DNA of 64,000 nt from Erinaceus europaeus. Its lineage: Eukaryota; Chordata; Mammalia; Eulipotyphla; Erinaceidae. This document shows, one piece after another, positions 1 to 64,000 of the stretch. Each line of letters starts with the position of its first letter. The first letter of the stretch is position 1. The position numbers and the translations under genes were made by a program. The notes beneath the pieces are model-generated. The model was given only the letters and a program-made list of their open reading frames with translations. It was not told the origin of the DNA and did not search any database. The DNA lies in contig NC_080176.1 in assembly GCF_950295315.1 (NCBI RefSeq), positions 29,412,924 to 29,476,923 of the forward strand, written 5' to 3'.

Positions 1-680
1 GCAGGGGTCTGTGATGAGGTGTTTGTTCTTTACCTCAGCTGACTGCCAACTCTGTTTCCAAGAGTCTGGAACAGAGAAGTTCAGTGTAGGCGTAGGGGAC
101 CAGATTGGGTGACGAGACATCAAGCATTGGACAGGGTGGGCAAAGATATCCGTGTATATTGGCAGGTCCGGTCGAGCGTAGACGTGGGAAATGAACTTAG
201 ATGATGCCGCATCCCGACGAATATCTGGCGGGGCGATGTTGCTAAGAACTGGCAGCCATGGAACCGGGGTGGGACGGATGGTTCCAGAAATTATCCTCAT
301 GGAGGAATATAATTTGGAATTGACCAAGTGGACATGGGGCTACGGAACCATACTGGGGCACAGTATTCTGCAGTGGAATAGCATAATGCCAGAGATGATG
401 ATCGTAGTGTGGAAGCGCTCGCGCCCCATGAGGAGCTGGCCAGTCTTGCAATGATGTGATTCCTTGCGCCCACCTTTGCTGCAGTTTTTATGAGATGTTT
501 GTGAAATGACAGAGTGTGATCGAGAGTAACGCCAAGATAGACTGTCTGGGCTTCATGCCGGATTCTCGTATCGCCAAGCTGCACATTAAGCTCACGTGAG
601 GCCGAGGCATGGTGTAGATGGAAAACAGATGATACCGTTTTTGCAGTGCTAGGGATTAGTCACCATTTTTTACAGTAACC
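1..680 (-). mobile_element. RTE/Jockey-like non-LTR element, copy 1 (5'-truncated, antisense)
   Basis: The reverse complement aligns colinearly with about 35200-35881 of the near-full-length copy at 33068-36150, covering the end of the RT domain and the start of the C-terminal region; the 3' part lies beyond the left edge of the window. On the minus strand 297-584 carries the same block as 35280-35540, including the LGVTLDHTLSFHKH stretch. It keeps the AG that copy 3 lost at about 35526 but has lost a C near 340 that shifts the frame. It abuts L1 A ORF2 at 677-686, which suggests insertion into that L1. No target duplication can be judged because only one end is visible. Confidence 0.85.
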
Positions 681-883
681 AATATCTCTGATGAACATAG
701 ATGCCAAAATATTAAACAAGATTCTGGCCAACCAGATATAGCAGTATATCAAAAAGATTGTTCATCATAACCAAGCGGGATTTATCCCAGGAATGCAAGG
801 CTGGTTCAACATACATAAGTCAATCAATGTCATTCACCATATCAATAAAAGCAAAACCAAACACCACATGATTATCTCAATAG

Positions 884-1294
884 ATGCAGAGAAAGCCTTT
901 GACAAAATCCAACACCTATTCATGCTCAAAACACAACAAAAAAATGGGAATAGATGGGAAATTCCTCAAGATAGTGGAGTCCATATATAGCAAACCTACA
1001 GCCAACATCATACTCAATGGACAGAAGCTGAAAACATTCCCCCTTAGATCAGGGACTAGACAGGGCTGTCCATTATCACCATTACTCTTCAACATAGTAT
1101 TGGAAGTTCTTGCTATAGCAAATAGGCAAGAGAAAGAAATCAAAGGAATACAGATTGGAAGGGAAGAAGTCAAGCTCTCACTATTTGCAGATGATATGAT
1201 AGTGTACATAGAAAAACTTAAAGAATCCAGCAGAAAATTACTGGAAGTTGTTAGGCAATATAGCAAGATGTCAGGCTACAAAATCAGTGTATAA
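884..1294 (+). pseudogene. L1 A ORF2 reverse-transcriptase fragment
   Basis: This 136-residue frame contains RT palm motifs: [17 protein letters not shown] followed by [10 protein letters not shown], where FADD is the catalytic YxDD-type box. It is flanked by frameshifts: the upstream fingers part (from 793, with [14 protein letters not shown]) lies in another frame, and downstream reading stops at 1292. It is a dead fragment of an L1 reverse transcriptase. Confidence 0.88.
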
Positions 1295-1525
1295 ACATCA
1301 GTGGCATTCCTTTATGCAAACATCAAATCTGAAGAAGAAGACATCCAGAAATCACTCCCATTCACGGTTGCAGCAAAATCAATAAAATACCTAGGAATAA
1401 AGCTGACCAAAGAAGTGAAAGATTTGTATACTGAAAACTATGAGTCATTATTCAAGGAAATAGAAAATACCAAGAAATAGAAATACATCCCATGCTCATG
1501 GGTTGGAAGAATAAACATCATCAAA

Positions 1526-2598
1526 ATGAATATTCTCCCCAGGGCCATATACAAATTTAATGCGATGCCCATCAAAGTTCCACCAAGCTTCTTTAAGAGA
1601 ATAGAACAAAAACTACAATCATTTATCTGGAACCAGAAAATACCTAGAATTGCCAAAAGAATCTTGAGGAAAAGAAACAGAAATGGAGGCATCACACTCC
1701 CAGATCTCAAACTATACTATAAGACCATCATCATCAAAACAGCCCGGTACTGGAACAAAAATAGGCACACAGATCAGTGGAACTGAACTGAAAGCCCAGA
1801 ACTAAACCCCCACACCTATGGACATCTAATATTTGATGAGGGGCCCCAAAGTATTAAATGGAGGAAGAAGGCTCTCTTCAATAAATGGTGCTGGGGAAAC
1901 TGGGTTAAAACATGCAGAAGAATGAAACTGAACCACCTTATCTCACCAGAAACAAAAATCAATTCCAAATGGATCAAGGACATGGATGTTAGACCAGAAA
2001 CTATCAAATACTTAGAGGAAAACATTGGTGGAACACTTTTCCACCTAAACCTCAAGGACATCTTTGATGAAACAAACCCAATTTCAAAGAAGACTAAAGC
2101 GGAAACAAACCAATGGGACTACATCAAATTGAAAAGCTTCTGCACAGCTAAAGAAACTACCACACAAACAAAGAGACCCCTCACAGAATGGGAGAAGACC
2201 TTTACATGCCATACATCAGACAAGAGACTAATCACCAAAATATACAAAGAGCTCAGCAAACTTAGCAATAAAAAAGCAAATGACCGCATCCAAAACTGGG
2301 CAGAGGATATGAACAGAACATTCACTACAGAAGAGATCCAAAAGCCTAACAAACACATGAAAACTTGCTCCACATGAAAACTTGCTGATTGTCAGAGAAA
2401 TGCAAATAAAGACAACAATGAGATAGCACCTCACCCATTTGAGAATGGCGTACATCAAAAAGGACAGCAGCAACAAATGCTGGAGAGGCTGTGGGGACAT
2501 AGGAACACTTCCGCACTGCTGGTGGGAATGCAAACTGGTCCAGCCTCTGTGGAGAGCAGTCTGGAGAACTCTCACAAGGCTAGATAGACATGGACCTT
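1526..2598 (+). pseudogene. L1 A ORF2 C-terminal fragments
   Basis: Two frames (1526-1786 and 1922-2377) carry the conserved post-RT region of L1 ORF2: the [13 protein letters not shown] block, IWNQK.PRIAK, the [13 protein letters not shown] block, then WIKDMDVRPETIKYLEENIGG. The Cys-rich terminal motif is degraded at about 2470-2530. Stops at 1785 and 2376 plus frame changes make it non-functional. Confidence 0.85.
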
Positions 2599-3469
2599 CC
2601 ATATGACCCAGTAATTCTTCTCCTAGGGATATATCCTAAGGACTCCATAATACCCAACCAAAAAGAAATGTGTACACCTACGTTCATAGCAGCACAATTT
2701 GTAATAGCTAAAACTTGGAAACAATCCAGGTGCCCAACAACATATGAGTGGCTGAGAAAGTTGTGGTATATATACACAATGGAATATTATGCAGCTATTA
2801 AGAACAGTGAACCCACCTTCTCTAACCCATCTTGGATGGAGCTAGAAGGAATTATGTTAAGTGAGATAAGTCAGAAAGATAAAGATGAGTATGGGATAAT
2901 CCCACTCATAAACAGAAGTTGAGAAAGAATAACAGAAAGGGAAACTCAAAGCAGGATTTGACTAAATTTGGAGTAGGGCACCAAAGTAAAAACCCTGGGG
3001 TGAGGATGAGGGTGGATATTCAGCTTTACAGGTTGGGGAGATGGGGGAGGGGAAGGGGGGGTGGGATGGGACATAGTCTTTTTGTGGTGGGAATGGTGTT
3101 TATGTACATTCCAATCAATTTGGAAATACCTAGAATTGCCAAATTGATTGAATTGCCAAATTGATTGAATGTCTCAAACTTTTTAAAATCACCGACTGAG
3201 TCTTTTTAATACATAGGCTGAGTCTTTGATATGTTGAGTCTTTGATATGTTGAGTCTCTTAAAAGCTTAGTCCAGGGAGAACAAAAGCAACTGGTGGCAT
3301 AGCTATATCTAAATAATGTCAAAGGACATAAAGTGTTGTGATGGTGTGTATGTTACAGCAAATCCTAACAGGAATTTTTCAAAGTTAACCCAACAAGTAT
3401 AAATATTGGAGAAATGAACCCTGGTTCATAAGAGTCCAGCTAAAAGCCCCCCAAAGGGTGAAGCACAAA

Positions 3470-4358
3470 ATAATGAGCTCAACATCCAAACACTAATTAA
3501 GGAAATAATCACAGGAGTGAATAAAGAGTTTGAAAGAACTGTCATCAGAAATGCAGAAACAATAAATGAGACTCTGGAAGAAAACACTAATTATCTCAAG
3601 GTTATTAGAGAACTGAAAGCTGAAATAGCTGAGTTAAGAAACAACTAGCTGAACAAGCTAAAACAGTATCAGAACAGGGTAACAAAATAGATGAACTCCA
3701 GAAAACAGTAGAGGGCAGAGAGAATAGAATCAATGAGGCTGAAGACAGAATTAGCAAGATTGAGGACGAATTAGAGACAACTAAAAAAGAAGTAAGAGAT
3801 CTCAAAAAGAGATTAAGAGATATTGAAAACAACAACAGAGAACTATGGGATGACTTCAGAAGAAACAATATACGCATTATTGGCTTACCAGAGGAAGAAA
3901 GAGAGGGAAAGGAAGAAAGCATTCTTCAGGCTATAATAGCTGGAAATTTCTCTAGTCTAGACAACATCAAAGACATAAAGATTCAAGAAGCCCAGAGGGT
4001 CCCAAACAGAATTAACCCAGACTTAAAGACACCAAGACACATCATATTTAGAATGGAAAGGAATAAGGATAAAAAAAGGATCCTGAAGGCTGCAAGAGAA
4101 AAACAAAGAGTCACCTACAAAGGAAAACCCATAAGGTTAGGAATAGACTTCTCCACACAAACAGTACAGGCCAGAAGAGAATGGCAAGATATCTATTGAG
4201 TACTCAACGAGAGAGGCTTTCAGCCAAGAATACTGTATCCTGCTAGACTGTCATTCAGACTAGATGGAGGCATCAAAACCTTCTCAGACAAGCAACAGTT
4301 GAAGGAATCAACTATCACCAAGCCTGCCCTTAAAGAAGTTTTGAAAGGTGCCCTATAC
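3470..4358 (+). pseudogene. L1 B ORF1 remnant
   Basis: Translation in shifting frames gives the L1 ORF1p coiled coil (KAEIAELR, NRINEAEDRISKIEDELETT), the RRM-like IIGLPEEERE stretch and the C-terminal FRLDGG.KTFSDKQQLKE block. A stop near 3647 and a TGA at 4198-4200 interrupt it. ORF1p normally forms trimers that bind L1 RNA; this copy cannot make it. Confidence 0.85.
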
Positions 4359-4562
4359 ATAGAAAAACCTAAGGAATCCAGCAATTGTCTTTTGGATCTC
4401 ATCAGGCAATACAGTAAGGTGTCAGGCTACAAAATTAACATTCAAAAGTCAGTGGCATGCCTCTATGCAAACACTAAGTTAGAAGAAGGTGAAATCCAGA
4501 AATCAATTCCTTTTACTATAGCAACAAAAACAATAAACTTTCTAGGAATAAACCTAAGTTAA
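4299..4562 (+). pseudogene. In-frame junction of L1 ORF1 end with ORF2 RT segment (deletion product)
   Basis: An 87-codon frame runs from the last ORF1 residues (ITKPALKEVLKG) straight into ORF2 sequence downstream of the FADD box (YIEKPKESSNCLLDLIRQYSKVSGYKI). The intact sequences in L1 C show that both flanks share TATA at the breakpoint (CCTATAAAC against GTATACAT). This is a microhomology deletion; there is no sign that the fused peptide is made. Confidence 0.8.
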
Positions 4563-4565
4563 GAA

Positions 4566-5966
4566 GTGAAAGTCTTGTATACTAAAAATTATGAGTCACT
4601 ACTCAAGGAAATTGAAAAAGATACAAAGAAGTGGAAAGATATTCCATGTTCATGGGTTGGAAGAATTAACATCATCAAAATGAATATACTACCCAGAGCC
4701 ATATACAAATTTAATGCTATCCCCATCAAGATCCCAACCACATTTTTTAGCAGAATAGAACAAATGCTACAAATGTTTATCTGGAACCAGAAAAGACCTA
4801 GAATTGCCAAAACAATCTTGAGAAGAAAGAACAGAACTGGAGGCATCACACTCCCAGATCAAATTGTATTATAGGGCCACTGTCATAAAAACTGCTTGGT
4901 ACTTGAACATGAGTAGACACACTGACCAGTGGAATAGAATTGAGAGCCCAGAAGTAAGCCCCCACACCTATGGACATCTAATCTTTGACAAAGGTGCACA
5001 GACTATTCAGTGGGGGAAAGCAGAGTCTCTTCAACAAATGGTGTTGGAAAAAATGGTTTGAAAAATGCAGAAAAATGAAACTGAACCATTATATTTCATC
5101 AAATACAAAAGTAAATTCCCGTGGGTGAAGGACTTGGATGTTAGACCACAAAAAGTATCAGATACTTAGATGAAAATATGGCGGAACTCTTTTCTGCATA
5201 AATTTTAAAGATATCTTCGATGAAATGAATCCAGTTACAATGAAGACTAAGGCAAGCATAAACCTATGGGACTACATCAAATTAAAAAGCTTCTGCACAG
5301 CAAAAGAAACTACTACCCAAACCAAGAGATCCCTCACAGAATGAGAGAAGATCTTTACATGCCATACTTCAGACAAAAGGCTAATAACTAGAATATATAA
5401 AGAACTTGCAAATCTCAACAACAAAACAAATAACCCCATCCAAAAATGGGGGGAGAACATGGACAGAATATTCACCACAGAAGAGATCCAAAAGGCTGAG
5501 AAACACATGAAAAAATGCTCCAAGTCTCTGATTGTCAGAGAAATGCAAATAAAGACAACAATGAGATACCACTTCACTCCTGTGAGAATGCCATACATCA
5601 GAAAAGGTAACAGCAGCAAATGCTGGAGAGGTTGTGGGGTCAAAGGAACTCTCCTGCACTGCTTGGGTATGTAAACTGGTCCAACCTCTGTGTAGAATAG
5701 TCTGGAGAACTCTCAGAAGGCTAGAAATGGACCTATCCTATGATCCTGCAATTCCTCTCCTGGGGCTATATCCTAAGGAACCCAACACAGCCATCCAAAA
5801 AGATCTGTGTACACATATATTTTTGGCAGCACAGTTTGTAATATGCAAAACCTGGAAGCAACCCAGGTGTCCAACAACAGATGAGTGGCTGAGCAAGTTG
5901 TGGTCTATATACACAATGGAATACTACTCAGCTATAAAAAATGGTGACTTCACTGTTTTCAGCTGA
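4566..5966 (+). pseudogene. L1 B ORF2 C-terminal fragments
   Basis: Frames at 4566-4874, 4864-5061, 5459-5674 and 5634-5966 together carry the post-RT ORF2 region: [53 protein letters not shown], and the start of the Cys motif [15 protein letters not shown]. The distal ORF2 end is retained here (SKLWSIYTMEYYSAIKNGD), which shows that L1 C lost about 200 bp at 63340. Confidence 0.85.
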
Positions 5967-6284
5967 TCTTGGATGGACCTTGAAAAATTCATGTTAAGTG
6001 AAATAAGTCAGAAACAGAAGGATGAATATGGGATGATCTCACTCTCAGGCCGAAGTTGAAAAACAAGATCAGAAAAGAAAACACAAGTAGAACCTGAACT
6101 GGAATTGGAGTATTGCACCAAAGTAAAAGATTCTGGGGTGGGTGGGTGGGGAGAATACAGATCCAAGAAGAATGACCTAGTGGGGATTGTATTGTTATAT
6201 GGAAGACTGGGAAATGTTATGCATGTACAAACTATTGTATTTACTGTCGAATTGAAAACATTAATTCTCCAATAAAGAAATTTA

Positions 6285-6573
6285 GGGAGTCGGGCGGTAG
6301 CTCAGCGGGTTAAACACACATGGTGCAAAGCTCAAGGACCCGCATAAGCATCCCGGTGAGCCTCCGGCTCCCCACCTGCAGGTGAGTCGCTTCACAGGCA
6401 GTGAAGCAGGTGTGCAGGTGTCTATCTTTCTCTCCCCCTGTCTTCCCCTCCTCTCTCCATTTCTCTCTGTCCTATCCAACAACAACGACATCAGTAGTAA
6501 CTATAACAATAAAAAAACAAGGACAACAAAAGGGAATAAATAAATATAAAAAAAGAAATAAAAAATATATATC
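6285..6573 (+). mobile_element. SINE-B (lacks terminal block)
   Basis: The head GGTAGCTCAGCGGGTTAAAC is an A-box-like start, the Cys-rich body is typical, and CAACAAAAGGGAATAAATA ends it before the usual GGAGCAGTGG terminal block. It is inserted at the 3' end of L1 B. The B box is lost or altered (GCATCCCGGTGAGCC). Confidence 0.85.
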
Positions 6574-6684
6574 TCTGAACTGACAGTTGAACACAAGTGC
6601 CCTTCAGCTCACCCCTCAGAGCCCAGCCTGTTCTTGGAGGATCAATTGGTGGTGTATCAACTAATGAAGCATCACAGGAAAACA

Positions 6685-6896
6685 CAGGGGAGGTGGTAGC
6701 ACATCCAACTGAATGCACATGTGACCACAGGCAAGGACTCAGATTCAAGCCCCTGGTCCCCACCTGCAGTGGGGGAAACTTCATAAATGGTGAAGCAGGG
6801 CTGCAGGTGTCTCTCCTTCTTTCCCTATCTCTGCCTTCCCTCTCAATTTCTTTATGTTTCTATCTGAAATAAATGTCTAAATAACATAAATAAAAC
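6685..6896 (+). mobile_element. SINE-A
   Basis: GGTGGTAGCACATCCAACTG head, B-box-like GATTCAAGCCCC, CCCACCTGCAGTGGGGGAAAC body, pyrimidine tract and an ATAAAT-rich tail. Moderately diverged. Confidence 0.85.
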
Positions 6897-7193
6897 AACA
6901 ATGGTAATAATGCTCTTTAAATGAAAACATGGGAGGGAAGAGAAGGGGTTTGTAAAGAACTTCCTTCTTTCAAAGGAAGCTAATCACCACGAGTCCATAA
7001 TTTATGAGCAGGACAAATATAGCTAGATACGCAGTAATGTTCTAGGTTGGCATTCAACCAGAGGAGGCTGGGTTCTGCTGCTGAATGACCTCTTCTTCCT
7101 GCTCCAGGTGGAGCCACCTCTTAGTCTGCAATGAATCCATGAAGTCTCTACACACTGTGTCTAGCTGTCTTGGCCTGCCCAGATTTCTTTGTC

Positions 7194-7264
7194 GTTTCTT
7201 TCCTTCCTTCCTTCCTTCCTTCCTTCCTTCCTTCCTTCCTTCCTTCCTTCCTTCCTTCCTTCCT

Positions 7265-7297
<33 letters not shown>

Positions 7298-7325
7298 TCC
7301 TTCTTCCCTTCCTTTCTTTCTTTTT
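7194..7325 (+). repeat. (TTCC)n / (CT)n microsatellite, expanded SINE tail
   Basis: About 70 bp of TTCC repeats followed by CT-rich repeats. It sits exactly where the A-rich tail of the antisense SINE-B at 7326-7619 should be, so it probably grew from that tail (GGAA on the SINE strand). Confidence 0.9.
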
Positions 7326-7619
7326 ATTTACCTCCAGGGTTATGACTGGGGCTCGGTGCCTGCACTTCGAATCCACTGCTCCTGGCAGCCATCTTTTTTC
7401 CATTGTTGTTGTTTCTGCCGCTGCAGTTGTTGGATAGGACAGAAAAAAACTGAGAGAGGAGGGGAAGACAGAGAGGGAGAGAGAAAGATAGACACCTGCA
7501 GACCTGCCTCACCTCTTGCAAACCTATCCCCTTGCAGGTGGGGAGCCGGGGGCTCAAACCAGGATCCTTGAGCTTTGCAATATGTGCACATAGCCTGGTG
7601 CACCACCACCCAGCCCCTC
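7326..7619 (-). mobile_element. SINE-B, full-length
   Basis: Minus-strand copy with the terminal block (CCTCCAGGGTTATGACTGGGG on the plus strand), the GTTGTTGTTT region, the body, a B-box complement (GGGGCTCAAACCAGGATCC) and head complement ACCACCCAGCCCC. Confidence 0.9.
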
Positions 7620-7740
7620 TTTCTTGTAGACATATTTATTTATTTTATTATTTTTGTATGCATATAACTTTAATGGTTAAAAAATGCCAATATGATATGT
7701 AAATACATATTTTATTTATTTATTTTCCATAACAACCACT

Positions 7741-7866
7741 ATTTTTTTTACTAGTGATTTAATATTGATTGACAAGATTATGGGATAAGAGGGGTACAAT
7801 TCCATAAAATTTCCACCACTAGAGTTCCATATCCCACCCCCTACATTGGCAGCTTTCCTACACTTA
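7741..7866 (-). mobile_element. Family X, 3'-end fragment
   Basis: ACTAGTGATTTAATATTGATTG starts the plus-strand view; this equals the 3' end of family X read from the minus strand (ends AATATTAAATCACTAGT). It continues through GGGGTACAATTCCA and CCACCACTAGAGTTCC and breaks off at about 7866. AT-rich low-complexity sequence lies on both sides. Confidence 0.75.
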
Positions 7867-7974
7867 TTTATTTTTTAGAATATTCTATATATTTATTTAT
7901 TTAAATATATATTTTATCCTGAAATTTAATATATTTTTTTCTCTCACATTAATTTTATCCTATGTTAAATCTTT

Positions 7975-8446
7975 TTAAAATTTTATTAGTGATTTAATAT
8001 TGATTTACCAAAAAAAATCACAATATAACAGGGGCACAACTCCACACCATTCCCACCACCAGAGTTCTGGATCCGCATTCCCTCCAATGGAAGCTAGAGC
8101 TGTTCCTTCAAGGTTGCAGATGTGGGTTAACTATTATTTCTATAACTCTCTCTCTGAATCTGCCCTTTTTTTCTCCCATGGTCCCATCTTCTCTTCCACA
8201 CCTACACCTGTTACTACACCCAAATGTCCCTCCCTTTTTCCTCTTCTCTGTCTGGGTCCTGGTGAAGCTGAGTTTAGAGCCCTTTGGTCATCTTCCTCCT
8301 ATCATTTCTTTCCCACTGGGTGTATGGATCAAAATAATTTTTGGGGTGCAGAAAGTGGGAGTTCTGGCTTCTGTAATTGCTTCTCTGCTGGACAGCCCAT
8401 GTTAAATTTTCCGTATCAGATTTATTTGCATAGTTCTGGAGGTTAG
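7975..8446 (-). mobile_element. Family X, 3' half
   Basis: It begins with the conserved family X 3' end (TTATTAGTGATTTAATATTG on plus) and runs through CCCACCACCAGAGTTC and TTGCAGATGTGGGTTAACTA to GGCTTCTGTAATTGCTTCTC. It is colinear with the reverse complement of 31560-32010. No coding potential is seen. Confidence 0.8.
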
Positions 8447-8457
8447 AAGTTCAAGAT

Positions 8458-8665
8458 GGGGGCTGGGTGGTGGTGCACCTGGTTGAGAGAACACATCACA
8501 GTGTCCAAAGACTCAGGTTCAAGCCCTCAGTCCCCACCTGTGGGGGAGTGTTTCATGAATGGTAAAGCAGTATTGCAGGTGTCTATTTTTTTCTTTTTTT
8601 ACTATCTCCCTCTTGAGTTCTCTCTGTATTAATCCAAAAATAACTAAATTTAAAAAAATTTTAAA
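8458..8665 (+). mobile_element. SINE-A with 12-bp target duplication
   Basis: Complete SINE-A (GGGCTGGGTGGTGGTGCACC ... TCCAAAAATAACTAAATTT). The flanks AGAAGTTCAAGA at 8445-8456 and 8666-8677 are identical target-site duplications, typical of L1-machinery integration into family X sequence. Confidence 0.93.
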
Positions 8666-8679
8666 AGAAGTTCAAGAGG

Positions 8680-9180
8680 AAGGGACATCATTCACTCAGT
8701 TGACAGTGCTGGGAGTCTTCCTGTCCATCTAGAAGCCCACTGACCAGTGTCCTTGTCCCTTGAGACTTACAGCTGTTCCAACCAGGGACACACTTATCCA
8801 GAGTCAATCATGTTCTCATCCCAGACCTGTTCATGCAAAAAAGGAAAAAAAAAGTATCTGTTGCAGCAATTCCAGAACTGAGTAAATATTGTGATGCTGA
8901 TGGAACACAAGGAAGAAAGTAATAGAGATATCATTTCCATGGAGATTAAGTTGAATGCTTGGGGAAAGACTTAGTAAAGGCAAATTACCAGAAAAACTGC
9001 TGTCAGACTGAACGTGTGCACAGCCACCAGGAAACTTTAGGAGAGGACTGTGTGAAATCTGCTAGGATTCTGGGTTCCAGTTCCTGTTTCGTGCCTTGTG
9101 AGTTCTTGTTCTTACTCCGGGAAACAAAATGGTGATTCAGAATGTGGTTGTGGTGGTAGTGGGTGGGTGGGTGGATTTTT
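8680..9180. other. Unique sequence, nothing recognised
   Basis: About 500 bp with no repeat signature, no exon-like frame and no clear regulatory motif that I can support. Confidence 0.5.
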
Positions 9181-9187
9181 AAACATT

Positions 9188-9384
9188 TTTTTTTAAATTT
9201 CTTTCTTTCTTTATTGGATAGAGACATCCAGAAATCAAGAGGTGGGGGGGGGATGGAGAAGGAGAGAGACAGAGAGACAGACACCTGCAGCACTGTTTCA
9301 CCACTTGCAAAGCTTTCTTCCTGCAGTTGGGGACTGGGGCCTCCAACCTTGGTCCAAATGCATTGTAACATAACACCCGGCCCC
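9188..9384 (-). mobile_element. SINE-A
   Basis: TTTATTGGATAGAGACATCC (3' end complement) through the CTGCAG body to the head complement ACACCCGGCCCC. It carries a private G-run at 9243-9250. Confidence 0.88.
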
Positions 9385-9465
9385 ATGGTGTGGGGACTCT
9401 TGAGTACTGAGCAAGAAGGCAGCTATATTGCCACGCAGGTCCAGAGTTACAAGATAACATGGCGG

Positions 9466-9600
9466 GCAGGGGAGACAGCACAATGGTTCTGCAAAAAAGA
9501 CTGTAGTAGCTGAGTCACCCAAGGTGCTAGGTTTGATACCCTGCACCACCATAAGCCAGAGCTGAGCAGTCTTGTGGTAAAAAATAAAAACAAAAACCAA
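9466..9600 (+). mobile_element. SINE-C
   Basis: ACAGCACAATGGTTCTGC (A-box-like) and AGGTTTGATACCC (B-box-like), then AAGCCAGAGCTGAGCAGT and an A-rich tail with AAAACCAAAAAAC repeats. Diverged. Confidence 0.8.
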
Positions 9601-9648
9601 AAAACAAAACCACACCCCCCCAAAAAAAAAACTCCTGGCGGTCATTTT

Positions 9649-9825
9649 TTTTATTGGATAGGACAGAGAGAAATTGAGAGAGGAGGAGAAGATAGGGAGG
9701 GAGAGAGACCTGCTTCAGCACTCATGAAGCATTCCTCCCCCTGCAGGTGGGAAGTGGAGGCTTGAACATGGATCCTTGTGCTTAGTACTATGTGAACTTA
9801 ACCAGGTGGGCCACCACCCGGTCCC
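9649..9825 (-). mobile_element. SINE-B, 3'-truncated or lacking terminal block
   Basis: TTATTGGATAGGACAGAGAG through to the head complement CACCACCCGGTCCC. The CAACAA region and terminal block are absent. Confidence 0.82.
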
Positions 9826-10190
9826 TGGAACTCACAACATTACAAACCTTCACCTTAATGTCTGAGAGGCTCTTCCTGTGACCCCTGTCATTCAAGCACT
9901 CCAGGCACACGATGGTTTCACTTGAGGCCAAGAGTCAGCCTTGTCATCTTAGCTCTGCCGTCTGGAGATTTAATACTAGTGGAGGGTGTGGTTCACCCTG
10001 GCAACTTCCCCCCTTCTGGCCCTTTCCTTCCCCATTTCTCCTGTATCTTCTGTCCCCTCTCTCCATACCACAGCTCTCACAGTTGTCTTCCCTTTCTTTC
10101 TGCTTGCTCCCTCTCCCATCTTCACTGCAGGATAATGTCCTACCATCCTCCAAGCTTGGCTCTGTGGTCCTGTTCTTTCAGTCTTGTCCT
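9826..10190. other. Unique sequence, pyrimidine-rich
   Basis: No repeat family or exon recognised. The middle (10010-10130) is CT-rich, which creates spurious open frames on both strands. Confidence 0.5.
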
Positions 10191-10191
10191 A

Positions 10192-10510
10192 AGGGACTGG
10201 GTAGTGGTGGAACTGATTGAGATCACAAGCTATAAGGTGCAAGGACTCGAGTTCAAGCCCCCAGTCCCCAACTATGAGCAATAAAGTAGCGACTGTGAGC
10301 GACTGTAGGTCTCTCTCTCTTTATTATTTTTTATTTATTGGAGACAGCCAAAAATTGAGAGGAGGCAGGGGAGAGTGAAGGAGAGAGACACCTATAGCCC
10401 TGCTTCACACTTGTGAAACTTTCTCTTCTTCACTCTCTCTCTCTCTTGCTCTTCCCTTCCTTCTCAATTTCTGTCTCTATCCAATAAATTAATTAAACTG
10501 TTTTAAAAGA
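10192..10510 (+). mobile_element. SINE-A interrupted by antisense SINE-A
   Basis: Plus-strand SINE-A head (GGGACTGGGTAGTGGTGGAAC, B box GAGTTCAAGCCCC) runs to about 10320. A 5'-truncated antisense SINE-A follows (TTTATTATTTTTTATTTATTGG to CTTCACACTTGTGAAACTTTC, 10320-10432), then the plus-strand 3' end resumes (CTCAATTTCTGTCTCTATCC, 10455-10500). Confidence 0.82.
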
Positions 10511-10751
10511 GAGAGAGAGAGATTTGTCCTAAATCCTCAGTTGAGTAAGCTTGCCACTCTCTCATGCTTAACTTGCTTAACTTGCATCTTTCTGGGGATG
10601 AGGGTTACTTACAGAAAATCAGTCATTCACATCTTAAAATTGGGGACCCAGAATGGGACTTGGCACACAAACCCTCCCCAGTTCTGTAGATAAGAAAGCA
10701 GGGACACATCTTGATTTGCCTGGTTTTTCAGCGCCCATGCAGGGGAAACTG

Positions 10752-10848
10752 AGGGGCCAGGTGGTAGTGCATTCAGTTGAATACACATGTTACCATGTGC
10801 TAGGACCCAGGTTTATGTCCCCGGTCTCCACCTGCAGGTTTCATTGTC
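10752..10848 (+). mobile_element. SINE-A, 5' part only
   Basis: Head GGGGCCAGGTGGTAGTGCATTC to CCACCTGCAGGTTTC; the pyrimidine body and tail are missing. Confidence 0.82.
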
Positions 10849-10876
10849 TTTCAATTGGGTTGAAAGAAAGACCTCA

Positions 10877-11177
10877 GTGGCCAGGCGGTGGCATACCAGG
10901 TTAAGTGCACATAGTGCTAAGCACAAGGACCCACACAAGGATCCCAGTTCGAGCCCCCAGCTTCCCATCTGCTGAGAGGACGTTTCACAAGTGGTAAAGC
11001 AGTTCTGCAGGTGTGTATTTTTCTCTCTCCTTCTCTATCTCCTTCTCCTCTCTCAATATTTGTCTGTCCTAGTCAGTAAAATGAAATAAATGGCTGCCAG
11101 GAGAAGAGGATTTGTATTGCCATCCCTGAGCCCCAGTGATAACCCTGGAGGCAAAGAAAGAAAGAAGGAGAGAAAGA
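10877..11177 (+). mobile_element. SINE-A/B hybrid
   Basis: The head is SINE-B-like (GGTTAAGTGCACATAGTGC, B box CAGTTCGAGCCCCCAGC) but the CAACAA region is absent. The body passes directly from GTCTGTCCTAGTCAG to the SINE-B terminal block (GCTGCCAGGAGAAGAGG ... CCCCAGTGATAACCCTGGAGGC). This looks like a shorter SINE-B variant that predates gain of the CAACAA segment, or lost it. Confidence 0.8.
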
Positions 11178-11291
11178 CCTCAGTACCACCAAGGAGGAGG
11201 TGCTTGTGACTGAGTAGAAGTGAAGGCATCCAGGTGGCTTCTGACTGCCATCGCCCCTCCCTTGCTTGGAATAAGCTCCAGAGAGGAGTCC

Positions 11292-11294
<3 letters not shown>

Positions 11295-11341
<47 letters not shown>
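11295..11341 (+). repeat. (AC)n microsatellite
   Basis: About 23 uninterrupted AC units. Confidence 0.97.
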
Positions 11342-11343
<2 letters not shown>

Positions 11344-11427
11344 CACAGTGCAGGCTGGCTGTGGACAGATGCACCATTGATGGAAGGAGGCCAATCCCCA
11401 CAGCATCATATGACAGGGATTTAAAAA

Positions 11428-12693
11428 CAATTTTCTATTAGTGATTTAATAATGATGAACATGATTAACATGATTGTAAGGTAACGGGGGTACAATTCCA
11501 CACAGTTCCCACAACCAGAGTTCCATGTCCCATCCCCTCCATTGGAAGCTTCCCTGTTACTTATCCCTCTGGGAGTATGGACCAAAGATCTTTATGGGCT
11601 GCAGAAGGTGGGGAGGTCTGGCTTCTGTAATTGCTTCTCCACTGGACATGGACGTGGGCAGGTTGATCCACACTCCCAGCCTGTTTCTATCTTTCCCTAG
11701 TGGGGCAGGGCTCTGGGGAGCTTCCACCCTGGGAAGTCAGGATGGCTTCATGATAGCATCTGCAACTTGGTGGCTAAAAAACATTAAGATATAAACCAGA
11801 ACAAACTTTTTAATAATCATGAACCTAAAAGTGAAATATAACAGATGAGATTTGGGGACTTCATGTTGGAAGAAGCTAGGAAGTCTATTTTAGAGGTGTT
11901 CCACAGGACCCATGACTAGTTATTTTTGCCTGAGCCTGATAGCTAACATGCAGCTGGACTAAAAGTATTGTCTTGGAAGATGGTGTCAGAGTTGAGAATA
12001 GGGCTAGAAAGCTGGATTAGGGGAAAGTAGCTCCTAAATATGGGGAAAGTATATAAATATTGTTAACTGTTAACACCATCGATCTGACCTAGGGCCCATG
12101 TCTATTCATATTTAGCATAAGAGCCTGTGTAACCTCTGCATCCTGTCAGTCTGAGCTCACATTCCATGGTCACACCTAGGAACATTCCAGGCTGCATTCA
12201 TTTCAGGACCAGTCTTCCTCAAGTGGCAGAGTAGGCTGACCTGACCTCCCATCAGAGAGTGGGGCAATTCTTATCATCATTGTTCTACAGTAAGGGTAAG
12301 GTCCTGGAGAGGCCCACAGGAGGGCTTATGTAATGTTCCTGATGGAAGTGACCAGTGATAGTGGAGAGAGGGATCTGTTAGAGGTTTAGGCTCATCATAT
12401 CTTTTTTTTAAATGTTTTTTTATTTGTTATTGGACAGAGACAGAGAGAAATTGAGAGAGAAGGGGGAGATAGAGAGGAAGAGAGACAGAGAGACGCCTGC
12501 AGACCTGCTTCACTGCCTGTGAAGTGACTCCCTTGCAGGTGGGGAACCGGTGGCTCGAACCAGGATCCTAACCAATCCTTGTGCTTTGCGCCACTTGCGC
12601 TTAACCCTCTGCGCTACCACCTGACCCACAGGCCCATCATATCTTTGTGGGATTCCGAGGATTTGCTGACTAGGGTCCTGAGTGATGGGGTAT
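11428..12693 (-). mobile_element. Family X, longest copy (about 1.1 kb), interrupted by SINE-B
   Basis: The plus-strand view begins at the family 3' end (TATTAGTGATTTAATAATGA) and continues through CCCACAACCAGAGTTCC, TGGCTTCTGTAATTGCTTCTCC, AACTTGGTGGCTAAAAAACAT, GCCTGTGTAACCTCTGCATC and GAGAGGGATCTGTTAGAGGT to CCATCATATCTTTGTGGGATTC. It is colinear with 23960-24880. SINE-B sits at 12403-12628. The sequence has no long frame and no homology I recognise. Confidence 0.8.
12403..12628 (-). mobile_element. SINE-B, lacking terminal block
   Basis: Poly(T) 12403-12422, body complement, GTGGCTCGAACCAGGATCC B-box complement, head GCGCTACCACCTGACCC. Family X resumes on its right with a repeat of the CATCATATCTTT motif (12394-12405 and 12635-12646), a probable target duplication. 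Confidence 0.9.
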
Positions 12694-12701
12694 CATGACA
12701 T

Positions 12702-13036
12702 GTATTTATTTATTTATTTATTTGCTTCCAGGGTTATTGCTGGGGCTTAGTGCCTGCACTATGAATCCACTGCTCCTGGAAGCCATTTTTTTCCTTTTGT
12801 TGCCCTTGCTGTATATCATTGTTGTTATTGCTGCCATTGTTGTTGGATAAGACAGAAAGAAATGGAGAGACAAGGGGAAGACAGAGAGAAGAGAATGATA
12901 GACACCTGCAGACCTGCTTCTCTGCTTGCGAAGCGACCCCCCTGCAGGTGGAGGCCGGGGTTCAAACTGGGATCCTTGTGCCAGTCCTTGCACTTAGCGT
13001 CATGTGCGCTTAACCCACTATGCTACAGCCCGGCCC
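12702..13036 (-). mobile_element. SINE-B, full-length, with target duplication
   Basis: (TTTA)n, the terminal block CTTCCAGGGTTATTGCTGGGG, TTGTTGTT region, body and the head complement CTACAGCCCGGCCCC. Flanks CATGACATGT (12694-12703) and CATGACAGGT (13037-13046) are a 10-bp target duplication with one difference. Confidence 0.93.
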
Positions 13037-13046
13037 CATGACAGGT

Positions 13047-13430
13047 GTTTTTATGGTCTGGGATAGTAGGCTGGGCTGGTTGACAATTTCTATTTGCAGA
13101 CCCCAAGCCACAGCTCAGTGACCAGGGACACTTCCTTTAAAGGTGATTGCTCAGAAAGAGGCAATCATTAGAGTCTCACAGAGCAGTAATTACAAATGCA
13201 GAAAAGGTTAGCATGGAGGTGGATTTTATCACTGTAATAAAAAAGAAGATTACAGTGGGGGCTTAAAACATGTCCCACTAATTAGTTCCATTAAAGGTTA
13301 CTGTCTGAGATGAAAGACAGGTTGGCTGGGAAAAAGAAATCAAGCTGAAAGACAGACTCTGGAATCTGGCCTGTGGCTGGTGTTTATGCTGTACGTCTCA
13401 ACAGCAAGTCATTATAGTAACAATCAGAGC
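13047..13430. other. Unique sequence
   Basis: No repeat or gene recognised. AT-rich stretches with ATTAG and TAATTA-type words occur at 13160-13300. Confidence 0.5.
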
Positions 13431-13431
13431 C

Positions 13432-13660
13432 CAAGGGACTTAGCAGTAGTACACGTGTTTGAACACACACATGTTACGGTGAGCAAGGATCCGGGTTCAA
13501 GTCACTGCTTCTCACCTGCTGGGTAGAAGCTTCACAAGTGGTGAAGCAGGACTACAGATGTCTCTATGTTTCTCTCTCTATCTCTCCCTCCCCTCTTGGT
13601 TTCTTTCTTTCTCTGCCTCTATTCAATAAATATTAAATAACTTTTTAAAATAAAAAAAAG
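13432..13660 (+). mobile_element. SINE-A
   Basis: AGTAGTACACGTGTTTGAAC head, GGGTTCAAGTCAC B box, TTCACAAGTGGTGAAGCAGG, then TTCAATAAATATTAAATA tail. Confidence 0.87.
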
Positions 13661-13878
13661 TGGGGTCAGGTGGTAGTGTACCTGGTTGAGCACACACATA
13701 TTACAGTACACAAGGACCAAGGCTCAAGCTCCCAGTTGCCACCTGCAGGGAGAAAGCTTCATGAGTGGTGAAGCATGGCAGCATGTGTCTCTCTATCTCT
13801 CTCCCTCTCCATCTCTCCCTTCCTCTCAATTTCTGGCTGTCTCTATCCAATAAATAAAGATATTAAAATTAAAAACAA
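13661..13878 (+). mobile_element. SINE-A
   Basis: GGGGTCAGGTGGTAGTGTACC head through ATGAGTGGTGAAGCATGGC to CCAATAAATAAAGATATT. It lies in tandem directly after another SINE-A. Confidence 0.9.
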
Positions 13879-14104
13879 ATGAACAAGCTTCCAGAAGTCA
13901 TGGCTTCTGGTTATTAAGAATGATACTTTGTGCAATTGGACAACTTTACATTAGTCACAAGATTTTGGCTTTTGTCCTCTCCATCCTGCTTTACTTTTTA
14001 ATGTGCCATCTTGGTTTTTATATAACTTGATGCCTTCCATCATGGGTTGGGGGGGAGGGAGTGTCGTTTGGGGGAAGGGAGCTGCCAACATGACCAGAAT
14101 GAGT

Positions 14105-14776
14105 GGGGCATTATGCTATTCCACTGCAGAATACTGTGCCCCAGTATGGTTCCGTAGCCCCCATGTCCACTTGGTCGATTCCAAATTATACTCCTCCATG
14201 AGGATAATTTCTGGAACCATCCGTTCCACCCCGGTTCCATGGCTGCCAGTTCTTAACAACATCGCCCCGCCAGATATTCGTCGGGATGCGGCATCATCTA
14301 AGTTCATTTCCCACGTCTACGCTCGACCAGACCTGCCAATATACGCGGATATCTTCGCCCACCCTGTTCAACGCTTGACGTCTCGTCATCCAATCTGGTC
14401 CCCTCCGCCTACACTGAACTTCTCTGTTCCAGTCTCTTGGAAACAGAGTTGGCAGTCAGCTGAGGTAAAGAACAAACACCTCATCACAGACCCCTGCAAG
14501 CGTCAACCCGGCTTTGACCTAGCACGTTATGATTGGGCCCTCCTCAATCGCTATCGAACAGGCCATGGCCGGTGTGCCGCTATGTTCCATCGCTGGGGAG
14601 CCAGAGACGACCCGAACTGCCCCTGCGGCTCCAGACAGACTATGACCCACATAGTCAACGACTGCCACCTCTCCAGATTCAAAGGAGGTCTCGAAACTTT
14701 ACATCAGGCTCAACCTGATGCTGTTGAAAGAAGGGCAAATGCTAGAAGAAGAAGAAAAGTGGGGACAATATTGTGA
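14105..14776 (+). pseudogene. C-terminal fragment of the element's polyprotein, open frame
   Basis: The frame is open from the truncation point to a stop at 14774-14776 and carries the post-RT region: AEYCAPVWFRSPHVHLVDSK, SWKQSWQSAEVKNKHLITDP, then NCPCGSRQTMTHIVNDCHLS, a C-x-C-x7-H-x4-C block, and FKGGLETLHQAQPDAV. The last residues differ from copy 3 because the 10-bp loss shifts the frame. The ATG at 14003 lies in unrelated upstream DNA, so no translated product is implied. Confidence 0.85.
14107..14757 (+). mobile_element. RTE/Jockey-like non-LTR element, copy 2 (5'-truncated)
   Basis: It matches 35495-36150 of the near-full-length copy; by my reading about 17 substitutions and one single-base gap in about 620 aligned bases, plus loss of about 10 bp (CTGGCTACGG) at 14726. 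The 3' end is GCTAGAAGAAGAAGAAA, the same AGA-trinucleotide tail. AGTGGGG at 14102-14108 and 14758-14764 is a candidate 7-bp target duplication, partly overlapping the element start, far shorter than that of copy 3. Confidence 0.92.
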
Positions 14777-15029
14777 GAAAGCCAGCAGCCATGGGGCCAT
14801 GCTAGCTGCAAGGTGGGGAATCACACCTGGTCCCCTGCCCTCCCCCTTGGTTCTCAGTCTATGATTTTTAATGGAAAAAAAAAAAACTCACCAAGCAATC
14901 CCTCTGTGGTTTCCTGCTCAATCATTTAGAATAAATAAAGGGAATAAAACAAGACAGAATTCTGCTGTTAAACATTAATGCTGCTTGGAGAAGTTTGCCT
15001 GTGATGTTTTCTTTTCTCTTTCTTTTGTA

Positions 15030-15233
15030 AAAATATTGTATTTATTTACTTTGGCTAGAGACAGAAAAATTTAGAGGAAAGGGGAGATAAAATGGAAGAG
15101 ATGATGATGATGATGAGAGAGAGAGAGTGAGAGCAAGCACTGCAACCCTGTTTCACCACTTATAAAACTTAGCCCCTGCAGGTGGGGGCTGGGGTCTTGA
15201 ACCCAGGTCCTTGTACATACCACTGCCCAGCCC
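15030..15233 (-). mobile_element. SINE-A
   Basis: TATTTATTTACTTTGGCTAGAG to the head complement ACCACTGCCCAGCCCC, with a private (GAT)n/(GA)n expansion at 15100-15128. Confidence 0.85.
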
Positions 15234-15303
15234 CTTCATATGATACTTTCAATTATCAATAAAGCTTCACGATCTGCCTCTGCAAGCCTCTCCTTTCCAT
15301 TCT

Positions 15304-15619
15304 TCCTCCCTTTTTCCTTCCTTCCTTCCTTTCTTCTTTTCTTTCTTTTGCCACCAGGGTTATCACTGGGGCTTAGTGCCTGCATGATGAATCTATCATT
15401 CCTTATGGCTCTCTCTCTCTCTCTCATCTTTTCTCTTATTTTATATAGACAAGGAGAAATTGAGAGGGGAGGCAGAGATAGATAGATATAGAGAAAGAGA
15501 CACCTGCAGTACTGCTCATGAACCTCCCCTCCCCTGCAAGTGGGGACTGGGGGCTTGAACATGGGTCCTTGTGCATGGTTATGTGTACACTCTACTGGGT
15601 GCACCACTGCCCAGGCCCC
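15304..15619 (-). mobile_element. SINE-A/B hybrid with CT-rich tail
   Basis: CT-rich tail (15304-15348), the SINE-B-like terminal block GCCACCAGGGTTATCACTGGGG, then a SINE-A-like body ending at GTGCACCACTGCCCAGGCCC. Same hybrid layout as 10877-11177 and 29505-29795. Confidence 0.8.
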
Positions 15620-16180
15620 TCAAAGCCTTTCCTGTGAGGAGGAGTAGGAAGGTCAGGCTGTGTGAGCACCAACAACCCCATTTCCATACCTCACCTCTGA
15701 AGGCATCAGGGGAGATACTGACCTATCAACGTGATCCTCCCAAGAGAAGACTAGCAGGATGGCTCGTTGCCTTGGTGCCACAACAGAACCTCTGCTGGGG
15801 CATCTAATGGTATGTTCATTCGTTGATTCTCTCCTGCTGGAGTTGGGTTTGGACGTAGTGGGTGGGAGCTGAGTGTGGACGGTGGAGATGGGGGAGCAGC
15901 AAAGGCAGCTTCTGAGAAAGAAATCCAGAGGCCTGGGCAGCCTGGCACAGGGCTGCCAAGGAAAACAGTACAGAAGGCAGAGAATGTGGTTGCTCAGGAA
16001 CTATCAGGTGTCCCTGATTTGTTTCCACAGCCCTACAAGCCCAAAACTGCACTTAGGAAGACAGACATCCTAGCAGGGCCACTACATCCCTGTTCCTTGG
16101 TTGCGCTTCCTTTAGATGCCCCAATATGAAAATAGAGAGCAGATTCCATAAGTGTGTTAGCAGGACGGACAGGCCTACTT
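15620..16180. other. Unique sequence
   Basis: No repeat family recognised. Overlapping short frames on both strands (15816-16129) lack splice-site context or codon bias I could defend. It could be intronic or intergenic. Confidence 0.45.
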
Positions 16181-16194
16181 GTATGAGCATGTTA

Positions 16195-16425
16195 AAATGT
16201 TTTCATTCTTTTTATTTCAGATGTATATATACAGAGAAAGTGAGACATCACAGCACCACTCCACCATCCTTGAAGCTTTTCTTGTGCTGTCCATGGTACT
16301 GAGAGAGGAGAGACCCCACAGCCCTGCCCCACCATCCATGGAGCTTCCTGGGTGCTGCCCATGGTGATGCCACATGGTGCTGAGGCTCAAACCTAAGGCT
16401 TTGCACCTCCTGATGGTCCTAGCAC
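16195..16425 (-). mobile_element. SINE-D (older tRNA-like family)
   Basis: The plus-strand view shows the same blocks as 26660-26960: CACAGCACCACTCCACCATCC, CTGTCCATGGTACTGAGAGAGG, CCTGGGTGCTGCCCATGGTG, ATGTGGTGCTGAGGCTCAAACC. The last is a possible B-box complement. Diverged. Confidence 0.6.
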
Positions 16426-16439
16426 AGAGGGAGGGACAA

Positions 16440-16776
16440 GAGGCTGGAGAGTCATCTGGGGAGAGAGCCAGCTCAGGGATGGCAGAGACTGCTATAGCTT
16501 CTGTGAAACTCCTCTGGGGCCCTCATTTCTTACACAGGGAGGGCTCCTGGACTCCATTCTGTAGTGCTTTGCACACACCAAAAGTTCACTTAACCAATTG
16601 CCCAGGAGAATAGTCTTGTGGTTACTTGAATCATCTGATTAACTGAGAGTTAATTAACCAAAAACCCTTTGCAGTTCAAACCAGGCTGTGGACATTCCCA
16701 TGCTTCTATGTTTTGGTTCATTCTTACCAGAATGAGATTAGGAAGGGGACAGAGTCCAGGGAGAAGAAGGGTGACC
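16440..16776. other. Unique sequence
   Basis: No repeat or exon recognised. Confidence 0.45.
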
Positions 16777-16899
16777 ATTTTTTTTAGAGGGGCCACTCTG
16801 TGTTGAAGCTTTCCTCCTGCAGGTGGAGACCAGGTCTTGAACCTGGGTCCTTGTGCAATATAACATGTACATTCAACCAGGTGCACCACCACCTAGCCC
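16777..16899 (-). mobile_element. SINE-A, 5' half
   Basis: CTTTCCTCCTGCAGGTGGAGAC, B-box complement TCTTGAACCTGGG, head complement GTGCACCACCACCTAGCCC. Truncated at the 3' side near TTTTTTTAGAGGGGCC. Confidence 0.85.
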
Positions 16900-16921
16900 T
16901 GCTCTTAATATAAATACCTGG

Positions 16922-17208
16922 TGAGGCCAGCAGGTGGCTCCCCCAGTAGAGTGCATGCTGTACCACGTGCAAGGACCCAGGTTGAACTCCCCTGCCCACC
17001 ACTTGGAAACACCATGCAAAGGGGAAGCTTCATGAGTGGTGGAGCAGTGCTGTCTGTGGTGCCTCTCCTTCTCTCTCACTTCTTCTCCAACTCTTACCAT
17101 CTATCTGAAAAGAAGAGTCTGTTGGGAGTGGAGGAATAGTGCAGGTGCAAAGAAAGCTCCAGTGATTACCCTGATGATAAAACAGAAAGAAAAAGAGGAA
17201 GGAAAGAA

Positions 17209-17242
<34 letters not shown>

Positions 17243-17245
17243 ACA
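16922..17245 (+). mobile_element. Diverged SINE-A/B hybrid with (GAAA)n tail
   Basis: GAGGCCAGCAGGTGGCTCCC head, AGGTTGAACTCCC B box, GGGGAAGCTTCATGAGTGG body, then a SINE-B-like terminal block GTGCAAAGAAAGCTCCAGTGATTACCC and an expanded GGAA/GAAA tail (17195-17245). Confidence 0.75.
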
Positions 17246-17375
17246 AAATTTAAGGGGGGGAAAAGAGAGAAAAAGAAACAATGAATCAAAGAGAGGAGGG
17301 CAGTGGGGCACCCACTTGAATGCACGTACTCTCCTTCCCTTTTCCCCTCCTTTATTCATCCCTCCCTCCCTCATT

Positions 17376-17700
17376 TCTTTCCTTCCTTCCTTCCTTCCTC
17401 TCTTCCTTCCTTCCTTCCTTGTTATCACTGGGTCTTCGCTGATCCTGAGTGACTTTTTCAGATAGAAACAGACTAAAAGAGAGAAGGAGGGTTGGAGGGA
17501 GAGGGAGAGGGAGTAGGAGAGAAGGAGAGAGAGAGGGAGAGAGGAGAGAGTGAGGGAGAGAGAGAGAGATATAGAGATAGAGATATATAGAGAGAGGAAC
17601 CCCAGTACTGAAGCTTCCCCTCAATACAGTGGGGGCTGGGCTTGAACCTGGGTCTCACACATGACAAAGTAGCGCACTATCCACTATTGTGTTGTCAGAG
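17376..17700 (-). mobile_element. SINE-E with (TTCC)n tail
   Basis: TTCC repeats, GTTATCACTGGGTCTTCGC block, a long GA-rich body with (GA)n expansions, then CAGTACTGAAGCTTCCCCTC, AATACAGTGGGGGCTGGGC and TTGAACCTGGGTCTCACAC. The same 5' blocks recur at 23050-23180. The head complement (GCACTATCCACTATTGTG) resembles an inverted A box. Confidence 0.65.
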
Positions 17701-17868
17701 TAGTCATGATTGTAGATTTCTATGAAAAACAAATGTGTCGTTTTTCTGTTAAAAAAGTTGCCAGCCCTTTTGCTGCCTTTGTACCTCCAGCAGATGAGAA
17801 GAAATCACCTCAGCCACCACACACACTAAATCAAGTCTTAGTTTGGCTAAACTTTTGACACCATCTTC

Positions 17869-17908
<40 letters not shown>

Positions 17909-18840
17909 TTTTGGAATGAAAAGCACAGTTTCTTCCACTTGGAATGCTAGATTTACACTGCCTTCACTTCAAGAGTGAATAATTGGTGGGCTGGGGGCAT
18001 AGTAACATCAAACAAAAGAGTCCAGGGCTCCTGGGGTCCTTGGAAGGCTGCCTGAATCGATACTTACTCATGAATCTTGAGAGCGAATAGTTGAGCTGGG
18101 AAAGCATACAGATTTAGATGCCTCCTTGACCCCTCATTAATATCTGAAGCATAGGGACCCATGGGGGCCACCTCAGCCCACATGTTAACCAAGGGGCTTC
18201 GAGAAACAGTTTTGAAACAAACCAGAGAGCCTGAGATAGCCACTCCCTCAGAAGGTTATGCAAGGAAAAAAAAAATCAATCATCTTCATTGTTTCTGCTG
18301 CCAGGAGACATGTATTAAAAGTCTAATTGGAGCAGTTTTCTTCTTACTAACTGAACATACTGACTGAACTTGTCTGACTCCCATGTTCATGATCACTCTG
18401 CCCCCCTACCCCCCAGAGCAATTCCTTGCCCACTGTGATCCTCCCCAGGTGGGGAACACCTCTGCCCCTCCCCACTCTCCCCCTGCTCAGGAGTCAACCT
18501 GAACATTTGATTAATCTCAACACTTTGTAAAGTGTCAGAAGAGGTTTCCTGCCCCATGCCTCACATTTGCCCAAAGGGCCAGCCCTGACTGAGGCTCAAA
18601 TCACATCATCCATCACAATTTGCTCACAAAGTGCCTCCTGCCAACCCCCAGCCCCCAGCTGGAGCTACGAGAGCTGGAAGCTGGAAACCCAGTGGAAAAA
18701 GGATTCCAGTTCCGATGACTTACTTGAGCCCAGTGCTGTGGGCAAGCCAGTTGGTGGGTCCTGACTCTGGCTCACTGTGGGGGCTACGGACCTGTTTGAA
18801 GACTGAAATTCCAGTGACATTGTCATGGAAGCCATCTTCC
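17701..18840. other. Mostly unique sequence with a (CTTT)n tract
   Basis: Apart from (CTTT)n at 17868-17911, no repeat is recognised in about 1.1 kb. Short frames such as 18161-18367 lack support as exons. Confidence 0.45.
17868..17911 (+). repeat. (CTTT)n microsatellite
   Basis: About eleven CTTT units, followed by a T run. Confidence 0.97.
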
Positions 18841-18856
18841 AGCCTGGAGTACTGTT

Positions 18857-18915
18857 TCCTTCCTTCCTTTCATTTTCCTTCCTTCCTTCCTTCCTTCCTT
18901 CTTTCCTTTCTCTCA
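18857..18915 (+). repeat. (TTCC)n imperfect microsatellite
   Basis: CCTTCCTTCC runs broken by ATTTTC. Confidence 0.93.
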
Positions 18916-18966
18916 TTTGTCTTTAAAAAAAAATAAATATGTAGCTACAGCATCTCATGTTTTCCT

Positions 18967-19109
18967 TTTTAAAAAATATTTTATTTACTTTAATGGGAGA
19001 GATAGAGACCAGAGCATTGCTCAGCTCTGGCTTATAGTGGTGCTGGGATTGAACCTGAAACCTTAGAGCTTCAGACAGGAGAGTCCTTTTCATTATGCTG
19101 TCTTCCCCA
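18967..19109 (-). mobile_element. SINE-C
   Basis: AGAGCATTGCTCAGCTCTGG, TGGTGCTGGGATTGAACC (B-box complement), ATTATGCTGTCTTCCCC (A-box complement). Confidence 0.85.
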
Positions 19110-19198
19110 GCACCTTCTCCTTTTCATTTATTTGTAGAGCCAGAACCTCAGCAGTCCATGATTTTACCACTCCTGGGTCAATTATTTCATTCCACTAG

Positions 19199-19249
<51 letters not shown>
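19199..19249 (+). repeat. (AC)n microsatellite, followed by a SINE-D-like remnant
   Basis: About 25 AC units. Just downstream (19262-19340) CACAGTACTAGATAGAGC and TCCCATGTGGTGCTGTGTC resemble blocks of SINE-D, so the AC tract may have grown in its tail. Confidence 0.9.
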
Positions 19250-19251
<2 letters not shown>

Positions 19252-19655
19252 TAGAGAGAGAGGCCACAGTACTAGATAGAGCTTTCCCTGGTGCTGTAGT
19301 GCCTCCCATGTGGTGCTGTGTCTCTGATGCTTGGGAGGGGGCTTCTGATGGTCTGGAAAACCCATCCCCTAACCAAGGTCCCAAGAGATCACGCCCAGAC
19401 CTTACAGTGTAGCTTTCTGAATTGATTACCTGCTACCTCACCTCCTGCCTTCATCTTTCTCTCACAGAAGCAGTTAAATTGGAGAGGAGCTTCAGAGCAT
19501 GTGCTCTTTATGTTTTTTTTTTTTTTAGGGGGGGTAGTAGTGGCTAAAAGTAAGTTAGGTCCTGCACACTCCAGATGGTATTTGTTCTTCCATGTTAAGT
19601 AGATCCTTCCTTTGACTTCTTGTGGCAATCACTCTTAACATTTGTTCTGCTTTAC

Positions 19656-20022
19656 ATCTTAATGTTTTTCAGCCACTAAGTTGCAGATGCTCCCATGATG
19701 TCAGCCTGACTTCCTTGGGCAGACGACCTCACCGATATGTTCTAGAACCCCACCTTCCCAGACCCCTGACCCACTAGGGAAAGATAGAGACAGGCTGTGG
19801 CAGGCTGGGAGTATGGATTGACCTGCCAATGCCCATGTCCAGTGGAGAAGCAATGACAGAAGCCAGACCTCCCACCTTCTGCACCCCATAATGATCCTGG
19901 GTCCATACTCCCAGGAGGATAAAGAATAGGAAAGCTTCCAGTGGATGGGGATGGGATATGAGACTCTGGTGGTGGGAAATGTGTGGAATTTTCCCCCTCT
20001 TATCCTATGGTTTTGTCAATAT

Positions 20023-20026
<4 letters not shown>
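19656..20026 (+). mobile_element. Family X, 3' part (sense)
   Basis: It runs from TCTTAATGTTTTTCAGCCAC and AAGTTGCAGATGCTCCC through ACCCACTAGGGAAAGATAG, GGTCCATACTCCCAGG and CTGGTGGTGGGAAATGTGTGG to CCTATGGTTTTGTCAATA. This is the sense strand of the repeat seen reversed at 11428-12693. The internal stretch present at 8000-8300 is missing, so there are length variants. Confidence 0.78.

Positions 20027-20066
<40 letters not shown>
20027..20066 (+). repeat. (AT)n microsatellite at the 3' end of family X
   Basis: About 20 AT units located where the A/T-rich tail of family X should be. Confidence 0.95.
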
Positions 20067-20069
<3 letters not shown>

Positions 20070-20280
20070 GGACTGGGTGGTGGCACACCTGGTTGAGCGC
20101 ACATGTTACAGTGCTCAAGGACTTGGGTTCAAGCTCCTGGTCTCCACCTGCGGGAGGAAAACTTTATAAGTGGTGAAGCAGGGCTGCAGGTGTCTCTCCG
20201 TCTTCCTCTCTATCCCCCTCATCCCCTCTCAATTTCTGACTGTCTCTATCCAATAAATAAAGATAATAATAAAAAAACCC
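20067..20280 (+). mobile_element. SINE-A, well preserved
   Basis: GGGACTGGGTGGTGGCACACC, GGTTCAAGCTCC B box, CCACCTGCGGGAGGAAAACTT, GTGAAGCAGGGCTGCAGGTG, TCTCTATCCAATAAATAAAG and an A-rich tail. Confidence 0.93.
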
Positions 20281-20700
20281 AGAAACCCAGGATCCAGGAG
20301 GTGGTGCTTTTGTTGGAGTTTATAAAAGCAGTAGAATATTAGGTACACAACGATGGAGAACAGTCAGGAGAGAAAAGGCTGGCTAGATAGGACCTCTGAG
20401 TCTCTAAACTCAGTTTACCAGCCTTCAGCTAGGACACATGCCCAGGTCTCCGATGATGAGATAGAAACAGACACAGTCAAAGGCCATGCAGAAAACAGAG
20501 CCAACCTCTGCCAGTCGCTGGTTTAAGTAATCTCTCATACCCACAGTCCCTAGAGAGATTACATCCTCTGATATGCTAATTACATGCTTGGCCCACAGTT
20601 ACCACAAATCAATAAAATACAGTGTTTCCAACAAGAGAGAAAGGTTCAGGGCATCATTGGCCCAACTCTATGTTGGGGAGTGAACTCAGGACCTCAGGCC
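20281..20700. other. Unassigned sequence, possibly an old LTR
   Basis: Contains TTTATAAAAGC at 20320-20330 and AATAAA at 20609-20614, but termini and target duplication are not visible, so I leave it unclassified. Confidence 0.4.
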
Positions 20701-20715
20701 TGTAAGTTCAACTCT

Positions 20716-20930
20716 TAAAAAGAGAATGTGTGTGTGCGCGTGTGCGTGTGTGCATGTGCATGTGTGTGTGTGTGTGTGTAGTTTATTTATTACTGGATAG
20801 AGACAGAGAGAAATGAGAAGGGGGAGATAGAGAGGAAAAGAGACAGAGAGACACCTGCAGCCCTGCTTCACCACTTGTGAAGCTCTCCCCCTGTAGGTGA
20901 GGAGTGGGGGCTTGAACCCAGGTCCTCGCC
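20716..20930 (-). mobile_element. SINE-A with (GT)n-expanded tail and 12-bp target duplication
   Basis: SINE-A body and 5' end complement at 20780-20930. The tail position holds an imperfect (GT/GC)n tract (20727-20779). AAGTTCAACTCT at 20704-20715 and 20931-20942 are exact target duplications. This fixes the microsatellite inside the insertion. Confidence 0.9.
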
Positions 20931-20942
20931 AAGTTCAACTCT

Positions 20943-21970
20943 GTTTACTATGGCACACCTCTCTCTATCTCTTTCTCTGTCTCTCTTGACAGAGAGGCAG
21001 AGAGCAAGTGAAGCTCTGAAGCTTCTGTTAGGGCAAAGCAGCACATAGTCCAAATGAGCTATCCTATCAGCTCCACTGTCCTGTCCTCCCAGGGCTCAGG
21101 GACCTTGAAGGGACTTTTGTTTGGGTGGGATCTGGAAGCTGAGACACAGAAAGTGTCCTGTCCAAAGCCACACAGCTGTCCCTTAGGGAGGTTTGCTGGG
21201 GGGGGGGAGCTAGAAGCCAGCAGGCAGTGTCAGTTTCCTGGACTGGAGGAGGACAGGGCAGAGGGCAGAGGCAGGGAGAGAGGAGGAAACTTGGGCTTTG
21301 CTCTCTCTTCCGGAGCCTCAGTGCTGCTGGCAGGTGGATGAGGTGGAGGTAGGGGGTCCTCACCCAGCTCTCTCCCTGGCCCCACTGCAGCCCAGCCCAC
21401 TCAAGACCTCACACCCCTCAGCCGTGCCTGGAAAGAGCTCTGTGTCCTTCCAAGTGATAGCTTGGTTTAATCTTAACAAAGTTGTGGTGGCAATTAGATC
21501 TGTTCAGATAATTAAGTCCAATTTCCTCATGTGCAACTAGTAATTAATTGCTAAAGCCTCCTGAGTGTGTGTGGGGGGGGGGGCTTGTTTTGGGGAGGAT
21601 GGAGTCTTTCTGTTGAAGACTGAAAGGAGACCACTCCTGGGGACATGCCTTTTCTGTGACTCACTGTGGCCCTGGGCCCCGGGCAAGGTGGCAGGTAACT
21701 CTAGTAGACTCTTCTTCTCTCCTGAGAAAAGGTGGTAGTCTCTGCTTTGTCCAGCTCCTCAGAAGCTGGGGTTCCTGGGTTGAGATATAGCCCTTTTCTC
21801 TTTTTCTAACCCTTCTCGCTCTTTCTGCTTCGTGCCCGAGCTGCCCCAGGGACAGAAACTATAGCCGCCATTGTCACAAGGGGCCTATGGGAGTCGGAGG
21901 CAACTTCTGAACTCACTCCTTCTGGGGCATAGTCACTGCCACCTAGCTAGACAGCCTGTTTGTGGTTTGC
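20943..21970. other. Unique, GC-richer island with no recognised repeat
   Basis: About 1 kb without SINE or L1. G-runs at 21190-21198 and 21572-21582. Overlapping frames at 21054-21363 exist on both strands, with no defensible exon structure. It could hold regulatory or intronic sequence. Confidence 0.45.
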
Positions 21971-21973
21971 ACC

Positions 21974-22166
21974 TCTGGGCTCAGTAAAGCACACATGTCA
22001 CAGTGCACAAGGATCTGGGTTCAAGCCTGCCTGTCTTCACCTGCTGGGCAGGAAGTTTCACAAGTAGTGAAGCAGTGCTGCAGGTCTCTCTCTCTGTGTC
22101 TCTCTCTCTCTCTCTCCTCTTTCCTTCTCAATTTCTTCCTCTATCCAAAAATAATAAAATACAAAT
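21974..22166 (+). mobile_element. SINE-A, 5'-end shortened
   Basis: CAGTAAAGCACACATGTCAC, GGGTTCAAGCCTG B box, AGTAGTGAAGCAGTGCTGCAGG, CT-rich body, CCAAAAATAATAAAATAC tail. Confidence 0.87.
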
Positions 22167-22296
22167 AGTGAATTTACTTTCTATCAACATCAATCAAGCA
22201 GTCCTTGCTTCTGTGGTTTTACGAGTTAATTCTGTGGGCTTCCTGTTTTTCTGTGTTCTGAGCAGCACAGTCTCCATCTGGAAGCATATTAGACTC

Positions 22297-22470
22297 TGCT
22301 GTCTTGTGGCACAGTGGATAAAGCTCTGGACCCTCAAGCATGAGGTCCTGAGTTCAATCCCTGGTATCACATGTGCCGGAGGGAGGCTTCTCTCCTCACC
22401 TTATGAAGGGTAATAATGTAAATGAGTAAAGAAGAATAAATCAAGGAAATCAGATGTCTCTCCAGAATAA
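22297..22470 (+). mobile_element. SINE-F
   Basis: CTGTCTTGTGGCACAGTGGATA is an A-box-like start, GAGTTCAATCCCTGG a B box, then CACATGTGCCGGAGGGAGG and an ATAAAT tail. The same family appears at 44159-44285 and possibly 54905-55055. Confidence 0.72.
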
Positions 22471-22481
22471 TAAATAAATAG

Positions 22482-22620
22482 TGATTGTCACTGGTTAAGC
22501 GCACACATTACAGTGCACAAGGACCCGAGTTCAAGCCCCTGTCTCTTTCCCTTTATATCTTTCCCTCTACTCTCAATTTCTGTCTCTATCCCATAATAAA
22601 AACAAATAAATAAAAATATT
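22482..22620 (+). mobile_element. SINE-A with internal deletion
   Basis: TTAAGCGCACACATTACAG, GAGTTCAAGCCCC B box, then directly TCTCTTTCCC and CTCAATTTCTGTCTCTATCCC; the CTGCAG/GTGAAGC block is missing. Confidence 0.85.
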
Positions 22621-22821
22621 AAGAAAGGAGAAACACATTGGTTATGGAAGGCAATACAGGAGAATCTTTTTTGTCGTTTGTGTGTTTTGTTATTTCTGAG
22701 CTAGGCACTGAGCATCAGTGACTCAACCCCAGGACTCAACAGTTCTCAGCAATCATTTTTCTCTCTCTTCCTGCCACTTTTTCCCCTTCTTTCCATTTAA
22801 AAAATTTATTATTATTATTTC

Positions 22822-23036
22822 TTTTTAAAAAATTGTATTATCTTTATTTATTGGATAGAGACAGCCAGAAATTGAGAAAGAAAGGGGAGAGAGAGAGGGG
22901 TGAGAGAGCTGGAGAGACACAACCTTGCTTCACCACTTGTGAAGCTTTCTTCCTGCAGGTGGGGACCAGGGGCTTGAACCTGGGTCTCTGAAGACTGTAA
23001 GGTGTGCACTTAACCAGGTGTACCACCACCCAGCCC
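22822..23036 (-). mobile_element. SINE-A
   Basis: TTTATTTATTGGATAGAGAC to CAGGTGTACCACCACCCAGCCCC. Confidence 0.92.
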
Positions 23037-23180
23037 CTCTTCTTTCCATTTCTAAGATAGATAGGGAGAGACACTATAGCGCCGAAGCTTCCTTCAGTAT
23101 AGTGGGGGTCAGGCTTGAACCTGGGTCCTGCAGAGGACAAAGAAATGCCCTATCCAAAGTGGGTTATTTTTCTGTCCAAC
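23037..23180 (-). mobile_element. SINE-E, 5' part
   Basis: AGGGAGAGACACTATAGCGCC, CGAAGCTTCCTTCAGTATAG, GGCTTGAACCTGGGTCCTGC, GCCCTATCCAAAGTGGG. It matches the 5' blocks of 17600-17690. Confidence 0.68.
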
Positions 23181-23200
23181 CCTATGCTTTCTTTCTTTCA

Positions 23201-23385
23201 AAATATTTATTTATTTAGTAAATACAGAGAGAAATCGAGAGGGAAAGGAAAGGCACAGAAGGAGAGAGAGAGAGAGAGACCTGCAGCCCTGCTTCACCAC
23301 TCATGAAGCTTTTCTCTCTGCAGGTGGGGACCAGGGGGCTTGAACTCAGGTCTCCGTGCTTTCTTGAATGTAACACTTTATAAAC
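23201..23385 (-). mobile_element. SINE-A
   Basis: ATTTATTTAGTAAATACAGAG, CTGCAGCCCTGCTTCACCAC, AGGTGGGGACCAGGGGGCTTG, with a degraded head at 23355-23385. Confidence 0.85.
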
Positions 23386-23539
23386 AGCGATCCCAGACAT
23401 CACTCTAGAGCAAGTGGGTTCGACTGGGAAATGTGCTAGAGCTTGAGTGCTGGGGAGGTGGCTCTCTCCTTTCTTCTTTCTTCCCTCCTGCCCTCTCTCT
23501 TTCTACTTCCCATTTCTTTCTTTCTTTTTTTAATTCTTT

Positions 23540-23762
23540 AAAAATTTTTTTTCCTTTATTGGGGGATTAATGTTTTACATTCAGCAGTAAATACAATACT
23601 TTGTACATGCATAACATTTCTCAGTTTTCCACATAACAATACAACCCCTGCTAGGGCCTCTGTCATCATCCTGTTCCAGGACCTGTACTCCCCCCGCCCC
23701 AATCAGAGTCTTTTACTTTGGTGCAATACACCAAATCCAGTTTAGGTTCTGCTTAGTGTTTT
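23540..23762 (-). mobile_element. L1 3'-end fragment (antisense)
   Basis: TTTCCTTTATTGGGGGATTAATG (complement of CCAATAAAG) and TTGTACATGCATAAC match the reverse complement of the L1 C 3' UTR (63560-63740). It ends in a (CTC)n tract. Confidence 0.9.
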
Positions 23763-23763
23763 T

Positions 23764-23815
23764 CCTCCTTCTCCTCCTCCTCCTCCTTCTCCTCCTCCTC
23801 CTCCTTCTTCCTCCC
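23764..23815 (+). repeat. (CTC)n / (CTT)n microsatellite
   Basis: Trinucleotide tract that yields a poly-Arg run on the minus strand; not coding. Confidence 0.95.
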
Positions 23816-23959
23816 CTTTTCTTTTCTTCCTGTGCTTCCAGGACCTGTGTCTGTGTGGTTTTACTGTCCCCAGCCTGACTTTTCCTTTTTTTTTCCCCCT
23901 TCATTGGGGGGGGAGGGCGGGGGGACTAGTGGCTTACAGTTTACAGTAGTTGGTACATG

Positions 23960-24880
23960 TGTGGAAGGTCTAGCTCCTGTAATTGCTTCTCTGTTGCAGA
24001 GAAGATAGAAACAGAAGATAGAAACACGCTGTCTCTCTCTTTCCCTAGTGTGGCAGGGCTCTGGGGAGGTGGGGTTCCAGTATACATTGGTGAGGTCATC
24101 TGCCCAGGGAAGTCAGGTTGGCATCATGGTAGCAACTTGGTGGCTAAAAAGCATAAAGTTATAAAGCATGGGGGTTGGGTGGTAGTGCAGCGGGGTAAGA
24201 ACACATGGCACGATGCGCAAGGACCGGTGCAAGGATCCCAGTTTGATGTCCCAGCTCCCCACCTGCAGGAGAGTTACTTCACAAGCTATGAAACAGGTCT
24301 GCAGGTGTCTATCTTTCTCTCCCCCTCTCTGTTTTCCCCTCCTCTCTCAATTTCTCTCTGTCCTATTCAACAATAACAGCAATAACAACAACAATAATAA
24401 CAACAAGGGCAACAAAATAGAAAAAGAGTTGGGAATAGGACTAGAAAGCTGGACCAGGGAAGAGAGCAGCTCTTGAATATGGGAAAAGCATATGAATATC
24501 TTTAACTGTAAACCCCATCAATCTGATCTGGGGCCCATATTCAGCACAAGAACCTGTGTAACCTCTGCATCTCTGTAGGTCTGAGCTCGCAGTCTGTGGT
24601 CATGGCTAGGAACATTCTAGGCTGCACTCATTGCAGGACCCATCTTCCTGGAGTGGCAGAGTATGTTGCCCAGCCTTTCTTCAGAGAATTAGGCAGTCCC
24701 TACCAATGTTGGCCCACAACGAGGGCAAGGTCTTATAGGGGCCCACAAAAGAGTCCACTATGTTGCTCCTGATGGAGATGACCAATAACCTAGAGAGAGG
24801 GATCTGTTAGAGGTCTAGGCCCATCATGCCTGTATGGGACTCCCAGGACTCCCTGACTAGGGCCCCAGGTGATGCTGTAT
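23960..24880 (-). mobile_element. Family X, long copy interrupted by SINE-B
   Basis: Colinear with 11600-12690: GTAATTGCTTCTCTG, CTAGTGTGGCAGGGCTCTGGG, AACTTGGTGGCTAAAAAGCA, then after the SINE-B (24168-24425) ATAGGACTAGAAAGCTGGAC, GAACCTGTGTAACCTCTGCATC, GAGAGGGATCTGTTAGAGGTC and beyond to the CTGACTAGGGCCCCAGGTGATG block. It also shows sequence (23960-24030) that the 11.4-kb copy carries in altered form. Confidence 0.8.
24168..24425 (+). mobile_element. SINE-B, lacking terminal block
   Basis: GGGGTTGGGTGGTAGTGCAGC, B box altered to GTTTGATGTCCC, GAGTTACTTCACAAGC, (CAA)n region. It is inserted in family X. Confidence 0.9.
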
Positions 24881-25203
24881 GTATATGGGGGTCTTTTTGG
24901 AAGGTGCAGCCCAGCCTTCCTTCCTGGAGGGGCTGTCTGCCTCTACCACCACCCCCTCCCCCGAGACCTTCTCCATCAAACCTAGGTTCCTTCTGGCTCT
25001 TCTGCCTGCTGTCACTCTGCCAATCTCTCTCTGATGACATGCATCTGAGGACCCCGTGTTTGAGCAGGGGGTTAATGGCTTCTGATCTGTACAATGCAAA
25101 GGCCCAGTGTCCTATCGGGAGGTGGGCAGAGGATTCCAGGAGGGGCCTTGTGAGCACTGGGTCATCTCAGCCTCTGCTATTTTTTAAAAATTATTTTTAT
25201 TTA
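24881..25203. other. Unassigned, possible further family X 5' sequence
   Basis: It follows the family X copy without an obvious end and no other repeat is recognised. The family X 5' limit is therefore unknown. Confidence 0.4.
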
Positions 25204-25475
25204 TGGGAGTCAGGTAGTAGCACAGTGAGTTAAGTGCAGGTGGTGCAAAGCGCAAGGACTGGTGTAAGGATCCCAGTTTGAGACCCGGCTCCCCACCTGC
25301 AGGGGAGTTGCTTCACAGGCGGTGAAGCAGGTCTGCAGGTGTCTATCTTTCTCTCCCCCTCTCTGTCTTCCCCTCCTCTCCATTTCTCTCTGTCCTGTCC
25401 AACAATGACGACATCAATAATAGCAACAATAATAACTACAACAATAAAACAACAAGGGCAACAAAAGGGAAAAAT
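25204..25475 (+). mobile_element. SINE-B, lacking terminal block, with target duplication
   Basis: TATGGGAGTCAGGTAGTAGC head to CAACAAGGGCAACAAAAGGG. The flanks AAAAATTATTTTTATTT (about 25187) and AAAAAATTATTTTCTTT (about 25480) are a probable AT-rich target duplication. Confidence 0.88.
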
Positions 25476-25511
25476 ATTTAAAAAATTATTTTCTTTAAAA
25501 AATTAATTAAC

Positions 25512-25690
25512 TAATTTATTTATTATTAGAGACTGAGAGAAACTGAAATGGGAGGAGGAGATAGAGGGAAAGAGACAGAGAAACATCTGCAGTATTACTT
25601 CCTCCTTACAGGTGGGGACCAGGGACTTTAAGTTGGGTCCTTGCTCAGTGTACTGTGAGCACTCTGCTGGGTGCACCAGTGCCCAGCCCC
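25512..25690 (-). mobile_element. SINE-A
   Basis: TTTATTTATTATTAGAGACTG to GTGCACCAGTGCCCAGCCCC; the B-box complement is mutated (CTTTAAGTTGGG). Confidence 0.87.
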
Positions 25691-26040
25691 CAGCCTCCAT
25701 GCCTGGTCTGCTCTGGGGCTTCAGAGACCAGCACCCTAGCGTGCTCCCCACAGCAGCCTCCCAGCTTGCCATGGGGGGTGTGAGCCCTGGACACTGAGGG
25801 GCTGCTTCTCTGTCTTGGGGTGAAGTATGGGTCCCTGGACATGGAGCGGAGTCCGGTGGCCAGTCTCCAGGAGGAGCAGAACCAGTGGGAGGGAAGCAGG
25901 GAAGGAGGAAGGGAGGGAAGGACTTAGCTCCAGTTGGTTCAACAGCCAACAGCTGCATCCACTTAATTGGGTTTTATTCTATTTGATCTAGGATAAAGAG
26001 GATTTTGAGAGTCCATTTCCTTCTCCTTAAGTTAACTGAA
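25691..26040. other. Unique sequence
   Basis: No repeat recognised; GC-moderate. Short overlapping frames on both strands without exon evidence. Confidence 0.45.
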
Positions 26041-26041
26041 T

Positions 26042-26042
26042 A

Positions 26043-26081
<39 letters not shown>

Positions 26082-26084
26082 AAT
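26042..26084 (+). repeat. (AAAT)n microsatellite
   Basis: About ten perfect ATAA units. Confidence 0.97.
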
Positions 26085-26085
26085 T

Positions 26086-26655
26086 AAAAAGAGAGAGGTT
26101 GAAAGGGAGAAGCAACAGAAGTGAGGAACTCATCTAAGCGCCTGGCCCCAGAGCGCTGCTATTCCCGACGTGGCCACACGGGGGCAGTAGCGCACCGTGA
26201 AGCTGCCCCAGTATATCCATTGATGAGAAATATCACTCAAGACAAAGTTGGAAATAAATTAAGCCAGGAGGCCCCATAAAGAGGCTTCTATTTGGGTTTC
26301 TGCCTGAGCCTGGGGGTATTTTTTACTTGCAGACACCCCCTCCCCCCATGCACCCGCAGTCTGCAGATGATGGAGGTCTTGGGGCTCCCCCCCCCACACA
26401 CACACACACAATCAAAGGTACTCCCGGGATTCCAGGTAGGGCTGGAAACGCTTTCCTGTCAGCTAATGGCTTCTGAAGGCCAGGAATGTTCCAGGCAGGG
26501 CTATCACAGGGGTCACTGCCTGTGTGAAATAAACATCACAGGGCTCTGCTCCCCCAGAAGAGGAGCGGGGTTCAGAAGAGTTCAGAGGAGTCAAGTGTGT
26601 TGCCTAAGGTCACACAGCTCAAGGGCACAAAGAGGTTGTATGCCTATGTTAGATA
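26086..26655. other. Unique island containing the CTCF-like motif
   Basis: No SINE or L1. Apart from the motif at 26171-26189 and a C/CA-rich run at 26388-26411 nothing specific is recognised. Confidence 0.5.
26171..26189 (+). promoter_or_regulatory. CTCF-like binding motif
   Basis: TGGCCACACGGGGGCAGTA fits the 19-bp vertebrate CTCF core (TGGCCACNNGGGGGCNNTA) in all the strongly weighted positions I know. It lies in repeat-free sequence with intact CpGs (CCCGACG upstream, ACGG inside, AGCGC downstream), unusual for this window. CTCF motifs act directionally in loop formation; this one reads on the plus strand. Occupancy is inference. Confidence 0.6.
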
Positions 26656-26659
26656 TCAC

Positions 26660-26960
26660 TGGTATCTATTCAGAGAGAGAGAGAAAGAGAGGGGGCAGGG
26701 AGAGAGTATTGTAAGAGGAAAAGATAAATGGAGAGAAAGGAGACACTACAGTACCATTTCCCCATCCATGAGGCTCCCTGGGTGCTGTCCATGGTGCTGA
26801 GAGAGGAGAGATGACCCCCCACACACACACAGTCCTGCCCCACCATCCATGAGACTTTCTGGGTGCCGTCCATGGTGCTGCCATGTGGTGCTGGGCTCAA
26901 ATTCTACACCTCATACATGGCCAGGCCCCGTGTGCTGTACCTACAAAGCTATCTCTCCCT
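26660..26960 (-). mobile_element. SINE-D, tandem-like internal structure
   Basis: The block CCATCCATGAGGCTCCCTGG / GTGCTGTCCATGGTGCTGAG is followed about 70 bp later by CCATCCATGAGACTTTCTGG / GTGCCGTCCATGGTGCTGCC, an internal duplication. At the right end CCACATGGCAGC-type sequence and the complement GAATTTGAGCCC look tRNA-like. Similar to 16195-16425. Confidence 0.62.
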
Positions 26961-27448
26961 GTCTCTCTGTTTCTATTTGCCCAGGAATTTAGAAGATCTC
27001 TGAACTGAGCAGACATTCTGGCGAGAAGAAAGACTGCCAGATATTTAAGAGAGAGAGAAAAACATGCCAGGTGGGCACAACTATTCTTTCCCAGCTTGTG
27101 TTCTTTATTCAGGGGGTCATCAAATGTGACCTAGTGTGTTCTAGAAACAGCATCACTGGTAGAGAGAGCTTCCTGAGAATCAGCTCTCAGGACAATGGAC
27201 ACTGCTGATCTCTGTGGAGGTTGAGGGGGAGTCATGGGCAGGGTCCCCAGGATTGGCAAGATGATCCCGTGTGCTGAGTATTGCGTGATGGAACCCTTTA
27301 AGGAATACTGAACCCCTTCATGGGTTCTTTATTGGGCTCAGCATCCAGGGGCTCCCGGCCTGTTTCATCAGAAACCTGACCATTCACGTGGTGTGCTCAT
27401 GTGCCTCATTGAAAACCAGCAGGCAGGTTAGTCAATCTCTTCTTTTTT
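26961..27448. other. Unique sequence
   Basis: No repeat or exon recognised. Confidence 0.45.
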
Positions 27449-27463
27449 AAAAATAAATATTTT

Positions 27464-27797
27464 GGGGGCCAGGTGGTAGTGCAGCAGGTTAAACACATAT
27501 GGTGCGAAGTGTACAGACAGGCATAGGGGTCCTGGTTCGAGCCCCCGGCTCCCCACCTGCAGGGGAGTCGCTTCACAGGCGGTGAAGCAGGTCTGCAGGT
27601 GTCTGTCTTTCTCTCCCCCTCTCTGTCTTCCCCTCCTCTCTCCATTTCTCTCTGTCCTATCCAACAACAATGACAGCAATAATAACAATAATAATAAACA
27701 ACGGCAACAAAAGGGGAAAATAGCCTCCAGGAGCTGTGGACTCATAGTGCAGGCACCGAGCCCCAGCAATAACCCTGCAGGCAAAAAATAAAAATAA
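27464..27797 (+). mobile_element. SINE-B, complete, with 15-bp target duplication
   Basis: GGGGGCCAGGTGGTAGTGCAGC head, perfect B box GGTTCGAGCCCC, CACCTGCAGGGGAGTCGC, (CAA)/(TAA) region, terminal block CTCCAGGAGCTGTGG ... CCCCAGCAATAACCCTGC. AAAAATAAATATTTT at 27449-27463 and 27798-27812 are exact target duplications. The best full reference copy of this family here. Confidence 0.95.
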
Positions 27798-27812
27798 AAA
27801 AATAAATATTTT

Positions 27813-27998
27813 TATATATTTAGGGTAGAGAAATTGAATGGGGAAGGGGAGTTAGAGAGAGCGAGAGAAACACTGTATCCCTGCTCCCTCCACTGCTTGT
27901 GAAATATCCCCCCTGAAGGGGGAACTTGGGGATCTAACCTGAATCCTTTGTGCATTCTTAATATGTGTGCTCAACCAGGTGTGACACTACCCAGACCC
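27813..27998 (-). mobile_element. SINE-A
   Basis: TTAGGGTAGAGAAATTGAATG to GTGTGACACTACCCAGACCC. Confidence 0.87.
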
Positions 27999-28049
27999 TC
28001 AGCCAGTGTATTTTTTTAACCCACCATCTTTTCTTATACCGTCTCCATC

Positions 28050-28608
28050 CTTTATCCTTCTTCTTTAACTTTATTTCTTTTATTTGATAAAACAAAGAGA
28101 AACTGAGAGGGAAGAGGAGGTAGAGAGGGAGAAAGAGACAGAGACACCTGCAGCTGGGTAGTGGTGCATCGGTTAAGCACATATAATACTAAGCACAAGG
28201 ACCCGTGTGAGGATCCTAGTTCATGTCCCCACTCCCCAGTTGTGGGGGAGTTCTGATTCACAAGTGGTAAAGCAGGTCTGCAGGTGTCTATCTTTCTTGT
28301 TCCCTCTCTATCTCTCCCTCCTCTTTCAATTTCTCTGTGTCCTATCCAATAAAAAAAATATGTAAAAAATGGCAGCCAGAAGCAGTAGATTCAAAATGTC
28401 AGTGCCTAGTCCCAGCAATAAAACTGGAGGCAAAAAAAAAAAAAATGAGACAGAGAGAGAGTGAGAGTGAGAGAGAGAGAGACCTGCAGTTCTATGTTAC
28501 CACTCATGAAGTTTCCCTCCTGCAGGTGGGGATTAGGGGCTTGAACCTGGGTCCTTGTACATGGTAATACATGCACCTACCTAAACAGGTGTGCCACCAC
28601 CCAGCCCC
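28050..28608 (-). mobile_element. SINE-A split by a plus-strand SINE-B
   Basis: The SINE-A 3' part is at 28050-28151 (TTATTTGATAAAACAAAGAG ... ACACCTGCAG) and its 5' part at 28447-28608 (ACCTGCAGTTCTATGTTACC ... GTGCCACCACCCAGCCCC). SINE-B at 28152-28446 lies between (head CTGGGTAGTGGTGCATCGG, terminal block GGCAGCCAGAAGCAGTAG ... CAATAAAACTGGAGGC, poly(A)). GAGACAGAGA on both sides is the likely target duplication. Confidence 0.9.
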
Positions 28609-28964
28609 AGCCAGTGCATTCTTTGGATTCTCCTCCCAGAGGCAGGGATTGACCTTCAGGCTTGCTCTTTTTGTTCTGGTCCACAGAACACTCCCCAGTT
28701 AGGCCTGTTACTCATGAAAACAGACTGCCCCCAAGACAAGCAGGTGGCACCATGACCCCCAACTCCACCCCCAGCTTCCAATTTGTAACAGATTCTGTGG
28801 CCCACTGACCCACCTGCAGAGCCCTGAGTATCTCCTGCTGTCCACAAGGATAGATACTCATTTGCTTACTCATTAAACATTCACAGACTGCTGGGAGAGG
28901 TCCCCAGTTTCCAGAATCAGAGAGACACATAAACCAGAGATTAGAATCGCTGAATGGAGCTGTA
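28609..28964. other. Unique sequence
   Basis: No repeat or exon recognised. Confidence 0.45.
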
Positions 28965-28980
28965 AAGAGGGGATCTCACA

Positions 28981-29325
28981 GGGGTTGGGTGGTAGTGCAG
29001 CAGGTTAAGTGCACAAGGTGTAAAGCACAAAGACCGGTGTAAGGATCCCAGTTCGAGCCCCAGCTCCCCACCTGCACGAGGGTCATTTCACAGACGGTGA
29101 AGCAGGTCTGTAGGTGTCTTTCTCTCCCCCTCTCTGTCTTCCCCTCCTCTCTCCACTTCTCTCTGTCCTATCCAACAATGACATCAATAACAACAACAAT
29201 AATAACTACAACAACGATAAAAAACAACAAGGGTAACAAAAGGGGGAAAAATAGCCTCCAAGAACAGTAGATTCATGGTACAGGCACCGAGCCCCAGCAA
29301 TAACCCTGGAGTTCAAAAAGAAAAG
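28981..29325 (+). mobile_element. SINE-B, complete, with 14-bp target duplication
   Basis: GGGGTTGGGTGGTAGTGCAGC head, CAGTTCGAGCCCC B box, (CAA) region, terminal block CTCCAAGAACAGTAG ... CCCCAGCAATAACCCTGGAG. AAGAGGGGATCTCA at 28965-28978 and 29333-29346 are exact. Confidence 0.95.
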
Positions 29326-29504
29326 AAATGAGAAGAGGGGATCTCAGGAGTTCCAGGGCTCTGAGAGAGAAGGGTCCCCCCCAGAGAAAGTGAGAGTGTG
29401 TGTATGTGTTGGGGGTGCACAGAAGGAGTTAACTAGCTGGGGAGGGGAGTGGTTTGGAGGCAGAGTTCCTAGAACTGTCAATATGACACAGAAATAAAGA
29501 TAGA

Positions 29505-29795
29505 GAGACCAGGTGGTGGCACACCTGGTTAAGCAAAGACCTGCACAAGGATTTGGGTTCGAGTCCCTGCTCCCCACCTGCGGGGGTGGGAGGAATGCTT
29601 CACAAGTGGTGAAACAGGTCTGCAGATATCTATCTTCCTCTCTCCCTCTTTATTTCCCCACCCCCCTCAAATTCTCTCTGTCCTGTTAAATAAAATAGAA
29701 ATTTAATAAAAAAAAAAAGAAAAGAAAAGAAATTGCCACCAGGAGCAGTGGCTTTGTAGTGCTGACAGGATGCTCCAGTGATAATCCTAGAAGGA
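29505..29795 (+). mobile_element. SINE-A/B hybrid
   Basis: GACCAGGTGGTGGCACACC head, GGGTTCGAGTCCC B box, TTCACAAGTGGTGAAACAGG, then A-rich run and the SINE-B-like end GCCACCAGGAGCAGTGG ... GATGCTCCAGTGATAATCC. Same hybrid layout as 10877-11177. Confidence 0.83.
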
Positions 29796-30035
29796 AAAAA
29801 AAATGAGAGAGATGAAGTTAGACAAGGTGAGGGTGCAGGTTGGAGGCAAAAGTGGCTAAGATGTGCAAAATCCAAGTTCTCTCAAAAGAACTTGTATTCT
29901 CCAGAGTATTCTAGCGATTGTGCTCTAGAAGTTGAAAATCTCTAGGATACTCCTTAGCAGAAGGCAACCTTCTGGTTTTGAGGCTTCTGGTTTTGGACTC
30001 TAGTTCCCCTACTCCCATCCAGGTAACATACTTAT

Positions 30036-30161
30036 TATTATTTTTTTCCAGAGCACTACTCAGCTTTGGCTTTATAGGGATGCAGGGGATTGAACCTGGG
30101 ACTTCGGGCCTCAGGCATGAGAGTCTCTTTACATAATCATTATGCTATCCTATCTACCCCC
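30036..30161 (-). mobile_element. SINE-C
   Basis: CCAGAGCACTACTCAGCTTTGG, GGATTGAACCTGGGAC (B-box complement), CATAATCATTATGCTATCC (A-box complement). Confidence 0.87.
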
Positions 30162-30227
30162 GCCCTATCCAGGTAATTTACAAGCAGGTCACTTACCAAG
30201 AGGTATCTTGCAACTCTGTAATGTATG

Positions 30228-30593
30228 TCTTTTATTTATTTATTTATTTAGCTGTTGACTGGCTACGGAAGAAGGGCAAATGCTAGAAGAAGAAGAAGTG
30301 CCTCTAGGCTAATAGCTGGGGATTGGTGCCTGCACATGAATCCATGACACAGCTCCTGGAGGTCATTTTTTCCTATTTTGTTGCCTTGTTGTTGTTATTA
30401 TTATTGTTGTCATTGATGTTGTTGTATAGGACAGAGAGAAATGGAGAGAGAAAGGGAGGTGGGGGGAGGGAAAGACAGACACCTGTAGATTCCCTTGCAG
30501 GTGAGGAGCCCGGGGCTCGAACCAGGATCCTTAGCCGGTCCTTGCACTTTGTGCCATGTGCACTTAACCCACTGCACTACTACCGTCTGACCC
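30228..30593 (-). mobile_element. SINE-B interrupted in its tail by element stub
   Basis: (TTTA)n tail at 30231-30250, then a 48-bp insertion (30251-30298), then the terminal block CTAGGCTAATAGCTGGGGATTGG, TTGTTGTT region, body and the head complement CTACTACCGTCTGACCCCC. Confidence 0.88.
30251..30298 (+). mobile_element. RTE/Jockey-like element, 48-bp 3' stub (copy 4)
   Basis: GCTGTTGACTGGCTACGGAA and the rest are colinear with 36104-36150 of copy 3, differing at the C/T of AAAYGCTAG, and end in TAGAAGAAGAAGAAG. It marks the precise 3' terminus used by the element and shows extreme 5' truncation. Confidence 0.9.
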
Positions 30594-30644
30594 CCTGATG
30601 TACATCTTTATAAACTATGAGGGCACAATTTGCAAATATACAAT

Positions 30645-30825
30645 TGAGGCGAAGCAGGACTGTAGGTGTCTTTCTTTCTCTCTCCCTTTTTATCTCCCCC
30701 TCCTCTCTCAACTTCTCTCTGTCCTATCCAGTAAAATGGACAAAAAAAAAAAGAAAAAGGACACCAGGAGCAGTGGATTCATAATGCAGGCACAGAGCCC
30801 CAGTGATAACCCTGGAGACAAAAAA
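30645..30825 (+). mobile_element. SINE-B-like 3' part
   Basis: GAAGCAGGACTGTAGGTGTC, CTCTCTGTCCTATCCAGTAAA, A-run, then ACACCAGGAGCAGTGGATTC ... CCCCAGTGATAACCCTGGAG. The head is missing. Confidence 0.85.
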
Positions 30826-30846
30826 CAAACAACAACAACAACAAAA

Positions 30847-31136
30847 GCATGCAATTCACAAACACAGAACTTACTCCTGCATGGTTCACAAGCCCGCACG
30901 TTACAGGCACACACTCGGCTGACATCTATGCCACTTCTGAGCATGTGATTTACAAACATGTAACTTAAGTCTAGGTCACTCAGTGGTGTGCTGTCTGTAG
31001 GTGTATGTTTGACACCTGTGTAGCTTACAAGGGTACGATTCATATCCGGGTGATTTGCGCCTTGTAACTGACAAATATGTAACTTAATGAGTGTGCAGTT
31101 TACAGACAGGTGACTCCAATCTGTGTCGTCCCACAT
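30847..31136 (+). repeat. Degenerate 15-bp-period minisatellite, array 1
   Basis: About 19 units of 15 bp, approximate consensus NCATGTAACTTACAA, with one 19-bp unit near 30940. Examples: GCATGCAATTCACAA, CTGCATGGTTCACAA, ACATGTAACTTAAGT, CTGTGTAGCTTACAA, TATGTAACTTAATGA, GTGTGCAGTTTACAG. Heavy divergence with period kept suggests great age. Because 15 is divisible by three, long frames survive on the minus strand (30708-31343); I do not regard that as coding. Confidence 0.85.
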
Positions 31137-31296
31137 AAAAAGCTGCTGGTCTCTGGTTTGGATGTTGGATAGAGCTGCTGAGGTTGAAAGTGGATGAGCG
31201 GGTCTCATAATAACGGGGGCAGGGGCAGGGGGTACCCCATAAATCTCTGTGAACAGAGCAGGGAAGGAGGGTGGCATGAGGGTGTGTGCATGGAGA

Positions 31297-31510
31297 ATGG
31301 TTGGTGGTGGTGCACCTGGTTGTGCACATGTTACAATGCTCAAGAGTCCGGGTTTGAAACTGCCCCACCCCCGTCCTCACCTGCAAGGGGAAAGCTTTGT
31401 GAGTGGTGAAACAGGGCTGCCTCTGCCTGTCTCCCTATCTCTCCCTTCATTCTTGATTTCTGGCTATCATTATACAATAAATAAAGACCTTTTTTTTTTT
31501 TTTTTTTTTT
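31297..31510 (+). mobile_element. SINE-A with poly(T) interruption
   Basis: TGGTTGGTGGTGGTGCACC head, GGGTTTGAAACTGCC B box, TGAGTGGTGAAACAGGGCTGC, ACAATAAATAAAGACC, then a T run of about 23 that may be the start of another element or an antisense tail. Confidence 0.87.
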
Positions 31511-32012
31511 ACCCACTAGGGAAAGATAGAAACAAGCTAGGGGTATGGATTGACCTGCCAATGCCTAAATCCAGTGCAGGAGGAATTACAGAAGCCAGAA
31601 ATCCTACCTTCTGCACCCCCAAAAGAACTCTGATCCATACTCACTGTGGGGGGCAGAGGGGAGAAAAGTGATAGGGGGAGGAGGATAAGGGGGCTCTGAA
31701 CTCCAGCTCTATCAGGACCCAGAGAGAGAAGAGGAAAAAGAGACAGACATTTGGATGTAGTAACAGGGTTATGTGTGGCTTGGAGGGGAAGAGAGAAGTG
31801 GACCTGGAAGAAAAAAGGGGCAAGTATGTACAAATGTGGACAGATAGTTGTAGAGATGATGGTTAACCCATGTCTGCAACCTTTGGAGAACCATGGTGGT
31901 TTGCAATGGAGGGACTTGGGATTCAGAACTCTGGTGGTGGGAACAGTGTGGAATTATGGCCCTGTTGACATGTAATTTTGTAAATCAGTATTAAATCGCT
32001 AATAATAGAATA
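31511..32012 (+). mobile_element. Family X, 3' half (sense)
   Basis: ACCCACTAGGGAAAGATAG, CTTCTGCACCCCC, CTATCAGGACCCAGAGAG, CAACCTTTGGAGAACCATG, CTCTGGTGGTGGGAACAGTG and the terminus AATCAGTATTAAATCGCTAA followed by AATAGAATAAAATA. Colinear with the reverse of 7975-8446. Confidence 0.82.
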
Positions 32013-32025
32013 GAATAAAATAAAA

Positions 32026-32330
32026 AATAGTGGTTACAGGGTGGTTGGCCTCAGTATATGGAAATCAGGTGACAGTGGCTTTGAAAGGAAGAAGTCTCCC
32101 AGATGCCTACACTTGCTGCCACATCTGGGTCTACCCTTAGGGTCCTGCCCTTCACCCTGTCTTCAGCCCCTTCTTTAGGCAAGCCCACCCATGCCTTGGG
32201 CTCATCTCCTGACTGCTTCCTGACATCTACCCACATTGGGTGTCTGTTTTGTTAAGGTCATGGGATGGAAATAAGGAGACTCTGGGGAGCACAGGTACTG
32301 CTGCACCATATCGGAACACATATTTCCCAG
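32026..32330. other. Unique sequence
   Basis: No repeat or exon recognised. Confidence 0.45.
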
Positions 32331-32339
32331 CCACATGTT

Positions 32340-32660
32340 TTCTTATATTATTGAGGGAATAAAGTAAATGTTGCACAGGAAATGGGAGTGGTAACAGGTG
32401 TGGGTGTGGCTTAGAAAGGAAGTGAGTATGGGGCTTAAGAGTTTATAAGAAGGTGCTGTTATGGGGCTGGTTTCTTTCTCTGCCAAGCTGGAGACATCAA
32501 CATGTAACTCTCTCTCAAACATGTTCTCCAACATGTATGAGTCCTCAGTTTTCAAGAATAAAGCTTAAAATTCCAGAAAAAAAAAAATCAAGCTTTCTCC
32601 TCAATTCTATGTTGAGTTTATAAGTGGAGACTCTACAGTCATGTGGGGAACAGTCTCAGC
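32340..32660 (+). mobile_element. LTR-like unit T1 (low confidence)
   Basis: It shares blocks in order with 51035-51410: AGGAAATGGGAGTGGTAACAGG / AAGAAATGAGAGCGGTAATAGG, a G-rich GTGTGGCTT block, CT-rich block, AACATGTTCT-like block, GAATAAAGCTTAAAATTCC / GAATAAAGTTTAAAATTCC, CTCAATTCTATGTTGAG / CTCAATTCTTTGTTGGG. The AATAAA at 32560 near the end fits an LTR. No clean termini or target duplication seen. Confidence 0.5.
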
Positions 32661-32899
32661 AGTATTACCTCCCCACCCCCCCAAGACTCTTTCTCTGGAG
32701 CCTGCTTCCTGGATAGCTATTGATTCTTACCATGATTAATAGTGCTATTGGTATTAACAGTGAATTTGTTCTAAAATAATAATAATTAGCACAAGAAGAC
32801 TGCACTTTATTAGGAGTCTCATTAATTTCACCAAGTTTAATAAGATGACAGCAAGATGACAAGCCAATAATGACGCCTAATTAATAGACACATCTGATT

Positions 32900-33067
32900 A
32901 CCTTAAAGCACACAGAGGTGGTGCCAAGGCTGGGGAGGGCAGTGCCTTTTCTCCTCAGTGGAGGGAAACAGAGAACGCCAAGGCCACGTGCAGAGCATCT
33001 CTGGCCTTGAGGGTCTGTGCAGGTAGCCTTTCAGAGTCAGTGAAAGGTTTACTGTAGATAATTTGGA
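32900..33067. repeat. 168-bp direct repeat, left copy (target-site duplication of the element)
   Basis: It is identical to 36151-36318 except for four substitutions by my count. Both copies start ACCTTAAAGCACACAGAGGT and end GATAATTTGGA, and they bracket the element exactly (5' end at 33068, AGA tail ending at 36150). The simplest reading is a very long target-site duplication made on insertion. Confidence 0.9.
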
Positions 33068-33155
33068 ATGCAATGGATCGACCTTCTCGTGGTGCATCCC
33101 GTGAGTACCCATTCATTGGGGAAACTGACGATCCTTCCTAGCCGACTGAATCCAC

Positions 33156-34223
33156 ATGGATCCCAGTCACTTTCAAAGCCAGCAACAAGCAGCTCCTGCC
33201 AGCTTTCAAGCTGTTGGTCCTGCTCTTCGAGTCCTCCAACTTAATGTTGAGGGGCTGTCCGCTGCCAAACGCGTTCTTATTGGTCAATTGGCGATACAGC
33301 ATCAGGCAGATGTTATCTGCCTACAAGAAACACATATAGCAGTCGATGAAGCTGCTCGATTCACCATCAGTGGATTCGATTTAATATGCTGTAATCTCCA
33401 TCATAAACACGGCCGAGCCATCTACGCCAAATCGTGTCTTGCGGACGTTTTCCATACGGCCTCTTCGACGTTCTACGACTCCATTACTGTTGGAACTATT
33501 CAGCTCGTCAACGTATATAAGCCTCCCAGTGCCTCATGGGATAACGAGGTCCTGCCTAGCCCGAATCACCCAGCCGTTTATGTTGGAGACTTTAATAGTC
33601 ATCACCAAGACTGGGGATATTCCTCCACTCGTGCTGACGGCTCTATCTTAGCCGACTGGGCTTCAGCGAATGACCTCTCCCTATTATACGATCCCAAACA
33701 ACCAGGCTCTTTTCACAGTGCTAGATGGAATAAAGACTTGTCACCCGACCTATGCTGGATTAGCACAGTCAACGGCCAAGCCTTTCCCGCTACGAGACAA
33801 GTTCTCAAGATCTTCCCGCACAGTCATCACCGCCCAGTTATCATCCACATTGGTCTCCAGCTCCCACTGATTCTGTGCTCGGAGAAACTAAGATGGAACT
33901 TTCGGAAAGCAAACTGGCGTCTGTTCAGTGATCTTACCAACAAATCTATTCCTGTAATTCCAATTAACTCTATCCCCTCTGAAGATTCCTACAGGCGCTT
34001 CCACCAAGCCATCTTCAAAGCAGCTTCCCAAGCCATTCCTCGTGGGAGACGTGCTAACTATACGCCTTGTCTTGATGCTGAATGCGAGCAACTACTAAAG
34101 CAGTATGATGAGTCGGGCGACCCAGATGTGGCTGACCATCTCATTACCTCCCTGGATGCAGCACGCCAAGCCCGCTGGCAACAACTCATGGAAAGTCTGA
34201 ACTTCACCCACTCAAGTAAGTAG
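33156..34223 (+). pseudogene. Endonuclease domain of the element's polyprotein
   Basis: The 355-residue frame starts MDPSHFQSQQ and has APE-endonuclease motifs in order: LQLNVEGLSAAK (about 24-35), VICLQETHIAVD (53-64), LVNVYKPPSASW (117-128), VGDFNSHHQDWG (143-154, GDFN at 33585-33596), DLCWIS (199-204) and SHHRPVII (223-230). The last should read SDH; the aspartate at residue 224 is histidine, so catalysis would probably be lost. Residues 235-350 are linker. A small insertion around 34215-34222 (GTAAGTAGG) brings a stop and shifts the frame before the RT. The product would nick target DNA to prime reverse transcription. Confidence 0.9.
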
Positions 34224-34224
34224 G

Positions 34225-35526
34225 AAGGCCTGGAAGCTTCTTCACAGACTGGGTGCCGGTAGCCAACCCCCTCCCGTCTCCCATCCTCCTGTATCTCCAA
34301 ACTCAGTGGCCAGTCACCTAACTCAAGTTGGACGTGCTAAGATCGACCCAGTCTGGAAAAGAGAAATTTCCCATGAGTGGTCATCCCACTTCCGGTTATC
34401 TTGTCCATCTCCAAAACTCTCTCCCTTTACACTGTCTGAACTAGAAGACGCTTTGAAGAGGGTTAAACCGGGAACAGCTGCTGGCTATGATAACATCACC
34501 CCAGAACTCATTCTTAACCTGGGCCCCGTGGCAAAGAAGTGGCTCGCTTCATTCCTGTCCCACATCTTGGAATCTGAGTCTATGCCCAAAGTTTGGCGTC
34601 GTGCGAAGATCATAGCGGTTTTGAAACCAAAGAAAGACCCAACACTGGCTGCCAGCTATAGACCAATTTCTCTCCTCTCCGTGTGTTACAAACTCCTTGA
34701 GAGGCTGCTTCTATCACGTATTTCTCATCTTACAGAGAAATTCCTATCACCTACCCAGGCTGGTTTCCGCCCAGGAAGATCTACCTGCGAACAAGCCCTG
34801 GCCCTCTCAACTTATATTGAAAATGGATTCCAGAAGAATTTAAAGACGGGTGCTGTCTTTGTTGATCTCACAGCAGCCTATGACACGGTCTGGCACCGTG
34901 GTCTCCTGGAAAAGATCTCAAGATGCCTGCCTCCATGGGTGGCCAACACTATATAGTTTCTTCTCCAAAACAGAAGATTCCGGGTAAATCTGGGTGACAA
35001 GTCTAGCAGATGGAGACTTGTCTCAAGTGGCCTCCCCCAGGGCTCTGTTCTGGCTCCTACGCTATTTAATATTTACATCAATGACCTCCCAGAAACCTCT
35101 TGAAGGAAGTTCATCTACGCCGATGACATCTGCTGTGCAACTCAGGCATCAAAGTTCGACATCCTCGAGGAAACACTCACGAAAGACATGTCTCTGATAT
35201 CTGATTACTGTAAAAAATGGCGACTAATCCCTAGCACTGCTAAAACGGTATCATCTGTTTTCCATCTACACCATGCCTCGGCCTCGCATGAGCTTAATGT
35301 GCAGCTTGGCGATACGAGAATCCGGCATGAAGCCCAGACAGTCTATCTTGGCGTTACTCTCGATCACACTCTGTCATTTCACAAACATCCCATAAAAACT
35401 GCAGCAAAGGTGGGCGCGAGGAATCACGTCATTGCAAGACTGGCCAGCTCCTCATGGGGCGCGAGCGCTTCCACACTACGATCATCATCTCTGGCATTAT
35501 GCTATTCCACTGCAGAATACTGTGCC
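34225..35526 (+). pseudogene. Reverse-transcriptase domain of the element's polyprotein
   Basis: In frame 1 the RT motifs follow in order: GTAAGYDNITPELIL, LKPKKDPTLAASYRPISLLS, TQAGFRPGRSTCEQAL, VFVDLTAAYDTVWH (aspartates at 34864 and 34882), [11 protein letters not shown] (35026-35058), IYADDIC with catalytic YADD at 35116-35127, and YLGVTLD. Two in-frame stops break it: TAG at 34954-34956 and TGA at 35101-35103, the latter possibly an Arg codon lost by CpG decay. Catalytic residues themselves are intact. Confidence 0.9.
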
Positions 35527-36140
35527 CCGTATGGTTCCGTAGCCCCCATGTCCACTTGGTCGATTCCAAATTATATTCCTCCATGAGGATAATTTCTGGA
35601 ACCATCCATTCCACCCCGGTTCCATGGCTGCCAGTTCTTAGCAACATCGCCCCACCAGATATTCGTCGGGATGCGGCATCATCTAAGTTCATTTCCCACG
35701 TCTACGCTCGACCGGACCTGCCAATATACGCGGATATCTTCGCCCACCCTGTCCAACGCTTGACGTCTCGTCACCCAATTTGGTCCCCTACGCCTTCACT
35801 GAACTTCTCTGTTCCAGTCTCTTGGAAACAGAGCTGGCAGTCAGCTGAGGTAAAGAACAAACACCTCATCACAGACCCCTGCAAGCGTCAACCCGGCTTT
35901 GACCTAGCACGTTATGACTGGGCCCTCCTCAATCGCTATCGAACAGGCCATGGCCGGTGCGCCGCTATGTTCCATCACTGGGGAGCCAGAGACGACCTGA
36001 ACTGCCCCTGCAGCTTCAGACAGACTATGACCCACATAGTCAACGACTGCCACCTCTCCAGATTCAAAGGAGGTCTCGAAACTTTACATCAGGCTCAACC
36101 TGATGCTGTTGACTGGCTACGGAAGAAGGGCAAACGCTAG
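35454..36140 (+). pseudogene. C-terminal region of the element's polyprotein
   Basis: One base is missing at about 35526 (CCCCGTATGG against CCCCAGTATGG in copies 1 and 2), so the polyprotein moves from frame 1 to this frame. After the shift it carries PVWFRSPHVHLVDSK, RRDAASSKFISHVYARPD, SWKQSWQSAEVKNKHLITDP, YRTGHGRCAAMFH, NCPCSFRQTMTHIVNDCHLS (C-x-C ... H-x4-C) and FKGGLETLHQAQPDAVDWLR, ending KKGKR just before the AGA tail. The Cys/His block may bind nucleic acid; in copy 2 it has CG where this copy has CS. Confidence 0.9.
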
Positions 36141-36150
36141 AAGAAGAAGA
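36138..36150 (+). terminator. Element 3' terminus: stop codon merged with AGA tail
   Basis: TAGAAGAAGAAGA: the stop codon is the first base triplet of the trinucleotide tail. Copies at 14743-14757 and 30284-30298 end the same way, so the tail is a family feature. RTE-type elements often end in short simple repeats in place of poly(A). Confidence 0.85.
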
Positions 36151-36318
36151 ACCTTAAAGCACACAGAGGTGGTGCCAAGGCTGGGGAGGGCAGTGTCTTT
36201 TCTCCTCAGTGGAGGGAAACAGAGAACGCCAAGGCCACCTGCAGAGCATCTCTGGCCTTGAGGGTCTGTGCAGGTAGCCTTTCAGAGTCAATGAAAGGTC
36301 TACTGTAGATAATTTGGA
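36151..36318. repeat. 168-bp direct repeat, right copy
   Basis: Right partner of 32900-33067, starting directly after the AGA tail. Four substitutions separate the copies, roughly 2.4%, similar to the divergence between element copies. Confidence 0.9.
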
Positions 36319-36518
36319 GCTTGAAGAGGTTTTTCTGGAGTGAACAGTGGCCGGAGGTATCACCTTATCACAAGATTCCTCCCTCTTGTGCCTCTGAGAC
36401 TTCATGAAGAGATAGTGTGGCCTTGGGTGAAAAGTAAATAATTTTGGAGTCAGAACCTCTTAGGGTTTTTCTCTTCTGTCCTTTCTTTCTTTTTAATTGC
36501 CACCAGGGTTATTGCTAG

Positions 36519-36600
36519 AGCAACAGCACAGTCATTTATGTAAAAGTCTCTTGTGCCTGAGGCTCTGAGGTCCCAGGTTCAATCCCCAGCACCACTAGAA
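36519..36600 (+). mobile_element. SINE-C
   Basis: GCAACAGCACAGTCATTTATG (A-box-like), CCCAGGTTCAATCCCCAGC (B box), CACCACTAGAAGCCAG. Shorter than usual at its 3' end. Just upstream GCCACCAGGGTTATTGCTAG is the terminal block of a truncated antisense SINE. Confidence 0.8.
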
Positions 36601-36649
36601 GCCAGTCACACAATGAGTACACTACTTTTAATGTCAGGTTTTTTCTCCT

Positions 36650-36867
36650 CTTCTTCTTCTCCTCCTCTTTCTCCTTTTCTCTTTTTTTTACTTGATAGGA
36701 CAGAGAGAAATTGAGTGAGGGGGGAGAGACAGAGAGGGAAAAAGTGTCACCTGCAGGTCTGCTTAACTGGTCATAAAGCTTCCCCCCTGCAGGTGGGGAC
36801 AGGGGCTCGAGCCAAGTCCTTGCACTTGGTGATATGTGTGTTCAACCAGGTGTGAACCACCCAGCCC
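36650..36867 (-). mobile_element. SINE-A/B type
   Basis: CT-rich tail, TTGATAGGACAGAGAGAAATTG, CACCTGCAGGTCTGC, AGGTGGGGACAGGGGCTCGAGCC, head complement GTGAACCACCCAGCCCC. Confidence 0.85.
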
Positions 36868-36904
36868 CATCCTGGTTTTAAATCATGGGTCCTCACTTAC
36901 TTTT

Positions 36905-37155
36905 ATGTAACTTGACATTATTATAATTTATAAGTATGTAACTTACATCAACTTACTAGCATACAATTCACATCCCTGTAACTTGTATCTGTATCATTTA
37001 CATGCATGTAACTTAAAAGTATGCATCTTACAGCTGTATGATTTATGTCTATGTAATGAACATCTATCTAATTCACATCAATGTAACTTACAAGCATGTG
37101 ATTTGCATCTGTGTCATTTAGAAGCTTGTAGCACTCAGAGGAGTAACTTGGAATA
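36905..37155 (+). repeat. Degenerate 15-bp-period minisatellite, array 2
   Basis: About 16 units with the same consensus as array 1 and the same strand: AGTATGTAACTTACA, GCATACAATTCACAT, GCATGTAACTTAAAA, CTATCTAATTCACAT, CAATGTAACTTACAA, GCATGTGATTTGCAT, CTGTGTCATTTAGAA. Two units near 36925-36960 are short. The plus-strand frame gives a five-residue period (HACNL, KVCIL, QLYDL, HQCNL, QACDL), a by-product of the 15-bp unit. Confidence 0.85.
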
Positions 37156-37185
37156 TGTGGTGATGATGATGATTGCTACTTTTAA

Positions 37186-37680
37186 AATCAGATCACAGCT
37201 CAGTTCTAGCTTATGGTCATGCCAAGAACTGAAGCTGGGACATTTTCCCTTAAATATTTTTTTTCTTTATTGGGGGATTAATGAGTTACAGTCATTACAT
37301 ACAATACAATAGTTTGTACATGCATAACATTACCACATAGCAATACAACCCCAACCCCCACTGGGTCCTCCTCTGTTGTCATGTTTCAGGTCCTCCTTCT
37401 GCTGTCATGACCCAAACACCCCCACCCTCACCCCCACCCTAGAGTCATCAGCTCCAGTCCAAGTTCTGTTTAGAGTTTTCCCTTCTGATCTTGTTTTTCA
37501 ACTTATGTCTATGAGTGAAATTATCCCCTATTCATCCTTTTGTTTCTGATTTATCTCACTTAACATAATATCTTCAAGCTCCATCCAAGATGAGGTAAAA
37601 AAGGTGAATTCACCATGAACCTGGGACTTTGGAGCCTCAGTAATAAGAGTCTTTTTGAGTAACCATTATGCCACCCACCC
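37186..37680 (-). mobile_element. SINE-C split by an antisense L1 3' end
   Basis: SINE-C parts are at 37186-37246 (CACAGCTCAGTTCTAGC ... GAAGCTGGGAC) and 37613-37680 (GAACCTGGGACTTTGGAGCC ... CCATTATGCCACCC). Between them an antisense L1 3' end (37250-37612) begins TTTTTTTTCTTTATTGGGGG, matches the reverse of the L1 B/C 3' region and ends near TCCATCCAAGATGAG. GGGAC repeated at both edges is a possible target duplication. Confidence 0.85.
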
Positions 37681-37682
37681 TG

Positions 37683-37814
37683 TTCACATTTCTCAGTTTT
37701 CCACATAACAATTCAACCCCCATCGAGGTCCTCCTCTGCCATCATGTTCCAGGACCTGAACCCTCCCTACTTCCCCCTCACCCCAGAGTCCTTTACTATA
37801 GTGCAATACACCAG
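37683..37814 (-). mobile_element. L1 3'-UTR fragment (antisense)
   Basis: CTCAGTTTTCCACATAACAA through AGAGTCCTTTACTATAGTGC to GCAATACACC, reverse of the L1 3' UTR (compare 23600-23740). Confidence 0.85.
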
Positions 37815-37815
37815 A

Positions 37816-38083
37816 CTCTTTATTTATTATTGCATAGAGACAGAGAGAGATTGAGAAGGGGAGAGGGAGATAGAGGAGAGAGACAGAGAGATACCTGCAG
37901 TCCTGCTTTGCCACTCATGAAGCTTTCCTCCTGCAGGTGGGGACCAAAGGCTTGAACCTGTGTCCTTGCACATTGTAATATATGTGCGCTTAACCAGGTG
38001 TGACACCACCTGGCCCCATCTGAACCTGGGACTTTGGACCCTCAGGCATCAAAGGGCTTTGCATAGCCCTTAGTCTCTCTCCC
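37816..38083 (-). mobile_element. SINE-A followed by a SINE-C piece
   Basis: SINE-A complement at 37816-38017 (TTTATTTATTATTGCATAGAG ... GTGTGACACCACCTGGCCCC), then ATCTGAACCTGGGACTTTGG to CATAGCCCTTAG (38018-38083), the 5' half of a SINE-C. Confidence 0.85.
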
Positions 38084-39300
38084 TGCTCTGGCACACTGAA
38101 TTTCAAATAAGGTGGCCTGGAGGGCCCATGGGCTTGTCTGGAATTCGAAAGGCACTCAGGAAGCACCTCTCCTACTGGTGGCCTCCATGAGATCTGGCCT
38201 CTGGAGGGGGACCCTGTGTCTGCCTGCTAACTCTGCTCAGCAGGGCCTCTTGGCCTCTCCCTCTATCCCTGCTTCCCCTTTATGTTTCTCTGCGCACATC
38301 AGACCTGCAGTTAAGCAGCCCTGGGAATCTGTAATCACCTATTAGAGGTGATTTCATTCCTCCAGCCTCCTCTTGCCGCTCCCTGCTCAAAAACAGCGGA
38401 GTGTTCTGGGAGCTCTTGTAATCAGGATGTTTAGGCAGAATCCATGGGCTTCAAACAGAACAATTTGTTCTGAGCACACAGCCCTGAGCCATAAAGGCAG
38501 AGAGGCAGACAGGGGGGAAGCTCCTTTGACAAAGCCACAGCCCCTCCTCGAGCACCCTGGGGAGCCACCAGGCTGGGGGAGGTGAGGGAGCCTAGAGGTT
38601 CTCCAGTGGTGCCTGTCTGCTTTCTGTTTTGTTTGGTTTTAAAAGAAATTGTTTCAGCTATTTTTAACGGATTCCTTGAAAAGCCCAAGTGTAGCATTTT
38701 ACCCAAGTTGTTCCCAGGGCAAATCACAGCTGGTTTCCATCCTAGCTGAAGGCTTGGGACTCTCCAGCTGGAGAGCTTGCAATGGCTCTTTGTCAACTGA
38801 GAGGGGCTCCACTCTAAAGAGAGGTAAACTGAGGCCTGGGGATGTAGCCAGGATGGAGAGGACTGGTAAGTGACAGGGGATGAGACCCAGAAGGTTCTGT
38901 GGACACAGCCCTGAATTCCAGCACCTCTGCTATTGCCACAAGTTCCCTGGGCCAGGATAAGCTGCCTTTCCGGGCAGCCATCCCGGCCCATTCCCAGCAG
39001 CCTGATGCCCACTGGCACAGCTTGGCACCTGCAGGAGCCCAGCCTGATCTGAGGATGGTGATACAGGGTTGGGGGTGTGGGGAGGGCGGGGGCTGGGGAG
39101 GCAAGAGAGAAAGTGCACTGTATTGGGGGAAAGATGGACCAGTGTTTGTTTCCCCCATATTTAAGAAGTCCATCACTTTATCTCAACAAAGAATTGAGGA
39201 GAGAGCATGATTTTCAAGAATTTTAAACTTCATTCAGGAAAATTGAGAACATTCAAATCTGAGGCCAAGAGAAAGAAAAAGAGAGAGGGAGAAAAGGTCA
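38084..39300. other. Repeat-free island of about 1.2 kb
   Basis: The longest clearly SINE-free, L1-free and simple-repeat-free stretch in the window. It holds an inverted repeat at 38333-38353 and moderately high GC. Frames on both strands (for example 38431-39018 minus) show no convincing protein features. Candidate conserved or regulatory sequence. Confidence 0.5.
38333..38353. promoter_or_regulatory. Perfect inverted repeat with paired CACCT/AGGTG sites
   Basis: AATCACCT ATTAG AGGTGATT: 8-bp arms with a 5-bp spacer. Paired CACCT elements are the known arrangement for ZEB1/ZEB2 binding, and AGGTG is also the core of T-box half-sites. Binding is inference. Confidence 0.45.
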
Positions 39301-39427
39301 GAAAAGCAGCTTACATAGTGATCTAAGCAGAGAGAGCATGAGAGAGAGAGAGAGACTACTCACATCTTGACGGGAGGCCCACGTAAGTGGAGAGTGAAAG
39401 ACAGAAAAAGAGACAGGGAGAGAAGCC

Positions 39428-39782
39428 CTTAGGGGGCCCGGTGGTAACACAGCGGGTTAAGCACACATGGCACAAAGCACAAGGACTGGCATAAGGATCC
39501 TGGTTCGAGCCCCCGGCTCCCCACCTATAGGGGAGTCGCTTCACAAGCGGTGAAGCAGGTCTGTAGGTGTCTATCATTTTCTCCACTTCTCTGTCTTCCC
39601 CTTCTCTCTCAGTTTCTCTCTCACTGCCCTATCCAACTACAATGACAGCAATAACAACAACAACAAGGATGAACAAGGAGGGCAACAAAAGGAAAAAAAA
39701 ATAGCCTCCAGGATCAGTGGATCTGTAGTGCAGGCACTGAGCCCCAGCGATAGTCCTGGAGGCAAAAAAAAAAAAAAAAAAA
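39428..39782 (+). mobile_element. SINE-B, complete
   Basis: GGGGGCCCGGTGGTAACACAGC head, GGTTCGAGCCCCCGGC B box, CAACAA region, terminal block CTCCAGGATCAGTGG ... CCCCAGCGATAGTCCTGGAGGC, poly(A) of about 19. Confidence 0.93.
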
Positions 39783-40027
39783 TCCGCACTCTCATGGGGA
39801 CCTGAGCAGAGAGGGAGCCACGCCCACAGGCGGGCCTAACTCTTAACACCCAAGCCCCGCCTCCACCTTGCCAACAAGCCTCACCTGTCACCACTCCCAT
39901 TTGCTGGGTAGCAGTTTCCCTTCCCCAGGCACACGGGTGTGTCTGGGGAATATGTGTTCCCGTGTGGTGCAGCAGTGTCAACAGCACCTTCATTCTGGGT
40001 TCAGGTTCTTGCCACCCTCCAGAAAGA

Positions 40028-40218
40028 ACTCAGAATCACATGTTACAATGCTCAAGGACCTGGGTTCAAGCCCCTAGCACCCCCAGTGCAGCAGAGAAGC
40101 TTTACATATGGTGAAGCAGGTCTGCAGGTCTCTCTCTCCCAATCTCCCTCTTCCCTCTCCATTTCTTTCTTTATTCATTAAGTAAATGAATATATATATA
40201 TAGATATATATATTTAAA
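40028..40218 (+). mobile_element. SINE-A, 5'-truncated
   Basis: TCACATGTTACAATGCTCAAGG, GGGTTCAAGCCCC B box, GGTGAAGCAGGTCTGCAGG, ending in an AT repeat (40190-40212). Confidence 0.87.
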
Positions 40219-40665
40219 AGTCAGGAACAGAGGCAGCAGCAAAGGGGCAGTTCAGATTTACTGTAAAGGGAGGCGGAAGTCCACAAAGACTGTGTTTTAA
40301 GGTGAACCGCCCCCTGCAATACAAGGTTATGGTTTTGTATGGGTTCTTTCTGGTAGCTCGGGGAAAAACCCATCACTAGAAGGCTGCAGTAGGGAAGGAT
40401 TCTTAGAGAAGGTGGAAATCCTTGAGAAGGTGGCATTTTCTTGGAGTCTGGGGCGTCTTGTGTTGTGGGAGAAGTCGGACCCCAATCTTTAGAAAAGCCC
40501 AAGAAAGACAGCAGGATAATGCACATAGCTGCCCAGGGCCAAGTGCTTTTATAGGCTGTGGGGACCTCGATGGGAGCAGACCAGTCCCTTTTGCTATTGG
40601 CCCCTGAGGTCAGCCAGCGGTGATTGGTTCTTCTTATGATACCTCACTTGCATAATGGCATATTT
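40219..40665 (-). promoter_or_regulatory. LTR-like promoter unit (minus strand)
   Basis: On the minus strand, two CCAAT boxes (complements ATTGG at 40623-40627 and 40596-40600) precede a TATA box CCTATAAAAGC (complement at 40545-40555) by about 70 and 45 bp, the spacing of a pol II core promoter. The predicted start is near 40520. Unit size and context suggest an old LTR, but I see no termini, target duplication or AATAAA, so the origin is uncertain. Confidence 0.5.
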
Positions 40666-40666
40666 T

Positions 40667-40715
40667 GTGTGTGTGTATGTGTGTGTGTGTGTGTGTGTGT
40701 GTATTTGTATGTGTG
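40667..40715 (+). repeat. (GT)n microsatellite
   Basis: GT repeats broken by single TA and TTT interruptions. Confidence 0.93.
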
Positions 40716-40739
40716 TTTTCGCCTCCAGTTCCCAGCTAT

Positions 40740-40941
40740 TTTAAAAAATCAATTAAGTAAGTACTTTTGAATAGAGACTGAAAGAGATTCAGAGGGAAGA
40801 GGGAGGAAGGAAGTGACACACAGACACCTGCAGTGCTGCTTCACTGTTCATGAAACTTCTCTCTTACAAATGGGGACGAGGGGCTTGAACTCAGGTCCTC
40901 GTGATGTGTGGACTCAACCAAGTACACCACTACCTAGCCCC
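40740..40941 (-). mobile_element. SINE-A
   Basis: AATAGAGACTGAAAGAGATTC to GTACACCACTACCTAGCCCCC. Confidence 0.87.
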
Positions 40942-40949
40942 CTCCTGCC

Positions 40950-40999
<50 letters not shown>

Positions 41000-41057
41000 T
41001 TTCTTTCTTTCTTTCTTTCTCCCTTCCTTCCTTTCTTTTTCTCCTTTCCTTTTTTTT
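40950..41057 (+). repeat. (CTTT)n microsatellite
   Basis: About 20 CTTT units with minor CCTT variants, lying between a SINE-A head and an antisense SINE-C. Confidence 0.95.
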
Positions 41058-41170
41058 TTAACCAGAGCACTGCTCAGCTCTGGCTGATGGTGGTGCAGGG
41101 GATTGAACCTGTGATTTTGGAACCTCAGGCACAGGAGTCTTTTTGCAGAACCTTTATGCTATTCATCCCC
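41058..41170 (-). mobile_element. SINE-C
   Basis: CCAGAGCACTGCTCAGCTCTGG, GGATTGAACCTGTG, TTTATGCTATTCATCCCC. The CTTT tract occupies the tail position. Confidence 0.88.
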
Positions 41171-41171
41171 T

Positions 41172-41890
41172 CCTGCCATTTTCTTTACATGCAACATACC
41201 ATTGTTATAACTGCCTCTACTGAGCCATCCTGTTCCTCCTCTTCATAAATATGCATGGTCTTTCCTGAAGAACTCTTAAATATGTATGAACTATGATCTC
41301 ACCTCACTGTGCTGTATCAAAGCAGGTTCTCAGATCTCCCTGACACCTTGCAGGCAGGCAGGACAGAGGGCAGCTCTGGAGGCCTGGTCTCCCCACCACC
41401 ATCTTTGCTCTGACTTTGTTTTTTCTCTCTCCCTCAGAGTCTGCAAGAAGCTCCGGTAATCAGTTGCAAGCCCATCTGCCCTAGCTCAGGCTGTGTTTCC
41501 TTTTCCCTGTGGCAATTTTGTCTGGGCTCCCTTCATTGGAGCCCAGGTAGATGCTGGAGAAAAGAGGGAAAAATTAATTGGACCCCAAATAGGATGAGCC
41601 CAGGCTGGCTCCCATCTGCTCTGGCAGGCACTGAGCAGGCCACAAATCCTGGCAGGACCCACTGGGTCCTGCTAGCCATTCTGTCTTTAATGGACCTCAC
41701 CTAGTTTACTCAAGGTGGAATTTAAATCAAAGGGTAACATCTACATTGGGGATAGCTTCACCGTTTATCTTAATATAATGGCTAATAAATGTCACATTTT
41801 AAAGGGGCTTTTTAAAAACAGTGGTTTCCAGTGTGCTCTGTGCTTTGAAGGGAATCTGGAAAGCAGCTGACTGGAGTCGGGTGCACTGTG
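41172..41890. other. Repeat-free island with two 9-bp-arm inverted repeats
   Basis: No mobile element seen. Inverted repeats lie at 41522-41546 (CTGGGCTCC, 7-bp loop, GGAGCCCAG) and 41652-41672 (GCAGGACCC, 3-bp loop, GGGTCCTGC). The right part (41700-41830) is AT-rich with TTAAT-type words. No exon recognised. Confidence 0.5.
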
Positions 41891-41892
41891 AT

Positions 41893-42086
41893 GTTTTAAA
41901 AAATATCTAAAATTTTTGGAGAGCGACAGAAATTGAGATGGGATGGGAGAGACAGACAGACAGACATCGGCAGCATTGCTTCACTGCTTGTGAAGCTTCC
42001 TCCTTGCAGGTGGGGACCAAGAGCTTGAACTTGGGTCCTTGTGGATCGTAACATGTGCCCTACCTGGTGTGCCACTACCCAGCCCC
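41893..42086 (-). mobile_element. SINE-A
   Basis: GAGAGCGACAGAAATTGAG to GTGCCACTACCCAGCCCC; (CAGA)n expansion at 41952-41966. Confidence 0.87.
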
Positions 42087-42525
42087 ATGTGTGCTGTGAC
42101 CATAGGCATCTTGAAAATAGCAGCAGGGATGGGAGAGACTCCAGGGGACTGAACTGGAACTAAGACAGAAATTGCGATGGTCATGGAAGTCAATGCAGGG
42201 CACCTTATGCTTCCCCACTGAGCTCTAAATGGGAATTCCTGTCAACGGGGGTTGTCCTTCCAGCTTTCCTCCAATTGCCAGTTCATATGAGGCACCCCAA
42301 AATAGCTACTTGGAATGTTGGGGGCAAAACTCACTCGACTCCATCTTGATCACTGAGCATCAGCGTGGTTGAATGGGGATGGCCCTTGAAGGGAATCCAC
42401 AGCTCTCATCTCTCCCTGGCTGTCCCTCCAGAGTGATCTGGGTGGAGAGGGAGGTCCTAAGTGGACACCCCTCACAAGGGCTTCCTGGTCTTTACTTGGG
42501 AGATGGAGGATTTGGCAAGAAACAT
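42087..42525. other. Unique sequence
   Basis: No repeat or exon recognised. Confidence 0.45.
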
Positions 42526-42526
42526 T

Positions 42527-42757
42527 TCTTTTTTTAAATTTCTTGTTTAATTATCTTTATTTATTGGATAGAGACAGCTAGAAATCCTGAGGGAAGGGAG
42601 AGATAGAGAGGGAAAGAGACAGAGAGACACCTGTAGTCCTGCTTCACCACTCATGAAGCTTTCTCCCTGCAGGGGTTGGGGGGAACTGGGGACTTGAGCC
42701 TGGGTCCCTGTGCATTGTAACATGTGCACTCAACCAGGTGTGCCACCATACAGCCCC
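42527..42757 (-). mobile_element. SINE-A
   Basis: TTTATTTATTGGATAGAGAC to GTGCCACCATACAGCCCC. Confidence 0.9.
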
Positions 42758-42856
42758 TGAAATAGGATGTTTTCCTCAGAGAAGAGCTCTGACCCTCCTG
42801 AGGAAATCCTTGGCTTCTCTTTTGTCCTTCCATTGTCTTATCAAACTTCCAGTCCT

Positions 42857-43064
42857 TTTAAAAAATTTTATATTGTCTTTATTTATTGGATAGAGACAAC
42901 TAGAAATTGAGAGGATAGGGATAGGTGGAGAGGGAGAGAGACAGAGATACACTTGCAGTCCTGCTTCACCACTCACAAAGCTTTCCCCCTGCAGGTGGGG
43001 ACTGGGAGCTTGAACCCTTGTACATTATAACATGTGTGCTCAGCCAGGTGCACCACCATCTGGT
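42857..43064 (-). mobile_element. SINE-A
   Basis: TTTATTTATTGGATAGAGAC to GTGCACCACCATCTGG; its own 5' terminus was then duplicated by the next insertion. Confidence 0.9.
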
Positions 43065-43079
43065 CCCTGCAAGAAGGGT

Positions 43080-43413
43080 TTCTCTCTCTCTCTCTCTCCC
43101 TCTTTCTTTTTTGCCTCCAGGGTTATCGCTGGGGCTTGGTGCTTGCACTACAGTCCACTGCTCCTGGAGGCCATTTTTCCCATTTCTGTTGCCCTTGTTT
43201 TTGTTGTTAATGTCAATGCTACCATTGCTGTTGTTATTGGATAGGGCAAAGAGAAATTGAGAGAGGAGGGGAAGGCAGAGATGGGGAGAGAAAGATAGAC
43301 ACCTGCAGACCTGCTTCATAGCTTGTGAAGCGACACCTCTGCAGGTGGGGAGCTGGATCCAGTTCTTGTGCTTCTCACCATGTGCACTTAACCTGCTGTG
43401 CTACTGCCTGGCT
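43080..43413 (-). mobile_element. SINE-B, complete, with 15-bp target duplication
   Basis: CT-rich tail, GCCTCCAGGGTTATCGCTGGGG terminal block, TTGTTGTT region, body, head complement CTACTGCCTGGCT. CCCTGCAAGAAGGGT at 43065-43079 and 43414-43428 is exact. Confidence 0.93.
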
Positions 43414-43689
43414 CCCTGCAAGAAGGGTCTCTATTGTGATTTCAGGGTTTGTGACATGGTGGTCACATGCCAGATTCCCAATGCTTCCTTATTTAAATCA
43501 TACTGGTATATAACATTATAGAAGTCTCTCACCTAAACAACATTTTCAGTCAACAGGTGGATATAATTTTGCTACCATCCACCACTACAACAGAAGCTTG
43601 AGTACCTCAATCTCTACCAGTAACACTTGTGGGCTCATTAACTACATAAGCCTCACCTGGGGATGCCCAGCGTCTGAGGAAGAATGTCT

Positions 43690-44090
43690 GAAGAGCATCT
43701 GCACAGGTGCACACATGCTCTGCCCTGGCCAGCGGGGCAGTGAACAGGGGCTAGGAACCTCAGGACCTGGAATGACAGGGACAAGAGACGAGAAAGAACG
43801 ACAGCAAGACAGGATTCTGATCAAACTGCAAAATTTTATTGTGTTCACAGGCATTATAAGGCTTTGGGGAAGGGGGGGGAATGCTGGAGGAGGAGGAGGG
43901 GGAGCAATCTTCAAAGTGGAATGTTCCTTGCAACATACAATGGCCGAAACCATGTTTGTTACCACAACTATGCGTTGTGTCACTTGATTTCTGATAAATG
44001 GTCTACCTGAGGGGAAATGGTCTGCCCGGGGGGAAATGAAAACTTGTCTCGAGGGCTTCCATTGTTTCAAAGCTTATCAAGCAGAGAAAT
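43690..44090 (-). mobile_element. LTR-like unit U (class II-like 3' part)
   Basis: On the minus strand GCCTTATAATGCC, then ACACAATAAAATTTTGCAG (complement at about 43826-43845), then TGTCTTGCTGTCGTTC and TTTCTCGTCTC: a TATA/AATAAA-like core followed by a U5-like stretch as in betaretrovirus-like LTRs. The unit is short and termini are not resolved. No gag or pol remains nearby. Confidence 0.5.
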
Positions 44091-44158
44091 GGCTCCTGGC
44101 ATTGCTCCTGGGTGGACAGTCCCAAGGCATCATAAGTCATCTGTGCACTGCTTTCAAA

Positions 44159-44457
44159 CCAGAGTGCACTGACTGGTCCAGGAGATGATCCAAGTGGATA
44201 CAGAGTTGGACTCTCAGGCATGAGATCCCAAGTTTGACTCCCAGCATCTCAGGTACCAGAGTGACACCTGGTTCTCTTTCTCTCTTTTTAACATTTTTAA
44301 CTTTTGCTTATCTATTTATTTACTTTTTATTAGTAGATAGAGACAGAGTATGGTGGGGGTAGACAGCATAATGGTTATGCAAAGAGACTCTTGCCTGAGG
44401 CTCTGTAGCCCCAGGTTTAATCCCTGTCCCACTGTAAACCAGAGCTGAGCAGTGCTC

Positions 44458-44492
<35 letters not shown>

Positions 44493-44760
44493 GAAAGAAA
44501 TATGGAGACAGATAGAATTGAGAGAGGAGGGGGAGATAGAGTGAGAAAGGGACAGAGAGACACCTGTAGCTCTTTACTTGTAGCCCTTTACCACTCGTGA
44601 AGCATTCCCCCTGCAGATGGGGATGAGGAGCTTGAACCCTTGTCCTTGTGCACTGTAATGTGTGCTCTTAACCAGGCATGCCACTGCCTAGCCACTCCCC
44701 CCAGTTCTCTTTCTAAATCTCCTCCTAGCCTTCACATAAATAAATAAATACAAAACAACA
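44159..44760 (+). mobile_element. SINE-F enclosing a SINE-A that itself encloses a SINE-C
   Basis: SINE-F (AAGTGGATACAGAGTTGGAC, AAGTTTGACTCCC B box, GTACCAGAGTGACACCTGG) runs at 44159-44285 and resumes at 44700-44760. An antisense SINE-A is split into 44305-44353 and 44495-44697. A plus-strand SINE-C with a (TAA)n tail (44354-44492) sits inside the SINE-A. This gives the order F, then A, then C. Confidence 0.8.
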
Positions 44761-45053
44761 ACAACAAAAATCAGAGTGCAGACTTTTTTTTTTTTTTTTT
44801 TTGAGGACCAGCATACAAATGTGGCTGTCCTGTGCTATTTATGCCCCGACCTTATCTCTAAGCAAAAGCCACAATCAACCTTGCCTGGGAACACATGAGC
44901 CTCTTGTTAATTTTCAGTATGACAGAGAAATAGAGACAGAAACAGGAAGATGAGATGCGGTGTGTGTTTGTATATAACTGGTCATGTGGGTCTGTGAAAG
45001 AATTCTTAACAAAATATAGCAGGAAGCAAAAAGGATATTGAAATGAAAGGCCT

Positions 45054-45199
45054 GCAGGGTCTGGTGGTGACACACCTGGTTGAGTACACATGTTACAATG
45101 CCCAAGGACCCAGGTTCGAACGCGTGGTCCCCACCTGCTAAGGGAAAGCTTTGCAAGTGGTGAAGCAGAGATGCAGGTGTCTGTCTCTCTCCCTGACTC

Positions 45200-45236
<37 letters not shown>

Positions 45237-45278
45237 CTGGCTGCCTCTATCCAATAAATAAATATAATAAAGCAAATT
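45054..45278 (+). mobile_element. SINE-A with internal poly(T) expansion
   Basis: GGTCTGGTGGTGACACACC head, AGGTTCGAACGCG B box, AAGTGGTGAAGCAGAGATGC, a run of about 29 T at 45207-45233, then CTGGCTGCCTCTATCCAATAAA. Confidence 0.88.
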
Positions 45279-45283
45279 TTAAA

Positions 45284-45530
45284 AGGGGATTGGGCAATTT
45301 TGCAAGGACCAGCACAAGGATCCCAGTTCCCTACCTGCACGGGGATCACTTCACAAGCAGTGAAGCAGGTCTGCAGGTGTCTGTCTCTATCTCTCCCTAT
45401 CTGTCTTCCCCTCCCCTCTTGATTTCTCTCTGTCCTATCCAAAAAATAAATAAATAAAAGAAAAAAAGGGGGGGTTGTCAGGAGCAACAGCAGCAGATTC
45501 CTACTACAGGCACCAAGCCCTGCAGAAAAG
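45284..45530 (+). mobile_element. SINE-B-type, 5'-truncated
   Basis: GCAAGGACCAGCACAAGGATC, CACTTCACAAGCAGTGAAGC, then TTGTCAGGAGCAACAGCAGC and CAAGCCCTGC as a shortened terminal block. Confidence 0.82.
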
Positions 45531-45769
45531 AAAAATTAAAAAAAATACATTACTTGTACAAAATGAAAAAATCTGTAGGCAAAAATGAAAGAAGAGAGAA
45601 AACTGACGCTGGTGGTGGACTTTCACTTCCTTATTCCAGTGTCCTGAGTGGAAACCTCGGTGAACTCTGACTGCAGCCAACCTGCTCTACCCCATTGATA
45701 CTGTCAGCACCTTAGTGGGCTCTGTGTGTAACCAACCAGCCTGTGCCATGCCCAGATTTGAAAAAGATG

Positions 45770-46440
45770 AAAGGCTGGGTGCAGAGGTACAAAGTGGTTC
45801 AGGACACTTCTACAGTGCTGGCAGGAATATAAATGGGTCCAGCCCCTGTAAAGAGCAGTCTGGAGAACTCTGAGAAGGCTTGCAATTCCTCTTCTGGGGA
45901 TATATCCTAAGGAATCAAACACACTTATTCAAAAAGATCTGTGGATGCCTATTTTAACAGCAGCACAGTTTGTAATAGCCAAAACCTGGAAGCAACCCAG
46001 GTGTCCAATAACAGATTAGTGGCTGATTAAGTAGTGGTCTATTTACATAGTGGAATACTACTTAGCAATTAAAAATGGTGATTTCATTTTCTTCTCCCCA
46101 TCCTGAATGGAGATTAAAGGAATCATGTGAAGTGAGATAAGTCAGAAAGAGAAGGATTAATATGGAATGATTTCCCTCATAGAAGTTGAAAAACAAGATC
46201 AGAAAGGAAAACACTAAGCAGAACTTGGACTGGAGTTGGTATATTGCACCAAAGTCAAAGACTCTGAGGAGGGCAGGTGAGGGTTCATGTCCTGGAACAT
46301 GATGGTAGAGGAGGACCTAGTGGGGGCTGAATTGTTATGTGGAAAACTGGAAAATGTTATGCATGTACAAACTATTGTATTTTACTGTTGACAGCAAACC
46401 ATTAATTTCCCAATAAAGAAATTAATAAAAAAGAAAGAAA
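45770..46440 (+). mobile_element. L1 3'-end fragment
   Basis: GGACACTTCTACAGTGCTGG, AAGAGCAGTCTGGAGAACTC, CTGGGGATATATCCTAAGGAA, CAGCACAGTTTGTAATAGCC, then the L1 3' UTR with CCAATAAAGAAA at 46409-46420. It begins near the ORF2 Cys motif. Confidence 0.9.
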
Positions 46441-46646
46441 AGAAAGTGGTTCACGGCTGGAATTACCTGAAACTTTTTAATGAAAACAAATATAACTTCC
46501 TTTCCTCCATGCTGCCTTGATCTCATTCTTTGGCTACATTTAAGCTGTAAGATTGGAGAACTGAAACACAGATTTTCCTGTAACAATATTTACTAGGAAA
46601 TTAGCCAACATAAGAGAAGCAGACAGGAGGCAATAAGAGGTCAGAT

Positions 46647-47050
46647 TGTTAGGTTCAGTAATCCAAGGAAGACACCAAGAGACCAGAGTAATGTAAAAGC
46701 AAGAGTCTTTATTAGGTAGCCGGGCTAGGGCCGAAACACCGAGGGGCTGACGCAGCAGCTCTCTAGTGTTCGACCTCGAACCCCAGCACACGAGGAGATA
46801 TATAGGGTATGGGCTACACAGCACACATGACAAGCTTAGCCTTGTGGTTATTTTCTTTACACATCCGGGGGAAATGTGGGGAAATGTTTAACAGTCTCTA
46901 TCTCTCCGCAGATGTCTTGGGAATGCTTAATGTTCTCTCTCTCTCCAGAGATGCCTTTCTTAATGCTCAGCTTATCTTTGTTCCTGTTGACTCAAGGCCA
47001 TGGGTTCAATTTCTAGTAATGGTCCTGAATTCCAGGACCTGTTTTTCTGA
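46647..47050 (-). mobile_element. Solo LTR Q1
   Basis: The plus strand starts TGTTAGGTTCAGTAATCCAAG, sharing this terminus with Q2. On the minus strand a TATATAT box (complement about 46797-46804) lies about 90 bp before AATAAA (complement 46708-46713), as in U3-R of an LTR. The far end is not resolved (somewhere 47030-47210). No internal retroviral genes are present. Confidence 0.68.
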
Positions 47051-47213
47051 AACTGAGGCCTATCTCATTTCTGCAGTTTTTGGAGCCTGTCATGGAGTCA
47101 CTATAATCTGCATCCTTCAAGATGCAAATACCTTGACCAGAGAGGGACAGCAGGACGAAGGCAGACACCAGCCAGCTGTAAAGAGAAAGAGAAAACTGGA
47201 GATTTAACAGTGG

Positions 47214-47235
47214 CTTTGTGTGTGTGTGTGTGTGT
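47214..47235 (+). repeat. (GT)n microsatellite
   Basis: Eleven GT units. Confidence 0.95.
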
Positions 47236-47239
47236 TTAT

Positions 47240-47530
47240 GTTTGTTTGTTTCTAACCTATCTGTCTGTCCTGTCTGTGTCCTGAGGTCCACTTCTTTTGG
47301 AGATGAGGATATCTGTCCTGGGTGTCCTGCTGGGCTAGACTCACCTGTGAAGACAGCATCTGAGAGTGAGTTGTGAGAACAGCGACACAAGGTGAAATGG
47401 AGAGTGGATGGTATCATGAATGTGAGACATGAGAATGGAGAAACAGAACGTTTTGGGAGGTGTATGATCAGCTTTCCTATGTTGTGCTAGATTGCCTTCT
47501 TTGAAATTGTTAATTAAAGTAAACTCCAGG
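47240..47530. other. Unassigned sequence
   Basis: No repeat or exon recognised, although part may belong to LTR Q1 flanks. Confidence 0.4.
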
Positions 47531-47535
47531 CAGGG

Positions 47536-47663
47536 GAACTAGAATAGTTATGAAAAAAAAAAAATGACTTTCATGCTTGAGGCTCCAAGTTTTAATACCC
47601 AGCATCACCATCAGCCAGAGCTGGGTAGTGTTTTGGTTAAAGAAAATAAAAATAAATAAATAA
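47536..47663 (+). mobile_element. SINE-C
   Basis: GAACTAGAATAGTTATG, CAAGTTTTAATACCC, CATCAGCCAGAGCTGGGTAG, then an ATAAATA tail. Confidence 0.8.
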
Positions 47664-47689
47664 AGTTAATCTTCAACAAGAGAGACAGA

Positions 47690-47768
47690 CAGACACACAC
47701 ACACACACACACACACAGGGGGAGGGGGAGGGGAAAGGGGAGGGGGAGGAGAAGGGAGAGGGAGAGAG
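47690..47768 (+). repeat. (AC)n followed by (GGGGA)n-like purine tract
   Basis: Fourteen AC units, then GGGGAGGGG/GGGAAAGGG repeats. Confidence 0.93.
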
Positions 47769-47770
47769 GT

Positions 47771-48080
47771 TGGGGACAAAGCTGACAACACTTTTTCTGC
47801 AGAATTCCTGGATCTGCAGTCCAGGGGAATCTAGGGGAGACTTTACCAGGAAGCCTGCTGTCTTCTTCCTGGGAAATGCCAATTAGACCTGGCTTCCAAC
47901 TGGGTCACTTTTCCTTCCTGAAAAGAGGCAATCAAGGTAGAACAACAGATGCTTTATCGCTTTTTAAAGGGGGATAATTTACATCTCTATTGCCTTGCAT
48001 CAGGCAGCCCACAGTGCTCTTGATCAGCCCTTTGCAAGGATGTTTAGTTTAGGACAGCTTTGCACTGAATGCTGCTTCTT
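47771..48080. other. Unique sequence
   Basis: No repeat or exon recognised; a (GT)n tract follows at 48082-48108. Confidence 0.45.
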
Positions 48081-48125
48081 GAGTGTGTGTGTGTGTGTGT
48101 GTGTGTGTAGGCCTGCATGTGCTAC

Positions 48126-49145
48126 TGTGAAGGAGTAAGTTCCCTGAGTAGATTCATCTAAGAGTCCCCCCCCCCCCATATAGCAAACCTTTAAGAGGAC
48201 TAGATAATGAAGGAATTTCCCCTTTTCCTTACCAAAGGACAGCAGAGAGTTTCTGGTAAACTAAACTATTTGCAGAGTTTCTGGTAAACTAGACTAATTG
48301 CTCTGTAACCTTTGTGCCTTTATAGTTATCATATTTTTGCTTCTGTAATCTCACTTGCTTACTGGGGCCCGCATGGTAGTTTTGGAATGTTTATTCTAGG
48401 AATGTACTCATGTGACCCCCGTGAAGCCCCCCACTCCTGTTGCCTTTAAAAGGAGACGAGCTCCTAGCATCTGGGTTTCTCTCCCAAACAACGGGGCCAC
48501 TGTTGGCACTCCGGCTTGGGTGGGATCCCTCAGCTCTCCTGAGGTCCCTGTGTCTGTGTCGGCTTCTGTGTCTGTGTTAGGTTCCGTAATCCAAGAAATT
48601 CACCAGGAGACCAGGGTGATGTAAAGACAAAGAGCTTTATTTACTAGCCCAGGATAGGGGCTAGGGCTGAGACCCCACAGCTGTATTGGGTGCTCGACCC
48701 CTTATCTAAGGCTTACTAGGGTTTATATACAATTCAGAACATGAGGTACATGACAGTGTTACAACTATGCTTATCCATTACTTATGTATGGGGGAAGTGA
48801 GGATTCTTTTTACAACCCTGTGGTTATCTTCTTTTCCTGCCTCTGATTCTCTGAGGTGTCTTCTTTTGTTATGATTTCTCACCTCACCTCAGGGGGCTGC
48901 AGCTGCAGCCTGCACTGAATTGCTTTCTCTGTTTGTATAGCTTACAGGGTGCTGGAGTCCAGGCCTGCCTATCTTTTAATTACCAATTTCACATTTATTT
49001 TTCAGCTCATCTCTACATTTGTACATGCGTAAGTTTGTAATAATGGGTATTCTATGTGTTTGTGTGAATAAATACTTCAACTTCCTTTATTTCCTGTGTC
49101 AGCCTCAGTTTGTAATGGATACAGTCTTCAGCAAAAAACTTAACA
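48126..49145 (+). mobile_element. Solo LTR P1, interrupted by LTR Q2
   Basis: It starts TGTGAAGGAGTAAGTTCC and ends CAAAAAACTTAACA, matching the ends of P2 (TGTGAGAGAGTGAGTTAC ... GCAACTTAACT). Shared blocks: TTGCTTCTGTAAT, GGCCACTGTTGGCAC / CAGTGGCTACTCTGAC, TCCTGTGTCAGC.TCAGTTTGT. After removing Q2 the length is about 565 bp, nearly that of P2. TTTAAAAGG near 48448 is the TATA-like site and AATAAA is at 49066-49073. Part of the U3 (AGAGTTTCTGGTAAACTA...) is a 28-bp tandem duplication at 48245-48301. Confidence 0.75.
48575..49025 (-). mobile_element. Solo LTR Q2, nested in LTR P1
   Basis: It starts TGTTAGGTTCCGTAATCCAAG like Q1. On the minus strand TATATAA (complement about 48723-48731) precedes AATAAA (complement 48636-48641) by about 85 bp, the same layout as Q1. 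The right end is approximate. Confidence 0.72.
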
Positions 49146-49655
49146 CCACAAAATAAAACAAGTGCAAAATAGCTTAAAAAATGAATAGCAACTGGAAGGA
49201 AACAGCAATGCTTTAAGTTCCTGTGGCTTCTGTTGTTAAAGAAACCTTTTTCTGATGCTTGTTGAAACACTAAGGAAGACTTGTAGTTGGGGAGCTCAAG
49301 CTCAACTCTGAATCCCCAGGATTTAGCAATTGCAGTCTAAAAACAGGATGACAGTGTCAGTAGATGGAAGATTTGAAAAACAAAGAGATCACAGGGGAGA
49401 TTCCTGCTAAAGTGGCTTATGAGTTTAGAGAGTTGAAAGCAAGCAGACTTGCAAGAAAATAGACTAAGGGTATAAGCATCAAAGAAGGAGCTGGGAGGCT
49501 TGATGAGGTATTAAAGACTTGATCAGCTGCTAGTAACTCAAACCTGATGCAAAATAGAAACACACACACACACACATACTGGGAGAAAGGTGTGTTATGC
49601 AGATACTTCCAGAAAGAACACAAACACATCTTCCCCCAGCTAGTGGGGTAATACT
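49146..49655. other. Unique sequence
   Basis: No repeat recognised apart from a short (CA)n at 49560-49576. Confidence 0.45.
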
Positions 49656-50577
49656 TTTTTTTTTTTGCCACTTGTTACAGCGCGAGAATTAACCACCATC
49701 CACTGCAAGGAAGCAAAAGATATTTATTCACGAATTGCAATCCGGGCCGAGATGGTGACTGGTGTTAGTCTACCAAGCTCGACGCCGAACAGGGCTCAAT
49801 CCATACAATTGATAGGATTTCTGAATACATTCAGGGAGGGGGAACACATCACCTTATCAACCTACATCCAATAACAGGCTATAGAGAACACAAAAACCCA
49901 GTCATTCCAAACTTAACGAAAGCATGATCCATTCAAAGCAAAGCGTGGGCTTAGTTTCAAACATTGCAAAGTCACACAACCAATAGAATCTAACCAGGTA
50001 GGGTCACCACATCCTCCCACCATCTGCTGTAACCATCCGACCTTCTGCTGCACCCATCCGGGAAAACAGCATTCCTCAAACCCTGTGCAAAGGCCGTGAT
50101 ACGGCTTGCCCTACAGGGTCCTTCAAGAAACCTGCAAAACAACTGATGGCTTTCACTGATTAGGTCCTGTTTTCCAAGGGGGAAAGAGCAAGGATTTTCC
50201 CATCTCACACCACAAACAACTTATACTAAAAGCACTTAACAAATAACTGCATGAAAGAGAACTTTAAAAACTACTTCTAATATTCCTTAAAACTACTACT
50301 TCTAACAGCCACCAAGAGTATCCCTAGGGCTTGGCGCCTGCATTTTGACTCCTTTGCTGCAGGGAGCCACTTTTTCCTTTTTGCAGAGACAGAAATTGAG
50401 AGGGAAGAAAGACAGAGAGAAAGAGAGAGAGACAGAGAGAGAGACAGAGAGAGAGATTGAGAGATTATAGAACTGCTTCAGAAGCTTCCCTCTTGTAGAT
50501 GGAGACTGTGTGCTTGAACCCTTGTCACTGTGCATGGTAATGTATGTGCTCTCCTGGGTGTGCTGCAGCCTAGCTCT
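49655..50577 (-). mobile_element. SINE-B split by LTR R
   Basis: The A-tail complement and first bases of the terminal block (TTTTTTTTTTTTGCCACT) lie at 49655-49672. The rest resumes at 50308 (GCCACCAAGAGTATCCCTAGGG) and runs to the head complement CTGCAGCCTAGCTCTG at about 50577, with (GA)n expansions at 50405-50465. Confidence 0.85.
49673..50307 (-). mobile_element. Solo LTR R, 635 bp, 6-bp target duplication
   Basis: It starts TGTTACAGCGCGAG and ends TACTTCTAACA (TG...CA). GCCACT (49667-49672) and GCCACC (50308-50313) flank it. On the minus strand GTGAATAAATATC (complement about 49712-49724) supplies the poly(A) signal. A 6-bp duplication is typical of class II (betaretrovirus-like) endogenous elements. 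No coding remains. Confidence 0.88.
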
Positions 50578-51030
50578 GTGGGGTTACACTTAATATAAAT
50601 GCTGAAGTTAGAAATGACAGGAAATACCTAGGGGAACACAGACACTGCAGCAAGATCTCTGCAGGCAGGCAATGAACCTGTTTACCCTCTTGTGTAAACT
50701 CGCCCACTTCCTTCCATGGTTGTGATTCCTTCCTTGCAGAAGAATGAAGTGATGGAGATAGTTTACTTCCAAACTTGGTCCACAGCCCAAACAAGTGTTC
50801 AGCTGACCACAGGAAGAGAAATGAATGTGTCCCTCAGTCCTTAAGTCTGCTTTGTCAGTACCTAGAAAGAGCACTTGGACCCCTCACTTTGCTTCTCGCT
50901 TTATGTATTGGAGGGGATAGATGTTAATGAGACTTACTGCAGAGATTTTGAAATACTGTACAAACATGGAATCTATATGCTGTATCCTGGAACTTACAGG
51001 TTCCTATAGGAATTTATAGGTTTGATATAA
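50578..51030. other. Unique sequence
   Basis: No repeat or exon recognised. Confidence 0.45.
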
Positions 51031-51034
51031 TTGA

Positions 51035-51412
51035 CATTATAGGCCAACTATATCAAAATGTTGACTGATGGGAAGCCTACATCTCGTTCCCCAGGCACAC
51101 CTGTGCTTGGAGGAAGGAAATTGTTGAACAAGAAATGAGAGCGGTAATAGGTGGTGGTGGAGGCGGGGCTTGGATGTTTCTAAACTAAACTTGTGGATGT
51201 GGCTTGTGCTCTCTCTACTAGTAAGGGCTGCTGACATGTAAGGGCTTTCAGGATCTCTCTCTCTCTCTCTCTCTCTGCCCACATGTGGATGTTCTAAATT
51301 TTCCTGAATAAAGTTTAAAATTCCTGAGAAATCCTGCTTTCTACTCAATTCTTTGTTGGGATTATGCATGACAAACTGTTAAACATGAGGGGAATGGAAT
51401 CAGTCCAAATTC
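51035..51412 (+). mobile_element. LTR-like unit T2 (low confidence)
   Basis: Same ordered blocks as T1 at 32340-32660, with CCTGAATAAAGTTTAAAATTCC (AATAAA at 51306) and CTTTCTACTCAATTCTTTGTTG near the end. A CT repeat lies at 51252-51278. Confidence 0.5.
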
Positions 51413-51534
51413 CCCCCCAGTGGAATCAAAAGTCAGCATGAACCGAATCCCAGCTACCCACTTAACCAGGATGCCAGTAATAAATCTTTCCAAAGACAGC
51501 CTTGGAGCTATCATGGCTATAAAAAGTACTTAGA

Positions 51535-51730
51535 AGGCCAGGCAGTGGTGCACTTGATTAAGCTCACATATTACAGTGCATAACGACCTGGGTTCAAGCC
51601 CCTGGTCCTCACCTGTAGGGGGAAAGCTTTACAAGTGGTGAAAATCAGGGTTGTATGTGCCTCTGTCTCTTTCACTCTATCTCCCCTCCCCTCTCAATTT
51701 CTCTGTCTCTATCCAATAATAAATAAATAA
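51535..51730 (+). mobile_element. SINE-A
   Basis: GGCCAGGCAGTGGTGCACTTG head, GGGTTCAAGCCCC B box, CTATCCAATAATAAATAAATAA. GTACTTA / GTACTCA on the two sides is a possible target duplication. Confidence 0.9.
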
Positions 51731-51759
51731 TGTACTCAGCTTTTGATTTGTTTATTAAT

Positions 51760-52004
51760 TTTTTATTCTATTTATTCCCTTTTGTTGTCCTTGTTTTATT
51801 GTTGTAGTTATTATTGTTGTTGATGATGTCGTTGTTGTTGGATAGAACAGAAAGAAATGGAGAAAGGAGGGGAAGACAGAGAGGGGTGAGAAAGACACCT
51901 GCAGACCTGCTTCACCGCTTGTGAAGCGACTCCCCAGCAGGTGGAGAGCCAGTCCTTGCGCTTTGTGCCATGTGCACTTAACCCACTGCACTACCACCCA
52001 ACTT
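51760..52004 (-). mobile_element. SINE-B, lacking terminal block
   Basis: TATTCCCTTTTGTTGTCC, (GTT)n, GGATAGAACAGAAAGAAATGG, CTTCACCGCTTGTGAAGCGAC, head complement CACTACCACCCAAC; the B-box region is deleted. Confidence 0.9.
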
Positions 52005-52007
52005 CCT

Positions 52008-52174
52008 GTTTATTAATTTTTATAGAGTGGGAGAGGATGAGCTGGAGAGGGGAAGATAGAGAGATACCTGCAGCACTGCTCTAGCACACATGAAACTTCC
52101 CTGCCTGCAGGTAGGGACCAGGGGCTTGAACCTAGGTCTTTGTGCATGATGATGTGTGCACCATCACCCAGTCC
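52008..52174 (-). mobile_element. SINE-A
   Basis: TTATTAATTTTTATAGAGTGGG to GTGTGCACCATCACCCAGTCC. Confidence 0.86.
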
Positions 52175-52184
52175 TTCAGCTTTT

Positions 52185-52938
52185 TTCAAAAAATTTTATT
52201 TATTTATTTATTGGATAGAGATAGGCAGAAATTGAGAGAAGAGGGGGAGAGAGGCAGAGAGACACCTGCGTTACTGCTTTACCACTTGCAAAGCTGTGAG
52301 AGAGTGAGTTACACTAACTCTTCCATTTCAGAAGTTCCCCATTTAAAAGAGCTTATTAGCCACAGAATAATGACAGGCAGAAAGCTGGCCTCTCAGGAAC
52401 TGCCTAGGCCAGCAGGCTGCATAACCTAGCCTAGCGCGCTGAAGTGACATCACAAAATAAAGGTTTGTGTGAAAGTTTGAAATTAACCCGCTCTATTTGC
52501 TTCTGTAATACCTGCTTTACTTAGCTATAGATTGGTGCCATAAGATAGAGTTAAAAATGTATACCTTAGATAAGGGTGTGGAATGTACCTTTGGCTTACA
52601 CAAGAATGCCCCTCTGCCTCCTGCTTCCGTAGATAAGAGTCACTAACCCCATCCCGGAGTGCTATAAAAACCCCTAGTTTAGAGAGCTAATGGTCCCCAA
52701 GCGACAGTGGCTACTCTGACATTCTGGCTTGGGGACCTCTCAGCTGAGACGCCCTGTGTGTCTTTGTGTGTTTGTATTACTTGCTATTCTATGTGATGGT
52801 GTCAATTTCCTGTGTCAGCTTCAGTTTGTGACAGGACTCGGTCAGTAGCAACTTAACTAAGCTTTTCCCCTGCAGGTGAATCTGGTTCCTTGTGCACTGT
52901 AACATGCACTCAACCAGCTGTCCCCCACCTGGCCCCTG
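52185..52938 (-). mobile_element. SINE-A split by LTR P2
   Basis: 3' part at 52185-52294 (TTTATTGGATAGAGATAGGC ... CCACTTGCAAAGC), 5' part at 52859-52938 (AAGCTTTTCCCCTGCAGGTG ... CCCCCACCTGGCCC). Confidence 0.88.
52295..52858 (+). mobile_element. Solo LTR P2, 564 bp, 4-bp target duplication
   Basis: It starts TGTGAGAGAGTGAG and ends CAACTTAACT (terminal CA mutated). AAGC at 52291-52294 and 52859-52862 are the target duplications; four bases is typical of class I (gammaretrovirus-like) endogenous elements. TATA box GCTATAAAAACC at 52661-52672. No internal genes are present, so it arose by LTR-LTR recombination. Confidence 0.83.
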
Positions 52939-53124
52939 CTTTTTTGTTGTTGTTGTTAAGTAGGAAGGTGGGGAAAATTGTCATCTTACACCATTGAGGC
53001 TATGGCCAAGTCAGCAAAGGTATAAGGAATGCCAAGGAGGGCTGGAAAACACGGGGTCAAACCCAGGCAGAGGGTCCAGGAGCTAGAGAACTGGTTTCTG
53101 GTTTGATAGTTAATAGGCATGTGA

Positions 53125-53265
53125 GGGGGATGGAGAGACAGCTCAGCGTTTAGACCATACGATGTGCATGCTTATTGCCTTAGGTTCAGTTTCCAGTACT
53201 GCTGTATACCTGAGCTGAGCTGTGCTCTGGTCTTACTCAACCGTCAGAATAAATAAATGGATTTC
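53125..53265 (+). mobile_element. SINE-C-like, old
   Basis: GGAGAGACAGCTCAGCGTTTAG (A-box-like), TTAGGTTCAGTTTCC (B-box-like), CCTGAGCTGAGCTGTGCTCTGG end block, ATAAATAAAT tail. Confidence 0.72.
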
Positions 53266-53690
53266 TCACCTTGAACTTGTAGAAGAGCAATTGTGGTGAA
53301 GACATGGTTCAGGGATGGTCAGCTTCCCTTTGTGGAGTCTACACCAGCCATTTTCCTTACGACTCCGTGGAGCCAAAACCCTCACCAGTTTGCCTAGGAG
53401 ACTCGAGCTGATTTATGTCTTGTTTCTGGGCCTTTTTTTTTTTTTAAATTAGAGATATGAAAACTAAGCATCTCTTACCAAAAAAAAAGGTTTTATAGCA
53501 GTTCAGGGAATAGAACTGTTTTAGGAGGATGCCAAAGCAGAGACTAGCTGGAATGAAATCACTCTTCAAATACAGGATTGAGATATGAAACAATGTTTAC
53601 TTTTTCCATGTAATCAAGAGATGGAAAGTAATGTAGAGAGAAACTGCTTTCTTGTTTCTTGGTGATTCATTTGGCAAGTGTTTAAAATTA
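53266..53690. other. Unique sequence
   Basis: No repeat or exon recognised; T-run at 53430-53446. Confidence 0.45.
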
Positions 53691-53694
53691 TCCA

Positions 53695-53848
53695 TGGGGG
53701 TGGGGGAGTCAGCCTAATGGTGATGCAAAAAGACTTTCATGCCTGAGGCTATAAGGTTCCAGGTTCAGGCCCCAGGATCACCATTAGCCAGAGTTGAGTA
53801 GTTCTCTGATAAAATCAATCAATCAATTTATTTTAATAAAATAAAATA
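53695..53848 (+). mobile_element. SINE-C
   Basis: GAGTCAGCCTAATGGTGATGC, CCAGGTTCAGGCCCC B box, TTAGCCAGAGTTGAGTAG, (ATCA)n and ATAAAAT tail. Confidence 0.87.
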
Positions 53849-53954
53849 TCCACATTAATACTCCATGAGGGTGAGCGGAGATGGGGCTAGATATTCAACA
53901 CAACAACAGCAAGCAAAAGTCTTTTGGGATTATAATTCAATAGGATTTTAAAGT

Positions 53955-54823
53955 CTTTTTTTAAAAAGGAACTTTATTCATCGGATAAAGACAGCCAGAA
54001 ATTGAGAGGGCAGGAGGAAATAGAGAGGGAGAGAGACACACCTGCAGTATTGCTTCACCACTTGCAAAGCTTGCTGTCGGCTTTCTGGCGGGGTGATCTC
54101 CAGGAGAAAGGTAACGGACCGGTTCTTTCACACTCGTGCAAGGGACAACATGAAGTAAAGACACCGGGGAGACTGCAGCGTGCTCAGATCTCAGATCTCA
54201 TTTATTAGCAGGTAGGCAAAGGTTTAAATAGAAAACCAAACAAGGAACATTATTCAAATATGTCAGAAATTACAGGTTTCTTAAAGGTCAGCTTGCCCCT
54301 ATGGTAGGGGGCTGGTATGACAAGAATTGATGCAGATACATAAAGGTCAAGATAATTAGTCTCCTGATGCAGGCATTTAATTACCCAAAGGCTTTGAGGG
54401 GAGAAGAGGGGTTGAACCACTTAAGGCAAGATAGAGAGAAGATAAGCAAATTAAGGACATCAAAGGGCACTGCTAGGAGTGTGTGATAAGGTGTGTTCTC
54501 CTCTGTGAACTTTGAATCTTAAAGTAGGTGGCCATGTGGCCTGCAGTAATGAAGAGAGGCAGTGAGGTTTCCTGGGCCTGAGAGTCAAGAAGGAAAGACC
54601 TAAGTCTGAGTTTCTCCCCTTCGTTCACCTCGGTTGAGAGAGACTCACAAAAAGGTACCTTCTCAGACCTCCATCCAAGGATGGGGAGTTCTCCCTAAGC
54701 TCTATCAAGCTTACACGTAGTCCCACAGCTTGCCCCCTGCAGGTGGGGACTGGGGGCTTGAACATGGGTCCTTGCACATTGCAACATGTGTGTTCAACCA
54801 GGTGTGCCACCACTCAGCCCTGG
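53955..54823 (-). mobile_element. SINE-A split by LTR S
   Basis: 3' part at 53955-54074 (TTTATTCATCGGATAAAGAC ... CTTGCAAAGCTTGC), 5' part at 54728-54823 (GCTTGCCCCCTGCAGGTGGG ... GTGCCACCACTCAGCCC). Confidence 0.92.
54075..54727 (-). mobile_element. Solo LTR S, 653 bp, exact 6-bp target duplication
   Basis: It starts TGTCGGCTTTCTGG and ends CGTAGTCCCACA (TG...CA). GCTTGC at 54069-54074 and 54728-54733 flank it exactly. On the minus strand a TATTTAAACC box (complement about 54218-54227) precedes CTAATAAATG (complement about 54200-54209). Class II-like by duplication length; no internal genes remain. Confidence 0.93.
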
Positions 54824-54845
54824 GAATTTAAAGTCTTTAAATACT

Positions 54846-54890
54846 TATTTCTGGCTGTCTCTATTCAGTAAATAAATAAAGACAATTAAA
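54846..54890 (+). mobile_element. SINE-A, 3' end only
   Basis: TTTCTGGCTGTCTCTATTCAG followed by TAAATAAATAAAGAC: a strongly 5'-truncated copy. Confidence 0.8.
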
Positions 54891-54904
54891 AACATGTTTA
54901 TAAA

Positions 54905-55055
54905 TACAGGTGACCAAGAGATGACTGACTCAGAAGAAAGAGTCCACATCTCACTATATCTGAGTCCCTGGGTTTCATCCCCGGGACCACACGGGAGCAA
55001 CCAGAAATAGCAAGGAAATGGTATGAATGGTGGAGTGGTGCTTTAGTATTCACCT
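54905..55055 (+). mobile_element. SINE-F-like, old
   Basis: AGATGACTGACTCAGAAGAAAG, GAGTCCCTGGGTTTCATCCCC (B-box-like), ACCACACGGGAGCAACC. Assignment is tentative. Confidence 0.5.
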
Positions 55056-55067
55056 TTCTTTGTTTTA

Positions 55068-55371
55068 TTATATTTTATTTATTTTTTGCCTCCAGGGTTA
55101 TCACTGAGCCTCAGTGCCTGCACTATGAATCCACTGCTTCTAGCGGTCAGCTTTTTCCCATGATTGTTGTTGTTATTATTATTGTTGCTGATGTTGTTGG
55201 ACAGGACAGAGAGCAATTGAGAGAGGAAGAGAAGATAGAGAGGAGGAAAGATAGACACCTGCAGACCTGCTTCACCACCGTGAAGGGATCCAGGGGCTCG
55301 AACCTGGATCCTTACACTGGTCCCTGAGCTTCGCATTATGTCTGCTTAGCCCGGTGCACCACTGCCCCACT
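55068..55371 (-). mobile_element. SINE-B, complete
   Basis: GCCTCCAGGGTTATCACTGAGC terminal block, GTTGTTGTT region, body with a short deletion at the second Cys block, GGGGCTCGAACCTGGATCC, head complement CACCACTGCCCCAC. Confidence 0.9.
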
Positions 55372-55517
55372 CACTAGTGTTTGTCTCTCTACACACAAAA
55401 TGAAAGTGTGTGCACCTATGAGATCCTGAATTCTTTTTTCTAAACTACTGATTTCTGTTGGAGTATGGAAATAATCAAAGCTTCTCTGATAAGAATATGC
55501 ATTTTAATATTATCCCT

Positions 55518-55724
55518 TTTTTAAAAAACGTTTTTATTTATTGTTGGATAGAGACAGAGAGGAATTGAGAGGGGAGGGGGAGACAGAGAGGGAGAGAGAC
55601 AGAGAGACACTTGCAGCACTGCCTGTGAAGCTTTCCCCCTGCAGGTGAAGACCAGGGACTTGAACCTGCAACCATGTGCGCTGCCAGGTGTGCACTTAAC
55701 CAGGTGCACCACCGCCTGGCCCCC
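55518..55724 (-). mobile_element. SINE-A
   Basis: TTTATTTATTGTTGGATAGAG to GTGCACCACCGCCTGGCCCC. Confidence 0.92.
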
Positions 55725-56021
55725 GATATTATCTCTTTATACCAATGCAGACAGATGAATACACAGCCACACAAAGCAAATAGTTCAGAATAAATCATGG
55801 ATGATCAAAGTCATTAAATAATGATGGAGGAAATATTTATAGACAACGAAGATATTGACAACACATTAATAGTCACTTAAAAAAGCATCAGGACAGTGTT
55901 TACAGAAGGAACCCTTCGATGTATTTTCAGTACTTGAAATAAAACTACACAAGAATAATTGATAGTGTTTAATTTGGGTCGTTTAAAAACAAAAAACAGA
56001 ACAAAACAGAAAAACCTTGCT

Positions 56022-56205
56022 CCTGGGGATGGTGCAGCCAGCTGGGCACGCATGTTAAGACCTGGGTTCAACCCTCAGCCCCCACGTGCACAAGCACACT
56101 TTTCATGAGTAGTGAAGCAGGGCTACAGGTGTTTCTCTGTCTCTCTCCTTCTCTGTATCTCCTTCCATTCAATTTTTCTCTGTCCTGTCAAAGAAAAAAA
56201 TGGCT
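56022..56205 (+). mobile_element. SINE-A
   Basis: GGGGATGGTGCAGCCAGCTGG head, GGGTTCAACCCTC B box, TGAGTAGTGAAGCAGGGCTAC, TCTCTGTCCTGTC end with A run. Confidence 0.86.
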
Positions 56206-56255
56206 TGAAATGAAACCTATCTACTTCTTGACACACTTCTTTCTTTGGACCATAA

Positions 56256-56317
56256 TTCTTTTTTTTTTTTTTTTTAATATTTATTATTTATTTATTCCCT
56301 TTTGTTGCCCTTGCTTT
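56256..56317 (-). mobile_element. SINE-B, 3' stub interrupted by L1
   Basis: T-run, TTATTTATTTATTCCC and TTTTGTTGCCCTTGC match the SINE-B 3' part; the rest is absent past the L1 junction at 56318. Confidence 0.75.
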
Positions 56318-57003
56318 TTTTTAAATAATTTATTTCTTTATTGGAAAATTAATGTTTTACATTCAACAGTAAATACAATAGTTTGTACATGCATAACATT
56401 CCCCAGATTCCCATTTAACAATACAACCTCCACTATGTCATTCATCATCTTTCATGGACCTGTATTCTCCCCACACACCCACCCACCCCAGAGTCTTTTA
56501 CTTTGGTGTAATACTCCAATTCCATTTCAGGTTCGACTTGTGTTTTCTTTTCTAATCTTGTTTTTCAACTTCGGCCTGAGAGTGAGATCATCCCATATTC
56601 ATCCTTCTGTTTCTGACTTATTTCACTCAACATGATTTTTTCAAGGTCCATCCAAGATCGGCTGAAAACGGTGAAGTCACCATTTTTTACAGCTGAGTAG
56701 TATTCCATTGTGTATATATACCACAACTTGCTCAGCCACTCATCTGTTGTTGGACAGCTGGGTTGCTTCCAGGTTTTGGCTATTACAAATTGTGCTGCTA
56801 AGAATATATGTGTACACAGATCTTTTTTGGATGGGTGTGTTGGGTTCCTTAGGATATATCCTCAGGAGAGGAATTTCAGGATCATAGGGTAGGTCCATTT
56901 CTAGCCTTCTGAGAGTTCTCCAGACTGTTCTCCACAGAGGTTGGACCAACTGACATTCCCACCAGCAGTGCAGGAGGGTTCCTTTGACCCCACAACCTCT
57001 CCA
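56318..57003 (-). mobile_element. L1 3'-end fragment (antisense), 686 bp
   Basis: TTTCTTTATTGGAAAATTAATG to CCCCACAACCTCTCCAGCA is the reverse of L1 from the ORF2 Cys motif to the poly(A) signal. The minus-strand frame 56740-56949 gives the ORF2 end RLEMDLPYDPEIPLL and STICNSQNLEATQLSNNR. 5'-truncated. Confidence 0.92.
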
Positions 57004-57640
57004 GCAAAAAAAAAAAAGAAAGAAAGAAAGAAAGAAAACAGTATTTTATTTTATTTTATGGGGAGAAAACCTATCTCTAATCCAATGTATTTGTTTCTCA
57101 AACCAAAGCAAAACTCATGAAGAAGTCTCTCTGGGCATAAAAGGAGTGGGCAAGAGACGTTTCAATGAGCAATTAGAAGAACAACACACAATTCAAAGAT
57201 GACTTTCCCACACTTGATCCCAGTGTGCAGTTTCTCACATTTGATTACAGTGATCCAAGGAGAAGGTCATATTAGCAGAATGAGAATCAGCCAAATCATT
57301 TTCAGAAGATGAAGTGACCGTTGGGAATGAACCACAAGCCTCTATATCAGGTGGCAAACCTAATTGCATAGTAGCCTAACTGAAGCTCAGTACAATTACT
57401 CTCTCATTTCTTTCCACTTCCTCACTATCCTCCCCCTCCCCAGCCCCTACCTCTGAGATTTCCTTGATAACAGGCAATAAAATGACCTGGCTGGAACACC
57501 CTTCTCAATGTCATTGGTGTAACCTACTCAGTGCTCTCAGTTCTTGTCTAACCCTTACATACCTGTTTTCTTAACTGCTATGAGTGTGTTGTTACCGGTA
57601 AAGTCGTGAACAGCCTTCAGTAAGTACTTTTGTCTCCATC
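57004..57640. other. Unique sequence
   Basis: After a short (GAAA)n at 57013-57038 no repeat or exon is recognised. Confidence 0.45.
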
Positions 57641-57649
57641 ATCTTTTGT

Positions 57650-57788
57650 TACAGAGGCAGAGAGAAATAAAGAGGAAAAGGAGAAGAGACACCTGCAGCA
57701 CCACTTCGCCACTCTTGAAGCTAAGCCCCCCACCCCCTGCAGGTGGGTACCCAAGGCTTGAACCCAGGTCCTTGTGTGTGCTAATGTA
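57650..57788 (-). mobile_element. SINE-A, partial
   Basis: GAGGCAGAGAGAAATAAAGAG, CACCTGCAGCACCACTTCGCC, CCCCCTGCAGGTGGGTACCC, GCTTGAACCCAGGTCC; the head is missing. Confidence 0.83.
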
Positions 57789-58039
57789 AGTAAGGGCTTC
57801 TCAATTCCCTTCTTTGTCCAACATTTCAGGTGTTCATCTGCATTGCTTTGGTGTGATAACAGCAGACTGGATCAAAGAGACTGAGTTGGATCAAAGAAAT
57901 CTGGCTCATTTGTTCTGCTGAAAAGGAGTGGGCAGCTCTGGTTATAAAGGAAAGCATTTCTGCTGTCTATGATATAGAAGGTGGCCATGGAAGAAAATTC
58001 TCCAAATGCTTTGTTGGGAAAAAAAAATGAATTGGGTTA

Positions 58040-58380
58040 ACCTCCTCTTGGATGGAGCTTGAAGGACTCATGTAAAGTGAGATAAGTGAGAAACAGAAGG
58101 ATGAATATGGGATAATCTCACTCATAGACAGAAGTTGAGAAACAAGATCAGAAGAGAAAACACGAAGCAGAACTTGGACTGGAGTTTGTGTCTTGCACCA
58201 AAGTCAAAGACTCAGGGGTGGGTGTGGGGGGAGGTTTTAGGTCCTGGAACATGATGGCAGAGGAGGACCTAGTGGGGATTGAATTGCTATGTGGAAAACT
58301 GAGAAATGTTACACATGTACAAATTATTGTATTTTACAATCAACTGTAAACCATTAATCCCCCAATAAAGAAATTGTTTA
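58040..58380 (+). mobile_element. L1 3'-end fragment
   Basis: CCTCTTGGATGGAGCTTGAAG through the 3' UTR to CCAATAAAGAAATTG (58363-58377). L1 C inserted just after it. Confidence 0.9.
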
Positions 58381-58391
58381 AAAATGAATTA

Positions 58392-59152
58392 TGGGATTCA
58401 ACTTCCGGAGGCGGAGCTATGAGTAGCAGATCACTTTCTCTCCTCTCCTCTCCTCTCCCGGATCAACTAGGAATACCAAAGTAGACCACCCGGACAGAAA
58501 CAAGACAGGACTAGAATGAACACAGGAACCCAGTAAATCACCCGTGAGTACAAACACGTGTGGCTGGTGACAGAGAGGAGAGAGGGGCCTAAGGAGAGAT
58601 TAAGTGACTGCTAACAGTTCAACAGTTTATCAGTGGAGACACCACATCCAGTCTGCTCCACAACAAGGGGACAACGGAAGGGAGGAAAGGACTCCCCAGA
58701 AAATCACCAAGTGCAACTCTGAGTCTCCATTGCTACTACCCTCAGAATCTGGAGCAGCAACAGGGAGGGACACCAGGGGACAGAGATCTAACTGGGAAAC
58801 TCATGAGAAGACCTATACCTCTGTGACATAGCTGAGGGGCTGTGAAAGTCTCTTTGCATAACCACTGGATTATCTCTGCCACACCCTGCTTTAGCTCTTG
58901 GTCATGAGTCAGTGATTAAGCTAAGAAGCCTATTGATAGTTTAAGAGCCCTCAGGCTCCAATAGCCTACAGGGTAGAAAAAAAAGGCTTTTACACCACTG
59001 AGCTCCACTCAGGGATTGAAAAAACTGTTAACTTCCACCATGGTAAACCCTTTAATTAAATTACTTAGACACAAGTCAATCCAGGCAATAGTGATCAAAA
59101 ATTTGAAAAGTACTGATAAAGGGAACTCATAACATAATATGAGTTAAAAACA
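58392..59152 (+). promoter_or_regulatory. L1 C 5' UTR (internal promoter region)
   Basis: It opens with CTTCCGGAGGCGGAGCTATG; CTTCCGG fits an ETS-type site and the region has (CTCTC)n at 58437-58456. L1 5' UTRs carry the pol II internal promoter. No ORF0-like reading frame is claimed. Confidence 0.7.
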
Positions 59153-60125
59153 ATGGTTAAAACAACAAGAAAAAATATTGGAGACTCGAACCAGGACAAG
59201 ATTCCAGCTAAAAGTCCTCCAGAAGGTGAAGCACAAAACAACGAGTTCAACATCCAAACATTAGCTAAGGAAATAATAACAGGAGTGAGTAAAGAATTTG
59301 AAAAAATTGTAATCAGAAATTCAGGAACAACAAATGAGAATATGGAAGAAAATTCTAATAATCTCATGGTTATTAGAGAGTTGAAAGCTGAAATCGCTGA
59401 GCTAAGAAGGCAACTAGCTGAACAAGCTAAAACAGTATCAGAGCAGGGCAACAAAATAGAGGAACTCCAGAAAGCAGTAGAGGGCAGAGAGAATAGAATC
59501 AATGAGGCTGAAGACAGAATTAGCAAGATTGAGGATGAATTAGAGACAACTAAAAAAGAAGTAAGAGATCTCAAAAAGAGATTAAGAGATGCTGAAAACA
59601 ACAACAGAGTCCTATGGGATGACTTCAAAAGAAACAATATATGCATTATTGGCTTACCAGAGGAAGAAAGAGAAGGAGAGGAAGAAAGCATTCTCCAGGC
59701 CATAATAGCTGAAAATTTCTCTAGTCTAGACAACACCAAAGACATAAAGATTCAAGAAGCCCAGAGGGTCCCAAACAGAATTAACCCAGACCTAAAGACA
59801 CCAAGACATGTCATACTTAGATTGGAAAGGAATAAGGATAAAGAAAGGATCCACAAGGCTGCAAGAGAAAAACAGAGTCACCTACAAAGGAAAACCCATA
59901 AGATTAACAGCAGACTTCTCCATACAAACACTACAGGCCAGAAGAGAATGGCAAGATATCTATCGAGTGCTCAATGAGAAAGGCTTTCAGCCAAGAATAC
60001 TATATCCTGCTGGACTGTCATTCAGACTAGATGGAAGCATGAAAACCTTCTCAGACAAGCAACAGTTGAAGGAAGCAACCATCACCAAGCCTGCCCTGAA
60101 AGAAGTTCTGAAAGGTCTCCTATAA
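59153..60125 (+). pseudogene. L1 C ORF1 (ORF1p), one frameshift
   Basis: From MVKTTRKNIGDS the frame runs 274 codons to 59977. The true C-terminus is in another frame from about 59870 to 60125. L1 B has two extra bases (ACAAAGAGTCACC against ACAGAGTCACC), so a 2-bp deletion at about 59873 is the cause. Residues about 70-145 form a heptad coiled coil (LKAEIAELRRQLAEQ, ISKIEDELETTKKEV), 160-170 the RRM-like ICIIGLPEEE, then the C-terminal domain including FRLDGSMKTFSDKQQLKE. ORF1p is the trimeric RNA chaperone of L1 particles. Confidence 0.9.
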
Positions 60126-60180
60126 ACAACCAGACCACCACAAATAGTACATATAGCAAAACACTCTAAACTCTACAAGA

Positions 60181-61374
60181 ATGGTGTTAAAATATCTTCA
60201 ATCTTTGATATCAATAAATGTCAATGGCCTGAATTCACCTATTAAAAGACACAGAGTAGGAAGATGGATCAGAAAACACAACCCAACAATATGTTGTCTA
60301 CAGGAAACTCACCTAACTCAACAAGACAAACACAGACTTAAAGTGAAAGGATGGAAAACTATCATACAAGCCAATGGCCCACAAAAAAGAGCAGGAACAG
60401 CTATTCTCAAATCTGACATGATAGACTTTAAAATAGATAAGATTAAAAAAGATAGGAATGGACACTACTTAATGCTCAGAGGATCAGTCAATCAAGAGGA
60501 CTTAACAATTATTAATATCTATGCACCCAATGAGAAGCCATCTAAATACATCAAACTTCTACTGAAAGAGCTACAGCAATATATTAACAGTAACACAATC
60601 ATAGTCGGGGACTTCAACACCCCACTATCTCAACTTGACAGATCATCCAGGAAGAAAATCAGTAAAGACATAAGGGAGCTAAATGAAGAGATAGATAAAC
60701 TAGAACTATTGGACATTTTCAGAGTCATTCATCCCAAGAAACTGGAATACACATTTTACTCAAATCCACATGGATCATTCTCAAGGATAGACCATATGTT
60801 AGGCCACAAAGACAGCATCAGCCAATTCAAGAGCACTGAAATCATCCCAAGCATCTTCTCAGACCACAGTGGAATTAAACTAACACTTAACAATCAACAA
60901 AAGATTAGTAACAGTCCCAAAATGTGGAAACTCAACATTACACTTCTTAACAACTTCTGGGTCAAAGAGGAAATCAAGGAAGAAATCAAAATGTTTCGAG
61001 AGTTCAATGAAAATGAAGACACAAGCTATCAAAATATTTGGCACACAGCTAAAGCATTCCTAAGAGGGAAGTTCATAGCTATACAAGCACACATTAGGGA
61101 ACAAGAAAAGGCACAAATAAACAGCCTGATTACACATCTTAAAGACCTAGAAGAAGAACAACAAAGGAATCCTAAAGCAACCAGAAGGACAGAAATCACT
61201 AAAGTTAGGGCAGAAATAAATAACATTGAGAATAGGAAAACCATACAAAAGGTCAATGAAAGTAAATGTTGGTTCAAATCAAAAATCTTCCCAAAAATAA
61301 AAGTCCTGGACCAGATGGTTTTACAAATGAATTCTACAAAACCTTCAAAGAAGAACTCATACCTCTACTTTTAA
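60181..61374 (+). pseudogene. L1 C ORF2 endonuclease domain
   Basis: The 397-residue frame holds an intact APE endonuclease: [26 protein letters not shown] (60295-60324), [24 protein letters not shown] (GDFN at 60607-60618), RIDHMLGHK and SDHSGIKL (SDH at 60859-60867). After about codon 365 a deletion joins NESKCWFKS to the RT-proximal [13 protein letters not shown] region in a different frame, so the last residues are out of frame. Confidence 0.92.
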
Positions 61375-63389
61375 AAGTCTTCCAGAAGATTGAAGACACT
61401 GGAATACTCCCTGCCAGCTTCTATGAAGCCAACATCACCCTGATACCAAAAGCAGACAGGGACATAACCAAAAAAGAAAACTACAGACCACTATCTCTGA
61501 TGAACATAGTTGCGAAAATATTGAACAAAATTCTAGCCAACCGGATACAGCAGTAAATCAAAAAGATTGTTCATCATGACCAAGTGTGGTTTATCCCAGG
61601 CATGCAAGGTTGGTTTAATATACATAAATCAATCAATGTGATCCACCACATCAACAAAAGCAAGGCCAAAAACCACATGGTCATATCAATAGATGCAGAG
61701 AAAGCCTTTGACAAAATACAACATCCCTTTATGATCAAAACACTACAAAAAATGGGAATAGATGGGAAATTCCTGAAGATAGTGGAGTCTATATATAGCA
61801 AACCTACAGCCAACATCATACTCAATGGTGAAAAACTGGAAGCATTTCCCCTCAGATCAGGTACTAGACAGGGCTGCCCACTATCACCATTACTATTCAA
61901 CATAGTGTTGGAAATTCTTGCCATAGCAATCAGGCAGGAGCAAGGAATTAAAGGCATACAGATTGGAAGAGAAGAAGTCAAACTCTCCTTATTTGCAGAT
62001 GACATGATAGTATACATGGAAAAACCTAAGGAATTCAGCAAGAAGCTTTTGGAAATCATCAGGCAATACACTAAGGTGTCAGGCTATAAAATTAACATTC
62101 AAAAGTCAGTGGCATTCCTCTATGCAAACACTAAGTTAGAAGAAATTGAAATCCAGAAATCAGTTCCTTTTTCTATAGCAACAAAAATAATAAAATATCT
62201 AGGAGTAAACCTAACCAAAGAAGTGAATGACTTGTATACTGAAAATTATGAGTCACTACTCAAAGAAATTGAAAAAGACACAAAGAAGTGGAAAGATATT
62301 CCATGCTCATGGGTTGGAAGAATTAACATCATCAAAATGAATATATTACCCAGAGCCATCTACAAATTTAATGCTATCCCCATGAAGATCTCAAGCCCAT
62401 TTTTTAGGAGAATAGAACAAATGCTACAAATGTTTATCTGGAACCAGAAAAGACCTAGAATTGCCAAAACAATCTTGAGAAAAAAGAACAGAACTGGAGG
62501 CATCACACTCCCAGATCTCAAACTGTATTATAGGGCCATTGTCATCAAAACTGCTTGGTACTGGAACATGAACAGACACACTGACCAGTGGAATAGAATT
62601 GAGAGCACAGAAATGAGGCCCCACACGTATGAACATCTAATCTTTGACAAAGGGGCTCAGACTATTACATGGGGAAAGCAGAGTCTCTTCAACAAATGGT
62701 GTTGGAAACAATGGGTTGAAACATGCAGAAGAGTGAAACTGAATCACTGTATTTCACCAAATACAAAAGTAAATTCCAAGTGGATCAAGGACTTGGATGT
62801 TAGACCAGAAACTATCAGATACTTAGAGGAAAATATTGGCAGAACTTTTTTCCGCATAAATTTTAAAGACATTTTCAATGAAACAAATCCAATTACAAGG
62901 AAGACTAAGGCAAGTATAAACCTATGGGACTACATCAAATTAAAAAGCTTCTTCACAGCAAAAGAAACCACTACCCAAACCAAAAGATCCCTCACAGAAT
63001 GGGAGAAGATCTTTACATGCCACACATCAGATAAGAGTTTAATAACCAACATATATAAAAAGCTTGCCAGGCTCAACAACAAGACAACAAATAATCCCAT
63101 CCAAAAATGGGGGGACGTCTTGGACAGAATATTCACCACAGAAGAGATCCAAAAGGCCGAGAAACACATGAAAAAATGCTCCAAGTCTCTGATTGTCAGA
63201 GAAATGCAAATAAAGACAACAATGAGATATCACTTCACTCCTGTGAGAATGTCATACATCATTAAAGGTAACAGCAGCAAATGCTGGAGAGGGTGTGGGG
63301 TCAAAGGAACCCTCCCGCACTGCTGGTGGGAATGTCAATTTGTGGGATATATACACAATGGAATACTTCTCAGCTATAAAAAATGTTGA
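61266..63389 (+). pseudogene. L1 C ORF2 reverse transcriptase and C-terminus
   Basis: One frame covers the RT, broken only by a TAA at 61554-61556 (a single change from a sense codon is likely). Motifs: [76 protein letters not shown] with FADD at 61992-62003, [25 protein letters not shown], and the terminal [18 protein letters not shown] (C-x3-C-x7-H-x4-C). Then a deletion at about 63340 removes the following 60-70 residues seen in L1 B and joins to [14 protein letters not shown]. Confidence 0.92.
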
Positions 63390-63728
63390 TTTCACTGTTT
63401 TCAGCTGATGTTGCATGGACCTTGAAAAATACATGTTATGTGAAATAAGTCAGAAACAGAAGGATGAATATGGGATGATCTCACTCTCAGGCAGAAGTTG
63501 AAAAACAAGGTCAGAAGAGAAAACATAAGTAGAACCTCAACTGGACTTGGCATATTGCACCAAAGTAAAAGACTGGGGTGGGTGGGTGGTGGTGGTGGGA
63601 GGAGAATACAGGACCAAAAAGGATGACAGAGGACCTAGCGGCCGTTGTGTTGTTATATGGAAAACTGGGAAAAGTTATGCATGTACAAACTATTGTATTT
63701 ACTGTAGAATGTAAAACATTAATTCCCC

Positions 63729-63747
63729 AATAAAGAAAAAAAAAAAA
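63729..63747 (+). terminator. L1 C polyadenylation signal and poly(A)
   Basis: AATAAA followed directly by an A-rich run with one G. L1 B has the same AATAAAGAAA at 6271-6280. Confidence 0.85.
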
Positions 63748-63769
63748 GAATTACATGTCGACCGAGGTT

Positions 63770-64000
63770 TGAATCCACACCATTCCCACCACCAGAATTC
63801 TGAATCTTCACTCTCCCCACTGCAATCCACTACAGTTCCCCTAAAGTTTTAGACATTGGCCAACCATCTTCTCTACAACTGTATGTCCACATTTATACAT
63901 AGTTGCCCCTTCTTTTTCGGATTCAATCCTCTTTTCCTCTAGCCACACATCGCAACATAATTATCTCCATATGTCCCTCTCCTTTTCCTTCTCTCTCTCT
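63770..64000 (-). mobile_element. Family X, 3' part, running off the window
   Basis: CCACACCATTCCCACCACCAG, AATTCTGAATC, CATTGGCCAACCATCTTC, TATGTCCACATTTATACATAG, CTTCTTTTTCGGATTC correspond to the reverse of 31800-31960 and to 8040-8230. The extreme 3' end is absent because L1 C lies next to it. Confidence 0.72.

Follow-up and report, generated by a model that had tools for sequence, protein, structure and literature searches.

A young Vingi-type retrotransposon of the hedgehog and its miniatures begin with a predicted HDV-like ribozyme

The L1Tc/ingi retrotransposons of trypanosomatids carry at their 5′ end, in Pr77, an HDV-like ribozyme that cleaves 5′ of +1, and they are accompanied by short non-autonomous partners (PMC4035085). 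In R2 of Drosophila an HDV-like ribozyme likewise sets the 5′ end, and the SIDEs of R2 are short, internally deleted elements that keep the 5′ ribozyme and the 3′ end (PMC3774820, PMC3414825). HDV-like ribozymes of mammals have been placed at CPEB3, in the intron of one gene (PMC4908430, PMC8256844), and Vingi, a retrotransposon clade with reported members among hedgehogs and reptiles (PMC5753468), has been named in print as Ingi-related.

Here we analyse a Vingi-type element in a 64,000-nucleotide stretch of Erinaceus europaeus DNA (the window). Like L1Tc/ingi it has a ribozyme, in this case a predicted one, at its 5′ end together with short derivatives, but the hosts of L1Tc/ingi are protists rather than a mammal and Pr77 doubles as a promoter (PMC4748587, PMC8190864). 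Its miniatures resemble the SIDEs of R2, from which we count their large number as a difference; whereas R2 inserts site-specifically into 28S rRNA genes, copies of Vingi are scattered over many contigs and sit at varied sequences. With the CPEB3 ribozyme it would share an HDV-like fold in a mammalian genome, although that ribozyme is non-mobile. The element comprises the following features.

33068-36150, + strand: Vingi-type non-LTR retrotransposon, full-length, dead copy (domains and alignment of relatives)
33156-36140, + strand: single ORF, interrupted by two shifts of frame and two stop codons (translations)
33156-34223, + strand: APE-type endonuclease region (PF03372, PF14529)
34201-35586, + strand: reverse transcriptase (RT) region with YADD (PF00078 on 34201-34953; weak RVT_1 on 35104-35583)
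35560-36140, + strand: C-terminal region with CxC...Hx4C and GGLETLH (translations)
36138-36150, + strand: stop codon followed directly by an (AAG)n tail (sequence; relatives similar)

Most of the anatomy given in the preliminary description holds. Its boundaries agree with 27 of 39 fetched copies, which align over roughly bases 1 to 3083; the endonuclease matches PF03372 (E 1.4e-12) and PF14529 (E 6e-12); the reverse transcriptase matches PF00078 on 34201-34953 (E 1.1e-17), with YADD readable in the translation and a weak RVT_1 match (E 0.04) at 35104-35583; and the C-terminal block reads CPC...HIVNDC, with GGLETLH. The leader, 88 nt up to the ATG at 33156, leaves no room for the ORF1 that was said to be absent, and in place of a poly(A) the stop TAG (36138-36140) directly adjoins the AGAAGAAGAAGA tail. 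The single polyprotein stands as a layout, but it is not uninterrupted in the window copy, where overlaps of the open frames at 34201-34223 and 35331-35586 mark two frame changes and in-frame stops lie at 34954 and 35101; this copy is dead. Profile searches up to E 10 returned no Pfam match for 35331-36137 and, run without a positive control, no RNase H in the C-terminal pieces. Among solved structures, the best matches of the reverse transcriptase were R2 and L1 ORF2p and that of the endonuclease was the bacterial catabolite repression control protein, all too distant for placement.

The family to which this copy belongs is young and multicopy. The 28 full-length copies compared, selected for matching the window copy best, diverge pairwise by a mean of 3.24% (1.74% outside CpG-able columns), in keeping with the low divergence noted earlier, and one of the 28 retains a 995-aa stop-free stretch. 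We agree that it is a young LINE outside L1, L2 and BovB, unusual for a mammal. Its placement is another matter. Endonuclease precedes reverse transcriptase in one ORF without ORF1, the arrangement of Vingi, which Kojima, Kapitonov and Jurka reportedly described from hedgehogs in 2011 as a single ORF with APE and RT and no RNase H; the hedgehog families Vingi-1_EE and Vingi-1N are likewise young, with a single APE and RT ORF, reportedly no RNase H, and non-autonomous derivatives. By this anatomy and by published descriptions, the element fits the Vingi clade (Vingi-1_EE type) and so is not in itself new. The earlier RTE-like or Jockey/RTE-like assignment, to which the compact single ORF, lack of poly(A) and short 3′ region might seem to lend themselves, found no support: domain order and the absence of both ORF1 and any recognisable RNase H agree with the published Vingi clade, and the literature already contains a young Vingi of hedgehogs together with its non-autonomous families, Vingi-1N3_EE (311 copies) topping the E. 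europaeus list of families below 1% divergence (PMC3183009). We judge membership in RTE or Jockey very improbable.

The foreign origin suggested for the element is likewise an already published claim, hedgehog Vingi having been counted among "older likely horizontal transfers in mammals" (PMC3183009). However, X12_LINE, a Vingi relic, is listed in human, and human carries one reported pre-amniote Vingi fossil (PMC9004415); the clade therefore existed once in the mammalian line, which counts against a simple view of it as foreign to mammals. Scans of viral contigs (5 and 9 pattern matches) and of prokaryote genomes (141 pattern matches) yielded no confirmed relative, a result uninformative on animal hosts.

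Two features of the locus had not been remarked on before: a long flanking repeat and a ribozyme-like 5′ end. The repeat is as follows.

32900-33067, + strand: target-site duplication, left copy, 168 bp
36151-36318, + strand: target-site duplication, right copy, differing from the left at 4 of 168 positions

We interpret it as what would be an exceptionally long target-site duplication. Short duplications of 5-17 bp, the shortest of which may be chance, flank 23 of the 28 full-length copies, and the search for short ones found none in the other five (the window copy, L012, L023, L033 and L042). The prevalence of short duplications could favour an alternative in which a tandem duplication came first and the element landed in it later; yet the repeats stop exactly at both element boundaries and the genome holds no third copy, so that this account needs an insertion precisely at the tandem junction, and we consider it quite unlikely. 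As a target-site duplication, the repeat would also serve as a clock, its 4 differences in 168 bp dating one insertion independently of the Vingi family.

The 5′ end carries the second feature, a predicted fold whose parts lie as follows.

33065-33134, + strand: predicted HDV-like ribozyme fold (RF00094 match below the gathering score, and descriptor)
33065-33071 with 33094-33100, + strand: predicted P1
33075-33080 with 33129-33134, + strand: predicted P2
33081-33083 with 33091-33093, + strand: predicted P3, with L3 at 33084-33090
33108-33111 with 33117-33120, + strand: predicted P4
33125, + strand: predicted catalytic C, motif C-T-G-A

In HDV-like ribozymes the catalytic C lies in J4/2, within a C-N-R-A motif, and L3 contains a G. 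GGG and the ~67 nt that open the element fit such a fold, P1, P2, P3 and P4 being possible in the canonical pseudoknotted order when the pairing is read from the sequence, and the predicted cut coincides exactly with the 5′ boundary; in the window copy the first three fold bases, GGA, derive from the duplicated target and leave one A-C mismatch in P1. Among 40 copies, those most similar to the window copy rather than a random sample, 23 have GGG at this place and 19 of those 23 keep all 20 pairs, while CTGA with the predicted catalytic C occurs in all 40 and the G before the last base of L3 in 38. P1.1, one or two pairs in HDV-like ribozymes (PMC4908430), apparently consists of one G-C pair only on inspection of the 5′ ends.

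How specific is this fit? A strict descriptor (P1 7/7 with G-U, P2, P3, L3, P4, C-N-R-A), composed after the candidate fold had been seen and the only form relied on, matches 18 of the 40 copies, in each case at the first G ahead of the element, with no further match in 424,044 strand-bases; on the shuffled window it found two sites in 35 shuffles, both strands included. Allowing one P1 mismatch while retaining P4 gave 21 of 40 copies and one other place, and with a looser descriptor the 5′-end fold was the sole match on either strand of the window. Without P4 the descriptor is unspecific, with 21 other places, most of them at a single stretch inside the element on its opposite strand, and 23 matches in 20 shuffled windows, about one per window. 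RF00094, a family named for the virus ribozyme, gave 21.1 bits (E 0.45) at the 5′ end in the window, 27.8 bits (E 0.019) on copy L029 and 24.0 bits (E 0.1) on L042, which was the highest bit score at the 5′ end in each of these three singly tried stretches; the same held for all 10 miniatures tried out of the 38, at 23.9-26.5 bits (E 0.74-2.4). Every score (21-28 bits) lies below the gathering score of 50, and a gathering-level Rfam scan of 5 loci returned nothing. Other Rfam families matched in the window, L029, L042 and miniatures were regarded as chance; in miniature L049 one reached a better E-value (0.09 vs 0.75). Pseudoknot-free folding (z -2.95, 1 of 200 shuffles equally good) is blind to a double pseudoknot and is not used as proof.

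Alternatively, the element might have an ordinary Vingi 5′ end: transcription might simply start at GGG, or the reverse transcriptase might add GGG without a template, and the match to the fold would be due to chance. Reverse transcriptases do tend to make terminal additions, the Rfam scores are below gathering, and usable covariation is absent, because the copies are too alike: the sole change that affects both sides of a pair (pair 2-35, in two copies) sits in target-derived bases. Nor is the ribozyme stretch more conserved than the ORF (letter variation 0.0191 vs 0.0182), as expected for mostly dead copies. Five of 8 twin-primed copies, however, have GGG at the inner junction, which favours GGG as part of the RNA, even if some of it may stem from microhomology. 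The rarity in shuffled sequence of a strict descriptor that matches exactly at the boundary, and the HDV-like ribozyme at the same place in L1Tc/ingi (PMC4035085), whose clade is named as related, make a ribozyme-free 5′ end unlikely. A literature search found no published report of a ribozyme in Vingi, and the accessible accounts of Vingi-1_EE and Vingi-1N mention neither a ribozyme nor long target duplications.

The 5′ half of the predicted fold is also numerous. Genome-wide, the 31 bases that follow GGG have 4,887 exact matches, and 4,065 of these are themselves headed by GGG. In 46 sampled 5′ ends, picked by an exact 5′ pattern and not at random, CTGA is intact in 42, and 38 are miniatures in which the element 5′ end is fused to its 3′ end, a predicted 5′ ribozyme joined to a LINE 3′ end as in a SIDE. 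The miniatures show at least five deletion junctions, all retaining element bases 1-67, and most have short flanking repeats, a few of them too short to trust.

It is likely, in our judgement, that the element is a dead full-length hedgehog Vingi whose RNA 5′ end was cut by a cis-acting HDV-like ribozyme, and that the miniatures are trans-mobilised. We infer the following course, including the catalysis and the promoter position. Read-through RNA would arise from a promoter upstream of, or within, the element; the ribozyme would cut it just before GGG, freeing the exact element 5′ end from longer transcripts; the Vingi protein (APE and RT) would nick the target, prime on the (AAG)n tail and copy the RNA. 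Integration would usually leave a short duplication and at times, by twin priming, a 5′ inversion; in the window copy it would have left the unusually long duplication of 168 bp. RNAs that lack the interior but retain the ribozyme and at least about 42 nt of the 3′ end could be mobilised in trans as miniatures.

We think it somewhat more probable than not that members of a mammalian LINE family, its miniatures included, start with an HDV-like ribozyme that functions. A working ribozyme would explain how elements are transcribed from many insertion sites with the exact 5′ end restored, and why tiny derivatives retain only both ends. If so, its 4,065 GGG-headed copies would make it one of the self-cleaving RNAs with the highest copy number in a mammal. 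It would be a portable means of generating 5′ ends and might cut host transcripts at sense copies in introns or UTRs, and its thousands of mobile copies would amount to a natural experiment with self-cleaving RNA inside mammalian genes. A working ribozyme would likewise link hedgehog Vingi by mechanism to L1Tc/ingi, a character possibly helping to trace the source of the lineage.

Three further pieces of Vingi lie in the window; past 686 the sequence seems to resemble L1.

1-686, - strand: Vingi copy cut by the window edge
14107-14755, + strand: 5′-truncated Vingi copy with AGTGGGG at both sides
30251-30296, + strand: Vingi 3′-end fragment, 46 bp

The element at window 33068–36150 is a retrotransposon whose 5′ end, together with the three bases ahead of it, can pair into an arrangement resembling the HDV ribozyme. 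The LINE itself is already known, and it is the predicted ribozyme that is the part of the finding worth testing. The window copy is laid out as follows.

33068–36150, plus strand: complete non-LTR retrotransposon, 3,083 bp
33156, plus strand: ATG, after a leader of 88 nt
36138–36140, plus strand: stop TAG, immediately followed by AGAAGAAGAAGA
32900–33067 and 36151–36318: direct repeat of 168 bp flanking the element, 4 differences

The reading frame encodes an APE-type endonuclease (profile matches PF03372 and PF14529) and a reverse transcriptase (PF00078), its translation carries YADD and, C-terminally, CxC...Hx4C with GGLETLH, and there is no space for an ORF1. The preliminary description spoke of one polyprotein; given two frame changes (open-frame overlaps at 34201–34223 and 35331–35586) and in-frame stops at 34954 and 35101, this applies to the family and not to the window copy, which is dead. 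The observed/expected CpG ratio of the element, 0.68 versus 0.16 elsewhere in the window (maximum 0.31 in 109 other tiles), is what any young insertion would show.

A profile search of the element's translated pieces returned no RNase H match, and the Vingi clade is not known to carry this domain. Vingi is a non-LTR clade reportedly named from hedgehogs by Kojima, Kapitonov and Jurka in 2011; the element fits it in anatomy, in the missing RNase H match and in its internally deleted derivatives, the placement resting on anatomy, context and literature. One paper lists the Vingi of hedgehogs with the likely horizontal transfers, and it puts Vingi-1N3_EE at the top of the families below 1% divergence in Erinaceus europaeus (PMC3183009). 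A foreign origin, already published, is plausible; no relatives were confirmed in viral and prokaryote collections. An excerpt of another study describes one pre-amniote Vingi fossil in the human genome (PMC9004415), and since mammals hold such old relics, Vingi may also have been lost elsewhere.

A search of the 2.72-Gb genome with the first 933 bases of the element gave 2,502 first-look candidates, the best 40 of which were scored (97–100% identity); the 39 other than the window copy were fetched for comparison and comprise 27 full-length copies, eight with the 5′ part inverted, two with internal deletions and two partial matches. The copies are young: the 28 full-length ones including the window copy, which are its best matches and not a random sample, differ from each other on average by 3.24%, or by 1.74% once CpG-able columns are set aside, and a stop-free stretch of 995 aa is present in one. 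Each of the eight inverted copies (L014, L017, L020, L021, L025, L026, L037 and L041) has element base 1 at its inner junction, and the three with both flanks inside the fetched stretch (L020, L037 and L041) carry short target duplications, as twin priming would give. Breakpoints of two inversions (L026 and L041) and one deletion (L031) coincide at element 1128–1131, perhaps a site where reverse transcriptase pauses or jumps. One partial match, L044, has element base 1508 fused to the last 3′-end bases and then a long (AAG)n run, which suggests that the 3′ sequence required may be very short.

Directly before the element, at the identical place, 23 of the 40 copies carry GGG, which also heads 4,065 of 4,887 exact genome matches to the next 31 bases (a count covering the 5′ half of the fold only), with 0 in backward-pattern controls. 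With about 67 nt that follow, GGG can form these pairings, an HDV-like ribozyme arrangement.

P1: GGGATGC with GCATCYC
P2: GGATCG with CGATCC
P3: ACC with GGT, loop TTCYCGT
P4: hairpin
C-T-G-A: ahead of the P2 return strand

The Rfam family RF00094 has the top bit score at the 5′ ends of the window copy (21.1, E 0.45), L029 (27.8, E 0.019) and L042 (24.0, E 0.1), all below the gathering score of 50; none of five loci scanned at gathering level gave a match. A strict descriptor, composed after the candidate fold had been seen (P1 7/7 with G-U, P2, P3, L3, P4 and C-N-R-A), matches 18 of the 40 copies, in each of which it puts the predicted cut at the first base of the triplet preceding the element, and has no further match in 424,044 strand-bases; 35 dinucleotide-shuffled windows, scanned on both strands, yielded 2 matches. 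Without P4 it is unspecific (21 other places in the copies' stretches, 23 in 20 shuffles). All 40 copies have CTGA with its predicted catalytic C, and 19 of them, all among the 23 with GGG, retain every one of the 20 pairs together with C-N-R-A. The 40 copies, which are young, show no covariation in the fold to speak of, the single two-sided change sitting in bases that come from the target, and the ribozyme stretch is no better conserved among them than the ORF. GGG also stands at the inner junction in five of the eight twin-primed copies, where the neighbor is other element cDNA; this speaks for GGG being part of the RNA, with microhomology possibly supplying some. The window copy has GGA instead, in both target repeats, and hence a P1 mismatch, of a kind thought to weaken HDV-like ribozymes (PMC3774820).

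Short derivatives with the 5′ end joined to the 3′ end make up 38 of 46 places, the first 46 of 100 listed GGG-headed ones on a single contig. These miniatures measure 157–197 nt (one 361 nt) and join a 5′ part made of the first 114–149 nt (179 in one) to approximately the final 42–69 nt (179 in one), most being flanked by short repeats, some too short to trust. There are at least five junctions (114|3042, 125|3019, 127|3015, 146|3028 and 179|2905), the class 146|3028 differing by 2.7% on average (n = 19). Element bases 1–67 are retained in all, under a search pattern that permitted deletions from base 32 on, which across about five independent events is moderate evidence. The 20 pairs and C-N-R-A are present without gaps in 29/46 and CTGA in 42/46, figures that are not genome averages because the 46 were chosen for an exactly matching 5′ half of the fold. 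Ten of the 38 miniatures were tried against Rfam, and RF00094 has the top bit score in all ten (23.9–26.5, E 0.74–2.4, below the gathering score of 50), although at one of them, L049, another family has a better E-value. The loop reads TTCTCGT in 32/38 miniatures and TTCCCGT in 30/40 copies; the P1 return strand has CCC in 38/38 miniatures, and more than half of the copies have T (a G-U pair) at its middle C. The two sets would represent two subfamilies of the predicted ribozyme.

In their makeup the miniatures resemble the R2 SIDEs of Drosophila, described in part of PMC3414825 as a 5′ ribozyme plus a 3′ end, the ribozyme being predicted here. Vingi would likewise resemble the L1Tc/ingi elements, whose 5′ end bears an HDV-like ribozyme according to PMC4035085. 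Mammalian HDV-like ribozymes are placed at CPEB3 in PMC4908430, and we found no published ribozyme in Vingi or hedgehog in a literature search thin on subscription papers, the 2011 Vingi paper among them.

For the observed anatomy, copy classes, duplications and coincidence of the fold with the element boundary, we propose that read-through RNA would cut itself ahead of GGG, and that the Vingi protein would recognize the 3′ end and prime in the (AAG)n tail, with the miniatures using the same machinery. Second-strand cleavage would mostly fall ~10 bp off, and 168 bp off at the window copy.

Short duplications of 5–17 bp flank 23 of the 28 full-length copies, and the same search found nothing in five, the window copy included. 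Local alignment of 700-bp flanks of the full-length copies revealed a long repeat adjoining both ends in the window copy alone, so this insertion is an outlier within the sampled copies. Its 168-bp repeat adjoins the element precisely at both ends and has two copies only in the genome search. If it is a target duplication, 4/168 differences correspond to ~1.2% change per repeat since insertion, comparable in order to the family's own divergence, and serve as an independent clock for this insertion. Another Vingi copy lies on the minus strand at window 1–686, by the window edge, next to sequence that we take to be L1-like.
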